Assembly: GCF_021295095.1 (NCBI RefSeq)
Contig: NZ_JAJLQX010000001.1
Coordinates: 186,001-250,000 of the forward strand
Length of the DNA stretch: 64,000 bases
From: Phocaeicola oris
Lineage (GTDB): Bacteria > Bacteroidota > Bacteroidia > Bacteroidales > Bacteroidaceae
Direction: 5' to 3'
Shown here: in pieces, positions 1 to 64,000 of the stretch
Layout: every line of letters starts with the position of its first letter
Numbering within the stretch: position 1 is the stretch's first letter
Program-made: the position numbers and the translations under genes
Notes under the pieces: generated by a model
Databases searched by the model: none
What the model saw: only the letters and a program-made list of their open reading frames with translations
What the model was told of the DNA's origin: nothing

Positions 1-134
1 AAAGGTATGGTTAAATGAAGCCACGGTATAGATTCAAAAATGATTGTACCAAGTCCATAAAGAAAGAAAAACAATATAAAGCCACCTATTAAAAGCAAAA
101 TCACTTTCCACCAAGCAGAAGTTCGAATATTCAT
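1..134 (-). CDS. N-terminal fragment of an integral membrane protein (possibly CPBP-type)
   Basis: Only the first 44 codons lie in the window; the gene runs off the left edge. The visible peptide begins MNIRTSAWWKVILLLIGG and continues as one strongly hydrophobic segment (about residues 10-33), so it is a membrane protein or has an uncleaved signal anchor. The start resembles that of CPBP intramembrane metalloproteases of Bacteroides, but no catalytic motif is visible, so the family call is a guess. A CAAAAATA at 161-168 reads TATTTTTG on the minus strand, a fair -7 element about 27 bp upstream of the ATG. Confidence 0.45.
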   Translation of the reverse strand, partial: MNIRTSAWWKVILLLIGGFILFFFLYGLGTIIFESIPWLHLTIP

Positions 135-240
135 AATAACATACCTTTAAAATAACGACACAAAAATAAATAATATCAATGAGTAAACGGAATATGTTCT
201 CGGAATTATTAATTTGTTTATAAGTAGAAATGAAAGTGAA

Positions 241-281
241 ATAAAATAAAAAGGAGGTTTGCTCATGGCACACCTCCTTTC
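241..281 (-). terminator. Rho-independent terminator downstream of the protease-like/TPR gene
   Basis: The arms AAAGGAGGT (250-258) and ACCTCCTTT (272-280) form a perfect 9-bp stem with a 13-nt loop. The adjoining A-rich stretch at 241-250 reads as a U-rich tract on the minus strand, so the hairpin ends the minus-strand operon that begins at dnaN. Confidence 0.8.
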
Positions 282-298
282 AATATATTGAATAATAA

Positions 299-2014
299 TT
301 ACTTGCAATACTTTTGAATAAGAGTTTCTACTGCTGTATCACCTAATTCTTTTGCTTTGTTAAAGTTGGCACAAGCCTCTTTGTTCTGTTTCTTCTGAAC
401 TTGACAATAGCCAATCATACGATATGCAGCTCCCATCTTCTGATTCAGTTCAATAGTCTTTTGAAGAGCTGTCAATGCCTCTTCTATCTGATTAACACGA
501 ATATGCAATGCACCTTTTTCCAACCAAACATCAGGACTGTCGGGGACAAGCTCAGTGGCACGATTAATATCATCAATAGCCTGTTGATACATTTTTAAGT
601 TCACTTCCGCTTGCTCACGTTGGAAAAAAAAGTTAGCATTCACATTTCCATTATAAGCACGATAAGTCTCGTCGAAATCTTTCACAGCTCCACGATAATC
701 TTTCATATCTGCTTTCTGTTGCCCGCGGGCAAACAGGTAAGGAGCTGCATCCGAAGTATAAGGGACGATACATTTATCCACTGCGTTATCAAGCAACGAC
801 AAAATTTGCTGCCGGTCACTTCCTTCCATGTTTTGCAAGGCATGAGCAGCCGAATAGAATGATGCTGCGGAAGCAAGATTCGATTGGTTCACTTTCTGAT
901 AGCTATCAAATGCAGCCTGATAATCTTTCATCGCATAATTTATATCTCCTTCAAGTTGAGCGTAAATTGGTTGAGAATCAGTCAAAATTACTTCTTTTAT
1001 CATCTCCAATGCTTTGCTGAAACTCCAATCCGGATTCCCTTGTCCTTCCTCTTTTGATAGGGAATAATTATAAAACATTTTAGCAATATTATATTTTGCT
1101 TCATTCTTATCGTTTGCGACTTCAAGTGCCTTATCAATATCTGCCTGAGCTTCCGGCCAAGATTCCTGTTTGCCGCTGTCTATCTTCTTCGCGGCTCGGC
1201 GGATATAACCTTCATAACTGTTTGGGAACTTTGCTAAGAAGTCTTCCAATGCAGTAGTATAGATATCTTGATCGCCCGAAGAAATCATATATAGATATAT
1301 AAGAGCCTGTTCTTCTGTATCAGGCAGCGCCTTTTTAATACCTATTTTGGTATATGCTTCGTGAGCAGCAGATACGGCGGTTATATGCAGTGATGCTCCA
1401 AAGCTGGCACCGATAGCAAAACTGGAAGTATCTTCCTCTGATGCATTTCGCTGAATCATTCCAAGTACCTGACCGTTTGCATTCATAATAGGGCAACTTA
1501 CCATTTTAGCCGGAGTCTTCATTGCCAGCGTATAATAGAAACCATCTTGCCCAATGCTGTCGACAGCGGTTATTTTACCAGTCTGCACTTCTGCGTTTTT
1601 CTGAGTAGAATAAGGAAGCAGATAAACAATTTCACCTACCTTTCCAGCAACAGTAGCCGGCTGCAGAAACTCAACATTTCCGTCTATTTCTGTTTTGAAC
1701 TTTAACACATCGTATATTTGATTGGCTCCGGCAATACACGATACATTCATTTCTTTACCTTTACTATTTACTATGACAGCTCGTTGAGCACCATCAAACA
1801 GTGTATAATCGGAAAGTGCGATACCGTCTTCACCTATATAAAATCCGTTACCGTTCCCTTTGATATTATTTTTCTCATCGTAGGTAATGACGGAGAAGAC
1901 CGCCTTCTTTGCCTTATCAACCCATTTTGGAGTCTGTGCATAGGAGCTTATTCCCATACAACATAAAAGTAATAAAAGAACTTTTCTCATATTTCGTCTC
2001 ATAATATTTTTCAT
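299..2014 (-). CDS. Secreted degenerate trypsin-like domain plus TPR protein
   Basis: This 571-aa protein has a signal peptide (LLLLLCCMGISSYAQ, residues 13-27), a chymotrypsin/HtrA-fold domain (about 35-235) and a C-terminal array of TPR-like repeats (about 255-570). The protease domain keeps framework motifs such as GNGFYIGEDG and the strand after the active-site loop (PIMNANGQVLG). However, the position of the catalytic His is Thr71 and the expected GNSGGP reads KMVSCP with Val172 in place of Ser, so it should be proteolytically dead. I chose the ATG at 2014 because an AGGAAA sits just upstream and the signal peptide follows; the reading frame is open further upstream to 2071 but would run into recN. 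It lies 7 bp after recN in the same operon and is probably a periplasmic scaffold or binding protein. Confidence 0.8.
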   Translation of the reverse strand: MKNIMRRNMRKVLLLLLCCMGISSYAQTPKWVDKAKKAVFSVITYDEKNNIKGNGNGFYIGEDGIALSDYTLFDGAQRAVIVNSKGKEMNVSCIAGANQIYDVLKFKTEIDGNVEFLQPATVAGKVGEIVYLLPYSTQKNAEVQTGKITAVDSIGQDGFYYTLAMKTPAKMVSCPIMNANGQVLGMIQRNASEEDTSSFAIGASFGASLHITAVSAAHEAYTKIGIKKALPDTEEQALIYLYMISSGDQDIYTTALEDFLAKFPNSYEGYIRRAAKKIDSGKQESWPEAQADIDKALEVANDKNEAKYNIAKMFYNYSLSKEEGQGNPDWSFSKALEMIKEVILTDSQPIYAQLEGDINYAMKDYQAAFDSYQKVNQSNLASAASFYSAAHALQNMEGSDRQQILSLLDNAVDKCIVPYTSDAAPYLFARGQQKADMKDYRGAVKDFDETYRAYNGNVNANFFFQREQAEVNLKMYQQAIDDINRATELVPDSPDVWLEKGALHIRVNQIEEALTALQKTIELNQKMGAAYRMIGYCQVQKKQNKEACANFNKAKELGDTAVETLIQKYCK

Positions 2015-2021
2015 TTTCCTT

Positions 2022-3713
2022 TCATTTTGTCGAAGTGTTTTTTTGTTTATTAGAATATCCCAACAAAGCACGTGCGTTATTCAGAGCTTCTTCAGTCATA
2101 GTAACACCGCTTAACATATTTGCTATTTCTGTTACACGCTGTTCATCAGTCAGACGGATTATGTGACTTGATGTCCCCGTATTTGTATCTTCTTTATATA
2201 CCTTATAATGCACGGTGCCTTTAGCTGCTATTTGAGGCAAATGGGTAATACTGATGACCTGCCGGTTGTTTTTACCCATGTTCTGCATCATTTCTGCCAT
2301 TTTATCCGCAATAGAACCGGATACACCGGTATCTATTTCGTCGAAAATAATGGTTGGCAATTGGACTGCACCTGCTATCATGGCTTTCAAAGAGAGCATT
2401 ACACGTGCAATTTCACCGCCCGATGCAATGGAAGAAACATTTTGCAAGGGAGTATTTTTGTTGGCAGAGAACAAGAAGTTCACACAATCAAGTCCGTTTA
2501 TATCCGGCTCCTTATTCTTTTTCATCTCTACTTCGAAGCGAATATTCTGCATTCCAAGAGGAACAAGATATTCGTGCATCTGCTTTTCCACCATTCTTGC
2601 CGCTTTCGAACGTTCTTTAGAAAGTATCTCCGATTGCTCCAATACCTTATTATATATAGCAGCTTTCTTTTCTTTCAATTCTTTAATCTCATCATCGGAT
2701 GAAGTGATAGCTTTCAGTTGCAAACGGTATTCATCGGCTATATTAATTAATTCCTTAACGGTATTGACCCTATGCTTTTGCTCCAGCGAATAGATTAAAT
2801 TCAATCGTTCATTCACAAAGTTGAGTCGATCGGGATTAAAATCAATCTTCTCTTCTTCCTTTCTTATGTCGTGCTGCAAATCTTTCAAGTCGATTATACT
2901 GCTGTTTATTCGTTCTATCCATTGTCCGGCAATAGGGTATAAGCCTTTTATATCTTCCAAAGACTGTTGGCAGTCACGCATCTCAGATAAAAATCCACCT
3001 TCATCGGATACCATTAGTTGATCGGCCTTATACAAACTTGCTTTAATATCTTCCGTATGACTCAATACATCTGCTTCCTGTTGAAGGGCATCTTGTTCAT
3101 CTTCCGATAGTTTTGCTTCATCCAACTGTTGTAGCTGGAACTGCAGATAGTCTTCATCTTGTTTATTTTTCTCAGCTTGTTCAATAAAATCGGCTAACTC
3201 CTCAGAAACATGTTTATATTCTTTATATAATTGCCGATATACCGACAACTCTTTCTCATTGCGCGAGAGAATATCGAGCACTCCACGTTGAAATTCTTCG
3301 TGATTTAATAGAAGATTTTTATGTTGACTGTGAATATCTATGAGTTGCTCTCCAAGAGTTCTCATTTGTACAAGAGAAACCGGAGAGTCGTTAATAAACG
3401 CGCGACTTTTCCCCGTTGCATATACTTCTCGGCGCAGGATACATTCTTCGGGATCGTATTCCAAATCATTTTCTAAAAAGAAATCTTTTAGAAAATGATT
3501 TGCCAATTTGAAATTCGCTTCAACTATACATTTGCTTTCTCCGCTTTTTATTGCTTTGATATCTGCCCGTTGACCAAGCAAAATACCAAGCGCGCCAAGG
3601 ATAATAGACTTTCCCGCGCCGGTTTCACCAGTAATAACAGAAAAACCGGAGGTGAAGGAAATATCTAATATATCAATAAGCGCGTAATTCTGTATGTAAA
3701 GTGATTGAAGCAT
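2022..3713 (-). CDS. recN: DNA repair protein RecN
   Basis: A 563-aa SMC-like ATPase of normal RecN length that helps process double-strand breaks in recombinational repair. Walker A is GETGAGKS (residues 29-36). A long coiled-coil middle (about 150-380) separates it from the ABC signature IASGGEIARVML and Walker B IIFDEIDTGVSG, followed by the His switch ITHLPQIAAKG. It starts 5 bp after the DnaQ-like exonuclease, so both are probably cotranscribed from the dnaN promoter, linking replication clamp, exonuclease and break repair. Confidence 0.96.
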   Translation of the reverse strand: MLQSLYIQNYALIDILDISFTSGFSVITGETGAGKSIILGALGILLGQRADIKAIKSGESKCIVEANFKLANHFLKDFFLENDLEYDPEECILRREVYATGKSRAFINDSPVSLVQMRTLGEQLIDIHSQHKNLLLNHEEFQRGVLDILSRNEKELSVYRQLYKEYKHVSEELADFIEQAEKNKQDEDYLQFQLQQLDEAKLSEDEQDALQQEADVLSHTEDIKASLYKADQLMVSDEGGFLSEMRDCQQSLEDIKGLYPIAGQWIERINSSIIDLKDLQHDIRKEEEKIDFNPDRLNFVNERLNLIYSLEQKHRVNTVKELINIADEYRLQLKAITSSDDEIKELKEKKAAIYNKVLEQSEILSKERSKAARMVEKQMHEYLVPLGMQNIRFEVEMKKNKEPDINGLDCVNFLFSANKNTPLQNVSSIASGGEIARVMLSLKAMIAGAVQLPTIIFDEIDTGVSGSIADKMAEMMQNMGKNNRQVISITHLPQIAAKGTVHYKVYKEDTNTGTSSHIIRLTDEQRVTEIANMLSGVTMTEEALNNARALLGYSNKQKNTSTK

Positions 3714-3718
3714 TTCCT

Positions 3719-4495
3719 TTATTTGCTCAATCCTGATTCACGCAAACGAATCTTTGTGAGTACATTTTTTGTATTTAACGTAAAATCTCCTCCCAGAATC
3801 CAACTATAATAACCGGGATCTCTTTTAAGTACATCCATTACATGATGACCTTTATATTTCCCGAAATTGAATGTTTCAATTCCTTTGTCATCATAGATGA
3901 TACGACCTGCAAAATCCACATTTTTAGTGAACGACGAATATTCTGACAAGAAACTTATATCATTTTCCAATACATTGGGATATAAGTCTAATTGAGCTTT
4001 AAGCACTTCGTATGTTGCACGGGTATCGGCTTCAGCAGAATGAGCATCATCTAAGTTTTTATGACAATAGAATTTATACGCGGCAGAGAGAGTTCGCTGC
4101 TCCAGCTTATGATAAATGACTTGTACATCGACGAATTTTCTTTTTGTCATGTCAATATCTACATCTGCCCGCAGAAATTCCTCCACGAGTACCGGAACGT
4201 CAAAACGATTCGAATTGAATCCGGCAATGTCACAACCTTCTATATCATTGGCAATTTCCTGAGCCACCTCCTTAAAAGTCGGACAATTCGCGACATCTTC
4301 GTCTTTTATGCCGTGAATAGCCGTCGATTCTTCAGGGATATGCATTCCGGGATTGATTCGCATCGTCTTAGCAACATCATTTCCATTTGGGAATACTTTC
4401 AGATAACAAATCTCAATAATCCTATCTAAGCTGACATTCGTGCCTGTTGTTTCAAGATCAAAAAAGACTAATGGATTCCTCAAATTCAGTTTCAT
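3719..4495 (-). CDS. DnaQ-like 3'-5' exonuclease (DEDDh family)
   Basis: A 258-aa exonuclease related to the DNA polymerase III epsilon subunit. The DEDDh motifs are visible: FFDLETTG (residues 11-18), an Asp in the GFNSNRFDVP stretch, and HSAEADTRATYE (His then Asp). The C-terminal 60 residues contain FNFGKYKGHHVMDVL and DPGYYSWIL, the small putative quorum-sensing/DUF3820-like module often appended to such exonucleases in Bacteroidetes. It lies between dnaN and recN with short gaps. It may proofread or trim DNA ends; being a stand-alone protein it cannot be assigned firmly as the replicative epsilon subunit. Confidence 0.88.
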   Translation of the reverse strand: MKLNLRNPLVFFDLETTGTNVSLDRIIEICYLKVFPNGNDVAKTMRINPGMHIPEESTAIHGIKDEDVANCPTFKEVAQEIANDIEGCDIAGFNSNRFDVPVLVEEFLRADVDIDMTKRKFVDVQVIYHKLEQRTLSAAYKFYCHKNLDDAHSAEADTRATYEVLKAQLDLYPNVLENDISFLSEYSSFTKNVDFAGRIIYDDKGIETFNFGKYKGHHVMDVLKRDPGYYSWILGGDFTLNTKNVLTKIRLRESGLSK

Positions 4496-4535
4496 AATTT
4501 AATACTTTAACAATACACCGTTTACCCATTAGCAA

Positions 4536-5660
4536 TTAATCACTCAACATCATTGGCATCAGCAACATCAGCACATTATCATTCTCTTCTTGTTGAGCCG
4601 GAGTAATTACTCCTGCACGCGACGGATCGGCTAATTCAATGACGACTTCGTCAGCACTCAAATTGCTTAGTATATCAATAAGGAATGTAGATTTAAATCC
4701 AATACTCATTGGACTTCCGCTATATTCGCAATTTAAAGTCTCCTCAGCAGAAGTAGAGAAATCTATATCCTGAGCAGAGATTTGTATCTGATTATTCTCT
4801 ATATGCAATTTTATCAAACTGCTGGCTTGAGAAGAGAAAATAGACACACGACGCAGACCGCTGATTAGAGTAGAACGGTCAATTTGTATCTTATATGGAT
4901 TATCTTTGGGAATAACAGAGTTATAGTTTGGATAGCGTCCTTCTATCAGACGACATACCATTTTATACTCGGTTGATGTGATAACAGCATTCTTTTCATC
5001 AAAATCAATGATAATTTTATCTTCGTCTTTAGGCAATAATGTTTTCCAAATGTTTGCCGGCTTCTTCGGAAGAATAAATGCTGCTTTTGTATCCGCATGA
5101 GCTGCAACTGATTTGTCACGAACCAAACGGTGCCCATCTGAGGCTACAAATGTAATATCTTCAGGTGTCATATCTAAATAGATACCATTCATTACCGGAC
5201 GGAGTTCGTCTTCCGCAGTAGCAAAGATAGTTCGGTTAATGCCATTAACAAATACTTTAGAATCCATGGTAATATGAATGGCATCGGCACTTAAATCAGG
5301 AGCCATGGGAAAATCCTCGGCATTCTGTCCGACAAGACTGTATTTACCATTCTGATAATATAGAGTAAGACTGAAGTTGGTGGTGTCAACATCGAAAGTA
5401 AGCGGCTGTTCAGGGATTTCTTTTAAAGAATCGATGAATTTCTTTGCTGAGATAGCAAAACGACCGTCACTATCAGAATCGTTAACCGGTAAAGAAGTAG
5501 TAAGTGTACTCTCACTGTCGGAAGCCGTTAATGACAATACGCCTTCTTTTATTTCCATTAATACGCAATCAAGGATTGGTAATGAGTTTTTAGAATTAAT
5601 TACTCGACTTACAGCCTGCAAATGGCTGAATAAGTTAGTACTTGAAACAATGAACTTCAT
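4536..5660 (-). CDS. dnaN: DNA polymerase III beta subunit (sliding clamp)
   Basis: A 374-aa protein of standard clamp length with the three-domain architecture: N-terminal MKFIVSSTNLFSHLQAVSRV, the central ATAEDELRPVMNGI and SDGHRLV motifs, and the C-terminal tail ending LLMPMMLSD that forms the ligand-binding pocket. The clamp tethers DNA polymerase III and repair factors to DNA. It is the first gene of a minus-strand operon with the DnaQ-like exonuclease, recN and the TPR protein. Confidence 0.97.
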   Translation of the reverse strand: MKFIVSSTNLFSHLQAVSRVINSKNSLPILDCVLMEIKEGVLSLTASDSESTLTTSLPVNDSDSDGRFAISAKKFIDSLKEIPEQPLTFDVDTTNFSLTLYYQNGKYSLVGQNAEDFPMAPDLSADAIHITMDSKVFVNGINRTIFATAEDELRPVMNGIYLDMTPEDITFVASDGHRLVRDKSVAAHADTKAAFILPKKPANIWKTLLPKDEDKIIIDFDEKNAVITSTEYKMVCRLIEGRYPNYNSVIPKDNPYKIQIDRSTLISGLRRVSIFSSQASSLIKLHIENNQIQISAQDIDFSTSAEETLNCEYSGSPMSIGFKSTFLIDILSNLSADEVVIELADPSRAGVITPAQQEENDNVLMLLMPMMLSD

Positions 5661-5699
5661 AGCTATATTTTATTTATTTGTTATCTATGTATTTATTGC

Positions 5700-5707
5700 C
5701 AAAGTTA
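5700..5707 (-). promoter_or_regulatory. Putative dnaN promoter (-7 element)
   Basis: CAAAGTTA on the plus strand reads TAACTTTG on the minus strand, matching the Bacteroides -7 consensus TAnnTTTG. A TTTG (CAAA at 5730) lies 22 bp further upstream, slightly longer than the usual 19-21 spacing. The implied transcript start gives a leader of about 33 nt. Confidence 0.6.
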
Positions 5708-5812
5708 CGAAAAGATTATGTACTAAACCCAAAAAAAGAGTGAAAAATTAGTTTACTTAAGAGGAAAATAGTAAATTCGAACCGTTTTAAATATAATACA
5801 ATCATAATAAAT

Positions 5813-6196
5813 ATGGAATTAGCAGGAAAAATAATTGCCGTACTCGAACCACGTGAAGGTATTTCTAAGAATACCGGTAATAAATGGATGGTACAAACGT
5901 ATGTTATTGAAACTCATGACCAGTATCCAAAGAGAATGGCTTTCGAAGTTTTTGGTGAAGATAAAATCAAACAATTCAATATTCAAATGGGTGAGGAGCT
6001 AAATGTATCATTTGATATTGATGCCCGTCAGTGGCAAGATAAATGGTTCAATCAGATTCGAGCATGGAAGATTGATCGTGTAAGCGCAGAAAGTCCGATT
6101 CCTCAAAATAATCCGTTTGATGGACAACCGCAAGCTATCCAATCTGCCCCTGTCGATTTTTCGGCTACAGATAAAACAGACGATCTTCCTTTCTAA
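5813..6196 (+). CDS. DUF3127 protein (OB-fold-like, possible ssDNA-binding)
   Basis: This 127-aa protein starts MELAGKIIAVLEPREG and carries the DUF3127 core: a beta-rich domain (about 1-95) with NKWMVQTYVIE, MAFEVFGEDK and WFNQIRAWKI, followed by a Pro/Gln-rich flexible tail ending in the acidic DKTDDLPF. The layout, an OB-like domain plus an acidic amphipathic C-terminal tip, recalls single-stranded DNA-binding proteins (SSB ends DDDIPF), and the gene is divergent from dnaN. The DNA-binding role is inferred. A strong terminator follows immediately. Confidence 0.8.
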   Translation: MELAGKIIAVLEPREGISKNTGNKWMVQTYVIETHDQYPKRMAFEVFGEDKIKQFNIQMGEELNVSFDIDARQWQDKWFNQIRAWKIDRVSAESPIPQNNPFDGQPQAIQSAPVDFSATDKTDDLPF

Positions 6197-6223
6197 TTGA
6201 ATTTTGGATCAATATTTATAATT

Positions 6224-6255
6224 ACTCGTTCATGAAATCATGAACGAGTCTTTTT
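6224..6255 (+). terminator. Rho-independent terminator after the DUF3127 gene
   Basis: A perfect 12-bp inverted repeat (ACTCGTTCATGA at 6224-6235 and its complement at 6238-6249) with a very small loop is followed by CTTTTT. Confidence 0.85.
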
Positions 6256-6292
6256 ATCTACATTAATAATACACTCGTCAAGGACTTTTTTT

Positions 6293-6569
6293 GTATTCAT
6301 TTGAAGATTTTTTCGTTTCACTTAGGTGAAACAAACGAATGACGCAGACGATCCGTGCGATTCATGCGGATGACTTTGAGAACTCATGCGGATGAGTTGA
6401 TTGATTCATGCGGATGACTTTGGCAACTCATGCGGATGAGTTGAGCGATTCATGCGGATGAGTTAGGCGGTTTATACATATTGACTTTTCTCTATTTATT
6501 GATGACAAATCCAATGAACCTATCAATACGAATAAAAACATTGTTTGAAGATGTTGTAAGACTGTTTTT
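6293..6569. repeat. Dispersed repeat element, copy 1: array of 22-bp palindromic units
   Basis: Five near-identical units carrying CATGCGGATGA start at 6363, 6385, 6407, 6429 and 6451, an exact 22-bp period; two diverged units precede them (6319 and 6341). Units alternate, giving a 44-bp higher-order repeat (6363-6406 and 6407-6450, 40 of 44 identical). Cores are palindromic with a 4-nt centre, for example CAACTCAT-GCGG-ATGAGTTG, and the first unit is GTTTCAC-TTAG-GTGAAAC. A left flank (6293-6321) and a right tail (6543-6569) recur at other copies. It lies between convergent genes and has no plausible coding content. Confidence 0.85.
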
Positions 6570-6696
6570 ATAAAAAAATGCCATAAGATAAGTTGCATAA
6601 TAAGAATGCATGATAAAGCAACCTGAGCTTTTTGATAAGAAGTGATATACTAACTACCGTTAATGAATAATGAAGAAAAGAGTGATTTCTGCCTTA

Positions 6697-6737
6697 TAAT
6701 AAAAAGAGAGGATACCTTGTTTTAGCGTATCCTCTCT
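6697..6737 (-). terminator. Rho-independent terminator downstream of rho
   Basis: The arms AGAGAGGATAC (6705-6715) and GTATCCTCTCT (6727-6737) form an 11-bp stem. The A-run at 6700-6705 gives a U-tract on the minus strand, so it ends the rho transcript. Confidence 0.8.
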
Positions 6738-6760
6738 CTTCTCTATATAATAATTTATAC

Positions 6761-8668
6761 TTACGAATTCATACTCAGAAGAAATTCTTCATTATTCTTT
6801 GTCTTTTCCATTCTATCTTTAACGAATGTCATAGCTTCTACCGGATTCATATCCGATAAGTATTTGCGAAGAATCCACATCCTATCGAGCGTCATCTTAT
6901 CCAATAACAAATCGTCACGACGTGTACTTGAAGCCACCAAATTAACTGCCGGGAATATACGTTTGTTACTGAGGTTCCGATCGAGTTGTAACTCCATGTT
7001 ACCTGTTCCTTTGAATTCCTCAAAGATAACTTCATCCATCTTAGATCCGGTATCAATCAATGCCGTTGAAATGATGGTTAAAGAACCTCCATTTTCAATA
7101 TTGCGAGCTGCACCAAAGAAACGTTTGGGCTTATGCAAAGCGTTTGCGTCAACACCACCCGAGAGTACTTTTCCTGAAGCAGGCGCTACATTATTATATG
7201 CTCGTGCAAGTCGAGTAATAGAATCTAAGAAAATAACCACGTCGTGACCACACTCGACCATTCTCTTTGCCTTCTCAAGAACAATACTTGCTACTTTTAC
7301 ATGGTGATCGGCAGGCTCATCAAAAGTAGAAGCTATGACTTCAGCTTTTACAGTACGGGCCATATCAGTGACTTCTTCAGGACGCTCATCAATCAGAAGC
7401 ATGATGGTATAAACATCAGGATGATTCTCAGCTATAGCATTTGCAATGGCTTTCATCAACATAGTTTTACCTGTTTTAGGCTGAGCGACAATCAATGCAC
7501 GTTGGCCTTTGCCAATGGGAGAAATCATATCGACAACCCGAACAGACAAATCGTCATCATATCCTTTACAAAGCTGAAATTTCTCATCAGGGAAAAGAGG
7601 GGTGAGGTGCTCAAAAGCAACACGGTCGCGTACCAATGAAGGATCTAATCCATTAATTTTATTGACTTTAACTAATGGGAAATATTTTTCACCTTCTTTT
7701 GGCGGACGAATAGGGCCTTCAACTACATCGCCAGTCTTTAATCCGAAGAGTTTTATCTGAGATTGTGATACATAGATATCGTCAGGAGAAGAGAGATAGT
7801 TATAGTCAGAAGAACGAAGGAAGCCATAGCCATCGGGGATAATCTCCAAACAACCGGAACCGATGAGAATATCATTAAATTCGTAAGGCTTTTCTATTTG
7901 TCTCGGTTCAATAGACTTTTGTACCGGAGCCTGCATATCCTCTTGAACAGACAAACGTAACTGTTGAGGACGCTGATTATTAGAATTCTGCTTTGGGTTG
8001 AATCGATTATTCGATTGCTTCTGCTTTTGAATTGGAGCTATTGGCGGCTCCATTTTTGTAGAACTAAACTTATCGACTAATTCTGCGGGTAAAACCGCTT
8101 CTTCAGAAGGAAGATCTTCTATAGGAATAAATTCGTCGTCTCCATTGTCGAATTCCAATTCCGGAAGAATGTTTTCTTTTTTTGCCGGTTCAACCTTAGT
8201 TTTTGTTTTTGCTGGTTTTTCCGGAATAGGAGCATCCGCAGACTCTTCAGTTTTCGGCTTATTCTTTGTACTTGCCTTTCTTTCTCTCTTCTTTGGCACC
8301 TGAGGTTCTTCTTTAATCTCTTCCTCAACTTGACTAACCGGAGACTGATCGGCAGCCGAATTAGGAGCCTCGTTAGGTGTTACATTTACAGCCGGTTTCT
8401 CAGTTTCTATTTTTTGAGCTTTATCCTGAGTGGTTGTATAAACTTTATCCGCGTCTTTCTTTACAATTCGTGTTCTTTTACGCGACCGTGAAGCAGTCGG
8501 TTTAGAATTAGCAATTTTTTGAGACGCGCTTACAATGGCTTGCTCATCCAAAATTTTATAAACTAATTCATCTTTTGTAGTTGAGCTTATCTTGCTGATT
8601 CCCATTTCTTTTGCTATATCCTGCAGCTCAGACAAACTCTTGTCATTTAATTGAATAATATTATACAT
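6761..8668 (-). CDS. rho: Transcription termination factor Rho with long disordered insertion
   Basis: A 635-aa hexameric RNA helicase that ends transcription. The N-terminal Rho_N domain ([18 protein letters not shown]) is followed by about 220 low-complexity residues rich in Lys, Glu, Pro and Gln (about 45-265). Then come the RNA-binding cold-shock domain ([16 protein letters not shown]) and the RecA-like ATPase (Walker [10 protein letters not shown], Walker [14 protein letters not shown]). E. coli Rho is about 419 aa; the surplus is the insertion, known in Bacteroides Rho proteins. I chose the ATG at 8668 because residues upstream of it in the open frame look non-conserved and the promoter lies at 8821. 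A dedicated terminator follows. Confidence 0.96.
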
Positions 8669-8820
8669 AAAGTATATGTTGTTAGTGATTAGTGCACAAA
8701 AACATAAAGACAGAAACACATCTCTGCTTTTGTACGACAATAATTATTTTTGGATTTTTATTTATTGATAAAATTAATAAGGAGAAAAGTTTGTTATTGT
8801 ATTAACTCTATTTTCTGCTA

Positions 8821-8828
8821 CAAAGATA
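8821..8828 (-). promoter_or_regulatory. Putative rho promoter (-7 element)
   Basis: CAAAGATA reads TATCTTTG on the minus strand, a perfect match to TAnnTTTG. No clear TTTG box is visible at the usual distance. It predicts a leader of about 145 nt for rho, long enough for autogenous control. Confidence 0.5.
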
Positions 8829-8866
8829 ATTATATTTTTGAGTAATTGGAAGAAAAGAGATAAAAA

Positions 8867-8896
8867 TTTAATATACTAATATAAAAAGTATATTTG
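8867..8896 (+). promoter_or_regulatory. Putative ridA promoter
   Basis: TTTA (8867-8870), an 18-bp spacer and TATATTTG (8889-8896) match the Bacteroides promoter layout apart from one base in the upstream box. The predicted leader is about 58 nt. Confidence 0.55.
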
Positions 8897-8960
8897 GAAA
8901 TAGACTATTTGCTTAAAAAACGCTATTTTAGTAGCAAAATTAGAATATTAAATAATTAAC

Positions 8961-9341
8961 ATGATGAAAAAAGTTATTTTCACCGATAAAGCTCCGAAGG
9001 CAATCGGTCCTTATAGTCAAGGAATTGAAGTAAATGGTTTTCTATTCTTTTCCGGTCAAATTCCCATTGTTCCTGCTACCGGAGAATTTGCAGAAGGAGG
9101 AATTAAAGGTCAAACCAAACAAGTATTTGAAAATATCAAGAATCTCCTTGCCTCAGAAGGGCTAACTACAGCGAATATTATAAAAACCACCGTATTTTTA
9201 GCAGACATGGATTTGTTTACAGATATGAACGAGGTATATGCTACCTATTTTGATAGTGCTTATCCTGCCCGTTCTGCTGTTGCTGTCAAGAAGTTGCCTA
9301 AAGGTGCTTTGGTTGAAATAGAATGTATTGCTGCCCGTTAA
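8961..9341 (+). CDS. ridA: RidA family reactive enamine/imine deaminase
   Basis: A 126-aa RidA/YjgF/UK114 protein. Family signatures are APKAIGPYSQGI near the start, LFFSGQIP, and the C-terminal YPARSAVAVKKLPKGALVEIE, in which the Arg of PARSAV binds the carboxylate of the substrate. RidA hydrolyses 2-aminoacrylate and related imines released by PLP enzymes, protecting those enzymes. It is the first gene of a plus-strand group followed 10 bp later by the transglutaminase-like gene. Confidence 0.95.
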   Translation: MMKKVIFTDKAPKAIGPYSQGIEVNGFLFFSGQIPIVPATGEFAEGGIKGQTKQVFENIKNLLASEGLTTANIIKTTVFLADMDLFTDMNEVYATYFDSAYPARSAVAVKKLPKGALVEIECIAAR

Positions 9342-9351
9342 AAGTTAAACA

Positions 9352-10560
9352 ATGAATTTTAAGTTTTGGATCGGATGGGAGAAACGTGAGTGGGGTATCT
9401 TTCTAATTATACTTATTATAACAGGAGGTATCGCGACTTTTGTCCACAGGACTTTTTTCGGCTCTAAAAACTTAGAATTCAATGATGAGCTTGGCGGAAA
9501 TGTATTTCCCGTTACTATTCTTTCAACAGCAACAACTGATTGTAACTTAATAGAGCCTGTCGATTCAGATTATGTAGGTAACCCGAAATCGTGCATCTCT
9601 ATTAAGTTAAAAAGTTCTATTCCAAATAGTCGAGTGATGATTCAGTTGGCAGAGACTCCATATTTCTCAAAGTCTATATCCGAATTCATTCTCCCAAAGG
9701 CAGAAAGAAAATATACCATTTATCCGGACGTAGTTTGGAACTATGACGCGCTTCGTAATAACAAACAAGCCGCGCCTGTTGCTTTAACTATTCAGGTTAA
9801 TTTGAATGGGCATGATTTGCCTCCTAAAGTGAAAAATATTTCAATGCGGAGTATTAATGAATGCCCTATCGGATATTATGATCGGAATAATCATTTTCAT
9901 GATACAAGCAAATTCTTTGCTGCTTATGTGAATGAAGAGCATCCTAAGATTGATGAACTCTTGCGTGAAGCTTTGGATACACGTATTATTAATCGTTTTC
10001 TTGGATATCAAGGAACGTTAAAAGAACAGGCAAAGAATGTTGATAATCAAGTTTATGCTTTATGGAATATACTTCAAAAGCGCAACTTTAAGTATAGTTC
10101 GGTTACCAATACAAGCCTTTCTTCGAATATAGTTTTCGCGCAACGAGTCAGAACTTTGGATGATGCTTTGGAATCTTCTCAAATTAATTGTGTGGATGGC
10201 AGCGTGCTAATGGCTTCTCTTCTAAAAGCAATTAACATTAATCCTATTCTAATCAGATTGCCTGGACACATGTTTGTCGGATATTATACCGATAAAACGC
10301 ATAAAGCCATTAGTTTTATGGAAATGACAATGATTGGAGATGTCGATCTTGACGATTTCTTTCCTGACGAGAAGTTAGATTCCACAAGAATAGGTAAAAC
10401 ACAAAATCAGATATCAAAGTTAACTTTTGAAAAGTCGAAAGAGTATGCAACGAAAATGTATTTGCAAAATGACTCATTGCTACATGCCGGAAAAGCGAAT
10501 TATATGTTCCTCGAGATAGATAAAAAGACAAGGGCTCGGATACAGCCGATAGGAAAATGA
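9352..10560 (+). CDS. Membrane-anchored transglutaminase-like cysteine protein
   Basis: This 402-aa protein has one N-terminal membrane segment (about residues 15-32), a beta-rich middle (35-180) and a C-terminal transglutaminase-like fold. The probable active site is Cys280 (QINCVDGSVLMASLL) and His306 (LPGHMFVGYY), with an acidic residue in the following strand (SFMEMTMIG) as the third member. The Cys-containing helix start and the GH motif are typical of the transglutaminase/cysteine-peptidase superfamily. The domain should sit in the periplasm. Substrate unknown. It is close to ridA and followed 27 bp later by the DUF3805/3806 gene. Confidence 0.7.
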   Translation: MNFKFWIGWEKREWGIFLIILIITGGIATFVHRTFFGSKNLEFNDELGGNVFPVTILSTATTDCNLIEPVDSDYVGNPKSCISIKLKSSIPNSRVMIQLAETPYFSKSISEFILPKAERKYTIYPDVVWNYDALRNNKQAAPVALTIQVNLNGHDLPPKVKNISMRSINECPIGYYDRNNHFHDTSKFFAAYVNEEHPKIDELLREALDTRIINRFLGYQGTLKEQAKNVDNQVYALWNILQKRNFKYSSVTNTSLSSNIVFAQRVRTLDDALESSQINCVDGSVLMASLLKAININPILIRLPGHMFVGYYTDKTHKAISFMEMTMIGDVDLDDFFPDEKLDSTRIGKTQNQISKLTFEKSKEYATKMYLQNDSLLHAGKANYMFLEIDKKTRARIQPIGK

Positions 10561-10587
10561 TTGGCAATTATTAAATATTATTAGCTT

Positions 10588-11424
10588 ATGAAGAAATATA
10601 TATCACCCGGAAGTTGGTTCTCTTTGGAATATCCCACCAATTGGAATGAATTTGAAGATGAAGAGGATACTTTCCTTTTTTATAATCCCAATAAATGGAA
10701 CGGAAATTTCCGTATCTCTGCAACAAAAGGTAAAGATAACCGTTACGGAGATGAATGTCTCCGTTCGGAATTAAGAGAGAACCCTTTTGCTGTCATAACA
10801 GTTATAGGAAAGGTTCAGTGCGCTTTTAGTTCAGAATCCTTTAGAGAGAATGGAAACGTGTATACTTCATATATATGGATTATGGATTATGGAACCATTT
10901 GCATAAATTGCAGCTTCACTACAACAAAAAATGGTGAAAAATCTATTGCTGAGGATATTATTCATACAATTTATGTTCCAAAATTACATAGTGGATTTCA
11001 TCAAGAGCTAATTCCTATTCGCATTCTTGAAGTTGGAGAGATTAATGCAGCCTATGGATGGGTAGAGAAAATAATTAAGAAAGAATTAAAAACAGATTTT
11101 ACTGGTGAGGAAGACGATATAGCTAAATTGCAGCAGGTCATTGATAGTGGAAAATTCAAACCTCAACAAAAAGAAATTTGGAGTGACTTTGCTTTAACTT
11201 TCGGATCTATCATAGTTAATGAAATGGAAGGTATGGAATGGAAAACATTCGTTGATGGATCGATAGAATGTCCGGTTCTTCAATTTATGAATTCTAATTT
11301 AATTATTAATCCAATTGATCTTATATATAATAAGGTAAAGCAAAACGAGCAAATTGATTTGATTGCTGAATATGAAAAGATTCAGAATGCAGCTGTAAAA
11401 ATGATAAAATTGAAAAAGAAATAA
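10588..11424 (+). CDS. DUF3805/DUF3806 domain protein
   Basis: A 278-aa cytoplasmic protein without signal peptide. The N-terminal half (1-135; ISPGSWFSLEYPTNWNEFE and NPNKWNGNFRISA) matches what I recall of DUF3805, a PsbP/Mog1-like fold. The C-terminal half (145-275; GWVEKIIKKEL, LQQVIDSGKF, WSDFALTFGSIIVNE) matches DUF3806. Both are uncharacterised domains frequent in Bacteroidetes. The gene is 2 bp from the ABC-F ATPase start, so they are probably cotranscribed. Function unknown. Confidence 0.65.
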   Translation: MKKYISPGSWFSLEYPTNWNEFEDEEDTFLFYNPNKWNGNFRISATKGKDNRYGDECLRSELRENPFAVITVIGKVQCAFSSESFRENGNVYTSYIWIMDYGTICINCSFTTTKNGEKSIAEDIIHTIYVPKLHSGFHQELIPIRILEVGEINAAYGWVEKIIKKELKTDFTGEEDDIAKLQQVIDSGKFKPQQKEIWSDFALTFGSIIVNEMEGMEWKTFVDGSIECPVLQFMNSNLIINPIDLIYNKVKQNEQIDLIAEYEKIQNAAVKMIKLKKK

Positions 11425-11426
11425 AT

Positions 11427-13298
11427 ATGGGTAGTCCTCACTTACAGGTTGATGATTTGACGAAGTCGTTTGGTGACTTGCTGCTATTTCATAACATATC
11501 TTTCGGCATTGAGGAAGGGCAACGTTGTGGATTGATTGCTAAAAATGGAAGTGGTAAATCCACTTTATTGAATATTCTGGCCGGAAAAGAGAATTATGAT
11601 GAAGGAACAATTACATACCGTCGTGACCTGCGCGTGGGATATTTGAAACAGAATCCTCATTTTTCTGATCAACAAACGGTACTTCAGGCTTGTTTTGAGC
11701 ATGGAAATCCAACAGCACAACTCATAAAAGATTATGAATCGTGTATGGAAACTCATGGAAATCCTGGATTAGAAGACTTATTGGTTAAAATGGAGCATGA
11801 GAAGGCTTGGGATTATGAACGAAAAATTAAGCAAATTCTTTCACAATTGAATATTAGAGACTATGCCCAACCGATTAGTCAGCTTTCTGGTGGACAGTTG
11901 AAGCGTGTAGCTTTGGCCAATGTGCTGATTCTCGAACCTGATTTTCTAATATTGGATGAGCCTACCAATCATTTAGATCTAAATATGACAGAATGGCTTG
12001 AGAAATATATACAGCAAAGTAAGCTTAGTTTGCTGATGGTTACTCACGATCGTTTTTTTCTTGATAGAGTTTGTTCCGATATTTTAGAAATTGATAATCA
12101 GCAACTTTACTCATATAAAGGTAATTATTCTTATTATCTGGAAAAGAAACAAGAACGTATTGATACAGCTAACGTGGAGATAGCTCATGCAAAAAATTTA
12201 TATCGCACGGAATTGGATTGGATGCGCAGAATGCCTCAAGCTCGTGGTCATAAGGCTCGTTATCGTGAGAATTCTTTCTATGAATTAGAAAAAGTTGCCA
12301 AACGTCGTATTGTTGACAATAATATTAAGTTGGATACCAAAGCTTCTTACATCGGCTCTAAGATTTTTGAAGCAGATCATGTATATAAGAATTTTGGTGA
12401 CTTAAAAATTTTAAACGATTTCAGCTATACTTTCTCCCGTTATGAAAAGATGGGCATAGTGGGAAATAACGGAACAGGTAAGTCTACTTTTATAAAGATG
12501 CTTATTGGTGAGGAAAAACCGGATAGCGGTGTCATTGAGGTGGGTGAAACTGTTCGGTTTGGATATTATTCCCAAGACGGATTGAAGTTTGATGAGCAGA
12601 TGAGAGTTGTTGATATTGTTCAACAATATGCCGAAGTTATAGTTCTGAATGACGGACGACGGTTTACTGCATCACAATTCCTTCAATATTTTCTTTTTCC
12701 TCCAGAAAAACAATATGACTATGTGTATAAGTTGAGTGGGGGAGAACGTCGCCGACTTTATCTCTGTACGGTATTGATAAAGAATCCGAATTTCTTGGTT
12801 CTTGATGAGCCTACAAACGACTTGGATATTCCTACATTGCAAGTACTCGAAGATTATCTTCAAAATTTTAAAGGATGTGTTATTGTGGTTAGTCATGACA
12901 GGTATTTTATGGATAAGATAGTCGACCATATCCTTGTGTTCAATGGACATGGTGATATTCGTGACTTCCCGGGAAATTATTCTGATTATAACGAATGGAA
13001 AATAGAAAAAGAAAAGCACGAAAAGAAAGAAGAGAGTGCTAAAAAGGATAAAACCGAGCGTGTACGCACCAATGATAAGCATCGCATGACGTTTAAAGAA
13101 CGAAAAGAATTTGAACAATTAGAAGAAGAAATTGCTCGGCTGGAAGAAGAAAAGAAACAAATTGAAGCAGACCTTTGCAGTGGTAAACTATCTGTTGATG
13201 AACTGACAGAAAAGTCAAAACGACTTCCAGAACTCAATAATGAACTTGATGAGAAGTCTATGCGATGGCTCGAACTCAGTGAGATAGAAGAAAGTTAA
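11427..13298 (+). CDS. ABC-F family ATPase (Uup-like)
   Basis: A 623-aa soluble protein with two ABC ATPase domains and no membrane segment. Domain 1: Walker A AKNGSGKSTLL, signature LSGGQLKRV, Walker B FLILDEPTNHLD. Domain 2: GNNGTGKSTFI, LSGGERRRL, FLVLDEPTNDLD. The linker holds the charged arm (ARGHKARYREN) and the C-terminus (about 535-623) is a charged coiled coil, as in Uup, which binds branched DNA; other ABC-F proteins act on ribosomes. The last 4 bp overlap the convergent murU gene. Confidence 0.9.
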   Translation: MGSPHLQVDDLTKSFGDLLLFHNISFGIEEGQRCGLIAKNGSGKSTLLNILAGKENYDEGTITYRRDLRVGYLKQNPHFSDQQTVLQACFEHGNPTAQLIKDYESCMETHGNPGLEDLLVKMEHEKAWDYERKIKQILSQLNIRDYAQPISQLSGGQLKRVALANVLILEPDFLILDEPTNHLDLNMTEWLEKYIQQSKLSLLMVTHDRFFLDRVCSDILEIDNQQLYSYKGNYSYYLEKKQERIDTANVEIAHAKNLYRTELDWMRRMPQARGHKARYRENSFYELEKVAKRRIVDNNIKLDTKASYIGSKIFEADHVYKNFGDLKILNDFSYTFSRYEKMGIVGNNGTGKSTFIKMLIGEEKPDSGVIEVGETVRFGYYSQDGLKFDEQMRVVDIVQQYAEVIVLNDGRRFTASQFLQYFLFPPEKQYDYVYKLSGGERRRLYLCTVLIKNPNFLVLDEPTNDLDIPTLQVLEDYLQNFKGCVIVVSHDRYFMDKIVDHILVFNGHGDIRDFPGNYSDYNEWKIEKEKHEKKEESAKKDKTERVRTNDKHRMTFKERKEFEQLEEEIARLEEEKKQIEADLCSGKLSVDELTEKSKRLPELNNELDEKSMRWLELSEIEES

Positions 13299-14035
13299 TA
13301 TTTTAATATTTGCTTGACAAACTGTTCTGCTTTAATCAGTGTCTCCGGTTTTCCTATATCCAAAAGTTTCAAGTCGTTTGCAATATAAGCTTTAATCGCT
13401 AACTCATTGCAATGATTCAAATAGAAATCAATGATAGAGAACTTGCCTTCGGGTAACCATTTGTAAATTTTCGGTTGAACGACTTCTATTCCCGCATAAG
13501 CATATTCTGCATATTCACCCTCTTTATAAACGAATCCTTCCGGTTTTGTATCACCGGTTTTTTTATTTATCCAACCGCAGAGTCGATTTTCCTTATTAAA
13601 CAGAAGGTAACGCTGTGTCTTACGCGAGCTTACCACAAGTGTAGCAACCGCCTGATAGTCTTTATGATACTGCATCAAACCTTGCAAATCACAATTGGAT
13701 AGGATATCTACATTATGAATCAGAACACTTTCGTCATTTGGTGTAAATAGAGGTAATGCTTTCTGCAATCCGCCACCAGTTTCCAACAATTCTTGTCGCT
13801 CATCCGATATGTGAATAGTGATACCAAAGTTGTTGTTGTCTTTTAAATAATCAATGATTTGTTTTGCTAAATGATGAACATTGATAACAATTTCATCGAA
13901 ACCTGACATTTTCAATTTATTAATGACATGTTCCAACATCGGCAGTCCGGCTACTTTTATAAGTGCCTTCGGACAATAATCGGTGAGCGGTTTCAAACGG
14001 GAACCCACTCCAGCGGCAAAAATTATGGCTTTCAT
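13295..14035 (-). CDS. murU: MurU-like nucleotidyltransferase (N-acetylmuramate-1-phosphate uridylyltransferase)
   Basis: A 246-aa sugar nucleotidyltransferase. The N-terminal signature AAGVGSRLKPLTDYCPKALIKVAG binds the nucleotide, with VLIHNVDILS supplying the metal-binding Asp. In cell-wall recycling MurU converts MurNAc-1-phosphate to UDP-MurNAc, bypassing the fosfomycin-sensitive step. The specific MurU assignment rests on the gene directly upstream (1-bp gap), which contains an AmgK-like kinase domain, the preceding enzyme of that pathway. A mannose-1-phosphate guanylyltransferase-like activity is the main alternative. Confidence 0.8.
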   Translation of the reverse strand: MKAIIFAAGVGSRLKPLTDYCPKALIKVAGLPMLEHVINKLKMSGFDEIVINVHHLAKQIIDYLKDNNNFGITIHISDERQELLETGGGLQKALPLFTPNDESVLIHNVDILSNCDLQGLMQYHKDYQAVATLVVSSRKTQRYLLFNKENRLCGWINKKTGDTKPEGFVYKEGEYAEYAYAGIEVVQPKIYKWLPEGKFSIIDFYLNHCNELAIKAYIANDLKLLDIGKPETLIKAEQFVKQILKY

Positions 14036-14036
14036 A

Positions 14037-15467
14037 TCAATCCTTGCGGTTAAATGTCTGTTCTATATTCTGTTCCCTATGAATCAGCTCTACTTTTACC
14101 CCGAACTTTTCATTAAGGTGTTCTGCCAAATGTTGTGCCGCATAAACCGAACGGTGCTGTCCGCCCGTACACCCAAAACAAACACTTAAATTAGTGAATC
14201 CTCTCTCCATATAACGTTTAACGCTGGCATCAACCAACCCATAAGCATGCTCAAGGAATGTAAGAATCTCACCATCTTCCTCCAAGAATTTAATCACAGG
14301 TTCGTCAAGTCCTATAAATGATTTAAACCGATCGTATTTCCCCGGATTATTAATGGCACGACAGTCGAAGACGTATCCTCCTCCATTACCGCTTGGGTCA
14401 TCGGGTATACCTTTCTTATATGCAAAACTCATCACCGTTACAGTCAACTGACGTTTCTGAAGGTCGGTTTTAAACATTGAAAGGTTGGTTAGATTTTTCA
14501 ATACTTCGCATAGATACGGGTATTCCGGATAATCTTCTTTCAAAAGACTCCGTAAGTTGGCCAATGCGTATGGAACACTCTGGATAAAATGTGGTTTTTT
14601 TTCAAAATACCCTCTAAAGCCGTACGCGCCAAGAACTTGGAGAGTTCTGAACAATACAAAATGTCGTAACTGACTATAAAAATAATAACGGTCAATAGGC
14701 TGGTATTGATTCAATACATCCAAATATTCCTCAAGTAACTCCTTGCGGAGTGTATCAGGAAAGTTGGCTTTGGCTTGCCATAGGAAAGAAGCTACGTCAT
14801 AAAAGAATGGGCCTTTTCTGCCACCTTGAAAATCAATGAAGTAAGGCTGACTGTAATGAATCATGATGTTCCTGCTCTGGAAATCGCGGTACATAAAAGT
14901 AGCTGACGCGCTTCGCATCAATACATCACACATTTTCTGAAAGTCGTCTTCCAACTTATCTTCTTGAAAATCAAGACCTGTAGCCTTAAGGAAACAGTAT
15001 TTGAAATAGTTTAAATCCCATTTAATAGACCGTTCATTGAATCCCGACTGCGGATAGCAATAAGAGAAATCAAATCCATCGGCTCCGGCGAATTGAAAGA
15101 CGGGGAGAAGTCGGATGGTTTTACGCAACATATCTTTTTCTTCTTCCGAATAAACGGTGGTCAGACGACCTTTTTCTATCGCTTTGAATAAAAGCAAGTC
15201 GCCTAAATCCTCTTGAATATAATATAATTGGTCTTCGGATACGGCATAAACTTCAGGAACAGGGAGTGCTTTTTTGCGGAAATGTGCCGCCATATAAACG
15301 AATGCTCTGTTTTCTTCAACACATGTTCCGTAAACTCCGATAATACTTTTTACGCCTGTCAAGCGAAAATATCTTCTGTTCGAGCCGGAAGCCGGTAGCT
15401 CGACCATGTTTTCCGGTTCCGTTCCCGTATATTGTTGATATAATTCTTGTAATTTCTCTGTAAACAT
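14037..15467 (-). CDS. AmgK-like anomeric sugar kinase fused to a RapZ C-terminal domain
   Basis: A 476-aa two-domain protein. Residues 1-325 are an aminoglycoside-phosphotransferase-fold kinase with catalytic loop FMYRDFQSRNIMI (Asp195) and metal-binding FIDFQGGRKGP, as in AmgK, which phosphorylates MurNAc/GlcNAc at C1. Residues 331-476 match the RapZ C-terminal domain: SFAYKKGIPDD, YVFDCRAINNPG, FIGLDEPV and FGCTGGQHRSVYAA. In E. coli RapZ that domain senses glucosamine-6-phosphate and binds sRNA. It forms an operon with murU. I chose the ATG at 15467 because the 16 residues upstream in the open frame do not belong to the family. The RapZ P-loop domain is absent. Confidence 0.88.
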   Translation of the reverse strand: MFTEKLQELYQQYTGTEPENMVELPASGSNRRYFRLTGVKSIIGVYGTCVEENRAFVYMAAHFRKKALPVPEVYAVSEDQLYYIQEDLGDLLLFKAIEKGRLTTVYSEEEKDMLRKTIRLLPVFQFAGADGFDFSYCYPQSGFNERSIKWDLNYFKYCFLKATGLDFQEDKLEDDFQKMCDVLMRSASATFMYRDFQSRNIMIHYSQPYFIDFQGGRKGPFFYDVASFLWQAKANFPDTLRKELLEEYLDVLNQYQPIDRYYFYSQLRHFVLFRTLQVLGAYGFRGYFEKKPHFIQSVPYALANLRSLLKEDYPEYPYLCEVLKNLTNLSMFKTDLQKRQLTVTVMSFAYKKGIPDDPSGNGGGYVFDCRAINNPGKYDRFKSFIGLDEPVIKFLEEDGEILTFLEHAYGLVDASVKRYMERGFTNLSVCFGCTGGQHRSVYAAQHLAEHLNEKFGVKVELIHREQNIEQTFNRKD

Positions 15468-15570
15468 AGTAATCAAATTTGATGTAAAGATACTGTAAAT
15501 TAATGAATTCTTCATTCAAACAAACTTGCTTTTTAGTTAAATTCACTAAGTCATCATATAATCAACTAAA

Positions 15571-15714
15571 GTCATCCATATCTTTGTGTCAACTCATACG
15601 TATCATTTAGTCAATTCATCCGCATAAACCAATCAACTCATCAGCATCATTTTACCAACTCATCAGCATCATTTTAGTAACTCATACGTATCAGTTGAGC
15701 AATTGATACCTGTC
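15571..15714. repeat. Dispersed repeat element, copy 2: 22-bp period array
   Basis: The anchor TCAT recurs with an exact 22-bp period: pentamers of the form NTCAT or NTGAT start at 15571, 15593, 15615, 15637, 15659, 15681 and 15703. Typical unit centres are CTCATACGTATCA and CTCATCAGCATCA; the 4-nt centres vary while the TCA...TGA/TCA framework stays. The end (GTCACTTTCAC at 15712) resembles the right end of the other copies. It fills the space between the AmgK-RapZ gene and a truncated membrane gene. Confidence 0.75.
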
Positions 15715-15760
15715 ACTTTCACGAAAGAAGAGAGAAGAGTCTCTTCAATGCCTTATTGTC

Positions 15761-16027
15761 TTATCGGATAAAACAATAAACTATTTTAGGAAGCGTGAAC
15801 AGAATTAATCCCAAACAGATAATCCACAAACATTTTTTGTAATACCTTTCTTTATGTGCCATCCACCAGCAAAGAAGGATGATTAATGAAGGGGTATACC
15901 AAATAGTGTGAATTAATAAATTCGTATCCTCGCCCTCTGTACCTTTTATCCATAAATAAGTGTCGGGGACTAATGTTAGTACCATCAGAACAATAAAGAA
16001 AATGTATTTCTGTGTGAATTGCCTCAT
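15761..16027 (-). pseudogene. Truncated membrane protein, probable remnant of a metallophosphoesterase
   Basis: An 88-aa open frame (MRQFTQKYIFF start) with three hydrophobic segments: LVLTLVPDTYLW, WYTPSLIILLCWW and CLGLILFTLPKIVYCF. As far as I recall the family, this pattern (LPDLY..., PTLI..., FPKIxF) is the N-terminal membrane module of Bacteroides metallophosphoesterases, which normally continue with a catalytic domain of about 270 residues. Here the frame stops right after PKIVYCFIR, and a 22-bp repeat array follows within 50 bp. It could also be a genuine small membrane protein. An in-frame ATG at 16048 would overlap the upstream gene. Confidence 0.45.
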
Positions 16028-16049
16028 CTCAATATTATTTCTGTTCATT

Positions 16050-16715
16050 TTACAACGATTCAACAGAATGACCGGAAGAGGGGTTAATCACCCCTTTATT
16101 ACTTTTACGCGATATAATAATATTACGAATATAAGCTATAAATCCTACCGACTGTCCAAGTATCAGAATAGGATCTAAACGAATAATTCCGTAAGAAACA
16201 ATAATACCGGAACCAATCAGGCTGATTATCCAGAATCCAACCGGAAGAATGGACTCTTGACGACGTTGAGAGTAATACCATTGATAGACAAATCGCATGG
16301 TAAAGATAATTTGCCCAAGTGATCCGAAAATGACAAGCCAAAGCGGAATATCTTTATTTTGCAAAAAAGAATTGGCAAAAGCCGAAGCATTTTTAATTGT
16401 AAAAATAAATGCTAAAACAGGAAGAATGAAAATGCAAAAACGAATCACTTTCGGAACTTTAATCCACACACCTTTAATGTTCAAATTCCATATATATATA
16501 TAATAGGATATGAATTGACCAAGGATAATGGAAAAGTCGTTCCGCAGCCAACCATACGTAAACAACAAGATGCTTCCGATTAAACTGCAAATCCAATAAA
16601 GATTCGGGGACACAACTTTATGGCTTCGCTCCGACATGATCCATTGAACAAGGATTCGAGCAGAGAAGAAGCCCTGAGCAATGAATCCTATAGCGTAAAT
16701 TAAGGTAGCCGGCAT
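16050..16715 (-). CDS. Membrane protein with two LAB_N (lipid A biosynthesis N-terminal) domains
   Basis: A 221-aa protein with six or more hydrophobic helices arranged as a duplication. Each half has the LAB_N motif: GFFSARILVQWIMSERSHKVVSPNLYW...GSILLFTYGWLRNDFSIILGQ (about 13-70) and FTMRFVYQWYYSQRRQESILPVGFW...GSGIIVSYGIIRLDPILILGQ (about 137-195). These domains are PQ-loop-like and accompany LpxB or ArnC/ArnT-type genes. It is the third gene of the operon with the ArnT-like transferase and GT2, suggesting a role in moving a polyprenyl-phosphate sugar or lipid A donor across the inner membrane. Confidence 0.82.
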   Translation of the reverse strand: MPATLIYAIGFIAQGFFSARILVQWIMSERSHKVVSPNLYWICSLIGSILLFTYGWLRNDFSIILGQFISYYIYIWNLNIKGVWIKVPKVIRFCIFILPVLAFIFTIKNASAFANSFLQNKDIPLWLVIFGSLGQIIFTMRFVYQWYYSQRRQESILPVGFWIISLIGSGIIVSYGIIRLDPILILGQSVGFIAYIRNIIISRKSNKGVINPSSGHSVESL

Positions 16716-16718
16716 AAC

Positions 16719-17453
16719 TTATGCGTTGAAATTACTTTCATCGACGTGATAACGAATGTATCGCTTCTTCATCCAGCGATAAGCAAAGCAATCCATGAAT
16801 GGACCTGCCAACCTATTCCACAAATGATACTTTGACACTCCGGCTATTCTGGGATAATGTCGTACCGGTAATTCTTTAAACTTTCCATTCTCCAGACTCA
16901 TCAGTGCCGGGAGAAAACGGTGCATCCCATTGTAAAAAGGAATACGTTTGGCATAATCCGTCCACATCACTTTCAGCGGACAACCGGTATCCGTAGCTGT
17001 ATCACCTGTCATAGAACGACGAAATCCATTGGCAATTTTAGATTGCAAACGCTTAAAAGCAGAATCCTTGCGTTTCGCACGAATACCCGAAACAAGCTGA
17101 TAATCGGGAGCATACTCCAAAAGTAAATTAAAGTCTTCAGGATCGGTTTGCAAATCAGAATCGATATATCCTACATATTCACTTTCTGCCGTATCGATTC
17201 CGGCTTTCATAGCTGTACTTAATCCACGATTTGCATTAGAACTGATATAATAAAAGTCTTTATTTCGTTTACAAACCTGTTTGATAAGTTGCAGACTATT
17301 ATCTTTTGAACCGTCGTTTACAAACAAGACGCAAGCAGACACCACGGCTTTTGGTACATAAGCTACCAATTTCTGTTCCAATCGTTCCATATTGTCTTGC
17401 TCATTAAAAACGGGAACAATGATAGTCAGCTTATATTTCGATGTATTGTTCAT
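16719..17453 (-). CDS. Family 2 glycosyltransferase (polyprenyl-phosphate sugar synthase, ArnC/DPM1-like)
   Basis: A 244-aa GT-A fold enzyme. The start TIIVPVFNEQDN, then FVNDGSKDNSL (nucleotide binding) and YIDSDLQTDPEDF (DxD-like metal site) define the GT2 family. The C-terminal part lacks the two membrane helices of ArnC, so it is closer to dolichol-phosphate-mannose synthase type enzymes. It probably loads a sugar onto undecaprenyl phosphate for the adjacent ArnT-like transferase. Its start codon shares a base with the stop codon of that upstream gene. Confidence 0.85.
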   Translation of the reverse strand: MNNTSKYKLTIIVPVFNEQDNMERLEQKLVAYVPKAVVSACVLFVNDGSKDNSLQLIKQVCKRNKDFYYISSNANRGLSTAMKAGIDTAESEYVGYIDSDLQTDPEDFNLLLEYAPDYQLVSGIRAKRKDSAFKRLQSKIANGFRRSMTGDTATDTGCPLKVMWTDYAKRIPFYNGMHRFLPALMSLENGKFKELPVRHYPRIAGVSKYHLWNRLAGPFMDCFAYRWMKKRYIRYHVDESNFNA

Positions 17454-19084
17454 TACTTTAATTTTAATAATGTAACCTGATTAAGAAATTCTTCATGATA
17501 ATGTTTTGTCCCTTTCGGATGACGGTTATCATCGTAAATTCCAATCATTGTTGTATCAATCATATTTAAAATTTCTTTCGGAAATTCGTTCTTTATAGGC
17601 TCTATAGTCACTACAGCACAAGGTAAAGCCTTCAATACGTCTTCTTTATTTTCAAAGTCCAAAGGTAATATTTTTCTATGAGCTTCGTACACTAATTCCA
17701 TACGAATCGGTCCTTTCAGCTCATTATAATACAATGGAACGCCTTTCAACTCATTAACTTCCCTGATTCCTCGGATAGAATTAAACTCAGGATTGGTAAA
17801 TGAAGCACCAATCATATTGAAGAGAAAGCATTCCGCGACAACAAACAGAGCTACGATTCCAAAAACAAATTCAATTGATCTTAAACGCGCTGTCGATTTC
17901 CATAGCCAGATTGCTATAACCAATATTAACATTCCGGCTACAATAGCAGTAATAAGAGATATTCTATGCTGTTGATATCCAAAGATAAAAATTAAAACAG
18001 GAAGTATCGTAGCTATTAAAGAGACTAATCCCGCATTGATGTAGAAAATCAGTTTACTTGTTTTGTCCAATCTGTATTCCTTATAGAAATGATAAACCAA
18101 AAACGCAACAGCGTATGAACATGGAACCATCATTGGAAGTAGATAACGCATTTTTTTCTCCGGCATAAAAGAGAGCAAAACAAGAGCGGCCAACATCCAC
18201 CAAATGGTAAACAAATATCCGCGTCGGTCATAAATAACTTTTTTCCAATGAGAAATAAAAAGAGTAGAAAGCGTCAGTAATGCCCACACACCGGTTTCCG
18301 CAAAGAATCTCCAATAATACCACCACGGACGAACGTTATGATTTATCCAAGAACCTGATTCCTTTTCAATAACAGCGTTAGCAGCTTCCGGATGAAAAGC
18401 AATAATATAAAGATACCACCAAGCACTCAATATTACACATACTATAATCATAAAGATAAAAGCTTTCCATTTGCCACGCATTAATGGGCGACGGTAAACC
18501 AATGCGGCTATAATGAAGGGAAGGAGTAGGGCATAGAAAGATACGGGACCTTTACTCAAAAAAGATAACCCCATAAATATTCCGGCAAACGTAAAGTTTC
18601 GCCAAGGTCTGGACTTCTCTCGGTAAGGATCGTCATAAAGACCTTTCCAAAGAAAGAATATAGCTCCCATCATAAAAGCATGACAATATATGTCCCATGT
18701 AGCTGTTCGTCCCATTAAAATTATGTTATAGCACGTAAGGAATATTAATGTAGCTATAAACGCATAATCTTTCTTACGGAATATTTCTTTGGCAGTCAGA
18801 TAAAAGAAAAGGACCCAAATGATACCCATTACTCCTGCTGCAGATCGTTGAGCTTTTAAATTATCGGGAGCAACTTTTTCGATAAATCCTGCTACCCACG
18901 TTGGCAATGGAGGTTTCTCTAATCGAAGTTCTCCGTTCATGGTAGGAATGAGCCAATTACCTTCGGATACCATCTCTCGCGCAGTAACGATATTACGTGA
19001 TTCCATAATATCTGTTTGTAGTGCTCCGTTATGAACAAAAAACGCAGCTATACAGAGTAATATAATCCAGATATATCTTTTCAT
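17453..19084 (-). CDS. ArnT-like GT39 glycosyltransferase (lipid A modification)
   Basis: A 543-aa integral membrane enzyme with about a dozen helices. The first periplasmic loop contains [15 protein letters not shown] and [10 protein letters not shown], matching the DxE and EKPP motifs of ArnT/PMT-type transferases that take a sugar from a polyprenyl phosphate. A C-terminal periplasmic domain (about 425-543) follows. Bacteroides lipid A can carry positively charged or neutral groups added by such enzymes; the exact sugar here is unknown. It is the first gene of the operon with the GT2 and LAB_N genes. Confidence 0.85.
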
Positions 19085-19112
19085 AATATACTATACATAT
19101 ACTATACGTTTA

Positions 19113-19120
19113 CAAAAATA
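19113..19120 (-). promoter_or_regulatory. Putative -7 element of the ArnT-like operon
   Basis: CAAAAATA reads TATTTTTG on the minus strand, matching TAnnTTTG, 29 bp upstream of the start codon. No convincing upstream box is seen. It is divergent from the mtgA promoter in the same spacer. Confidence 0.45.
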
Positions 19121-19139
19121 TTCAAAACTAATGATAAAG

Positions 19140-19170
19140 TTTGATATATCCTTTATCTTTTGCATCTTTG
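19140..19170 (+). promoter_or_regulatory. Putative mtgA promoter
   Basis: TTTG (19140-19143), a 19-bp spacer and CATCTTTG (19163-19170), with one mismatch to TAnnTTTG, place the transcript start near 19177. This argues that the mtgA start is the ATG at 19197 and not an in-frame ATG at 19131 upstream of the promoter. Confidence 0.65.
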
Positions 19171-19196
19171 CACCAATTTTAAATTTAGTTGGCAAA

Positions 19197-19946
19197 ATGT
19201 CTGTTCGTAAAGTTGGTAGATATATCAGAAATATTATCCTGTTTTTCTTTATTTCAACCATATTAGCCGTTGTTATATATCGTTTTATTCCGGTTTATGT
19301 CACTCCGTTAATGGTTATCAGGAGTGTACAAAACATCTCTGCCGGTCAGTCGCCAACTTGGCGTCATTCGTGGGTTCCATTAGAAAACATCTCACATAAC
19401 TTACCTTTAGCAGTGATTGCTTCGGAAGATAATAATTTTATAAAGCATAACGGATTTGATTTTGAGCAGATTAAGAAAGCACAAAAAGAAAATGAAACAC
19501 GAAAAAGGCCCAGAGGAGCAAGTACAATAAGTCAGCAAACAGCAAAGAATGTTTTCCTATGGCCTAATTCTTCATGGATACGTAAAGGTTTCGAAGTCTA
19601 TTTCACTGCCTTAATTGAATTTATTTGGAATAAAGAGCGAATTATGGAAGTTTATTTGAATTCAATTGAGATGGGAAAGAATATTTATGGAGCAGAGGCA
19701 GCCGCAAAAATCAAGTTTAACACCACAGCAAAACAGTTGACTGCTCCACAATGTGCATTAATTGCGGCTTCACTTCCAAATCCAAGAAGATTTGATTCAG
19801 CTCATCCCTCAAAGTATCTTTTAAGACGCCAATCAAAGATTTTGAAATTAATGCAATTGGTTCCGAGTTTTCCATCTAAGAAAACAAAATCAGGCACAAC
19901 GAAACAAAAACCTCAACCCTCCCAACGCTTGAATAAGAATAACTAA
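19197..19946 (+). CDS. mtgA: Monofunctional peptidoglycan glycosyltransferase
   Basis: A 249-aa GT51 enzyme that polymerises lipid II into glycan strands. One N-terminal membrane anchor (about 12-32) precedes the catalytic domain with its motifs: [17 protein letters not shown] (catalytic Glu in EDNNF), [30 protein letters not shown], and the [17 protein letters not shown] stretch. No transpeptidase domain is present, and a basic Lys/Thr/Gln tail ends the protein. Start chosen from the promoter position. It fits the surrounding cell-wall genes. Confidence 0.94.
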
Positions 19947-20004
19947 AGAGGAATAAAAAGTAAAGTCAAAGCTAAAGTACTCCAACTGATACAGGTGTTC
20001 GGAT

Positions 20005-20130
20005 GAATTCATTAATATTTTTTGTCCGGTTCATGCTGATGAGTTGAGTAAGTGATGCTGATGAGTTGGTAAAGTCATCCGTATGAGTTGGACGGTTCAT
20101 GCGTATCACTTTGTCGGTTCAAACGTATCG
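20005..20130. repeat. Dispersed repeat element, copy 3: 22-bp period array
   Basis: Unit cores ATGCTGATGA (20033 and 20055), ATCCGTATGA (20077), ATGCGTATCA (20099) and AAACGTATCG (20121) are spaced exactly 22 bp. The left side (GAATTCATTAATATTTTTTG) resembles the left flank of copies 1 and 5. It sits between the convergent mtgA and hexosaminidase genes. Confidence 0.75.
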
Positions 20131-20217
20131 TTTTTATTGTTTATCAATATCACTTGTTATATTGAACTTTATCGTGCAATAAGATTGACATATTAGTTTA
20201 GTAATAGGTATATATAA

Positions 20218-20251
20218 AGAAAGAGAGTTCGAAGTGTCGGACCCTCTTTCT
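20218..20251 (-). terminator. Terminator hairpin downstream of the hexosaminidase gene
   Basis: AGAAAGAG (20218-20225) pairs with CTCTTTCT (20244-20251). On the minus strand the stem is followed by a moderately U-rich CTTTATATATAC, so it is a weak intrinsic terminator. Confidence 0.55.
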
Positions 20252-20269
20252 ATGAAATAGTTTGTAAAA

Positions 20270-22630
20270 TTATTGTGCAATGTAACCTAATTGTTCGGCA
20301 GCGACAGGAGTGAATTTCTCTTGACCGGCTTCGCGCAGGTTAATACTTCCATTATCCCATTGTGAAGGCCAACCTCCTATAATGTTGCCTAAAAAGACTA
20401 CCTTTAGCTGATGCCATCCGCCAGCCAGAGCCATGGATGTGTCGGCACGACTATAGCGTTTAACCTGACCTTCATTATTGTTAACTAACTTTCCGTCTAT
20501 CCAGACTTGATCGTAGTTGGATGAGATGTAATAAATACCGTCGGAAGGAATATTAATCAAGCCTTCAGCGATAGCTCCGTAGTGAGGAATACCACGCATA
20601 TCTTCTGTTGTAGGAACTTGACTTGGAATCTCTTCGAGGGCTTTCACTGTTTTCTGCTTCCATTCTGTTATGCCATCCAACTCATTCGGCTTAAAGAAAT
20701 TACCATAAGCAATTTTCAGTTTTAGTCCATGCAGAGGTTTAACATCAGCTTGAATAGGAGAGAGTGTTTGTTTCTCGATGGTGATAGCTCTTATCGGACT
20801 CATCTTTCCAGAAGGAAGGACAGTAGCAATTTTCAATATGGTGTTTTCTTTGAACTTCAGAGGTTCGGTATATTCCATGGATTCCGGAGTAGGAGTACTG
20901 TTATCGGTCGTATAAACCATTTTCTCCGGACGGGAAGTCTTGAATGTGAGTGTAGCTTCGTCAGTGAATGCGATGAAGTTACAAGATCCGTTAGGTTGTT
21001 CCGGTTGTGGAATATGATAGTGAATTTCATGACCGTCCAGACGTACGTATGCATTATTCACCCGACGATAGAAATCATTCAGATCCTTTTTATCTACCGG
21101 ACTCCACGCGATTTCTGACAGAGCCAGTGCGCGAGGGAACATACGGTATTCCAACAAATCGTTGTTATAGATATATTCAGTCCATGTATTCCCTTGAACT
21201 CCAAGGATATATTTTTCTTTTCCGATAGTTCTCAATGTATCCGGAACCGGATCATAGTTGTACGTTTTCTCTAAGGCAGTGTAACCTCCGATGCCTATCG
21301 GTTCTATTTTTGAATCGCCCTGATAATAGTCGAAATACATACCGCCATCATGTCCCGGAGTCATCACTACATTGTGATTTTGCAGTCCGGCAGCTATACC
21401 ACCGGCTACTCCCCGCCATGACATGACTGTTGCGTTAGGACTCAAGCCTCCTTGAAGAATTTCATCCCAACCGATAATACTTTTCCCATATTTGGCAAGA
21501 ACCTTTTCCATTCGTTGGATAACGTAACTCTGAAGCTTTTCTTCGGCAGTGTGTTGAGCATCGCCCTGCAAGTGTTCCTGACGGATACGTGCTTGACAGG
21601 CAGGACACTTCTTCCAACTGACTTTCGGACATTCATCACCACCAATGTGGAAATATTTGCCCGGGAATAATGGAACCACCTCGGCCAATACATCTTCAAG
21701 GAAGTTGAACATGTCCTCTTTACCCGGACACATCACCACATCTTCTATACCCCAGATAAAGCGCGGGGTAATAGAGTCTCCTTTGCAAGAAAGGCCGGGA
21801 TATGCGGCTATGGCAGCCAGCTCATGACCAGGTATTTCAATTTCAGGAACGATAGTAACGAAACGTTCTGCTGCATAAGCTACTATATCTTTAATTTCTT
21901 CTTGAGTATAGAAACCACCGTATTCGTTTCCTTCACCTTCAATACGTTTGGAACCATATTCTGTCAGACGCGGATATTTTTTGATTTCAATTCTCCAGCC
22001 TTGATCTTCGGTAAGATGCCAGTGCATGGTGTTGATCTTGAACATAGCCATTACGTCAATCAGTTTCTTTACCTCCTCGGTAGGAATAAAGTGACGACAG
22101 GCATCAATGTGGAATCCTCTGTAGCCGAAACGAGGTTGATCATTAATGCTTACACACGGAGCAATCCAAGCAATGTTATCCACTACACCCTGATTCTCGA
22201 TTTCCGCGGGAAGCAGTTGCATAAAGCTGTCCATAGCATAGAAAGCTCCGGCAGCTGTTTTAGCGACAATCTTAACTCCTTTCGGTGTAACATTTAATAT
22301 GTAGCCTTCATCAGCCAATTGTTGATTTGGGTCAACGTTAATAGCAATGCAGTTGGATCCATCCTTTTCCTTTACTGTCAGCCTATATCCTGTCGATTTG
22401 TTGATTCTGTCAGCAAAGAACTGAGCTACTTTTTCAGCCTCAGGAGTAGGAGCGTAGAATGATGTACTTTTCGTTAATTTGAACTGTCCTTCTTGCTGCT
22501 GTAGTTCTGCAGGAACAGGGAGAATATTAATTCCCTCATTGTAACTCTTCATGGTTACATTTTTTTGATCGCATGATGTCATTAGTCCGAATAGCGCAGA
22601 CAGACATACTATACCAAATAGTTTTTTCAT
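20270..22630 (-). CDS. GH20 beta-N-acetylhexosaminidase (lipoprotein)
   Basis: A 786-aa secreted glycosidase with a lipoprotein signal (LFGLMTSC, Cys about residue 20). An N-terminal GH20b domain (about 30-155) is followed by the GH20 barrel (about 160-510) with GFHIDACRHFIP, MHWHLTEDQGWRIEI and the catalytic pair HIGGDECPK. A chitobiase-type C-terminal domain (TTDNSTPTPES, about 565-620) and a PA14-like sugar-binding end (about 640-780; GIYYISSNYDQVWIDG, GWHQLKVVF) complete it. It removes terminal GlcNAc or GalNAc from glycans. A -7-like TACCTTTA lies at 22669-22676 on the minus strand. Confidence 0.93.
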   Translation of the reverse strand: MKKLFGIVCLSALFGLMTSCDQKNVTMKSYNEGINILPVPAELQQQEGQFKLTKSTSFYAPTPEAEKVAQFFADRINKSTGYRLTVKEKDGSNCIAINVDPNQQLADEGYILNVTPKGVKIVAKTAAGAFYAMDSFMQLLPAEIENQGVVDNIAWIAPCVSINDQPRFGYRGFHIDACRHFIPTEEVKKLIDVMAMFKINTMHWHLTEDQGWRIEIKKYPRLTEYGSKRIEGEGNEYGGFYTQEEIKDIVAYAAERFVTIVPEIEIPGHELAAIAAYPGLSCKGDSITPRFIWGIEDVVMCPGKEDMFNFLEDVLAEVVPLFPGKYFHIGGDECPKVSWKKCPACQARIRQEHLQGDAQHTAEEKLQSYVIQRMEKVLAKYGKSIIGWDEILQGGLSPNATVMSWRGVAGGIAAGLQNHNVVMTPGHDGGMYFDYYQGDSKIEPIGIGGYTALEKTYNYDPVPDTLRTIGKEKYILGVQGNTWTEYIYNNDLLEYRMFPRALALSEIAWSPVDKKDLNDFYRRVNNAYVRLDGHEIHYHIPQPEQPNGSCNFIAFTDEATLTFKTSRPEKMVYTTDNSTPTPESMEYTEPLKFKENTILKIATVLPSGKMSPIRAITIEKQTLSPIQADVKPLHGLKLKIAYGNFFKPNELDGITEWKQKTVKALEEIPSQVPTTEDMRGIPHYGAIAEGLINIPSDGIYYISSNYDQVWIDGKLVNNNEGQVKRYSRADTSMALAGGWHQLKVVFLGNIIGGWPSQWDNGSINLREAGQEKFTPVAAEQLGYIAQ

Positions 22631-22720
22631 GAAATATGAATTTAATTGTTGAGATTTAAAAGATGGCGTAAAGGTACGAATAAAAGTTTAAAGAATCCTA
22701 TATATTATATTAATATAGTA

Positions 22721-22728
22721 TAACTTTG
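22721..22728 (+). promoter_or_regulatory. Putative promoter of the EamA transporter
   Basis: TAACTTTG matches TAnnTTTG exactly and ends only 5 bp before the ATG at 22734, so the transcript would have almost no leader. No clear upstream box is visible. Confidence 0.45.
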
Positions 22729-22733
22729 TGAAT

Positions 22734-23618
22734 ATGAAACATTCGTATTTACGTCTCCATACAGCTATCCTGCTGGCCGGTGCTACGGGACTGTTCGGTC
22801 GGCTTATCACAATAGGTGAGCTACCGTTGGTTTGCTTCCGTGTTCTTCTTTCATTTATCATTCTGGGGATAATGATGAGTATTAAGAAGCAACTTCATGC
22901 TATTCCCAGACATCATTTGCTGATGATGATGGGCTGTGGAGTACTGTTGACTACTCACTGGGTGTTTTATTATGGTAGCATTAAGGCTGCAAATGTTTCT
23001 ATTGGAGCCGTATGTTTTGCTCTTGTAGGTTTTTTCACCGCTATTTTGGAACCTGTTATTGGTCGTCGTGGTTTCTCAGGAAGAGAGATACTGTTAAGTC
23101 TGCTTACGGTAGCCGGCATCATTCTCATTTTCGGTTTCGATACACGTTATCGATTTGGTATAGTTTTAGGGTGTATATCATCATTACTCTATACGATATT
23201 TTCTATCTATTGTAAGCGGGTTCAAACATCTACCGGACATAGCAGCAGTACAATGCTGTTGTACGAGCTTATTGGAGGTGGAATTGTACTTATATTGGTA
23301 CTACCGATATATTCCATATTATTTCCTGATGTGAAGATCTTTCCTGATGCTCACGATATCGGATTGCTTTTGTTATTTGCAGCCGTATTCACGGTTGTTC
23401 CTTTTCTTCTTCAGCTTCAGGCTTTACGGACTATTTCTGCCTTTACGGTTAATTTAAGCTATAATCTTGAGCCTGTCTATACGATTCTTTTGGCTATTAT
23501 CATTTTTAATGAGTCAAGTGAATTGAGCAGCGCATTCTGGGTAGGAGTACTGCTGATTATTCTGTCTGTAGTGTTACAAACTATACTTTCTATTTATTCA
23601 AAGAAAAATAGGCAGTGA
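22734..23618 (+). CDS. EamA/DMT family transporter
   Basis: A 294-aa inner-membrane protein with ten predicted helices in two EamA repeats (about 8-135 and 148-290). The start MKHSYLRLHTAILLAGATGLFGRLI and the repeat signature near the end (NLSYNLEPVYTILLAIIIFNE) are typical of drug/metabolite transporters. Likely an exporter of amino acids or metabolites; substrate not predictable. The ATG at 22734 is preferred over a GTG two codons upstream because that GTG overlaps the -7 element. Confidence 0.88.
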   Translation: MKHSYLRLHTAILLAGATGLFGRLITIGELPLVCFRVLLSFIILGIMMSIKKQLHAIPRHHLLMMMGCGVLLTTHWVFYYGSIKAANVSIGAVCFALVGFFTAILEPVIGRRGFSGREILLSLLTVAGIILIFGFDTRYRFGIVLGCISSLLYTIFSIYCKRVQTSTGHSSSTMLLYELIGGGIVLILVLPIYSILFPDVKIFPDAHDIGLLLLFAAVFTVVPFLLQLQALRTISAFTVNLSYNLEPVYTILLAIIIFNESSELSSAFWVGVLLIILSVVLQTILSIYSKKNRQ

Positions 23619-23661
23619 TTTGTTCTATTTTCAATTTAAGGAAGATTATCTTATTGTTCTA

Positions 23662-23691
23662 TTTGATAATTTGTAGATTTTGATAAATTTG
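23662..23691 (+). promoter_or_regulatory. Putative promoter of the PAP2 phosphatase
   Basis: TTTG (23662-23665), an 18-bp spacer and TAAATTTG (23684-23691) fit the Bacteroides consensus; predicted leader about 53 nt. Confidence 0.65.
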
Positions 23692-23750
23692 CAAGGCTTT
23701 ATTAACAGTAGTAATCTTATTTCAATAAAAATAACTTATAAAATATATTT

Positions 23751-24521
23751 ATGAAAAGAATTTTGATTGTCTCTTTCTTTACCTTGTCCGCTATGGGTGG
23801 ATTAGCTCAGTCACAGCGTATTTACGACCGTAGTACTCGTCCAAATGATTTTTATCTATATCAGCAGGATGTGCCGAGTAGTGTAAAACTATTGCCTCCT
23901 CCGCCTGATTCTATCTCTGCACGTGCTGCATACGATAGAGAGCAGTTTGAATGGGGCATCTCTGTAAGAACGACAGAGCGTGGGAAGTTAGCTGTTAAGG
24001 ATGCCGATTCAAGTGCAAAGGGTGTAGTGGAAGCCATGTCTCCGGCTTTTGGAATAGAGATTGATTCGCTAAATACTCCACAAATATGGAAGTTAGTGAC
24101 CAAGTGTAGAGAGGATTTTGGTGCTCTGGCGACAAGTGAAGCAAAGAGATATTATCATCGTGTCCGTCCTTTCGATTATTATCATGAAGATTCAGCTATT
24201 CCCGAAATTCAGAAATATTATCATCAGAATGGATCTTATCCTTCGGGACATACAGCCATCGGCTGGGGAGAAGCCTTGGTTTTGGCAGAAATTAATGTGA
24301 TGAATCAGAATGCTATATTAAAACGGGGCTATGAGTATGGACAAAGCCGCGTAATAGCCGGATTCCATTACCAGAGTGATGTAGACGCGGCTCGTTGGCT
24401 TGTTGCCGGAACAGTAGCCCGACTACATGCAGACAAGGCCTTTTGCAAACAAATGGAAAAAGCCAAGAAAGAATTTAAAAAGCTTTATAAGAAAGGTTTA
24501 ATAAAAAAGGTGGAACTATAA
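23751..24521 (+). CDS. Periplasmic PAP2-family (class A-type) acid phosphatase
   Basis: A 256-aa secreted enzyme with signal peptide (cleavage near GGLAQS). The three PAP2 motifs are complete: KRYYHRVRP (KX6RP), GSYPSGHTAIGW (PSGH) and SRVIAGFHYQSDVDAAR (SRX5HX3D), giving the catalytic His pair. The length and Pro-rich N-terminus resemble PhoN/PhoC bacterial acid phosphatases, which hydrolyse diverse phosphomonoesters. It is monocistronic with its own promoter and a shared terminator. Confidence 0.92.
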   Translation: MKRILIVSFFTLSAMGGLAQSQRIYDRSTRPNDFYLYQQDVPSSVKLLPPPPDSISARAAYDREQFEWGISVRTTERGKLAVKDADSSAKGVVEAMSPAFGIEIDSLNTPQIWKLVTKCREDFGALATSEAKRYYHRVRPFDYYHEDSAIPEIQKYYHQNGSYPSGHTAIGWGEALVLAEINVMNQNAILKRGYEYGQSRVIAGFHYQSDVDAARWLVAGTVARLHADKAFCKQMEKAKKEFKKLYKKGLIKKVEL

Positions 24522-24531
24522 TTTAATAGAA

Positions 24532-24570
24532 TCGTGAGTCTTGTAAAAATCGCAAGACCCACGACTTATT
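24532..24570. terminator. Bidirectional terminator between phosphatase and TonB receptor
   Basis: TCGTGAGTCTTG (24532-24543) pairs with CAAGACCCACGA (24553-24564) with one mismatch, between two convergent genes. Rightward a short CTTATTAT follows, leftward an AT-rich TCTATTAAATT. Confidence 0.6.
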
Positions 24571-24576
24571 ATATCA

Positions 24577-26436
24577 TTAAAAGTTCCAGTTGATACCTGC
24601 CATTACTGTAGCTCGAGGCATAGGAAAGCCGGCTACTGTTTCATACTTTTGGGCAAGTAAATTCTCTCCTTTAACAAATAAGCGTAATTCTTTGATAACG
24701 CGATAATTTGCTGTTACATTCCACAACAGGAAATTCTCTTTTCGTTCTTTAGCTCCTGTAGCAGTATATAGTCCGGCCACATATTGCAGACCTGTATTTA
24801 CGGAGAATTGTTTTTTCTGATAATTGATTCCCATGTATATTTTATGCTCCGGTGCGGAAAGTTGCGGATTGCTCATGTGGAGAAAGCTGTAATTTCCATT
24901 TATGTTCCAAACCTCATTAATATGATAGGCTGCCTCCAGTTCAACTCCAGAGTTCTCTGTTTTGCCGGTATTGATATTAAGCGGTTTACCTTCTATCATA
25001 GCCGTCTGAATCATATTATCGGCTTTCAAATAAAACACGTTAATGTTATAATTGAAGCGATTCTCGAAGAGTCGCTGTTTAAATGAAAGCTCATAATTCA
25101 TCAGTCGTACAGGCTTAAGGTCGGCATTAGCCGGACGATACATATAAAGTTCACGAATAGTAGGATTACGGAAGCCTTTGCTTACCATTGCCCGAATTTC
25201 CGACTCGTTTGACAAGCGGAAGGTAAAGCCTCCCTGTGGAATCCACTCATTACCAGATACGCTGTGATGGTTTAGGCGGATTCCCGCGTCCAATGTGATC
25301 CATTCGGCTAAATCTTGTCGGAAGTCAATATATCCGGCTACCTCATTCACGCTCTTATCGGCAATCTCTGTTTTCGCGCCATTCGACATTGCCTTGTTCC
25401 ACGCATGACCACCATAATGTTGGTAATCTAATCCTAAGGTGATATGGTTTCCTTCCATGAATGAAAGGTTCTGATAGGCAGAGAATCCCCCCATACGATC
25501 GTTATGCATGTAATAAGTGGCGCGGGGAGTACCTCCCGGATGGTAACCGTCGTTGATGTGATGATGTCCCCAATTATAGTATGCTCTGATAGCTCCCGAT
25601 GTCTTCTCGTATTCATTGGTGAGTGAAACAGCTGCCATTCCACGGGTAATCATCATGTCATTATCTATATACGGGTTAGAAACTTCACCCGGATTGGATG
25701 ATTCGAAATAAGTGACATTTATATTTCCGCTAAGTGCCCAGTTAGGTGTAAAATCGTATCCTAATTTTGCATATCCACTCGTCTGTTTAAATTCAGAATT
25801 GGTACGATGACCATCTGTTCTGCCATAGTTTACACCTACAACGGAAGAGAACTTTCCACTGCGCGTATGATTAGTGGCATTCGCCTCAAAGGTTCCATAC
25901 GAACCGCCTTGCAAGTTTATATTCGTAGTTGTTCCGTCCTGTTGCGTTTGGCGAGTTACAATGTTTACAACCCCACCCATGGCATTCGAGCCATAGATCA
26001 TGGAAGCCGGACCTCGAATCACTTCAACACGATCAGCCAACATGGTTTGATAAACATCAGCAATGGGATGACCATAGAGTCCTGCATACTGTGGGAGTCC
26101 GTCAATCAGCACAAGCAAATCGGCTGTACTTCCTATACCGCGCACTTTAATGCCTCCGGCTGAACCTGTACTCACACCATATCCTAACAATCCGCGTGAC
26201 GTGACAAAGAGTCCGGGAACTTGTTCACTAAGCGTGGGGAGCACATTCTGTTTGTAATTCTGAATCAGTTTACTCTGATTAATCACCGAAATAGTCATCG
26301 GTAAATGACGAATATCACTATGATATCGGGTGCCGGTAATCACTACATTGTCTATTTTATACGTAGTGGTGTCAATACTATCTGCCATTACATGGAATGG
26401 TACCAGAGTCAATAAAAGTAGTAGAATCTTTTTCAT
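24577..26436 (-). CDS. TonB-dependent outer-membrane receptor (BtuB/FepA type)
   Basis: A 619-aa outer-membrane receptor with signal peptide (MKKILLLLLTLVPFHVMA), plug domain (about 30-150; VVITGTRYHSDIR TonB-box region, VEVIRGPASMIYGSNAMGG) and a 22-strand barrel ending in Phe (MAGINWNF). It is far shorter than SusC proteins and no SusD partner is nearby, so it is more likely a vitamin, siderophore or metal-complex receptor. No cobalamin riboswitch is apparent upstream. The ATG at 26436 is chosen because the signal peptide begins there. A TACCTTTA -7-like box lies at 26441-26448 on the minus strand. Confidence 0.88.
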   Translation of the reverse strand: MKKILLLLLTLVPFHVMADSIDTTTYKIDNVVITGTRYHSDIRHLPMTISVINQSKLIQNYKQNVLPTLSEQVPGLFVTSRGLLGYGVSTGSAGGIKVRGIGSTADLLVLIDGLPQYAGLYGHPIADVYQTMLADRVEVIRGPASMIYGSNAMGGVVNIVTRQTQQDGTTTNINLQGGSYGTFEANATNHTRSGKFSSVVGVNYGRTDGHRTNSEFKQTSGYAKLGYDFTPNWALSGNINVTYFESSNPGEVSNPYIDNDMMITRGMAAVSLTNEYEKTSGAIRAYYNWGHHHINDGYHPGGTPRATYYMHNDRMGGFSAYQNLSFMEGNHITLGLDYQHYGGHAWNKAMSNGAKTEIADKSVNEVAGYIDFRQDLAEWITLDAGIRLNHHSVSGNEWIPQGGFTFRLSNESEIRAMVSKGFRNPTIRELYMYRPANADLKPVRLMNYELSFKQRLFENRFNYNINVFYLKADNMIQTAMIEGKPLNINTGKTENSGVELEAAYHINEVWNINGNYSFLHMSNPQLSAPEHKIYMGINYQKKQFSVNTGLQYVAGLYTATGAKERKENFLLWNVTANYRVIKELRLFVKGENLLAQKYETVAGFPMPRATVMAGINWNF

Positions 26437-26510
26437 GGGATAAAGGTAAATCAAATATTGGAACGTAATGATTTTTTGTAAATTAAATTATGTTAATTAA
26501 TCGGTTGGGG

Positions 26511-26620
26511 GATGCGGATCACTACTTATGGATGATTGTTATCAACTGATTACTTCCTCATCTACGCGGGTAGGAATGAAAGTCTATTTTGATCGTTCTA
26601 TTTATTGATGTATATAAAAG
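26511..26620. repeat. Probable decayed copy of the dispersed repeat element
   Basis: GATGCGGATCAC (26511) begins a stretch that contains diverged TCA...TGA units without a strict period. It ends with TTCTATTTATTGATG (26596-26610), nearly the same string as CTCTATTTATTGATG just after the array of copy 1 (6489-6503). It directly precedes a better-preserved copy. Confidence 0.4.
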
Positions 26621-26651
26621 AAAGAAGTGATAAAGTTAATCGCCCAAACTG

Positions 26652-26835
26652 ATGCGGACGACCGGATGAAGTCATGCGGATGAGTTGATCAATTCATCCG
26701 CATGAGTTATGCGATTCATGCGTATGAGTTGGACGATTCATCCGCATCACTTTTCTCGACCTTCTTTATAACTATTTTTATAAGCTTGACGAAAAGCCAA
26801 AAAGCTTCGTTTAAACATGCTGTAAGTTCGTTTTT
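26652..26835. repeat. Dispersed repeat element, copy 4: 22-bp period array
   Basis: Unit cores ATGCGGACGA (26652), ATGCGGATGA (26674), ATCCGCATGA (26696), ATGCGTATGA (26718) and ATCCGCATCA (26740) are exactly 22 bp apart. The array ends in CATCACTTTTCTCG and is followed at 26809-26835 by GTTTAAACATGCTGTAAG, the tail shared with copies 1 and 5. It lies in the divergent spacer between the TonB receptor and a small lipoprotein gene; the rest of that spacer shows no coding sequence. Confidence 0.8.
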
Positions 26836-27050
26836 CCTTATGGGTCAGGCTTATACTGTCCTTGCGGTTGATAGTGTGGAAAACGTAAATCTTATAGTGA
26901 AAAAATCAAGAAGTAAGCCTTTATCGTTCAAATGTATAATACATATAAATGGTGCTTTGAAGTATATTAAAAGCTCTTGTCTCAGGATATTCCCTTTTTT
27001 CTATAGGAAAACACCTATGCTAAAATAGGATTTTTCCTTCACGAAAGGAA

Positions 27051-27058
27051 TATCTTTG
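27051..27058 (+). promoter_or_regulatory. Putative promoter of the BamE-like lipoprotein
   Basis: TATCTTTG is a perfect -7 box, 42 bp before the ATG. Immediately upstream, TTCCTT and AAGGAA (27034-27050) form a short inverted repeat that could be an operator or a chance palindrome. Confidence 0.5.
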
Positions 27059-27099
27059 TCTATATATTTGTGATAAGGAAACTTAATAAAGATGGAGAT

Positions 27100-27417
27100 A
27101 TGAAAAAGTTATTGTACTTATTTACTATTTGTAGTATGTTGTTGGTTAGTAGCTGTGGAACAATTGACAATATGAGTAATGCCATGTTTAAAGTGAAGAA
27201 AGGAATGACAACAGAGGAAGTATCAAGAGTATTGGGTAAACCGGATTATAGGCGGTTCAATGAAGATATGGAGGAGTGGCAGTATGAGAGAATTCCTTGG
27301 ATAGGTTATACTAAAATCTTTATAGTTGGTTTTTGTGACGGCAAAGTGGTTAACTTTAATTCTTTTCGCGAGCCTAACACACCGGAAAATAAAGTGAATG
27401 TAGAGGTAAATAACTGA
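27100..27417 (+). CDS. Small lipoprotein with BamE/SmpA-like fold
   Basis: A 105-aa lipoprotein: signal MKKLLYLFTICSMLLVSSC with Cys19 as the lipid site. The mature part has the SmpA/OmlA-like pattern FKVKKGMTTEEVSRVLGKPDYRR followed by WQYER and a GKVVNFNSF strand. Proteins of this type (BamE-like) associate with outer-membrane assembly, but many short homologues are uncharacterised. The ATG at 27100 follows a GGAG motif and starts the signal peptide. Confidence 0.72.
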   Translation: MKKLLYLFTICSMLLVSSCGTIDNMSNAMFKVKKGMTTEEVSRVLGKPDYRRFNEDMEEWQYERIPWIGYTKIFIVGFCDGKVVNFNSFREPNTPENKVNVEVNN

Positions 27418-27445
27418 ATAATTTCTTTAAAAAATGAGATAACAC

Positions 27446-27476
27446 TTCGTGTTTTCTGGAGAATTGCCTATATTTG
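27446..27476 (+). promoter_or_regulatory. Putative guaB promoter
   Basis: TTCG (27446-27449), a 19-bp spacer and TATATTTG (27469-27476). The -7 box is perfect and the upstream box has one mismatch. Predicted leader about 25 nt. No further promoter of this quality was seen in the long gene run downstream. Confidence 0.65.
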
Positions 27477-27486
27477 CACGCAATAA

Positions 27487-28986
<1,500 letters not shown>

Positions 28987-28993
28987 TTTTATT

Positions 28994-30340
28994 ATGCCCC
29001 TTGTTGGTGTAATAGGACTTCTTTTTGTGCATACTGCCAATATGTATGCTCAAAAAGAAGTTGTCTTTTCTATCGGAGATAAGATGCTGATAGACAGAAC
29101 AGAGTTTAACTATCAGCTGTCGAAATCAGGTAAGCAGGAAAAAGATTTTAAAAATATTTATATTGACTATAAGCTTAAAGTATGTGAAGCGGAAGCTCAA
29201 GGTTTGGATACAACAGAGGAATTTAAGTCTCAGTATTCATATTATACAAGTCAGATATTAAAACCGTATTTTCAAGATCAGCAGCGGCTTATTTTCGAGG
29301 AACAACGTATCTCTTCTCGTGAACAAAATCGATTAAACTTGTCAGAATGGGTTAAAATAGCCCATATTAGTGTTGATATTCCTCAGTTTGCTGACGCAAA
29401 GTTAGCGTATCGGGCAAGGACATGGATGGATTCTATTTATTCGGCTGTTAAAAGTGGTTCTGATTTTATCTCGTTCATAAAGAAATTTGGGCCTGTCTAT
29501 ACGCTGATGCCGGAGAAACTACATGTCACACTTTCAGAACTTCAATGGATGCCAGCCAACAGAAATCTCAAAGAATGGATGGAAAATTTGGTCACGCTGG
29601 AGAAAGGGAAAGTGTCGGTTCCTTTTGCGTCCCCTAAGGGTATGCATCTGATTAAGCTCATTGATCGTCGGTCAGATATTCCTTTATCAATGATAAAACC
29701 TTTGGCAGATCAGTATCTGGAAAGTTTAGGAAGTAATAATCCTACTATCGATAAAGATAACATGTTGATTTGGAATAAGGGTGGTCTTGTTTTATTGGAG
29801 CAGAAGTATCCGGAATTGAAACTTCAGTTACAAGATGTCCATGATGGGCTGTTAGTCATGGCTTTTGATAAGCAATATGTTGATAAGACTCTTCCTGACG
29901 ATGCTATTTTGGAAAGATATTATGCGCAGCATAAAAATAACTGGAAGGTGCCTTGTTTTAAAGGTGCAGTTATTCATGCCAAGAATAAAAAAATAGCGAA
30001 AACGATTAAGAAATATTTGAAATCGCAACCAATTGATGAATGGAAGACAGCTTATGAACGATTGGTTTCCAATGGTGAAGAGAAGGATATGTTGGCTCAA
30101 GTGGAGATAGGGATTTTCCAAATAGGTAAAAACGCGGCTATTGATAAGAAGGTTTTTAAACAAGGAACTTATCAACCTGATGTTGATTATCCGATTACTT
30201 TGGTGATAGGAAAGAAGATGAAAAACGGTCCTGAAGATTTTAAGGATGTCAAAGAGCAGGTTACTCATAATTTTCTGTCGGAATATGAAGAACAATTATT
30301 AAAACACTTGAGAGAAAAATATCATGTTGAAAGAAATTGA
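28994..30340 (+). CDS. Periplasmic parvulin-type peptidyl-prolyl isomerase
   Basis: A 448-aa exported protein (signal MPLVGVIGLLFVHTANMYAQ). After an N-terminal SurA-like chaperone segment (VVFSIGDKMLIDRTEFNYQLSKSG), a diverged rotamase domain is visible around residues 105-235 (WVKIAHISVDI, LHVTLSELQWMPANRNL, GMHLIKLIDRR), followed by an unassigned C-terminal half. The open frame extends back into guaB, but the ATG 7 bp after the guaB stop begins the signal peptide. It is followed by a second SurA-like gene, implying a joint role in outer-membrane protein folding. Confidence 0.82.
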   Translation: MPLVGVIGLLFVHTANMYAQKEVVFSIGDKMLIDRTEFNYQLSKSGKQEKDFKNIYIDYKLKVCEAEAQGLDTTEEFKSQYSYYTSQILKPYFQDQQRLIFEEQRISSREQNRLNLSEWVKIAHISVDIPQFADAKLAYRARTWMDSIYSAVKSGSDFISFIKKFGPVYTLMPEKLHVTLSELQWMPANRNLKEWMENLVTLEKGKVSVPFASPKGMHLIKLIDRRSDIPLSMIKPLADQYLESLGSNNPTIDKDNMLIWNKGGLVLLEQKYPELKLQLQDVHDGLLVMAFDKQYVDKTLPDDAILERYYAQHKNNWKVPCFKGAVIHAKNKKIAKTIKKYLKSQPIDEWKTAYERLVSNGEEKDMLAQVEIGIFQIGKNAAIDKKVFKQGTYQPDVDYPITLVIGKKMKNGPEDFKDVKEQVTHNFLSEYEEQLLKHLREKYHVERN

Positions 30341-30439
30341 GAGGATTTAAAATCCGTTAATAATAGCGGAAGTATATAAATTTACTATATCTTCGTACAT
30401 TAATAGCTTTTTAGAATGATTGAATACATAAATAATTGT

Positions 30440-31813
30440 ATGAATAAGAAATTTTGTTTGTTTTTGCTGATAATGTTAGCTCCTATATTTGCTTTTGCTC
30501 AGGATAATGTCGTTGACGAGGTGGTATGGGTTGTTGGCGATGAAGCAATTCTGAAATCAGATGTAGAGAACGAGCGTTTAAATGCTCAGTATGAAGGAAG
30601 AAAGATAGATGGAGATCCGTATTGTGTTATTCCTGAACAATTAGCTATTCGTAAGTTGTACTTACATCAAGCAGAGTTGGATAGTGTTATAGTTTCCGAT
30701 CAAGATGTCCTTAGCATGGTAGAACGTAAAACTAACTGGTATATTGATCAGATTGGCTCTAAAGAGAAGATGGAAGAGTACTTTAACAAGACTACAACAC
30801 AGATTAGAGAGATGCTTCGTGAGAATGAACGTGAAGAACAGACTGTTCAAAAAATGCAGCAACAACTTGTTGGTGAGATAAAGATTGTTCCTGCCGAGGT
30901 TCGTAGATATTTTAAGGATCTTCCATCCGATAGTATTCCTTATATTCCTACTCAAGTGGAAGTCCAGGTTATTGTTTTAGAACCAAAGATTCCACAGTCG
31001 GAAATTGAGCGTGTTAAAAAAACATTACGTGATTATACACAGAAAATCACTTCAGGGGAGATGCCTTTCTCAGTATTGGCTCGTCTTTATTCAGAAGATG
31101 AGGCATCGGCTCGTCGTGGGGGGGAATTAGGATTTATGAGTAAAGGAGAGTTAGTTCCTGAATACGCGAATGTTGCATTTAACTTGCAAGACCCTAATAA
31201 AGTATCAAAAATAGTAGAATCAGAATTCGGATTTCATATTATTCAGTTGATAGAAAAACGTGGAGACAGAATAAATACTCGTCATATTCTTTTGAAACCG
31301 AAAGTTGATGAAAAGGATATAGAGGCGTCAACATTGAAACTTGATTCTATAGCAAAGGAGATTCGTAATGATAAGTTTTCTTTTGATGAAGCTGCATTCT
31401 ATATTTCCCAAGACAAGGATACGAAGAATAATCATGGCTTGATGGCTAATACAATGACAGGAACTTCTCGTTTTGAAATGGATCAATTGGCACAACGTTC
31501 ACAGGAGATTGCAAAGGTAGTAGATAAGATGCATGTCGGAGAGATTTCGGAACCATTTATAATGACGAATACGAAAGGACGTGAGGTTTGTGCAATAGTC
31601 AAGCTAAAGAGCCGTATAGATGGTCATAAGGCTACAATGACGGAAGATTATCAGCGGTTAAAACAGATAGTAATGGCTAAACGAAGCAATGAAATTCTGG
31701 ATAAATGGATACGTGATAAACAAAAGAAGACATACGTCAGAATAAATGATAAATGGCATAATTGTGATTTTAAATATCCTGGATGGGTACATACAGAAGA
31801 TAGTAAGTTGTGA
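30440..31813 (+). CDS. surA: SurA-like periplasmic chaperone/peptidyl-prolyl isomerase
   Basis: A 457-aa protein with signal peptide (LFLLIMLAPIFAFAQ) and SurA architecture: N-terminal chaperone region (VVDEVVWVVGDEAILKSDVE, about 20-170), a first rotamase domain (VEVQVIVLEPK...RGGELGFMSKGELVPEY...FGFHIIQLIEKRG, about 175-275) and a second, more diverged one (TRHILLKPKV, about 280-395). SurA escorts outer-membrane proteins through the periplasm. A -7-like TATCTTCG at 30388-30395 could provide an internal promoter. Its last bases overlap the next start codon. Confidence 0.88.
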   Translation: MNKKFCLFLLIMLAPIFAFAQDNVVDEVVWVVGDEAILKSDVENERLNAQYEGRKIDGDPYCVIPEQLAIRKLYLHQAELDSVIVSDQDVLSMVERKTNWYIDQIGSKEKMEEYFNKTTTQIREMLRENEREEQTVQKMQQQLVGEIKIVPAEVRRYFKDLPSDSIPYIPTQVEVQVIVLEPKIPQSEIERVKKTLRDYTQKITSGEMPFSVLARLYSEDEASARRGGELGFMSKGELVPEYANVAFNLQDPNKVSKIVESEFGFHIIQLIEKRGDRINTRHILLKPKVDEKDIEASTLKLDSIAKEIRNDKFSFDEAAFYISQDKDTKNNHGLMANTMTGTSRFEMDQLAQRSQEIAKVVDKMHVGEISEPFIMTNTKGREVCAIVKLKSRIDGHKATMTEDYQRLKQIVMAKRSNEILDKWIRDKQKKTYVRINDKWHNCDFKYPGWVHTEDSKL

Positions 31814-33564
31814 GTAAAAGAAATTATAAATTATATGACGGGCATAGGGTACTACTTGTAAGTTTTCTATGCCTGTTTGCTCTTTGTATTTTAGCTCAGG
31901 TCAATCAAATAAGACCTGCAAAGCAAGCTAAACAGGCGAAGAGCAAAGTTTATCTGCTTCATTCAGACGTAATCAAGAAGAGCATGGATAATCCGGATCC
32001 GAATGCTCAGATATTGATAGGAAATGTAGAATTCCGTCACGATAGCGTGTATATGTATTGTGATAGTGCTTGTTTCTATCAGGAGTCGAATTCTTTTGAA
32101 GCCTATGATAATGTGAAGATGGAACAGGGAGATACACTTTTCCTGTATGGAGATTATCTTTTTTATGATGGAAATACAAAAATTGCGCAGGTCCGCAACC
32201 ATGTTAAAATGGAAAACAAGACGACCACACTTCTTACTGATAGTTTGAATTATGACCGTGTGATGAATTTGGGATACTATTTTGATGGTGGTATCTTGAT
32301 GGATGAAGAGAATGTATTGACATCTGATTGGGGAGAATATAATCCGTCAACAAAACAGGCTGTTTTTAACTATAATGTGAGATTGGAAAATAAGAAGTTT
32401 ACCTTGACAGCAGATACATTGCATTATAATACAGAAACAAAAATAACAAATATCGTAGGACCAACGAATATTGTTAGTGATAAAGATTATATTTATTCAG
32501 AACGAGGTTCATATAATACTTCAACCGGCCAGGCTATCCTTCTTGATCGTTCGAAGATTATTAATGAAGGCGGAAAGCAAATGACAGGTGACAGCTTGTT
32601 TTATGATAGAGAGAAGGCTTATGGTGAGGCATTTAATAATATCATTTATAACGATACTGTGAATAAGAATCAATTGACAGGTAATTACGGCTTTTATAAT
32701 GATTCTACAAAATTTGCGTATGTTACGGATTATGCCCAATTGATAGATTATTCTCAGGGTGACAGTTTATTCTTACATGCTGACACTTTACAAATGTATA
32801 CATTTAACCTGAATACTGATTCTATATATCGTGAAGCTAGAGCTTACTTTAAAGTACGCTTCTTTCGGAATGATGTACAGGGTGTTTGTGATTCTTTAGT
32901 GTTTTCTTCAAAAGATAGTTGCCTAACTATGTATCGTGAACCTGTTCTTTGGCATGAGAACCAGCAATTGTTGGGAGAAAAAATTTATATTTATATGAAT
33001 GATAGTACTATTGATTGGGCGAATATTCATAATCAGGCTCTTTCTATGGAACAGTTGGATTCTGTTAAGTATAATCAGGTAAGCGGAAAAGATATCAACG
33101 CATATTTTATCAATGGTGAGATGCGTCAGGTTGATGTAATCGGATCGGTTAGAGTTATTTATTATTATCAGGATAAAGATAGTACATATTTGGGCATGGA
33201 TGTATCTGAGACAAGTACATTAAATCTTTATTTACAGAATAGAAAGATGAAAAAGATAAAGATGTACCCTAAACCGACAGGAACGTTCTATCCTATGGGA
33301 ATGATTCCGGATAATAAGCGGAAACTGGATAGTTTTGCGTGGTTTGATTATCTTCGTCCTAGGGATAAAAGAGATATAATGGTTTGGAGATATCGTTTAG
33401 CAGGACAAGGTTTGAAGAAGACAAAGCATTCGCCAGCCCCTATACCAAATCAGAATTTATTTAAGAGAGAAGAAAAAAGCAAGAAAGACGTTAATAAAGA
33501 AAATAAAAACGTTGTTATGCAAAGTATCGATATACCATTGGATAGTGTCAAAGTGGATAACTGA
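31810..33564 (+). CDS. OstA/LptA-like periplasmic protein (LPS transport type)
   Basis: A 584-aa exported protein with an N-terminal hydrophobic segment (LLVSFLCLFALCILAQ). The body is made of repeating beta-strand units with motifs such as GNVEFRHDSVYMYCDSACFY and DNVKMEQGDTLFLYGDYLFYDG, characteristic of the OstA/LptA beta-jellyroll fold that carries LPS across the periplasm. It is much longer than LptA and lacks the LptD barrel. The start is a GTG overlapping the surA stop (GTGA), implying translational coupling. Confidence 0.8.
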   Translation: MSKRNYKLYDGHRVLLVSFLCLFALCILAQVNQIRPAKQAKQAKSKVYLLHSDVIKKSMDNPDPNAQILIGNVEFRHDSVYMYCDSACFYQESNSFEAYDNVKMEQGDTLFLYGDYLFYDGNTKIAQVRNHVKMENKTTTLLTDSLNYDRVMNLGYYFDGGILMDEENVLTSDWGEYNPSTKQAVFNYNVRLENKKFTLTADTLHYNTETKITNIVGPTNIVSDKDYIYSERGSYNTSTGQAILLDRSKIINEGGKQMTGDSLFYDREKAYGEAFNNIIYNDTVNKNQLTGNYGFYNDSTKFAYVTDYAQLIDYSQGDSLFLHADTLQMYTFNLNTDSIYREARAYFKVRFFRNDVQGVCDSLVFSSKDSCLTMYREPVLWHENQQLLGEKIYIYMNDSTIDWANIHNQALSMEQLDSVKYNQVSGKDINAYFINGEMRQVDVIGSVRVIYYYQDKDSTYLGMDVSETSTLNLYLQNRKMKKIKMYPKPTGTFYPMGMIPDNKRKLDSFAWFDYLRPRDKRDIMVWRYRLAGQGLKKTKHSPAPIPNQNLFKREEKSKKDVNKENKNVVMQSIDIPLDSVKVDN

Positions 33565-33598
33565 AATAAGAATAAAACTAATGATAAAATAATAAACT

Positions 33599-33898
33599 AT
33601 GGGTATGGGATTCTTTAACATGGATAAGCCCCGTCCTTATCATCATGAATATATTTATTATGATGAACGGAAGGAAAAACTGAAGGAAATAGAGGAACGT
33701 GCGAAACGTGAACTTGGTATGCTTCCTCCAAAGGAATTTAAACCGGAGGATATTCGCGGTAAATTTGTTGAAGGAACAAAATATCTGAAGCGTCGTAAAG
33801 AAAGTGGAAGGAAGCCATCGTACGCAATGCTTATTATTGGAATTTTGGTATTATCTTATATCTTGTATTACTTGGTTACAGGTAATATTACGTTTTAA
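33599..33898 (+). CDS. Small conserved membrane protein of unknown function
   Basis: A 99-aa protein with a charged cytoplasmic N-terminal region (helical, [12 protein letters not shown]) and a single C-terminal membrane helix (about 75-95; [17 protein letters not shown]). The first half, with [16 protein letters not shown], shows no domain that I recognise. It lies between the OstA-like gene and mutL, 11 bp before mutL. Confidence 0.7.
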
Positions 33899-33909
33899 AA
33901 CAACTGACA

Positions 33910-35736
33910 ATGAGTGATGTAATTCGTGTACTTCCTGATTCTGTTGCCAACCAAATTGCCGCAGGTGAAGTTATACAGCGTCCTGCTTCTGTAATAAAAG
34001 AATTAATGGAAAATTCCATTGATGCCGGAGCAATGCATATTGATGTGGTGATAACTGATGCGGGTAAGACGTCTATTCAAGTGATAGATGATGGTAAAGG
34101 AATGTCTGATACCGATGCACGAATCGCTTTTGAACGGCATGCGACATCTAAAATTCGTCAGGCTTCTGATCTGTTTGCTTTACATACAATGGGATTTCGC
34201 GGAGAAGCTTTAGCTTCTATAGCAGCAGTTGCGCAAGTGGAACTTCGTACAAGAACAGCAGATGAAGAATTGGGTACAAGCATTCAGATTTCCGGATCTA
34301 AGTTTGAGAGCCAAGAAGCTATAGCTTGTCCGAAAGGCAGTAACTTTATAATCAAGAATTTGTTTTTTAATATTCCTGCCAGACGAAAATTCTTGAAATC
34401 AAATCATACAGAACTTAATAATATTCTTGTTGAATTTGAGCGTGTAGTATTAGTTAACCCGACTGTATCTTTTACACTTTATCATAATGATATTGAACTT
34501 TATAATCTTCCAGCATCTTCATTGCGCCAACGAATTATAGGTGTGTTTGGAAAAAAAATGGATCAGGATTTGTTAGATCTGAAATTGGATACCACCATGG
34601 TAAAGCTATCTGGTTATGTGGGGCGTCCGGAATCATCTCGAAAGAGAGGTGTCAGGCAATATTTCTTTGTAAATGGACGTTACATGCGTCATCCTTATTT
34701 TAATAAAGCTGTGATGAGTGCGTATGAAAAATTGCTTCCGGCAGATGAGGAAGTTCCTTATTTTATATATTTTAATGTAGATCCAGCTAATATTGACGTT
34801 AATATCCATCCAACTAAAACGGAAATAAAATTTGAAAACGAACCAGCTATCTGGCAAATTCTATCTGCAGTAGTAAAGGAAACGTTAGGAAAGTTTAATG
34901 AAGTTCCTTCTATAGATTTTGATACGGAGGATATGCCGGATATTCCTGTTTACGAACCATCGAAATTAGAAGGGGTAAAACCTCCAAAGGTATCTATTGA
35001 CCCTTCATATAATCCTTTTAGAGATAATAGTTACGCCCAACAACAGAAAAATTTGAATCGTTGGCAGGAATTGTATAAGGGATTAGAGGGACAAAATGAC
35101 CTTATGCCGGAAACTAATTATTCAGGAAAAGAAGAAGAGCCTACTTTATATGACGACCAAAATGTCTTACAGACGGGAACTGTTCATTATCAATATAAGG
35201 GACAATATATACTTACATCTGTTAAGTCGGGCTTAATGATTATAGATCAGCAGCGAGCTCATATCAGGATATTGTATGATCAATATATCAGGCAGATAAA
35301 GACTCAAAAGGGGAATTCACAAGGATTACTTTTTCCTGAGATGGTGCAATTTCCAATATCTGATTTACCAATTGTGCAAGAAGAGATGTCGGATTTGGAA
35401 TATTTGGGGTTTGAACTTGCGGATTTGGGTAACGGAAGTTATTCTATTAATGGAGTACCTGTTAATATTGACGGCTTAAATCCTGCTACACTTTTGCAGA
35501 ATATGATTCAAACGGCAAAAGATAAAAGTGGAAAAGTTAAAGAGTCAATTCAAAGTACATTAGCATTATCTTTAGCTAAAGCTGCGTCTATCGTTCCCGG
35601 ACAGGTGCTTTCTAATGAGGAAATGAATAATTTGGTAGAACAATTATTATCTCTTTCAACTCCTAATTATACTCCTGACGGTAAAACAGTATTATATGTT
35701 TTAAGAGATGATGAACTGAATAAATATTTTAAGTAA
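33910..35736 (+). CDS. mutL: DNA mismatch repair protein MutL (endonuclease motif lost)
   Basis: A 608-aa protein. The N-terminal GHKL ATPase has [32 protein letters not shown] and [13 protein letters not shown]; residues 210-330 form the second domain. The C-terminal dimerisation domain (about 410-608) carries [14 protein letters not shown] at the place of the endonuclease motif DQHA(X)2E(X)4E: Glu positions are Ile and Asp, and the later zinc-site motifs are also absent. So it is probably an ATP-dependent coordinator rather than a nicking enzyme. Its TAATG stop/start links it to cysQ. Confidence 0.95.
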
Positions 35737-36548
35737 TGATTTTAAACGATTATATTTTTCAAGTTATTGATATTGCGTTAAAAGCAGGGAAGGAAGTAAT
35801 GTCGATATATGAAAGCCCTAATTCTGACTTTGAGATAGAGATAAAAGTCGATAATTCCCCTTTGACTGTTGCTGATAAGAAGTCGAATGAAATTATTACA
35901 AACTTTTTAAAAACGACAGATTTTCCTATTTTAAGTGAAGAAGCTAATCTTCCTTCCTATGAAGTACGTAAACAATGGAAAATATTTTGGATTGTTGATC
36001 CTCTAGATGGAACAAAAGAATTTATAAAAAGGAATGGTGAGTTTACTATAAATATAGCTTTAGCTAAAGATGGTATTCCTATTATGGGGGTTATTTATGT
36101 TCCGGTCAAACAAACACTATATTGGGGAATAAAGGGAGAGGGAGCTTATAAAATAGAAAATATAAAAGATGTAGAGAATATTACATATCAGAATTTAAAG
36201 CGAAAAGCTTTAGTTCTTCCGGGGGCTCGACATGCTGATTCTTATGTAGTTGTTGCTTCAAGATCTCATCTTTCGACAGAGACTCAGAGATATATAGACG
36301 AAATAAAAAAGATTCATCCAAATCTGGAAATAGATTCTGTTGGAAGCTCTATTAAAATTTGTTGGGTTGCAGAAGGAAAGGCAGATATTTATCCTCGTTT
36401 TGCTCCAACAATGGAGTGGGATACTGCAGCCGGTCATGCAATTGCTATTGCTGCTGGAGCTGATATATACCATGCTGACAGTAATAATCCTATTACTTAT
36501 AATAAGGAAGACTTGCATAATCCATGGTTTATTGTGAAACGAAATTAA
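35736..36548 (+). CDS. cysQ: 3'(2'),5'-bisphosphate nucleotidase CysQ
   Basis: A 270-aa inositol-monophosphatase-fold enzyme that hydrolyses PAP, the by-product of PAPS-dependent reactions. Metal-binding motifs: LSEEANLP, WIVDPLDGTKEFIKRNGEFT and the C-terminal EWDTAAGHAIA. It is the first gene of the sulfate activation block and starts within the mutL stop codon (TAATG). Confidence 0.94.
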   Translation: MILNDYIFQVIDIALKAGKEVMSIYESPNSDFEIEIKVDNSPLTVADKKSNEIITNFLKTTDFPILSEEANLPSYEVRKQWKIFWIVDPLDGTKEFIKRNGEFTINIALAKDGIPIMGVIYVPVKQTLYWGIKGEGAYKIENIKDVENITYQNLKRKALVLPGARHADSYVVVASRSHLSTETQRYIDEIKKIHPNLEIDSVGSSIKICWVAEGKADIYPRFAPTMEWDTAAGHAIAIAAGADIYHADSNNPITYNKEDLHNPWFIVKRN

Positions 36549-36560
36549 GTTGAAAAAAGA

Positions 36561-38102
36561 ATGGCGAGTATGATCATAGTGTTAGTTGGTCTTATCTTGA
36601 TGGTTATTGCACTAATCAGGGATAAAATGCGACCTGGTATGATTCTTTTTTCCGTTGTTGTTTTATTTCTCTGTTGCGGAATTCTTACGCCAAAGGAGGC
36701 ATTAGAAGGTTTTAGTAATAAAGGGATGATAACGGTTGCTCTTCTTTTTCTAATAAGTGAAGGTGTTAGACAATCAGGAATTCTTTCCCAGTTCATAAAA
36801 CGTGTATTCCCTCAAAAGAAGACTTCAATATGGAGAACACAGATTCGTTTGTTTCCAATAATCTCTTTTATTTCTGCTTTTTTAAATAATACGCCGGTTG
36901 TAGTAATTTTTGCACCAGCTATTAAACGTTGGGCTCAGAGCATGAAAACTCCAGTAACTAAATTTCTTATGCCTCTTTCTTATGCGACGATCTTAGGAGG
37001 TATGTGTACATTAATAGGAACCTCGACAAATTTGGTTGTTGACGGAATGATTATTGATGCAGGGTATAAAGGTTTCACTATGTTTGAATTAGGAAAAGTA
37101 GGTATATTTGTCGCTTTAGGTGGTATTATTTATATGTTGTTATTTTCTAATAAGTTATTGCCGACGGAAAGAAGAGATTCCATCAATGAAATTGAAAATA
37201 ATCTTTCTATTCATACGATTGAGGCAGTTATCGGCCCTCGTTTTCCGGGAATTAACAAGAAAGTCGGAACCTTTAATTTCTTTCGTCATTATGGAGCACA
37301 ACTGAAAGAAATTAAACGAAATGGAGAAAGCTTTATATCCAATATGGACAATCAGTTGTTTTGTGAAGGAGATACTTTAGTTCTTTGGGCCGATGAATCG
37401 TTTGTAAAAACTTGGGGAGATTCTTCTGGCTTTGTAATGTTGGCAGATGGAAAAGCAGAACTTCATTTTGGTAAGAAGAAAAAATATTTTGCATTGATTC
37501 TTTTGATTTTTATGATAGTTGGAGCTACGGTGGGTGAAACAACATTTGTTCGTAATGCTTTTCCTTCAGTAGAATTTGATATGTTCTTTTTTGCTTGTAT
37601 AACCACCATTATAATGATATGGACTAAAATGGTTCCACCAAGGAAATATACAAAATATATTACTTGGGATATTCTGATAACGATAGCATGTGCTTTTGCT
37701 ATTAGTAAAGCCATGGTAAATTCTGGTTTGGCAAGCTTTATGGCAAAATACATTATTTCTATGAGTCATGAATTAAGTCCGCGGGTATTATTAGCTATTT
37801 TATTTATTATGACGAATCTTTTTACAGAGCTAATTACCAACAATGCTGCAGCTGCTTTATCTTTTCCTATAGCTATTTCTTTATCTAATCAGTTAGAGGT
37901 AAACCCTGTACCTTTTTTTGTTATAATTTGTATTGCTTCTTCTGCTAGCTTTTCAACTCCAATTGGTTATCAAACTAACTTAATTGTACAAGGTATTGGC
38001 AATTATAAATTTGTTGATTTTGTAAAATTTGGGTTGCCTTTAAATATACTGACATTTATAATTACAATAACGTTAGTTCCTCTTATTTGGCCTTTAAATT
38101 GA
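36561..38102 (+). CDS. SLC13-family permease with RCK/TrkA-C insert (probable sulfate transporter)
   Basis: A 513-aa membrane protein with about ten helices in two halves. Each half has the DASS-type hairpin motif: AFLNNTPVVVIFAP and FTELITNNAAAALSFP, with STNLV and the later GYQTNLIV contributing the substrate site. Between them (about 205-300) lies one TrkA-C-like soluble domain (VIGPRFPGINKKV...EGDTLVLWADE). Sitting between cysQ and cysC, it most likely imports sulfate. Confidence 0.87.
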   Translation: MASMIIVLVGLILMVIALIRDKMRPGMILFSVVVLFLCCGILTPKEALEGFSNKGMITVALLFLISEGVRQSGILSQFIKRVFPQKKTSIWRTQIRLFPIISFISAFLNNTPVVVIFAPAIKRWAQSMKTPVTKFLMPLSYATILGGMCTLIGTSTNLVVDGMIIDAGYKGFTMFELGKVGIFVALGGIIYMLLFSNKLLPTERRDSINEIENNLSIHTIEAVIGPRFPGINKKVGTFNFFRHYGAQLKEIKRNGESFISNMDNQLFCEGDTLVLWADESFVKTWGDSSGFVMLADGKAELHFGKKKKYFALILLIFMIVGATVGETTFVRNAFPSVEFDMFFFACITTIIMIWTKMVPPRKYTKYITWDILITIACAFAISKAMVNSGLASFMAKYIISMSHELSPRVLLAILFIMTNLFTELITNNAAAALSFPIAISLSNQLEVNPVPFFVIICIASSASFSTPIGYQTNLIVQGIGNYKFVDFVKFGLPLNILTFIITITLVPLIWPLN

Positions 38103-38707
38103 TGTTTATGAAAGGAAATATATTTCCTATGGTTAATAAAATGATATCACGTACGGATAAAGAGAAGCTCTTACATCAGCATGGGCTTGTAATATGGTTT
38201 ACTGGATTGAGTGGATCAGGGAAGAGTACATTGGCTATAGCTTTGGAAAAAGAATTGCATCAAAGAAATTTTCTTTGCAGACTTCTGGATGGGGATAATA
38301 TCCGGTCAGGTATTAATAAGAATCTTGGATTTTCTGAAGAAGATAGAATGGAGAATATCCGTCGTATAGCCGAGATAGGGAAATTATTTGTAGAAACAGG
38401 GATAATAACTATTGCAGCATTGATTACTCCGACGAATAAATTACGTACATTGGCTTCAAATATTATTGGTAAAAAAGATTTCTTTGAGGTATATGTTTCT
38501 ACTCCTTTAATTGTTTGTGAGCAACGTGATATAAAAGGATTATATGCTAAGGCAAGAAGGGAAGAAATTAAAAATTTTACAGGAATCTCAGCTCCTTTTG
38601 AACAACCAACACAAGCTTCATCAGTCATTGATACATCGAACAAAAGTATAGATGAATGTATCAATGAGGTATTATCGAATGTATTACCTATAATTGTAAA
38701 TAAATGA
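38102..38707 (+). CDS. cysC: Adenylylsulfate (APS) kinase
   Basis: A 201-aa kinase that phosphorylates APS to PAPS. Walker [12 protein letters not shown], then [22 protein letters not shown] (APS-binding region and DGDN), [22 protein letters not shown] lid. I placed the start at the ATG overlapping the permease stop (TGATG); the ATG at 38108 is an alternative. The stop overlaps the cysD start (ATGA). No cysH reductase or sulfotransferase is adjacent. Confidence 0.93.
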
Positions 38708-39615
38708 AAGAAATGTGTCGGTTAACTCATTTGCAGGAACTTGAGGCTGAATCTATATATATTATGCGGGAAGTAGCTTCAGAGTTTGAGAATCCGGTGA
38801 TGTTATATAGTATTGGCAAAGACTCCTCTGTAATGGTACGTCTAGCCGAAAAAGCTTTCTACCCGGGAAAAGTTCCTTTCCCTTTAATGCATATTGACAC
38901 CAAGTGGAAGTTTAAAGAAATGATAAAATTCCGTGATGAATATGCAAAAAAATATAGCTGGGATTTGATTGTTGAAACTAATGAAGAAGCTTATAAAGCG
39001 GGGATAGGACCTTTTACTCATGGTAGTAAGATACACACCGATTTAATGAAGACAAAAGCTTTAATAGATGCTTTACAGAAGCATCACTTTGATGCTGCAT
39101 TTGGTGGTGCCAGAAGGGATGAGGAAAAGTCTCGCGCAAAAGAACGGATTTTTTCTTTTCGCGATCAATTTCAACAATGGGATCCTAAGAATCAACGTCC
39201 TGAGTTATGGGATCTTTTCAATACTCGCATTCATAAAGGTGAAAGTATACGCGTTTTCCCTTTAAGTAATTGGACTGAACTTGATATTTGGCAGTATATT
39301 CGTTTGGAAAAGATACCCATTGTTCCGTTATATTTCGCAAGAGAACGTCCAGTGGTGGAAATCGATGGTCAACTGATTATGCCGGATGATGATAGACTTC
39401 CGGAGATATATAAAGGTAGAATAAAAACAAAGAAAATACGATTCCGTACATTGGGTTGCTGGCCTCTTACCGGTGCTATAGAAAGTGAGGCTGATACCAT
39501 CGAAAAAATTGTAGAAGAAATGATGGTAACAACTAAAAGTGAACGGACTACTCGTGTAATTGATTTTGATCAAGATGCCAGTATGGAACAAAAGAAAAGA
39601 GAAGGATACTTTTAA
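38704..39615 (+). CDS. cysD: Sulfate adenylyltransferase subunit 2
   Basis: A 303-aa ATP-sulfurylase catalytic subunit of the PP-loop family: [20 protein letters not shown] holds the SxGKDS pyrophosphate loop, and [16 protein letters not shown] the conserved downstream site. With CysN it makes APS from sulfate and ATP. Overlaps cysC by four bases and shares a TAATG junction with cysN. Confidence 0.96.
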
Positions 39616-41054
39616 TGATTGATGAAAAACAAAAAATAGAGGATTTTTTAGATACAGATGAGAAGAAAGATCAATTACGGATTCTTACTGCCGGGTCAGT
39701 TGACGATGGAAAGTCAACGCTAATAGGTCGTTTGCTATTTGATAGCAAGAAAATATACGATGATCAATTCAAAGAATTGGTTAGAGACAGCAAACGGTTG
39801 GGTAATGCAGGGAATGATAATATTGATTTCGCATTATTGCTTGACGGCTTAAAAGCAGAAAGAGAGGAAGGAATAACGATTGATGTTGCATATAGATTTT
39901 TCTCTACAAATAGAAGAAAGTTTATTATTGCAGATACTCCGGGACATGAACAATATACTCGCAACATGATAACAGGTGGATCAACAGCAAATCTTGCGAT
40001 AATTTTGGTAGATGCGAGGAATGGTGTGAATATTCAAACTAAAAGACATTTATTCTTACTGTCAATCTTAGGCATTAAGCATGTTATTATAGCTGTCAAT
40101 AAAATGGATCTTATGCAGTATGATAAAGACTGCTTTGATCATATCGTCTTCAATTGCAAACATTTTATAGAGCTATTACATATAACAGATTTGAATTGCA
40201 TTCCTTTATCTGCATTAAAAGGTGATAATGTAGTTTATGTATCTTCAAATATGCCGTGGTATAGAGGTAAAAGCCTGCTAAATTTATTAGAGACAATCTC
40301 CATTGAGGACGAACACAATTGGAATGATTTTCGTTTCCCTGTGCAATATGTGTTGCGCCCAAATATGAATTTTAGAGGTTATTGCGGAAAGGTCGTTTCA
40401 GGAATTATCCATAAAGGAGATGAGATCTTAATTTTGCCTTCCCAAAAACATACTTATGTAAAGTCGATTGTTACATACGACGGAAATTTAGATGATGCTT
40501 TTCCTTCTCAATCGGTTACATTAACGTTGGCTGATGAGCTTGACATATCACGAGGAGATATGCTTGTAAAGCCTGATAATATACCGACTATAGATAGAAG
40601 CTTTGAGGCAATATTAGTCTGGATGGATGAAGAACCGTTGAATTTTGGGAAACTGTTCTTTATAAAGCATACAACAAATATGTCTCGCGTTCGAATTAAT
40701 AGAATTCAATATAAGATTGATGTTAATACAATGACTCATCAGGATAAAGATGCTGGAAGTATGTGTCTAAACCAAATAGCTCGTGTTACTTTTATCTCAT
40801 CAAAACCTTTGTTCTTTGACCCTTATAACAGAAACAGATCTACCGGCTCTTTTATAATCATAGATCCGATAACGAATAAAACTTCTGCTGTTGGGATGAT
40901 TATTGGAAGTGTGCCTACGACTGAAATTATTCATTCTTCAGCGATGCCAACTCTTAACTTAATGGAGTTGGGTATTCCGGAAGAACAGAAGGGGATAGTG
41001 GATAAAATTGTTAAAGAGCTTGGAAGACAAGGTATTTCTGTTATGGTTGAATAG
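39615..41054 (+). CDS. cysN: Sulfate adenylyltransferase subunit 1 (GTPase)
   Basis: A 479-aa elongation-factor-like GTPase that drives the CysD reaction. G1 [15 protein letters not shown]2 region [16 protein letters not shown]3 [13 protein letters not shown]4 NKMDL are intact; EF-Tu-like domains II and III follow. It has no fused APS kinase domain, consistent with separate cysC. A perfect hairpin terminator abuts its stop. Confidence 0.95.
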
Positions 41055-41090
41055 CATTGACTTATATCAGTATAAGTCAATGCTTATTTT
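41054..41090. terminator. Bidirectional terminator between cysN and the AbgT-like gene
   Basis: GCATTGACTTATA (41054-41066) and TATAAGTCAATGC (41071-41083) form a perfect 13-bp stem with a TCAG loop, followed rightward by TTATTTT. It overlaps or touches the stop codons of both convergent genes. Confidence 0.85.
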
Positions 41091-41806
41091 GCCTTCTTCA
41101 CTTTACGGAAAAGAATCCATATCAACGGGAGGTAACAGCATAAATTGAAAGTAGCAGTTATAGCTTGTTGGCTTATACCAACGCTGGAAACTAAGCCGGT
41201 ATACTCCAGACAAGTAAAGAATTGTACCACAAAGAATAACACAACAAAATAGTCGGAGCAACGAACAAACAAATAACTCATGCCGTAAACCACGTCTTTA
41301 TCATTCCGCATTTGTCCGGATGCCATTCCATATACCATGCCGACAAGTCCGATTCCAAGTGAGATAATATAATAAATACCCTGACTGAAAGGAGAATAAC
41401 TCAGCGTGCCCATTACATTCCGCAGTAATGTCCATGGAGCTATGGTGATAGAGAAGATAATTAGCGTATAAATAATAAAAGTTAGAAGCGATAGAATTAA
41501 AGCTCGGCGTTCCTTTAAGGTAAGTATTTTCCGGCGAATGATGAAATTCCAAAGACTTCGGGTCAGTCCTCCATAAACGGCGACGCCACTTCCGATAAAT
41601 AAAATCATTATAATGCCTAATGCAGGTGTATCAACGTACTGCCTTAACGAGTTGCGGAGTATCCAACGAAGATCTTCCGGGCTCAAAAGACTTTGCACAT
41701 TGCTCATCCCATAGGAGTTACCTATCCATGAGTAAAGTGCCAGTATAAGCGTTAACACAAAGAAAATGCTCGCCATGTGGAAAGAAGGATGTCGACTATT
41801 CTTCAT
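41084..41806 (-). CDS. AbgT-related membrane protein lacking the transport core
   Basis: A 240-aa protein with about six helices. From memory of E. coli AbgT (about 508 aa), residues 7-95 align with its N-terminal region (HPSFHMASIFF; SLLSPEDLRWILRNSLRQYVDTPALGIIMILFIGSGVAVYGGL) and 100-215 with its later region (LKERRALILSL; SPFSQGIYYIISL; VYGMASGQMRND). The stretch in between, holding the first re-entrant hairpin (SSDAALV), and the C-terminal SGSAIWS hairpin are missing, so p-aminobenzoyl-glutamate transport is unlikely. It overlaps the response-regulator gene by 11 bp and may be a membrane component of that signalling system. Confidence 0.65.
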   Translation of the reverse strand: MKNSRHPSFHMASIFFVLTLILALYSWIGNSYGMSNVQSLLSPEDLRWILRNSLRQYVDTPALGIIMILFIGSGVAVYGGLTRSLWNFIIRRKILTLKERRALILSLLTFIIYTLIIFSITIAPWTLLRNVMGTLSYSPFSQGIYYIISLGIGLVGMVYGMASGQMRNDKDVVYGMSYLFVRCSDYFVVLFFVVQFFTCLEYTGLVSSVGISQQAITATFNLCCYLPLIWILFRKVKKAK

Positions 41807-42521
41807 CTGATTCTAAATTATCTATATCTAAAATATGAAGTTGAAATGCTCTGGTGGTCAAACGAGTTGCATTGACTCCGTTACGCTCATCTTCAGGAAA
41901 CAGGCGGTTTACCAAATCGTTCTGACGTTTCTCGATAGATTTCACTCCGAATGGCATACCTTTCAGGTTGGCAATCATTTCTTTCGTATAGCCCAATGCC
42001 AGATGACGGAGTAATCGCTCATCGTATTCATCAATGTCGTACTCGATGATGGCTTCCTGACATCGTTGCTCTTGAATAACTGATGCTTTGAATCGAGCAA
42101 CAATTTTTTCCAGAATAGGTTCGTTGAAAACCATACGCTTGCCTTCCATCACTGCTTCTACATCAATGGCAGTCAATAGTTCACCTGTTTTAAGAATAAT
42201 ACCATCGGCACCGGCATCGAGCACATCTACCCAAAGTTTCTCATTTAAAATCTCACCTGTAAAAATAAGTACTTTAATCTCCGGACAATTCTTCTTCAAT
42301 TGCGTGCAGATGTCTACCCCAACTGTAGTTGAACCGCCTAATCCCAAGTCGAGCAATACCAGGTCCGGCGTCTGAATCTTCATCTGTTCCCAGAATTCAT
42401 TTTCGGTCATTGCCGTACCGACAATTTCGGCAGTAGGAATCTCATTGCGGAAAATTTCTTCCGTCCCTTTCAATTCCAACTTAGCATCTTCAACGATAAT
42501 AACTTTAAAATGTTTTTTCAT
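41796..42521 (-). CDS. Response regulator with LuxR-like C-terminal domain
   Basis: A 241-aa regulator. The receiver domain (1-125) begins FKVIIVEDAKLELKG with the acidic pocket and has the phosphoacceptor Asp in LVLLDLGLGG, Thr in VLIFTGE and Lys in GIILKTGEL. The C-terminal part (165-225; DERLLRHLALGYTKEMIANLKGM, VKSIEKRQNDLVNRLF) resembles a helix-turn-helix of the LuxR/NarL class, though diverged. It follows the giant sensor kinase by 2 bp and is surely its partner. Confidence 0.85.
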   Translation of the reverse strand: MKKHFKVIIVEDAKLELKGTEEIFRNEIPTAEIVGTAMTENEFWEQMKIQTPDLVLLDLGLGGSTTVGVDICTQLKKNCPEIKVLIFTGEILNEKLWVDVLDAGADGIILKTGELLTAIDVEAVMEGKRMVFNEPILEKIVARFKASVIQEQRCQEAIIEYDIDEYDERLLRHLALGYTKEMIANLKGMPFGVKSIEKRQNDLVNRLFPEDERNGVNATRLTTRAFQLHILDIDNLESDEE

Positions 42522-42523
42522 AT

Positions 42524-45500
42524 TTATTGCAATTTATTTCTTTTTGGCGAAACAGGGATGGTGAACCATACAGTAAAACCTTTCGGATGAGCAGATTGCG
42601 CATTAATTCGGCAACCTCTGTGTCCTGTATATTCATCATGTTCTCGTATTACTTGTTTACAAATTAAATATTCTGTTCCGGTTAGTATACCTTCGCCTTC
42701 TTGATGGATATGTGAAAGGTGAGGATTGAACAATTGATTCAATTCTTCTTGTGTCTTTTCGCGGCGGGGATCGGTAAAGTCAAATCGAACAAAGTCTTTT
42801 TCCTTATATATATGTAGGCTGAGTGTACCATCATTTTCATAGTTAATGGCTTCATTGATAAGATTCTCCAGTAAAAATTTTAATTCAGCTTCATCCCCCG
42901 ACATCCGCACGTCTTCAGCATCTGTTTGCATACCAAGATGAAATGTAAGTCTCTTTGCTTTCTTCTTCATATAATTTGAAGCATATTCTGCTAAAGACTT
43001 AGCTTTTACATTCTCTCGACGGAAAGTAATGTCTTCCAACTGTTTGGCAGCACACGAGCTTAAAATGGTAAATATATCTTTGTAATAACTGATAAGGTCG
43101 GAAACAGTCTCCACTTCCTTCATTTCATCCTCTATGCTCTGCTTTGTAAGTAGTTTTTCAATGATTTGTTTAATCTTATTTGGATAGTAGATTGTTTCAT
43201 GTTTGATAGTCGACAAGCAATTGTCCAATACCATATTCTGAACATGTAACTGATTTTCCTCATGAATAGCACGATTAGTTTCATCTAAAGCACTTTCTAT
43301 ATCTTGATATTTTTTAGAGATCCGTACAATGGCATTATAAGCTATGATGGCCATATAGTTTGCTACAAGTTCCACCATTAACTGGTCGTCTTTGCGTTCA
43401 TTATCATACGTGTATTGTATAGCGATTACCCCAATACAATGGTTTTCACCACCGGCTTCTACCCATAACGGCAAGCATTTCAATTGGTTACCTTCAGTCC
43501 AGTATGTTGTTTTATCCTCATAACAACGCGCCATCATAATAGTCATTTCATCCGGTTCTTTTTTCTTTTTTACTTCTTTTTCAGGAATAAAAGCAGAGTA
43601 TGACGTATTATTCTCTTCATCGACTATTGATAATCCTATCCGGTCATAAGTTATTAATTCGTTCATACCTTCGGAAACGGTATTAAGTAATTGGTTGACA
43701 ATGGCATTAACCGGAACCTCCTTTTGTGAATCTGTAGCAAGTGAAGGCATCTTAAACAATTGTTTATTAATTTCTAAAACTTGTTGCAAATCGTATCTGT
43801 ATGTCAGTCGATGATGAAAATTAAGAATGTAATATGTAATGAAGAAGACAATCAATAGAATAATAGAGACAATAATGGCTATAGTCTTGGTATTCGCTGA
43901 AAGTTGCATCTTTTTACAATAGAAATCTAATGAAGAATCCTTACTGGTTTGCTTATAAATAAAGACATAAGCATTATTGTTATAACGATAATTATCAAAA
44001 TCCTTTAAAGCAAGAAAAGCAACTGCTGCTTCGTTTCGTATGTCGAGTAAGATATAATAATCGGTCATGAAATGATTATTGTACCAAGTCTGTTCCGCCG
44101 TGCTTCCTGTTCCTCGCAACAAAGCTAAAGGATGCGTCTTCTTACTATACTTTTGGTAATGTTTGTTTAAATAATACAATGCCGTATCGGCATTTGCTAT
44201 AGCTCCGTCATAATCACGATGAACATTGCAGTTGTATGTTCTATTGGCGAAAAAGTCAGCTTGATTCAATAGCGGATCATTATATTGAATTGAATCTTGT
44301 GCAGTCATCACTTGGATAGATTGATCTTTCTGCTCATTATCACATGATGTCGTAAAAGTTGACAGAAAGATGAGCAGTATCATAGTCAGTTTCATCATGC
44401 CTTTTGGCAAACGGAAGAAGAAACGGCTTCCTTCGCCCAACTTACTTTCTATATCGAAAGTACAGACTTGAAACAGGCTATTGGTCTTTTTGTATTTTTC
44501 AATAATGCCTTTACAATTCATTAAGCCAAAGCCATGACCTTTATTCATCTGAAGGTCTACAATATTACTACTGGTTTGTATACCAATCTTTTTTGAATTG
44601 TAAACTTTCTCATTTAAAATGTGATTTCGATCTTCATCCGATAAGCCGGGACCGTTGTCTTTAACTGAAATTTCAACATAATCGTTTGTTTCTTCAGCAT
44701 AGACATCCACTTCTCCACCTGCAGGCGTATATTTCCGCGCATTATCCATCAAGGTATTAATCATAAAGAGCGTTAATGCCTTATCTGCTTTTGCGATGGT
44801 AGTAGTGGGAGAGATATTTAGCTTTTGTTTTTTCACTTCGAAAGACTTACGGTTCTTTGCGACAATATCAAACAGTGAATTAATTTCAAAATTTTGAATG
44901 TTCAAACTCAGCGTTCCTTGACGCATCTTGATCCAAAGTGCTAAGATATCATTATACTCATTAATATTTGCAACGAGTTCGTTTATATAACTATATTTCT
45001 CTTGCTTAATTTTTTCATTATGAATGTAATCCCAATTAATGAGCTTATGAACTTCATTATTGATACGATCAATGTACGGCATGATACCTGTTACGATAAA
45101 CAGACATGCTTTCTTGATAATATTTTGCTTCTTGTTTTCTATTAGGTGCTGTTCATGAATGTATTGTTCACTTTCCAACATTTTTTGTTCGTCACCAAGA
45201 GAGATAAAAGTGAGTCCGTTTTCTATAGTCCATGCTATGTAAGGAGTAATAACATTCATCAAGGTTTTATGGTCTTTCTTTAATTCATCCTTGGTGTAGA
45301 GGTGGACTTCTCCAATAGTTTTATTAGTTGATGAAGCTGTTAATAAGAACTTGTTGCATAGTAGATTATTAATTCTTTCTTCATCCGATGCTCCATCGAT
45401 TATGTATATCTTTAAAGCCTTTCCATCAACTAATTTAAGAATATCATCTTTCACCGTTTCTTCGATGGCATTCGTTATATCCAAAACGTTTTCTGCATCT

Positions 45501-46966
45501 ACAGGGACACAGGCTGTAATACTCTGACAGATTTCTAATGTCTTCTTTAAGTTCTCTGTGGAGACCGCATTCTTGATTCGCCAATTTCTATTCAAAAAGA
45601 CAAGCAGGATGATAAGGATAACAATTCCCGCAGCAACAATACTCACAATAAGGTTCAGTTGGCTTGATTCTTTTTGCAAAGCCTGATACCGGCTTTCTAA
45701 TTCTTTATCCTGACGGGTATAGTTTAACAGGTCTAAGTAAATATTTCTGTTATAATCGGACTCTTGTTTCATGCCTAACGCGGAATAAGTTACGCTGAGC
45801 TGCTCGCGTAATCGTGTAATCCATTCATGAACAGTTTTAATTCCATGACTATTCCATTCTAACTCCTTTGATTTTGTAGAGTTTGGAATGAAAGGGAAGA
45901 GTTGATCAGTGGAATCTTTGCAATGATAATACAGTTCATGATGCCGATTGACATAATTCAAAGCCTCTGTTAAATTAATAAGCGCATCTTGATATTTGCC
46001 TAATGCATTGCAACATGACGCGAGTGTACGATATGATCCTGAAATCTGGTACATATCCCCATATTTCTTGAATTTTTGAAGAGCCTCGTTTGCCATAGAG
46101 ATAATCAGTGAATCCCAAGGCAAATCGTTTGTATTCAGCATGCGCATCATGTTTGGATGCTTCACCATTAGCAAATCATAGTTTTTTTTATCCATGAACA
46201 ATTCGGCAAATGCTTGCAGACTGTTCGCTTCAAAATAGCTGTAGCCATTATTGTGAGCAATGTTATAACAATTAAACAGATAATTGAATTCACCAAGCGT
46301 AATATCTTCCGGAGTATCACCGCCTAACATTCCACCGGATCCTCGCATATAATAATAGTATAGCAGTTCGGATGTGTCATTCTTTAATATATAATCTTCT
46401 TTAATCAGATTAATTTCATCAAGGGACTGTTCTTCTTGTTGCAAATAATAGTAGTATACACCGGATGTGATATGAAATTCCGTACATGCATATTTGAAAC
46501 GTTTCCATTCTTTAGGATCCGAAATAGAAATGGAATCTTCCTGAATACGTTTCATTCTCAGCATGGCACTGTTTCTATAATCGTAGAACTCTTTATTCAT
46601 GGAGATGCGTTGATAAATCTTCATCAGTCCGATATCTGCGATAAGAAGTTCCAACTGGTTATCTGTATTATTATAAACGTCCTTAAATTGTTTCTCTGCA
46701 TTATCAAAATCCATTCGCATGAAAGTGCAGAAACCAATATTGTTTAAGGCTTCAGCGTGCTCCGACGGTAAATCTTTTGATAATTTAAAGGCTGCATTTG
46801 CGGCAATTGCCGACTTATTCAAGTCAATATAATGAAAATGATAGGCAAGTCGGTTTAGTGAGTCTACTTCTTTCAGCATAGATTGGTTTTTCCCTTTCAC
46901 GCAAGAGAAAGAGATACACGTAAGAATGCCGGCAGCTATCCAAAGAAGTATTATGTGTTTCCTCAT
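42524..46966 (-). CDS. Giant fused double sensor histidine kinase
   Basis: A 1480-aa protein made of two sensor-kinase halves joined at about residue 857. Half 1: lipoprotein-like leader (ILTCISFSC), periplasmic TPR-like sensor, membrane helix (about 437-460), a helix region without a phosphoacceptor His (about 614-640), and a complete HATPase (FMINTLMDNARKYTP, VKDNGPGLS, GHGFGLMNC). Half 2: second lipoprotein-like leader (MILLIFLSTFTTSC), short sensor, membrane helix (about 1024-1050), GAF-like domain, His1256 in TIKHETIYYP, and an HATPase-like end whose G1 box is lost. I recall such proteins as DUF5112/DUF5113 proteins. The ATG at 46966 starts the leader; the frame is open up to 47032. Confidence 0.85.
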   Translation of the reverse strand: MRKHIILLWIAAGILTCISFSCVKGKNQSMLKEVDSLNRLAYHFHYIDLNKSAIAANAAFKLSKDLPSEHAEALNNIGFCTFMRMDFDNAEKQFKDVYNNTDNQLELLIADIGLMKIYQRISMNKEFYDYRNSAMLRMKRIQEDSISISDPKEWKRFKYACTEFHITSGVYYYYLQQEEQSLDEINLIKEDYILKNDTSELLYYYYMRGSGGMLGGDTPEDITLGEFNYLFNCYNIAHNNGYSYFEANSLQAFAELFMDKKNYDLLMVKHPNMMRMLNTNDLPWDSLIISMANEALQKFKKYGDMYQISGSYRTLASCCNALGKYQDALINLTEALNYVNRHHELYYHCKDSTDQLFPFIPNSTKSKELEWNSHGIKTVHEWITRLREQLSVTYSALGMKQESDYNRNIYLDLLNYTRQDKELESRYQALQKESSQLNLIVSIVAAGIVILIILLVFLNRNWRIKNAVSTENLKKTLEICQSITACVPVDAENVLDITNAIEETVKDDILKLVDGKALKIYIIDGASDEERINNLLCNKFLLTASSTNKTIGEVHLYTKDELKKDHKTLMNVITPYIAWTIENGLTFISLGDEQKMLESEQYIHEQHLIENKKQNIIKKACLFIVTGIMPYIDRINNEVHKLINWDYIHNEKIKQEKYSYINELVANINEYNDILALWIKMRQGTLSLNIQNFEINSLFDIVAKNRKSFEVKKQKLNISPTTTIAKADKALTLFMINTLMDNARKYTPAGGEVDVYAEETNDYVEISVKDNGPGLSDEDRNHILNEKVYNSKKIGIQTSSNIVDLQMNKGHGFGLMNCKGIIEKYKKTNSLFQVCTFDIESKLGEGSRFFFRLPKGMMKLTMILLIFLSTFTTSCDNEQKDQSIQVMTAQDSIQYNDPLLNQADFFANRTYNCNVHRDYDGAIANADTALYYLNKHYQKYSKKTHPLALLRGTGSTAEQTWYNNHFMTDYYILLDIRNEAAVAFLALKDFDNYRYNNNAYVFIYKQTSKDSSLDFYCKKMQLSANTKTIAIIVSIILLIVFFITYYILNFHHRLTYRYDLQQVLEINKQLFKMPSLATDSQKEVPVNAIVNQLLNTVSEGMNELITYDRIGLSIVDEENNTSYSAFIPEKEVKKKKEPDEMTIMMARCYEDKTTYWTEGNQLKCLPLWVEAGGENHCIGVIAIQYTYDNERKDDQLMVELVANYMAIIAYNAIVRISKKYQDIESALDETNRAIHEENQLHVQNMVLDNCLSTIKHETIYYPNKIKQIIEKLLTKQSIEDEMKEVETVSDLISYYKDIFTILSSCAAKQLEDITFRRENVKAKSLAEYASNYMKKKAKRLTFHLGMQTDAEDVRMSGDEAELKFLLENLINEAINYENDGTLSLHIYKEKDFVRFDFTDPRREKTQEELNQLFNPHLSHIHQEGEGILTGTEYLICKQVIREHDEYTGHRGCRINAQSAHPKGFTVWFTIPVSPKRNKLQ

Positions 46967-47029
46967 TGTCCTTTTACACATCCATATTATATGACGCTTA
47001 TGAGTAAAGCGGTTGGTCTTGATAATACA

Positions 47030-47037
47030 CAAAGATA
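47030..47037 (-). promoter_or_regulatory. Putative promoter of the double-kinase operon
   Basis: CAAAGATA reads TATCTTTG on the minus strand, a perfect -7 box. The transcript would start near 47023, downstream of the earliest ATG of the open frame (47032), supporting the start at 46966. Confidence 0.55.
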
Positions 47038-47201
47038 GCGTATTTGTCTGTATTCTTAGCGAAGATGAGAATAATTTTCAAACAAAGTTTCGGTGCTTTG
47101 ACTATAAAATAAGGAGAGTTTGGCTAATGGATGTTTTTTAAAAGGATATCCATCTTTTTGGAAGTCCATTATATACAATTAATTTTAACTATATTATTAG
47201 T

Positions 47202-47339
47202 ATGTTATATATTATATTCTTATTGATCCTTTTAATATACGTTCTTCAATCTTATTTTTCGGTATTTGCTCGCAAATGCATTTTGCCACGGCGTTTAGGA
47301 TTCCTTCTCGGAAAGTCTTTTTTCAGGTGGCAGATTTGA
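47202..47339 (+). CDS. Possible 45-aa membrane miniprotein
   Basis: An ATG-to-TGA frame in the spacer upstream of the superoxide reductase. It predicts one hydrophobic helix (MLYIIFLLILLIYVLQSYF) followed by a basic tail (ARKCILPRRLGFLLGKSF), a layout consistent with the positive-inside rule. There is no clear ribosome site, and AT-rich spacers can produce such frames by chance. The rest of the 47040-47546 spacer shows only a possible reductase promoter (GATATTTG at 47389-47396). Confidence 0.25.
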   Translation: MLYIIFLLILLIYVLQSYFSVFARKCILPRRLGFLLGKSFFRWQI

Positions 47340-47546
47340 TTCTATAAAAATATAAATAAAATCTGTTGTGGATACGAACGAATTTTCTGATATTTGCATT
47401 AGAAAGTAAATCAAATACAGACAATTATGACAACAATTCCTATAACGAAAGGCTTATAAAGAGAAAGCTGAAAATGTAACGGAGGACAATAAGCAAAAGC
47501 GACATGTTTTAAATAATTGATAAAACCCTATTAAATTAATAAGCTA

Positions 47547-47927
47547 ATGACTATTAAATTCTACAAATGCCGTCATTGCGGCAACGTAATTACCAAACTC
47601 GTGGACAGTACAGTACCTGTAGTTTGTTGTGGTGAGAAAATGACTGAACTTGTGCCTAATACCAGCGATGGAGCTGGCGAGAAGCACGTTCCTGTTATCA
47701 GTGTAAATGGTAATGTAGTAGATATAACAATCTCTACAGTACAGCATCCTTCAGTCCCTGAACATTTCATTCAGTTCATCGTACTTGAGACTTCAAACGG
47801 CTTTCAGATTAGGAACTTATCTGCCGGCGATACGCCTAAAGCATCTTTCGTGATCAAAGAAGATGAGAAAGTAGTTGCAGCTTACGAATACTGCAATCTT
47901 CATGGACTCTGGAAAAGCGAACTTTAA
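47547..47927 (+). CDS. Class I superoxide reductase (desulfoferrodoxin)
   Basis: A 126-aa two-iron protein that reduces superoxide to peroxide without making oxygen. The N-terminal desulforedoxin domain has Cys8, Cys11, Cys27 and Cys28 for centre I. The catalytic centre II ligands are His47 (EKHVPV, with Glu45 and Lys46), His67 and His73 (QHPSVPEHF), Cys116 and His119 (CNLHGLW), all present. The gene faces ferritin convergently, a sensible pairing for oxygen defence. Confidence 0.95.
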   Translation: MTIKFYKCRHCGNVITKLVDSTVPVVCCGEKMTELVPNTSDGAGEKHVPVISVNGNVVDITISTVQHPSVPEHFIQFIVLETSNGFQIRNLSAGDTPKASFVIKEDEKVVAAYEYCNLHGLWKSEL

Positions 47928-48002
47928 TCATTGCAATGCCTATAAAGCGCGTGTGTCAACTATGTGAACAGGTCCTCTTTACGGAGTTCTAAGAACGATT
48001 TT

Positions 48003-48032
48003 GCTTCCCGACCGGATTGGTCGGGAAGCTTT
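48003..48032 (+). terminator. Terminator of the superoxide reductase gene
   Basis: GCTTCCCGACC (48003-48013) and GGTCGGGAAGC (48019-48029) form a perfect 11-bp GC-rich stem with a 5-nt loop, followed by a short TTTAC. Confidence 0.8.
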
Positions 48033-48167
48033 ACATTTGTGTCTTATATTGGAACATTATGAACACAGCTGTATTCTAAATTGTAACGAAAAAGCTTTAA
48101 TCAGTTCTCCTGTTATTATTTATGTCAAGAATATTATTGCTGTGTGGCATGGCAACAGTTATGCGGT

Positions 48168-48656
48168 TTACTCTCTCGTTCCGAGTTCCTTGTCAATCAT
48201 GTAAAGACCAACCTTGTCACCTTCCATGAACGAGAGTTTCTCGATGATTACCTGAACGCTTTTTTCTTCTTCAATTTGCTCGTCAATGAACCATGCAAGC
48301 ATGTTTTGCGCTGCATAATCATTGTCTTTTGAAGCAATATCTACAAGATTATTGATCATTTCAGTAACCTTAATTTCGTGCTTGAGAGTATCTTTGAAAG
48401 CATCGAGAACAGAATTCCATTCTGCCGGCACTGACGCAATAGGATCAAGGATTGCTCTTTCATTCTGTGAACGGAGATAACTTATGAATTTCATTGCGTG
48501 TCCTTGTTCCTCCGCAAACTGTTTTGTGAACCAGTTGGATGCTCCTACGAAACCTTTTGTATAAGCATATTGAGCCATGCTGAGATAAAGGTATGCCGAC
48601 CACATTTCGGCATTGATTTGGGCATTGATAGCCTTTAAAAGTTTGTTGCTAATCAT
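48168..48656 (-). CDS. ftnA: Ferritin (non-haem, FtnA type)
   Basis: A 162-aa four-helix-bundle iron-storage protein. Ferroxidase residues are in NAQINAEMWSAYLYLSMAQ (Glu17) and KQFAEEQGHAMKFISYL (Glu-x-x-His), with later Glu and Gln in AWFIDEQIEEEKSV. There are no haem-binding Met features of bacterioferritin. It oxidises and stores iron, limiting Fenton chemistry. A -7-like GACTTTTG lies about 31 bp upstream of the start on the minus strand (48687-48694). Confidence 0.95.
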   Translation of the reverse strand: MISNKLLKAINAQINAEMWSAYLYLSMAQYAYTKGFVGASNWFTKQFAEEQGHAMKFISYLRSQNERAILDPIASVPAEWNSVLDAFKDTLKHEIKVTEMINNLVDIASKDNDYAAQNMLAWFIDEQIEEEKSVQVIIEKLSFMEGDKVGLYMIDKELGTRE

Positions 48657-48860
48657 AATTCTATAATTTTAAATTGTTTTCTTATACAAAAGTCTGAAAT
48701 TTTTCTATATTGTACAACAATTTTCCTCTATGTTTGTATAGATTCAAATCTATGAATAAAACTTCGCGTGTTAAATCGGGGAGTTCCTGTTTCTTTGCAA
48801 TTGCTTTTACCGATTAATTCTACTAAGAGGGCTATGTGGAAGCCTGCGAAGGAGTAATAC

Positions 48861-49063
48861 GGTCTTATAACATGTTTAAACAGTGTTTTCCCTTTTTTGT
48901 AAGGTTTATTGAAAATGTCATAAAGAAATTGGCAAAAGTGATGCGTATGATTCATTTGTTTCACCTATGTGATTCACTTGTTTCACTTCTGTGAGACGAT
49001 TGTTTCACCTATGTGATTCACTTGTTTCACTTCTGTGAAACGAAAAAATCTTCTGATGAATAC
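48861..49063. repeat. Dispersed repeat element, copy 5 (inverted; TTTCAC/GTGAAA subfamily)
   Basis: Five 22-bp units start at 48940, 48962, 48984, 49006 and 49028. Units 2 and 4 (CACCTATGTGATTCAC...) are identical and alternate with units 3 and 5 (CACTTCTGTGA...), a 44-bp higher-order repeat. Palindromes such as GTTTCAC-TTCT-GTGAAAC are evident. Positions 49035-49063, read in reverse, match the left flank of copy 1 at 27 of 29 bases, and 48861-48886 in reverse carries the GTTTAAACATGTTATAAG tail, so the copy is inverted. Confidence 0.85.
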
Positions 49064-49335
49064 AGCAACTTATATGGTTCACTATCTTTGTTCTTTCGTA
49101 TCATTTTCCATGTTTCTACGTATCGTATCGATGGTTGGTTCATTTAAAAAACGTGTATTATTTTGTGAAGTACTAATAGTGATGCATTGTTCGTGTATAT
49201 TGAATTCGTCGAATTCACTTTATTAGAAGAGTCTGTTTTGATGTTTTTGAGGGAAGATATAAAGAGAAGTGTATGCGTATAGGGAAAAGAATGGAACATA
49301 ACTTTCATAGCGTGAGGGAATCATCTCGTTTTAAC

Positions 49336-49372
49336 AAAAAAGACGCAAACCTTTAAAAGCTTGCATCCTTTT
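49336..49372 (-). terminator. Terminator of the histone H1-like gene
   Basis: On the minus strand GATGCAAGC pairs with GTTTGCGTC (two G-U wobbles, so the hairpin is strand-specific) and is followed by TTTTTTGTT. Confidence 0.75.
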
Positions 49373-49391
49373 TAGTCCTTTTTTAGAAAAG

Positions 49392-49568
49392 TTATTTTTT
49401 AGATTCCTCTATAGAAACTTTTCTGAATTCTTTCATTAGTTTCTCAATCTCTAAAGAAGTTTTGCGAGCACGTGTGCCGGCAGCTTTGTTTCCCTTTTCT
49501 AACTGAGCTTCAGCATCTTTCAAATAGGCTTCACTCAATACTTTGTACTTAGCAATTAATTCTTCCAT
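49392..49568 (-). CDS. Histone H1-like small basic protein
   Basis: A 58-aa protein, MEELIAKYKVLSEAYLKD... ending VSIEESKK. The central KGNKAAGTRARKTSLEIEKL and LMKEFRKVS stretch is the hallmark of the small histone H1-like proteins of Bacteroidetes, predicted helical and lysine-rich and presumed to bind DNA. The gene stands alone, with a dedicated terminator 20 bp after the stop. It is below the size that gene finders often report. The spacer from 49064 to 49335 on its 3' side shows no other gene apart from an isolated TATCTTTG box. Confidence 0.85.
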   Translation of the reverse strand: MEELIAKYKVLSEAYLKDAEAQLEKGNKAAGTRARKTSLEIEKLMKEFRKVSIEESKK

Positions 49569-49798
49569 GATATTTGTTTTTAAATGTTTAAAATCGTAGT
49601 AAATTAAATACTTTTATTTTGTTATGTACAAGTTTTTAATAGATTTTTATTCTTTTTTAAGAGTTGAGATTGCAGAGAAACATAATTTCAGGGTACATAA
49701 TAGAAGCAATATAGGGAATATTATTTTTTGAATGCCTTTGAAATTAACCAAATTCTCCTATATTTCGTAAGATTATCATAGCTATAAAAGATGCCTAC

Positions 49799-51586
49799 TT
49801 AGTCTTTTTTCAAAGTAAAAATGAACTCAAGTCCTCCTCCCGGATTATTTTTCGCAAAGATGGTGCCTCCATGAATAAGTACGGCGTTTTTCACAATAGC
49901 CAAGCCCAATCCTGTACCTCCCGATTTACGTGAACGGCCTTTATCAATACGATAGAAACGTTCAAAAAGGCGATTGAGATGTTCCGGTGCTACACCAATA
50001 CCCGTATCGGCAAAACTAAAATAATAATAATTATCGTCTTCGCGGAAACAATTGATAGTGATGGAAATATCCCGTCCGGCATAAGCTATGGTATTATCTA
50101 TCAAGTTACGGAAAATAGAGTAGAGGAGGAGCTGGTTTCCATTAATTATAATATTGTCACTTAAGTTATTGTATACTGTAATGTGTTTTTCTTCTATATT
50201 TAAAGCAACTTCATTTATAATATTCTTTACTGTTTTACCAATGTTCACCGGTTCTAATTCAATCATATTTGGAGCCTCATCCATACGGGTAAGGACTGAA
50301 ATATCTCGAAGCAGATTTGAAAGTCGGTCGCTTTGCGCATAACAGCGGTTAATAAACAAATCCAATTGCTCTTTTGTGATATTCGGATTTGTTAAGATAG
50401 TTTCCAAATATCCATGTATACTGCTAACAGGAGTCTTTAACTCATGAGCAATATTTTGAGTCAATTGTTTCTTCACTCGCGCTTGTTCCTCTTCCTGAGT
50501 AATATCATTGATAGTTACCTCAAAACTTTCATCTTGAAATACGACACAATCAATCGAAAAAATTCGACCATCTTTATCAATAGTGTATGATATTTGCTTT
50601 TCCCCGTTACGTCTATTCGACAAATCTGCTTCATATTTGTTAAGGAATTCGCAAACTGTTTCCATTTCCGGAATCGTCAGAAAGTCCTCTGTCTTATTAA
50701 GGTTCTTATCGGAAATAATATTGATATATTGCGTGAACAGACTGTTAACGATAATTTCTTTTTTATTTTTAGTGAACACGCCCAATCCTTCACGAGATAT
50801 CTGAAGGTGAGTGATTAGCTTCTCACGCTCTATGTACAAGTCTTCTTTTGTTTGTAATAACTGCTTATACATTTGAATAATATGCTGGGAAATTTCACCT
50901 AATTCATTATTTGGGAACGACATCAAATCCTCCTCTTTTATTGGTAAATTCCGATCAGCTTTCAATGCAAACAATTTCAGTTGAGTAATTGATGTTCCTA
51001 TTTTTTGCGTATAGCGGTAGAAAACCGCGATCATTATAATGCTGATGATAGCTGCAAACCAGAGAAAATGACGGTCAGCTTTCAAACTTTCTTGCAATGA
51101 GCCTGTGTATGGACGAGCCATACGGATAATGTAATGGCGGATAGGGTAGTACTTGGCCGAATAAAAGAACCGACCATTTAAACTTTCAGAATGTCGGACA
51201 ATGGAATATCCGCTACCATTTTCCAATGCATCTTTGACCTCTTTTCGTCCTAAATGATTTTTAAAATGTGACAGATCTTTATCCCAATTATCATAAAATA
51301 CGTTTCCTTTATCGTTGATTAGAGTAACACGCAAATCAGTGGCAGAATGTCCCAACACATAGGCATCAAGTTGTCGCATGTCGCATGTATCCATACGGAT
51401 AATAAAGTCGTTCAATCGGTCGCTCATGCTTTGCAATTGCGTGTTTAGCAACTCTATTTTATATACTTTCTCGCGACGTTCCTGATATATTGCCATGCAT
51501 GCGGCAAAAGCAATAAAAAGGATAAAGATAGACCAGAATAGTCGTCTTGAAAAAGGGATTATTCGTGTAGAAAGTTCGAGTGTCAT
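49799..51586 (-). CDS. PhoR-like membrane sensor histidine kinase
   Basis: A 595-aa kinase with two membrane helices (about 14-32 and 172-190) around a periplasmic sensor domain, a HAMP-like linker, a PAS-like region (about 255-365), then HisKA with NIAHELKTPVSSIHGY and HATPase boxes FRNLIDNTIAYAG (N), FADTGIGVAPEH (G1), FERFYRID (F), GGTGLGLAIVK (G2). All kinase motifs are intact. It is downstream of its regulator by 5 bp. The layout fits PhoR/phosphate sensing or the RprX type known from Bacteroides; the signal cannot be read from sequence. Confidence 0.92.
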   Translation of the reverse strand: MTLELSTRIIPFSRRLFWSIFILFIAFAACMAIYQERREKVYKIELLNTQLQSMSDRLNDFIIRMDTCDMRQLDAYVLGHSATDLRVTLINDKGNVFYDNWDKDLSHFKNHLGRKEVKDALENGSGYSIVRHSESLNGRFFYSAKYYPIRHYIIRMARPYTGSLQESLKADRHFLWFAAIISIIMIAVFYRYTQKIGTSITQLKLFALKADRNLPIKEEDLMSFPNNELGEISQHIIQMYKQLLQTKEDLYIEREKLITHLQISREGLGVFTKNKKEIIVNSLFTQYINIISDKNLNKTEDFLTIPEMETVCEFLNKYEADLSNRRNGEKQISYTIDKDGRIFSIDCVVFQDESFEVTINDITQEEEQARVKKQLTQNIAHELKTPVSSIHGYLETILTNPNITKEQLDLFINRCYAQSDRLSNLLRDISVLTRMDEAPNMIELEPVNIGKTVKNIINEVALNIEEKHITVYNNLSDNIIINGNQLLLYSIFRNLIDNTIAYAGRDISITINCFREDDNYYYFSFADTGIGVAPEHLNRLFERFYRIDKGRSRKSGGTGLGLAIVKNAVLIHGGTIFAKNNPGGGLEFIFTLKKD

Positions 51587-51591
51587 AATTA

Positions 51592-52278
51592 TTAATCTTG
51601 TTCAAAGCAATAACCATAACCTAAGCGGGTTACCACATTTTTTCCATATATTCCTATTTTTCTACGTAAACGGGTAATATTTACATCCACAGTCCGATCA
51701 AGAACATACGAATCCTCATTCCAAACCTGATTAAGAATCTCATCCCGAGAGAAAACTTTGTCTTTATTCTCAAGCAACAATTTAAGGATTTCAAATTCTT
51801 TTTTGGTGAGAGGAACATCTATATTGTCGACAACAGCTCTCTTCTGTAATAAATCCAAAACCAGACTTTTATAAATAAGTTGTGTAACGGGAATGTCTTC
51901 CGATAAAGAAGTCCGACGAAGTACGGCACGCACACGAGCGCTCACTTCCCTGAGAGAAAAAGGTTTTGATATATAATCGTCTGCTCCAATATTAAAGCCT
52001 GTTACTGTATCGTTCTCTGTATCCTTAGCTGTAATAAAAATAATAGGGACATTGGCTGTCTTCTTATCTTTCTTTAGCATGTTTGCCATTTTGAATCCTG
52101 AAATCTCACCCATCATAACGTCAAGCAACAGTAAGTCATATTTTCCCAAATCCAGCTTCAAGGCTTCTTCTGCTGAGTTAACCGTATCAACCGAGTAACC
52201 TTCTGTTTCCAAATTAAACTTCAGAATCTCACAAAGATCCTCTTCATCATCAACAACTAAGATGTGATATGTTTTCAT
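51592..52278 (-). CDS. OmpR/PhoB-family response regulator
   Basis: A 228-aa regulator with a receiver domain (VVDDEEDL acidic pair, phosphoacceptor in LLLLDVMMGEISG, Thr in IFITAKD, Lys in YISKPFS) and a winged-helix DNA-binding domain (LTKKEFEILKLLLENKDKV, VDVNITRLRRKIG). An AAAGGAG sits 7 bp before the ATG, an unusually good Shine-Dalgarno for this genome. Confidence 0.94.
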   Translation of the reverse strand: MKTYHILVVDDEEDLCEILKFNLETEGYSVDTVNSAEEALKLDLGKYDLLLLDVMMGEISGFKMANMLKKDKKTANVPIIFITAKDTENDTVTGFNIGADDYISKPFSLREVSARVRAVLRRTSLSEDIPVTQLIYKSLVLDLLQKRAVVDNIDVPLTKKEFEILKLLLENKDKVFSRDEILNQVWNEDSYVLDRTVDVNITRLRRKIGIYGKNVVTRLGYGYCFEQD

Positions 52279-52299
52279 ATTGCGCTCCTTTTTCTATTA

Positions 52300-52331
52300 C
52301 AAATGTAATTATTTACAAATTCCTTTGCAAA
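52300..52331 (-). promoter_or_regulatory. Putative promoter of the PhoB/PhoR-like operon
   Basis: On the minus strand TTTG (plus 52328-52331), a 20-bp spacer and TACATTTG (plus 52300-52307) match the consensus exactly; leader about 15 nt. Confidence 0.7.
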
Positions 52332-52386
52332 GATGAAGTACAAATGTTACCGGAATATGAAATAGATGTTACAATTTTATTTCTTA

Positions 52387-53433
52387 TCAGACTGGAATGG
52401 TAAATTCTCCACACACAGGAATAGTCATTAGATAACGGATTTCTTCTACATTTTTATTGTGTCCCAACAAGAACATCAACTTTGTAATGACTGACTCTAC
52501 TGTAGAATCATATCCACTTATTACTCCGGCATCCAAAAGATGAAGTCCTGTTTCATAGCGTTGCATTTCTACCATACCGGAAGGGCATTGCGAAATGTTA
52601 ACGATAACGATTCCTCTGGCTGTAGCACTTTTCAGTTCGTCAATGAACCATGGTTTTTGTGGAGCATTTCCCGATCCGTATGTTTTAAGAACCACTGCAC
52701 GAAGTCCAGGTGTATGGAGTACTGTGCTAATCACACCTTCTTGAATACCAGGAAATAACGTTAAAATGGTAACATCTGTACCATATACAAAATGTGGTAT
52801 TAACGGACTATTATAATTTGGTTTCAGAATGCGATCATACTCATATTTAATATGTATACCCGCAGTTGCTAAAGCCGGATAATTATATGATCGGAACGCA
52901 TTAAAATTCTCAGCGTTAATTTTTGTCGTACGGTTACCACGCAATAATTGGTTCTCAAAGAAGATACAAACTTCAGGAACTATAGCAGTACCGTCTGCGT
53001 TCTTCGCCGCGGCAATTTCAATAGAAGTAATTAAATTTTCTTTTCCATCAGTACGGAGCATGCCAATAGGGAGTTGGCTTCCTGTCAGAATAACCGGCTT
53101 ATGCAAGTTCTGAAGCATAAAACTTAGGGCTGATGCTGTATAAGCCATAGTATCTGTTCCATGTAAGATAACAAATCCGTCATAATCATTATAATTATCG
53201 GTTATAATATGAACGAGTTTAGTCCATAACGACGGCTCCATATCCGACGAATCAATAGGCGGATTAAATTGTATAGTCTGAATATTGTAGTTAAAACGCT
53301 TCAATTCAGGCATATTCTTTTGAAGTTGATTGAAATTAACAGCTTCGAGAGCCCCCGTATCAGTATTTTGTTGCATTCCAATTGTGCCACCTGTGTAGAT
53401 TAACAAAACGGAAGGCTTATTAGGATCAGACAT
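52387..53433 (-). CDS. ansA: Type I (cytoplasmic) L-asparaginase
   Basis: A 348-aa enzyme that deaminates asparagine to aspartate. The two catalytic Thr motifs are LLIYTGGTIGMQ and VILHGTDTMAYTASALSF, with LTGSQLPIGMLRTDG typical of type I enzymes. No signal peptide is present once the start is placed at 53433; the open frame upstream (to 53511) is rejected because the promoter lies inside it. Confidence 0.92.
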   Translation of the reverse strand: MSDPNKPSVLLIYTGGTIGMQQNTDTGALEAVNFNQLQKNMPELKRFNYNIQTIQFNPPIDSSDMEPSLWTKLVHIITDNYNDYDGFVILHGTDTMAYTASALSFMLQNLHKPVILTGSQLPIGMLRTDGKENLITSIEIAAAKNADGTAIVPEVCIFFENQLLRGNRTTKINAENFNAFRSYNYPALATAGIHIKYEYDRILKPNYNSPLIPHFVYGTDVTILTLFPGIQEGVISTVLHTPGLRAVVLKTYGSGNAPQKPWFIDELKSATARGIVIVNISQCPSGMVEMQRYETGLHLLDAGVISGYDSTVESVITKLMFLLGHNKNVEEIRYLMTIPVCGEFTIPV

Positions 53434-53458
53434 ATTGATTTCTTTATTAATTATGTCA

Positions 53459-53489
53459 CAAAGATAGTAATAAGGTAATAAAAAGCAAA
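53459..53489 (-). promoter_or_regulatory. Putative ansA promoter
   Basis: On the minus strand TTTG (plus 53486-53489), a 19-bp spacer and TATCTTTG (plus 53459-53466): full consensus, leader about 20 nt. Confidence 0.7.
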
Positions 53490-53522
53490 AGAAAAGCCTA
53501 AAAAATGACAAAATGTTTATTT

Positions 53523-54299
53523 TTAGTGTCTCAACTCATCTAATAGACATTTTGCCGCTTCCTCAGCGTTACCGTTTTCTTTCTCAAGGAGTGCAATGAA
53601 TTTGCTCCCTATAATTGCACCGGCTGCATTATCCATTGCTGACTGATAAGTTTGCTTATTAGATATGCCGAAACCTATCATACGCGGATTCTTCAGATTC
53701 ATTGCATTAATCCGATGGAAGTAAGCCAATTTTTCTTCATTAAAGTCTTTTTGTGCTCCGGTGATGGCTGCAGAGGATACCATATAAATAAAACCATTCG
53801 TATTCTGATCAATCAAACGAATACGTTCTTCACTTGTTTCAGGAGTAATCAACATAATCATTTTCAAATCATATTTCTCTACAATAGGCCGAAACTTATT
53901 CTGATAATCTTTAAAAGGAAGGTCCGGTAGTATTATTCCATCAACTCCGACTTCTTTGCTTGAACGACAGAAATTTTCAAAACCATATTGTATAATAGGA
54001 TTCAAATATCCCATAAAAATCAAAGGAATATGTACTTCTTTTCGAATATCTTTTAATTGAGAAAATAAATGGCTAAGAGTCATTCCATTTTTTAATGCAA
54101 CTGTTGATGCTTGTTGAATAACAGGACCATCGGCCATAGGGTCAGAAAAAGGAATACCAATCTCTATTATTTTAATTCCAACTTTTTCTAATGCTTTAAT
54201 TACATTAACTGTACTATCCAACTGAGGATAACCTGCACAGAAATAAACGGAAAGGATATTACGCTTCTGTTCTTGGAATAACTTTGTAATTCTATTCAT
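53523..54299 (-). CDS. trpA: Tryptophan synthase alpha subunit
   Basis: A 258-aa TIM-barrel enzyme that cleaves indole-3-glycerol phosphate to indole. Signatures: [17 protein letters not shown] with catalytic Glu and Asp residues, [12 protein letters not shown], and the phosphate site [10 protein letters not shown]. Last gene of the trp operon. Confidence 0.96.
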
Positions 54300-54319
54300 A
54301 AATTTTAATTGTTAATTCG

Positions 54320-54940
54320 TTAATTGTTATATTTGAAAACACTGATAAAAGAACTTAATGTGCTGATATCTTTCTGTGCGGGAGCAATTTCAAAACCACT
54401 ATTTAAATCAATTCCTGCCCAACGTGAATGATGGAATCTTTTTAATTCAGTCAAGCTGTTCGGTTTTATTCCTCCACTCAATATAAAAGAAGTTTTTCCC
54501 TTATAATTATGCAATAATTCCCAATTAAATGTTTTGCCTGATCCGCCATATTCCTTTGATGTTGTATCAAAAAGGAAATAATCACAAACTTCCTCATAAG
54601 ATTGAACTTTATTAAAATCAATAGTTTCGGCAATAGAAAATGCTTTGATCAGTTGGATAGGGCGATTATTTATTATCTCTTTACATTGTTCAACCAATTC
54701 TGTTCCATGCAATTGTATAAAATCTAAATGGAAATCATCTATTTTATCAAGAATCTCTTCTGTTGAGCTATTGACAAATACACCAACACGCTTACAGTTG
54801 ACCGGAAGATAATCCGGCTTTTGCAGAACAAATCGTTTAGACTTTGGATAAAAAATAAATCCCATCATATCAATCAGATTCAAATTATCCAAGTCTCTGA
54901 TATTCTTCGCTTCACGCATCCCACATACTTTTATTATCAT
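54320..54940 (-). CDS. trpF: Phosphoribosylanthranilate isomerase
   Basis: A 206-aa TIM-barrel protein: IIKVCGMREAKNI at the start (catalytic Cys), FIQLHGTE, YFLFDTTSKEYGGSGKTFNW (catalytic Asp), and SGGIKPNSL/GIDLNSGFE phosphate-binding motifs. Stand-alone, not fused to TrpC; overlaps trpC by 4 bp. Confidence 0.95.
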   Translation of the reverse strand: MIIKVCGMREAKNIRDLDNLNLIDMMGFIFYPKSKRFVLQKPDYLPVNCKRVGVFVNSSTEEILDKIDDFHLDFIQLHGTELVEQCKEIINNRPIQLIKAFSIAETIDFNKVQSYEEVCDYFLFDTTSKEYGGSGKTFNWELLHNYKGKTSFILSGGIKPNSLTELKRFHHSRWAGIDLNSGFEIAPAQKDISTLSSFISVFKYNN

Positions 54941-55716
54941 TTTAATTTATTTATGAAGTTCTGTAACTCTGTACCAGGATCAGAGGTTCCCATCAAATAC
55001 CCTCCAATAAGGAATCCTTTGAATCCAACCTTTCTTAATTTCAAAACAGTTTCAGTATTTAAAATCCCACTTTCCGACACTAATACTTTATCTTTAGGTA
55101 ATAGTTCAATCAATTTGAATGAGTTTTCTATTAAAGTATCGAATGTTCCAAGATTACGATTGTTAACTCCAACCATATCAGTATCATCCTGAATATACTC
55201 TAACTCGTGTTCTGCATGCACTTCAAGAAGAACTTCCATATCCAGTTCATGAGCTTTATCCGTTAGTTTTATGCATTCTTCCTTTGTCAAACAAGCTGCA
55301 ATAAGCAGTACAGCATCAGCTCCAACAAATTGAGCTTGATATAACTGATATTCATCAATAATAAAATCCTTCCGAAGAATAGGAATATTAATCTTATCAC
55401 GTACTGTATGTATATCCTTCAATGAACCACCAAAATACATTTGATCAGTTAGAACAGAGACAGCAGTAGTTCCTGCATTCTCATACGATGATATAATTTT
55501 TATAGGATTTGCATTCTGGAAGATCCATCCTTTAGACGGAGACTTCCGTTTAAATTCAGAGATGATACCGGTATTTGAAGCAATCAATGCTTCTTTCATA
55601 CTATGGTGAACATTTTCTTTATAGTTCTCATTGAAATAATTTTCACTGACTACTGCTTTCTGTTCTTTCAACTCAATTCGTTTATGAGCAACTATCTCTT
55701 TCAAAATATCTTTCAT
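54937..55716 (-). CDS. trpC: Indole-3-glycerol phosphate synthase
   Basis: A 259-aa TIM-barrel enzyme: EFKRKSPSKGWI (catalytic Glu/Lys region), VLTDQMYFGGSL, LRKDFIIDEYQ, GVNNRNLGTF and SESGILN are the family motifs. It closes the indole ring from CdRP. Confidence 0.96.
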   Translation of the reverse strand: MKDILKEIVAHKRIELKEQKAVVSENYFNENYKENVHHSMKEALIASNTGIISEFKRKSPSKGWIFQNANPIKIISSYENAGTTAVSVLTDQMYFGGSLKDIHTVRDKINIPILRKDFIIDEYQLYQAQFVGADAVLLIAACLTKEECIKLTDKAHELDMEVLLEVHAEHELEYIQDDTDMVGVNNRNLGTFDTLIENSFKLIELLPKDKVLVSESGILNTETVLKLRKVGFKGFLIGGYLMGTSDPGTELQNFINKLK

Positions 55717-55717
55717 A

Positions 55718-56713
55718 CTAACTATTTAATTCAATGAACTTCTTTAATGTGTTTCGTGCTTTACCACTCTCTAAAGATTCACGTGCAATACAAATCGCTT
55801 CTTCAATAGATTTATTACTGTCTATCGTTTGAATGGCAAAAGCTGCATTAGCAACTACAGCATTAGTTTGGCTTTCTGTAGCTTTGTTTTCCATTACATT
55901 ATCAAAAATCTTTGTAGCTTCTTCAGGTGTTTTTCCTCCATAAAGCTCTTCAGGTTTTGCAATTCGGACTTCTAACTCTGAAGGTTTATAAATCTTCTCG
56001 TAATTTGGTGTAGCTACTTTGAATTCATTCGTCAAAGATATCTCATCGTAGCCATCAAGACTGGTTACTACTGCGAATCCTATTCCTAATTTTTGAAGAA
56101 CATTAGTATAAAGGCGTAATTGCGCAAGGTCGGCAACACCAAGTAATTCGTATGTAGGGATACATGGATTGACTAACGGACCAAGTAAGTTGAAAAATGT
56201 ACGAACTTGAAGTTCCTTACGGATAGGACCAACAGCCTTAAATGCCGGCATAAATAATGGTGCATGCATATATACCATGTTCGATTCTTCCATAGAACGG
56301 AGGAGTTTATCCTGATTGGAAGTAAAGACAACACCATGTTGCTGCATAACATTACTCGCACCGCTGACTGATGAAGCTGCAAAGTTCCCTAATTTCGCTA
56401 CATGATAACCCGCACCGGCAACAATAAAGCAAGCGCATGTTGAAATATTGAATGTATTTTTTCCATCACCACCAGTTCCAACGATATCAATAGGCTTATA
56501 TGCCTTCAAATCAACCTTTACACGAGTTTCTAAAGCCGCGTCACGAAAACCAAGTAATTCGTCAACTTTAATTCCACGCATTTGGAATGCAGTTAGTATG
56601 GCTGCAATTTGTGAATTGTTATATTTTCCATCCGATATGTTTAATAATAAATTTCTTGTCTCTTCACGAGTCAATTCTTCGTGATCAAAAAGACGTAATA
56701 ATATCTCTTTCAT
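55718..56713 (-). CDS. trpD: Anthranilate phosphoribosyltransferase
   Basis: A 331-aa enzyme: VGTGGDGKNTFNIST PRPP-binding loop, KLGNFAASSVSGASNVM, GPLVNPC. Stand-alone TrpD without a fused glutaminase, matching the separate trpG. Confidence 0.96.
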   Translation of the reverse strand: MKEILLRLFDHEELTREETRNLLLNISDGKYNNSQIAAILTAFQMRGIKVDELLGFRDAALETRVKVDLKAYKPIDIVGTGGDGKNTFNISTCACFIVAGAGYHVAKLGNFAASSVSGASNVMQQHGVVFTSNQDKLLRSMEESNMVYMHAPLFMPAFKAVGPIRKELQVRTFFNLLGPLVNPCIPTYELLGVADLAQLRLYTNVLQKLGIGFAVVTSLDGYDEISLTNEFKVATPNYEKIYKPSELEVRIAKPEELYGGKTPEEATKIFDNVMENKATESQTNAVVANAAFAIQTIDSNKSIEEAICIARESLESGKARNTLKKFIELNS

Positions 56714-56723
56714 CTTTATTGTT

Positions 56724-57287
56724 TTAATGTTTTAAAAAATTAGAAATAATAACTTCCCCGTCCGGAGTAAGTACTGATTCCGGATGGAACTGAATGCCAT
56801 GGATATCATATTGCTTATATTTCAGTCCCATAACATAACCTTCTTTGCTAAAAGCAGTCATTTCCAAACAATCAGGAAATAAATTAGTTGAGACAACCCA
56901 AGAATGGTATCGTCCGGTAGGAACTTCACATGGAAGACCATCAAAAAGATAATCGTTATCCTTTAATATAGTTGGAGTTTGTATTCCATGGAATACCTCA
57001 GTAAGATTAATAAGTTTGGCACCAAAATACTCACCAATAGCTTGTTCCCCTAAACAAATGCCAAGAATAGGCTTTTTTCCGGAATAATTTTTGATGACAT
57101 CCAATAGTAAACCGGATTCGGAAGGAATTCCAGGTCCAGGAGAAAGAATAATCTTATTGAATGGTTCTAAATCTTTCATCTCAAACTGGTCGTTACGAAC
57201 GACAGTTACCTTTCCGCCCAATGCTTTCACTATATGACTTAAATTGTATGTGAAAGAATCGTAGTTATCAATAATAACTATATTCAT
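56724..57287 (-). CDS. trpG: Anthranilate synthase glutamine amidotransferase subunit
   Basis: A 187-aa class I glutaminase: IIDNYDSFTYNL start, ILSPGPGIPSESG, catalytic Cys in ILGICLGEQAIG, and His/Glu in IQFHPESVLTPDG. It supplies ammonia to TrpE. Confidence 0.95.
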   Translation of the reverse strand: MNIVIIDNYDSFTYNLSHIVKALGGKVTVVRNDQFEMKDLEPFNKIILSPGPGIPSESGLLLDVIKNYSGKKPILGICLGEQAIGEYFGAKLINLTEVFHGIQTPTILKDNDYLFDGLPCEVPTGRYHSWVVSTNLFPDCLEMTAFSKEGYVMGLKYKQYDIHGIQFHPESVLTPDGEVIISNFLKH

Positions 57288-57308
57288 ATTTTTATCCGAT
57301 TTTATAGA

Positions 57309-58709
57309 TTACATTTTCTCTGCCATTTCGATGGCTTTTTTTAACGCGCCTAATTTATTATTTACTTCTTGTAACTCTTTCTCCACATTACTCTTTGCAA
57401 CAATGCCTCCACCGGCTTGAAACCATAATATATTATTCCTACTAACGAAAGAGCGAATAGTAATAGCCTGATTCAGATTCCCGTTCAAGCCAATAAATCC
57501 AATGCAACCACCATACGCGCCACGATTATGAGGCTCATACTTAGTTATAAGTTGTAACGCTTTAACTTTAGGAGCACCACTCAAAGTCCCGGCCGGAAAC
57601 GTATCAATAAAGGCTTTAATATGATTGACACCCTCATCAAGTTCTCCGCTAACACGACTAACCAAATGAATAACATGGCTATAATACTGAACTTGCCGGA
57701 AGAATTCGACTTTAACATCATGACAGTTACGACTTAAATCATTACGAGCTAAATCAACCAGCATCACATGTTCGGCATTTTCCTTTGGATCATTGACCAG
57801 CTTTTGGGTTAATTCTTCATCCAACTTTTTATTTCCTGTTCGTTTGGTTGTTCCGGCAATAGGATCAATGTATGCACGTCCGCTTTCAATTCTATAATGT
57901 GTCTCAGGCGATGAACCAAAAATTCGAAAACCTCCGAAGTCGAAATAAAATAAATAAGGAGAAGGGTTGATACTCCTCAATGCACGATATAACTTGAAGT
58001 CATCACCCTGATATTTCTGAATAAACCGGCGTGAAAGAACTATTTGAAACACATCCCCACGCAAGCAATGAGCAATTCCTTGACGGATATTTTCACAATG
58101 TTCTTCATCAGTCAATGTACTTGTTGTAGAACCGACAGCATGAAAATCGTAAGTAGTATAGTTTCGATTATGAATAGCTTTCTCTACAACATGAAGTTTG
58201 CTTTTCTTTTCGTCCTGCAATAATTCAATAAGCATCATTTCATTTCTGAAGTCATTGAATACGATGATATACTTATATAAAATATATAGCATATCAGGCG
58301 CGTCATTGATTTTGTCTGTGGTATCCTTAACAGGAATATGCTCAAAATAACGGATAGCATTAAATGAAGTATAACCGTATAGGCCTGTATAATTGTTATA
58401 CTCACCTTCCACCTTAAAACTGTTGAGGAATTCTGTAATAGCATCTTCTACCTTATAATCATCATTGATTAGTTTTACCTCTTTTGTTTCATCAGGAAAA
58501 CTAAATGTTACTTCTCCATGTCCAATGGCAAAAGAAGCCATTGGCTCCAACCCGATAAAAGAACGGCTATTCTCGGCACCATGATAATCTGAACTCTCCA
58601 TCAATGCGCTTTGAGGAAAAACATCACGCAATTTCAAATAAGTACTTACCGGTGTATGAAGGTCACCTAATACTACTTTATAATTGGTGTGATAAACAAA
58701 AGTTTTCAT
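57309..58709 (-). CDS. trpE: Anthranilate synthase component I
   Basis: A 466-aa chorismate-binding enzyme. The C-terminal catalytic domain has FQIVLSRRF, SSPETHYRIESGRAYIDPIAGT, LVDLARNDLSR and FPAGTLSGAPKVKAL. The N-terminal region holds a MESSDYHG element equivalent to the tryptophan feedback site (usually LLES), suggesting allosteric inhibition by Trp. Its first 32 bp overlap the end of trpB. Confidence 0.96.
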   Translation of the reverse strand: MKTFVYHTNYKVVLGDLHTPVSTYLKLRDVFPQSALMESSDYHGAENSRSFIGLEPMASFAIGHGEVTFSFPDETKEVKLINDDYKVEDAITEFLNSFKVEGEYNNYTGLYGYTSFNAIRYFEHIPVKDTTDKINDAPDMLYILYKYIIVFNDFRNEMMLIELLQDEKKSKLHVVEKAIHNRNYTTYDFHAVGSTTSTLTDEEHCENIRQGIAHCLRGDVFQIVLSRRFIQKYQGDDFKLYRALRSINPSPYLFYFDFGGFRIFGSSPETHYRIESGRAYIDPIAGTTKRTGNKKLDEELTQKLVNDPKENAEHVMLVDLARNDLSRNCHDVKVEFFRQVQYYSHVIHLVSRVSGELDEGVNHIKAFIDTFPAGTLSGAPKVKALQLITKYEPHNRGAYGGCIGFIGLNGNLNQAITIRSFVSRNNILWFQAGGGIVAKSNVEKELQEVNNKLGALKKAIEMAEKM

Positions 58710-59907
58710 ATAGTATGTTTTTAAATTGATTCTGATATTTTAAATAAGTCTCTATATCTTTATCGCCACGACCGGACACTGTCAATACCACAATATCATC
58801 TTTTTTAAAATGCATGTGAGGCAAAGCTCCAAGAACGTGAGCAGATTCCAAGGCCGGAATAATACCTTCCAAGCGGGTCAATTCATACCCTGCATGTATA
58901 GCCTCATCATCATTAACTGCTATCACCTTCGCACGTTTCTGCTTTACTAAATTTGCATGCATCGGACCGATACCGGGATAATCTAATCCAGCGGAAATAG
59001 AATAGGGCTCTTCAATCTGGCCATCTTTGCTTTGAATGACAAGCGTTTTGGATCCATGAATAATACCCATTCTACCCAACTGGATAGTTGCAGCCGACAT
59101 TCCTGTATTGATGCCTTTCCCTCCGGCTTCAGCCAACACTATTTGTACTCTTAAATCGTCTATGTAATGATAAATCGTACCGGCAGCATTACTTCCTCCA
59201 CCAACACAGGCCATCAAATAATCCGGATAGTCTCGCCCTTCTTTTTCCCTGAGTTGCCATTTAATTTCCTCGCTAATAACCGACTGCAATCTGGCAACCA
59301 TATCCGGATATGGATGTGGACCAACGGTAGAGCCAATAACATAATAAGTATCTTCAGGATGACAAACCCAATAGCGAATTGCCTCGTTTGTTGCGTCTTT
59401 CAATGTCATATTACCCGAAGTTACGGGATGAACTTTTGCGCCAAGCATCTTCATCTTCTCTACATTAATATGCTGACGCTCAACATCTGTCTTTCCCATA
59501 AATATGGTGCATGGCAAATTAAGTAAGGCACATGCGGTAGCAGTTGCCACACCGTGTTGACCGGCTCCGGTTTCTGCAATAATATGTGTCTTGCTCATTC
59601 GTTTTGCTAACAATACTTGTCCCAATGCATTGTTTATTTTATGAGCTCCGGTATGATTCAAATCCTCACGTTTTAAATAAATCTTTGCGCCATAACGATT
59701 GCTCAAACGATTTGCATAATAAAGAGGAGAGGGGCGACCTGCATAATCCTTCAGCAGTTGACGGAATTCTTGTTGGAAATCATCACTTTCCAAAATTGTA
59801 AGATACACTTTTTGTAAATCTTCTACACATTGATGAAGTATTTCAGGTATATATGCACCTCCAAATTCACCATAATAACCTTCTTTATCTACCAAATAAG
59901 TTTTCAT
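58678..59907 (-). CDS. trpB: Tryptophan synthase beta subunit
   Basis: A 409-aa PLP enzyme that condenses indole with serine. PLP Lys in LNHTGAHKINNALGQ, then ETGAGQHGVATA and the phosphate loop VGGGSNAAGT. After the usual end (GRGDKDIETYLKY) an extra 18 residues run 32 bp into trpE. It is the first structural gene of the operon, unlike the enteric order, and lies about 60 nt after the attenuator terminator. Confidence 0.96.
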   Translation of the reverse strand: MKTYLVDKEGYYGEFGGAYIPEILHQCVEDLQKVYLTILESDDFQQEFRQLLKDYAGRPSPLYYANRLSNRYGAKIYLKREDLNHTGAHKINNALGQVLLAKRMSKTHIIAETGAGQHGVATATACALLNLPCTIFMGKTDVERQHINVEKMKMLGAKVHPVTSGNMTLKDATNEAIRYWVCHPEDTYYVIGSTVGPHPYPDMVARLQSVISEEIKWQLREKEGRDYPDYLMACVGGGSNAAGTIYHYIDDLRVQIVLAEAGGKGINTGMSAATIQLGRMGIIHGSKTLVIQSKDGQIEEPYSISAGLDYPGIGPMHANLVKQKRAKVIAVNDDEAIHAGYELTRLEGIIPALESAHVLGALPHMHFKKDDIVVLTVSGRGDKDIETYLKYQNQFKNILYENFCLSHQL

Positions 59908-59966
59908 TGTTTCTATTTTTTTATTTCAAATTCTCGAATTACTTTTAATAATTGACTATGCATAAT

Positions 59967-60065
59967 AAAAAAAGGCCTGTCGCAAGTTCGACAGGCCTTT
60001 TTTTATATTTTATTGTTGATATTAATATATACGGCTTATACCCTTACGACTTATAGAGTTGTAAG
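59967..60065 (-). promoter_or_regulatory. trp transcription attenuator (anti-antiterminator, antiterminator, terminator)
   Basis: In the minus-strand RNA, hairpin 1:2 is formed by CTTACAACT (60065-60057) and AGTCGTAAG (60051-60043) with one mismatch. Segment 2, GTCGTAAG (60050-60043), can instead pair over 8 bp (one G-U) with CTTGCGAC (59986-59979), which spans the loop and 3' arm of the terminator. The terminator is GGCCTGTCG/CGACAGGCC (59997-59974), extended by A-U pairs and ending in seven U. The two outcomes are mutually exclusive. Confidence 0.85.
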
Positions 60066-60106
60066 TGGCACCACCAATACATATTAACCAAACTCAAATG
60101 TTTCAT
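60044..60106 (-). CDS. trpL: trp operon leader peptide with tandem Trp codons
   Basis: A 20-codon frame, MKHLSLVNMYWWCHLQLYKS and stop. Trp codons 11 and 12 lie at 60076-60071. A ribosome stalled there would cover segment 1 of the attenuator (60065-60057) and free segment 2 to form the antiterminator. A ribosome reaching the stop at 60046-60044 would cover segment 2 and allow termination. It begins about 25 nt after the predicted transcript start. Confidence 0.85.
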   Translation of the reverse strand: MKHLSLVNMYWWCHLQLYKS

Positions 60107-60137
60107 AAAACTTATACTTTCTCTTTTTATGACATCG

Positions 60138-60167
60138 CAAATATACATCTTGTTTTTATAAAACAAA
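60138..60167 (-). promoter_or_regulatory. Putative trp operon promoter
   Basis: On the minus strand TTTG (plus 60164-60167), an 18-bp spacer and TATATTTG (plus 60138-60145) match the Bacteroides consensus; transcript start near 60131. Confidence 0.75.
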
Positions 60168-60202
60168 AGAAATTCTATCTTTTTTGAACAAAACGGATGT
60201 TT

Positions 60203-60496
60203 TTAACGTAAAATTCTTTTGCTATGAAACAATCCAAAGCATTTTGAAGAATGTCTGTCAAAGAATCGGACAACAATATTTAAAGAGATAAAGTCGTTTC
60301 CGAAAGTCATTCCTCCAAATTTATTATTCGTAATGACAATTATTGACTTTATACGGACATTCTTATTATAATCAGTATTATGTTTAATTACGTCTGTATA
60401 AATCAATCCGATATACTTTCTCTGAACGAAACTATTTTCCATATAATCGGCTAATTTATACTCCTGCAACTCAACAATAGTGTTCATGCCTTCCAA
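60203..60496 (-). CDS. Doubtful 97-aa hypothetical protein
   Basis: An open frame (MEGMNTIVELQEYKLADYM...) in the spacer between the TPR gene terminator and the trp promoter. It overlaps no other gene, but I recognise no domain, signal peptide or membrane segment, and see no promoter, ribosome site or terminator for it. It may be a real orphan, a gene remnant or chance. Confidence 0.25.
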   Translation of the reverse strand: MEGMNTIVELQEYKLADYMENSFVQRKYIGLIYTDVIKHNTDYNKNVRIKSIIVITNNKFGGMTFGNDFISLNIVVRFFDRHSSKCFGLFHSKRILR

Positions 60497-60502
60497 TTCC
60501 GA

Positions 60503-60537
60503 ACAAAATAAAGGCTGTCCTCTTTGTGGGACAGCCT
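60503..60537 (-). terminator. Terminator downstream of the TPR protein gene
   Basis: AGGCTGTCC (60512-60520) and GGACAGCCT (60529-60537) form a 9-bp stem; on the minus strand a TTATTTTGT tract follows. Confidence 0.8.
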
Positions 60538-60561
60538 CTTATTTATTTTAAAGTTAGAATT

Positions 60562-61785
60562 TTATAATCCTAATTCTTTAGAAAGAGAATCATACTCAGA
60601 TTTATTAAGCTTCCAGTAAATGTTCAGCAAATAGTTACCCCATAATTGTTTGTTATCCGGAGCTAACTCTTTAGCCTTCAAATAATAAGGAAGAGCTTTT
60701 TCGTATAATTCCTTAATCTTGGCATCGTTTGTATTATAAGCCAGATCATCGATGGCAATTTTAGAGTTTTCCTCTACGATAGCTTGAGCCGGAAAGAAAT
60801 AGCAATCACCCAATTTCGCGTATGCTTCCGGAAGTAGTTCCTTTCCAATTCCAATAATCTGATTCATCGTAGCTTCAGCACTGGTATAATCTTTCTTCTC
60901 ATACTGCAGAACACCTTTTACATAGAGCAAATATGGAGTCTCACCTTGCTGAGAAAGCAACTGATCAACCTGATTTAAACCTTCATCAATCTGACCTTTA
61001 CGAATGTAATTATCCATTAAATTGCCAACGAAATAGTCCTGTTTCGGGAATCTCTGGAATCCTTCTTTAATAGTCTCTAACCATTTAACAGAATCGCCAT
61101 TGTCTTTATCGGCATAAGCTTCAGCCAAGAACATTAAAGAACGGTATCCTTCGTTCTTATCTGTCTTACCTATTTGACCATACTTCAGTACATTTGCCTT
61201 ATCGTTCAGCAGTTGAGCAGCAAGAGCCGCGTAATTTGCATACATAGTATTCAAAGTATCATTCTTAACTGCGTCATCATCGGCAAATAGTGGATCTTCA
61301 GAAGAATCAACAAACATGCTGAAATACTTGAATGCGCTTTTATAATCGCCTTTGTTATATGCGTCGGCACCACCATTAACCAAGTTAACGCGCACTTTTT
61401 TCAAATCATCTGCTAATTTCTTGTGTAATTTAGCCTTCTTCAAAGCGCCGTTAGCAACTGCTGCTTTCTCTACTTCATCGGCCTTCATGTAATACTCAAA
61501 CATGTTTACCAAGCTGTTATAAAGCTTAGTTGTATCAGCCTTCTGATTTGGCAAATACATCTTCATGTTCTCTGTGTCATACATAGATTTCTGGATATCA
61601 CCAGCAATCTTCCATGTCTGAGGATCATTTGCTGTCTCAGAGTTTGTCAAAGCTGCTTGAATCGTCTCGGCTGCTTTCTCCGGAGCATCCTTCATCTGAC
61701 TTTTGGCTTCTTTAACTACACTTTCTTGGGAGTAAGCAAAAGTTCCAACTAATAATAAAGCCACTGTAAATAATACTTTTTTCAT
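60562..61785 (-). CDS. Exported TPR-repeat protein
   Basis: A 407-aa protein with signal peptide (MKKVLFTVALLLVGTFAYSQ) and helical TPR-like repeats through the rest, for example GADAYNKGDYKSAFKYFSMFVD, YLLYVKGVLQYEKKDYTSAEATM and PEAYAKLGDCYFFPA. No catalytic motif is seen, so it is probably a periplasmic or outer-membrane-associated scaffold. It follows gyrA by 24 bp on the same strand, so it is likely cotranscribed with gyrA. Confidence 0.82.
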   Translation of the reverse strand: MKKVLFTVALLLVGTFAYSQESVVKEAKSQMKDAPEKAAETIQAALTNSETANDPQTWKIAGDIQKSMYDTENMKMYLPNQKADTTKLYNSLVNMFEYYMKADEVEKAAVANGALKKAKLHKKLADDLKKVRVNLVNGGADAYNKGDYKSAFKYFSMFVDSSEDPLFADDDAVKNDTLNTMYANYAALAAQLLNDKANVLKYGQIGKTDKNEGYRSLMFLAEAYADKDNGDSVKWLETIKEGFQRFPKQDYFVGNLMDNYIRKGQIDEGLNQVDQLLSQQGETPYLLYVKGVLQYEKKDYTSAEATMNQIIGIGKELLPEAYAKLGDCYFFPAQAIVEENSKIAIDDLAYNTNDAKIKELYEKALPYYLKAKELAPDNKQLWGNYLLNIYWKLNKSEYDSLSKELGL

Positions 61786-61809
61786 AAATGTGTGGATTTA
61801 ATTGTTGAT

Positions 61810-64000
61810 TTAATTATCATTATTATTTTCATTCATATCACTACTCTCCTCTTCTATTTGAGGATTGTCTTCGTTAACGGATGGTTCTGTTGTTGTTAAG
61901 TTTTCATCATCAACATCATCTTCCATCTTGTCTTCATTTGCTTCGGAATTTACTTTGCAAACAGATGCAATCTCATCATTCCGTTTTTCCAGATTGATTA
62001 GACGGACACCTTGAGTAGCACGACCCATAATCCGTACATCAGCCAATTTCAAACGAATCGTAATACCCGATTTATTAATAATCATCAGGTCATGATCGTT
62101 CGTAACACTCTTAATTGCGATAAGTTTACCGGTCTTATCGGTTATATTTAAGGTCTTTACACCTTTACCTCCACGATTTGTCAGACGATAATCCTCTATC
62201 TCTGAACGTTTTCCGTAACCCTGCTCTGAAACAACCATAATTGTTTCATTCTTTGGGTCTTTGATACGAACCATTCCTATAACATAGTCGTCACCATCAT
62301 CTAAAGTCATACCTTTAACACCGGTAGCTGTACGTCCCATCATACGGACTGTATGTTCGTTAAAACGAACTGCGCGACCATTTCTATTTGCTATGATAAT
62401 TTCATCTTCACGACGAGTCAAGCATACATCAATTACTTCATCGCCTTCTAATATATTAATAGCATTAATACCATTAGTACGCGGACGTGAATACTGTTCA
62501 AGCAAAGTCTTCTTCAAAAGCCCCCGCTTAGTACAGAACATCAAGCAATGTTCATTAATGTATTGCGTATTGGACAAATCCTTAATGCGGATATATGCTG
62601 TAACAGCGTCTCCGGGTTCTATATTCAGTACATTTTGAATAGCACGCCCTTTTGAAGTCTTATTGCCTTCGGGTATTTCATAAACTTTCAGCCAGAAGCA
62701 ACGTCCTTTCTTTGTGAAGAACATCATCGTATTATGCATTGTAGCCGGATAAATGTGCTCAACAAAGTCAGTATCACGAGTTTCGCTTCCCTTCGAACCG
62801 ACTCCGCCTCTGTTTTGTGTACGGAAATCAGATAACAAGGTACGCTTGATATATCCTAAATGAGAAATAGTAATTACTACATCATCGTCGGCATAGAAAT
62901 CTTCCGGATTAAAGCTATCGTCAGCGTCATAACGGATTTGAGTACGACGTTCATCACCATATTTCTCTTTTACTTCTATCAGCTCATCTTTAATAACTTT
63001 CTTGCAAAGTTCCGGATCATCAAGGATAGACTGCAAATAAGCAATTTGTTTTTCAAGTTCCTCGTACTCTGCGTGCAACTGTTCTTGAGATAATCCTGTC
63101 AACTGACGGAGTCGCATCTCAACAATGGCTTTTGCCTGAACATCATCCAAGTTGAAACGTTTGCATAAATTCTCTGTGGCTTCTTGCGGAGTTTTTGAGG
63201 CGCGAATAATATGAACAACTTCATCAATATTATCGCAAGCAATAATCAAACCTTCCAGAATATGAGCACGTTCCTGAGCCTTCTTCAAATCGAACTTAGT
63301 TCGACGGATAACCACATCGTGACGATGTCTGATAAAGTATTTGATTAGATCTTTCAGATTCAAGCATTTCGGACGTCCGTTTACCAAAGCGATATTGTTG
63401 ACGCTAAAGGCAGACTGCATAGCGGTAAGTTTGAATAACTTGTTTAATACCACATTTGCGTTCGCATCGCGCTTAATATCAATGACAATTCGCATACCTT
63501 CACGATCGGACTCGTCATTGACATTTGAAATTCCTTCAATTTTCTTATCGTTGACCAACGAAGCAATATTTTCAATGAGCTCTTTCTTATTAACATTATA
63601 AGGTATCTCTTCAACGATTATCTTATCGTGATTCTCTTCGCTTTCTATCTCAGTTTTGGCACGCATAACAACACGTCCTTTACCTGTTTCATAAGCATCG
63701 CGAACGCCGCCGATACCGTTAATAAAACCACCGGTTGGAAAATCAGGGCCTTTGATATATTTCATTAGTCCGGCAACATCAATGTCGGGGTCGTCAATAT
63801 AAGCGATACAGCCGTCAATTACTTCAGATAAATTATGTGTAGGCATGTTAGTAGCCATACCGACAGCAATACCGGACGCGCCGTTCACTAACAGATTCGG
63901 AATACGAGTCGGCATTACGGTCGGTTCCTTCAATGTATCATCGAAGTTGTTGACCATATCAACCGTTTCTTTGTACAAATCTTGCATCATTTCCTCGCCG
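61810..64000 (-). CDS. gyrA: DNA gyrase subunit A (C-terminal 730 residues; gene continues past the right edge)
   Basis: The 5' end, including the catalytic Tyr region, lies outside the window. The visible part has ATNMPTHNLSEVIDG, the tower/coiled-coil region (LRQLTGLSQEQLHAEYEELEKQ), and the C-terminal beta-pinwheel with the GyrA box QNRGGVGSKG that wraps DNA, followed by further blades (TNRGGKGVKTL, MGRATQGVRLI). It ends in a long acidic tail (about 45 residues, Asp/Glu/Asn-rich). The GyrA box identifies gyrase A rather than ParC. With GyrB it introduces negative supercoils. Confidence 0.95.
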   Translation of the reverse strand, partial: GEEMMQDLYKETVDMVNNFDDTLKEPTVMPTRIPNLLVNGASGIAVGMATNMPTHNLSEVIDGCIAYIDDPDIDVAGLMKYIKGPDFPTGGFINGIGGVRDAYETGKGRVVMRAKTEIESEENHDKIIVEEIPYNVNKKELIENIASLVNDKKIEGISNVNDESDREGMRIVIDIKRDANANVVLNKLFKLTAMQSAFSVNNIALVNGRPKCLNLKDLIKYFIRHRHDVVIRRTKFDLKKAQERAHILEGLIIACDNIDEVVHIIRASKTPQEATENLCKRFNLDDVQAKAIVEMRLRQLTGLSQEQLHAEYEELEKQIAYLQSILDDPELCKKVIKDELIEVKEKYGDERRTQIRYDADDSFNPEDFYADDDVVITISHLGYIKRTLLSDFRTQNRGGVGSKGSETRDTDFVEHIYPATMHNTMMFFTKKGRCFWLKVYEIPEGNKTSKGRAIQNVLNIEPGDAVTAYIRIKDLSNTQYINEHCLMFCTKRGLLKKTLLEQYSRPRTNGINAINILEGDEVIDVCLTRREDEIIIANRNGRAVRFNEHTVRMMGRTATGVKGMTLDDGDDYVIGMVRIKDPKNETIMVVSEQGYGKRSEIEDYRLTNRGGKGVKTLNITDKTGKLIAIKSVTNDHDLMIINKSGITIRLKLADVRIMGRATQGVRLINLEKRNDEIASVCKVNSEANEDKMEDDVDDENLTTTEPSVNEDNPQIEEESSDMNENNNDN

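Follow-up and report, generated by a model that had tools for sequence, protein, structure and literature searches.

The spacer between the rho and DUF3127 genes in this stretch contains a run of near-palindromic 22-bp units, and the question raised by the locus is what such runs between genes are. A preliminary description had offered a defined mobile element or a multimeric binding site. We analysed the window, meaning the whole 64,000-nt stretch (G000:C11:186001-250000), together with the genome it belongs to, a 2.98-Mb draft of 50 contigs with a completeness of 95.13. The two explanations are not alternatives, as the element carries the site.

Copy 1 begins with a leader remnant (6293..6333, + strand) that holds one TCAC-class dyad (GTTTCAC-TTAG-GTGAAAC, 6315-6332). 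The array itself (6362..6461, + strand) consists of five TCAT-class units at 22-bp spacing (6362, 6384, 6406, 6428 and 6450) with identical cores (TCATGCGGATGA), and further degenerate units were recognized by eye at 6340 and 6472. The five units and their 22-bp steps are real as first described, with starts (6363 onwards) that had been set one position too high. A tail remnant follows (6487..6575, + strand; tail model R3, E 2.9e-8). Related arrays had been reported at 15.6, 20.0, 26.7 and 48.9 kb and all of them keep the 22-bp steps. These are six TCAT-class units at 15594..15715 (- strand), four TCAT-class units at 20031..20108 (+ strand), five TCAT-class units at 26650..26749 (+ strand; the first core, at 26650, is degenerate and the other four occupy 26672-26749) and five units at 22 bp at 48939..49038 (- strand), of which four are TCAC class and one TCAT class. 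Where the preliminary description had given a TCAT-N4-ATGA core or its variants, two half-site classes can be told apart, TCAT/ATGA and, at 48.9 kb, TCAC/GTGA. The shared left flank was reproduced at the same coordinates (6293-6321 against 49063-49035 reversed, 27 of 29 bases). The shared right tail was recovered in copy 1, at 26.7 kb (26755..26863, + strand; E 6.0e-12) and at 48.9 kb (48829..48935, - strand; E 3.2e-19, with the element on the - strand), and no R3 match was found at 20.0 or 15.6 kb. A 108-aa ORF at 26702-27028 overlaps the 26.7-kb array and is probably a spurious ORF through the repeat.

The period was compared with chance in two ways, both avoiding full use of the unit's own letters. 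The loose core TNAY-N4-RTNA gave 20 lag-22 pairs in the window (other lags: mean 0.7, maximum 3) and 14 triples. In the closest congener, 240 kb yielded one pair at this lag (other lags: mean 0.48, maximum 3) and no triples. With arms of any 4 bp allowed, the dyads of the window formed 12 lag-22 pairs against 1.6 after shuffling, and six triples against none. The arrays in the window are real and far above chance. The units are not the exact palindromes they had been called, palindromy being imperfect beyond about 4 bp; perfect 5-bp-arm dyads left zero lag-22 pairs in the window and were dropped as a search handle because the arms are imperfect.

Across the genome, arrays were collected with model R1, a profile built from 57 unit triples (A1), four of them from Flavobacterium. 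The part of its 261 own-genome matches that was listed, merged with the matches of other patterns, gave 113 candidate arrays. The set that was counted has 111 arrays with 579 units, consisting of 109 of these candidates and two more arrays in the window; the four candidates left out are C14:33542, C34:247, C25:11989 and C10:56657. Neighbouring units lay 22 bp apart in 444 cases at a threshold of 8 and in 450 at a threshold of 6. The only other distance met three or more times was 44 bp, and the remaining breaks of up to 100 bp between units measured 14, 43, 65 and 65. Five units were found in 47 of the 111 arrays, six in 27 and four in 23, with a usual range of 4-7. The unit can be written as L7-N4-R7-link4, with two half-site classes (TCAT/ATGA and TCAC/GTGA) that both keep the 22-bp spacing. 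The first half-site is most often AAGTGAT (42/111) and the last most often ATCACTT (44/111), so that the two borders of an array are often inverted repeats of each other. The strands are not equivalent, as G is common at L positions 6-7 and C is rare at R positions 6-7. The 4-nt centre had been said to change freely, which does not hold for the TCAT class, since 533 of 579 such units in this genome have CG in mid-centre. The TCAC half-sites GTTTCAC/GTGAAAC (L152 645-745; window 48956-49038) resemble the parS half-sites of ParB, but with a 4-bp spacer where parS has none.

A search that started from the tail approached the arrays from their flank. R3 was built from 22 tails and, with E limited to 0.01, matched 69 own-genome places. 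In the 230 bases preceding the tail, at least two cores at 22 bp were present in 63 of the 69 and at least three in 60, compared to one of 690 stretches in the shuffled control, and the best self-lag before the tail was 22 in 63 of 69. The array is thus a near-constant part of the element. Forty of these arrays belonged to the TCAT class and 23 to the TCAC class, and of the steps between successive exact TCAC-N4-GTGA cores, 75 of 75 measured 22 bp. Two arrayless tails were strong matches, C35:9368 (E 1.1e-23), where the contig stops about 130 bases before the tail, and C44:108262 (E 1.2e-20); the other four had E > 1e-6 and one of them was antisense to another match. Of the tail matches, 29 overlapped the 111 arrays and 34 added new array-bearing places, giving a total of 145. 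This is a lower bound, because it omits tailless TCAC arrays as well as three of the four candidates left out earlier.

The flanks of the arrays identify the carrier. A leader precedes 37 of 109 arrays and a tail similar to that of another array follows 36 of 106. Aligned by eye, these flanks terminate in inverted repeats (TAACGTGAGTTCGAYGAA), and this pattern occurred at 84 own-genome places with up to three mismatches, compared to three for the reversed control. In the window, the 48.9-kb copy retains such an end at 49205..49222 (- strand; G000:C11:235205-235222:-) with two mismatches. The youngest copies are about 380-450 bp long. In the fresh, near-identical elements L152-L154 the order is leader, TCAC-class units, two TCAT-class units and tail, and near-identical elements differ in unit number by whole units. 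In a set of inverted ends lying 120-900 bp apart in 475,735 own-genome bases, the 7-bp flanks of 14 pairs were identical in three, had one mismatch in three and three or more in eight. Pairs that enclose arrays were mostly 353-448 bp apart, with one alternative pairing of 556 and one 648-bp hybrid.

The inverted ends (ACGTGAGTTCGAYGAA) are common to an IS982-family insertion sequence. The 648-bp hybrid (L150; C1:1195-1842) is bounded by two inverted ends, and in it an element end is joined to an N-terminal, IS982-like transposase fragment. The 7-bp flanks of the hybrid agree at six of seven positions, and the fragment matches IS982 with an E of 7.8e-7 and 28.9 bits, below the family cut-off of 130. 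An insertion sequence with both ends was found on IMG/VR contig L339 (1-1050), with an IS982 score of 255.6 bits. This contig is possibly not viral, and an 811-aa ORF adjoins the insertion sequence. No triple of cores at 22 bp was found in the L339 insertion sequence, which thus does not require the array. The left end of the MITE (miniature inverted-repeat transposable element) agrees with a multicopy element at contig ends, which we take to be the resident insertion sequence, at 28/28 and then 39/43 bases. Exact matches to the inverted end numbered 21. For 13 of them a contig end is no more than about 215 bp away, and the assembly thus appears to be broken in the multicopy insertion sequence, and more copies may be missing from it. 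Contigs with exact inverted ends near their own ends are C2, C3, C8, C12, C16, C19, C23, C28, C29, C32 and C34. Inverted ends shared with an IS982 element, target-site duplication and a short, multicopy body without a transposase gene characterize an IS982-type MITE family, and this identification of the mobile part is well supported. The family is new, with a near-obligate, helically phased dyad array inside it.

The element spread recently and within one lineage. A search of 60 further congeners for the tail, scored with stricter filters and accepting matches to E 0.001, found none; 36 of these genomes have a completeness of 90% or more. A strict two-unit pattern occurred at 73 own-genome places and in none of 39 relatives, 23 of them congeners. 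The rho/DUF3127 spacer that holds copy 1 measures 565 bp in this genome. In 16 of 29 congener loci the same gene pair lay within reach, with 45-141 bp in 14 and with 279 and 408 bp in two, and the broader model R2 gave no significant match at the 29 loci (best E 0.18). Six syntenic spacers were longer here than in the closest congener, G1135, by 130, 436, 238, 29, 466 and 434 bp. The 434-bp excess belongs to the 15.6-kb array, which lacks an R3 tail, so that at least some bare arrays look like the remains of whole MITEs; the excesses of 29 and 130 bp are not indicative of this. The proposal of a defined mobile element is borne out by the shared inverted ends, the 7-bp target duplications of the youngest copies, the IS982-family partner, the spacers longer than in congeners and the absence of the tail from the 60 congeners. 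A horizontal source in plasmids or phages was dropped: a fresh MITE query had no match in plasmids or phages, the two-unit pattern was found in no viral contigs, and the inverted-end pattern was found in three viral contigs, none with a tail match.

No description of the arrays or of the MITE family was found in the open-access literature searched. Judged from the available part of PMC4596501, the closest described system is BrickBuilt, a MITE of Porphyromonas gingivalis with a 23-nt unit (AGAYCATARTATCCTCTCRTRTG) and 19 copies in strain ATCC 33277, whose inverted ends (e.g., GAGACCTTTGCA) are most like ISPg1/ISPg9. According to that text, BrickBuilt is likewise an intergenic MITE with short inverted ends like those of resident insertion sequences, a leader, a tandem repeat of about two helical turns and a tail; it also expands by whole units, has a limited host range and predicted long stem-loops, and its leader-to-tail version always has the full repeat. 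It differs in unit length (23 nt compared to 22 bp here), in the TNAY-N4-RTNA core (present in none of 16 consensus expansions), in the type of its ends (GAGACCTTTGCA compared to ACGTGAGTTCGAYGAA) and in copy number (19 compared to at least 145 places), and the available text describes no two half-site classes such as are present here. MITECca01, an IS982-derived MITE of about 240 bp from a Cardinium endosymbiont, shares IS982-family inverted ends and lineage-specific spread, but no internal tandem array is described in the part seen, and 'tandem' occurs 0 times in its main text (PMC9769881). REP, BIME and REPIN elements are likewise species-specific, intergenic, palindromic and clustered (PMC3733652), and the available parts of PMC3733652 and PMC5771137 contain nothing on arrays of the present kind. 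Mobilization by a RAYT (Y1) transposase, as in REP/BIME-type elements, would account for such tandem palindromes, but Y1_Tnp (PF01797) had no match in this genome (completeness 95.13) compared to a match in five of 14 control genomes, and the element here has inverted ends and target duplications. This origin is highly improbable and was dropped for this genome. BIMEs also serve as binding sites, for gyrase and IHF.

Array and tail differ in conservation. Over 21 tail-bearing elements, identity averaged 0.755 in the tail columns, where 2013 bases held 20 indels. In the same elements the unit has ten positions conserved at 0.96-1.0, and the positions interleaved with them stand at 0.40-0.89. 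Part of this conservation is ascertainment, as the profiles that found the arrays contain the conserved positions and favour intact units; the tail-first search eases this in part, R3 itself being derived from array-bearing elements. Fixed and variable columns alternate within the unit, and homogenization alone is therefore insufficient to explain it. A neutral minisatellite, in which the 22-bp unit of the MITE multiplies by slippage and its geometry is inherited and not selected, as perhaps in BrickBuilt, would fit the whole-unit variation among near-identical MITEs, the near homogeneity of some arrays (e.g., C44:52890 and C49:29397) and an unbiased gene context, and it would be possible if the 22-bp duplication were the sole change permitted. 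We consider it unlikely, however, given the alternation within the unit while the tails of the same elements drifted, the geometry shared by two half-site classes and by other genomes, and the rarity of off-register steps. An array transcript, or single-stranded DNA, that folds into a long rod to stabilize, terminate or titrate is the reading that folding predictions bring to mind: nine arrays (seven own, two from other genomes) gave z-scores of -4.15 to -8.61, compared to -0.03 and 0.61 for two own tails, and the forward strand folds better than the reverse (-45.4 compared to -29.6 kcal/mol), its asymmetric positions being G-U compatible. The arrays fold into long rods because their units are near-palindromic, and real arrays (106 with 4-7 units, excluding five of the 111) folded worse than arrays of permuted parts (-45.4 compared to -49.9 kcal/mol). 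Among the 579 units, paired cells within units and across linkers showed no excess over column shuffles. The sole exception was position 6 of inner units (P = 0.013, 300 shuffles), where a non-partner control was likewise in excess. Position 3 held C-G in 321 units, G-G in 143, C-C in 72 and G-C in 14. Mutual information at positions 3 and 5 was high when all units were taken together, but pairs were then fewer than expected, and in inner units it disappeared. Pairing of unit i with unit n+1-i did exceed shuffles (0.717 compared to 0.640 at position 3, 0.748 compared to 0.643 at position 5); first-last unit pairs alone showed no excess, and we therefore read this as an effect of the end units as a class. 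What is kept in the units is thus not stem pairing. The RNA stem was dropped on the lack of covariation within units and across linkers and on folding weaker than in permuted controls, and a hairpin of either kind is quite unlikely.

Bending or wrapping is another way in which an array of this period could act. AT and AA/TT steps every 11 bp would then wrap a gyrase- or HU-like protein without dyad-specific reading. Dyad lags of 22, 33, 44 and 55 stand out in own loci, which corresponds to an 11-bp half period, and across genomes no part of the half-site is better conserved than the AT step at its positions 2-1. The mid-centre CG and the near-strict T4 and A2 exceed the needs of a bending periodicity, however, and TCAC-class arrays lack the AT step, which makes this explanation very unlikely.

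The reading we favour, and hold to be probable, is that an IS982-type MITE carries a helically phased platform for a dimeric DNA-binding protein. IS982-family transposases would move the MITE in trans through its ends, making 7-bp target duplications, with the array as an internal part in which the 22-bp unit would grow and shrink by whole units. Each unit may be a two-fold site made of a half-site RAnTnAT (GTTTCAC in younger copies), a 4-bp centre, the mirrored half-site and a 4-bp linker. With this geometry half-sites recur every 11 bp on one helix face and alternate in orientation; the putative dimer would occupy neighbouring dyads there side by side and cooperatively. Its binding would preserve the array as leader, tail and ends degenerate. 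A bound protein would in our view be the best reason for the array. As for its purpose, our guess is a local platform of nucleoid or insulator type, by which the MITE would be tolerated in intergenic positions, or an aid to transposition. Plasmid iterons and partition sites are arrayed operators, helically phased repeats for a DNA-binding protein; the present arrays have the helical phasing and conserved positions of these systems and differ in being more than 100 dispersed, chromosomal and MITE-borne. The earlier idea of a multimeric binding site is plausible, with indirect support from near-exact phasing, interleaved conservation and the lack of stem covariation within units. Against the favoured reading stands the strand asymmetry at positions 6-7, unexpected for a symmetric double-stranded site. 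Gene context also shows no preference that would reveal a role: by simple ORF calls, 50 of the 111 arrays lie between tandem genes, 28 between convergent and 22 between divergent genes, ten at edges and one inside a called ORF. Convergent arrays were closer to genes than divergent arrays (median 107 bp compared to 240 bp), as expected if promoters are spared, and nothing pointed to a role confined to promoters or terminators.

The same geometry recurs outside this lineage, as scans of other Bacteroidota confirmed (the preliminary description had urged one of other Bacteroidales); few of the sampled genomes have such arrays, and most of these lack a common flank. Among the 84,980 species of a collection from which the present genome may be absent, the two-unit pattern occurred in one contig, that of Flavobacterium paronense. 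This species has about seven dispersed arrays, three of them within segmental duplicates; automated placement was off for L040, L041 and L043, where the arrays are evident on reading. The F. paronense arrays L038, L040, L041 and L043 adjoin a second kind of intergenic repeat, AGCCCCGATAGGAGC...GCGGATAGCGGGAGCAG, in either orientation. R1 matched eight of 395 phylum genomes including the present one (G230 is among the eight and is not counted below), and R2, at E up to 0.01 and again including the present genome, matched 30 of 393 genomes of the order and 16 of 395 of the class. Only G504, G703 and G689 gave R2 matches below 1e-6 besides the present genome, the next being at 1.9e-4. The 22-bp spacing was found with other arms (TTAT/ATAA, TAAT/ATTA, CAAT/ATTG) and centres in G703 (eight loci), G504 (three), G348 (two), G046 (two), G101 and G326. 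In G689 two of three loci keep it by script and a 22-bp run is visible in the third (L280). Three units in G051 and two in G167 stand outside the half-site average. Over nine genomes this average, biased towards the models used to find the arrays, is RAnTnAT (1.87, 1.81, 1.28 and 1.08 bits at positions 2, 1, 4 and 6). The common geometry elsewhere is RAnTnAT-N4-ATnAnTY at 22 bp, in a few distant Bacteroidota and mostly free-standing. Similarity among the eight G703 loci ends at the array borders, and these arrays are thus free-standing, while both arrays of G046 lie within a 344-bp repeat.

This recurrence, the most interesting loose end, may reflect shared ancestry, a shared protein or convergence. 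A possible extension, which we put forward only tentatively, is a Bacteroidota-wide class of platforms with RAnTnAT half-sites every 11 bp in alternating orientation, which would be read by a conserved DNA-binding system of lineage-varying specificity (half-site positions 3 and 5 and the 4-bp centre) and would here have been captured by an IS982-type MITE and spread to the 145 or more places. If the arrays are protein platforms, one genome would offer at least that many natural variants of a phased operator array, and the re-coded versions in several unrelated genomes would be a handle on a Bacteroidota DNA-binding protein. If they are neutral, a MITE plus minisatellite still exists with different ends in at least two Bacteroidota families, BrickBuilt and the present one, and the combination itself needs explaining. 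Among the weaker R2 loci, no clear 22-bp dyad array was seen on reading L174, L177 and L200 at the match. At least two loose cores at lag 22 were present in eight of the 40 weak loci L173-L212, including L173 of G689, and some weak R2 matches may therefore be real arrays. One of the 40, L183 (G481), has three loose cores at 22 bp in its weak R2 match near 1511 and may be a further array, from a different family of the order.
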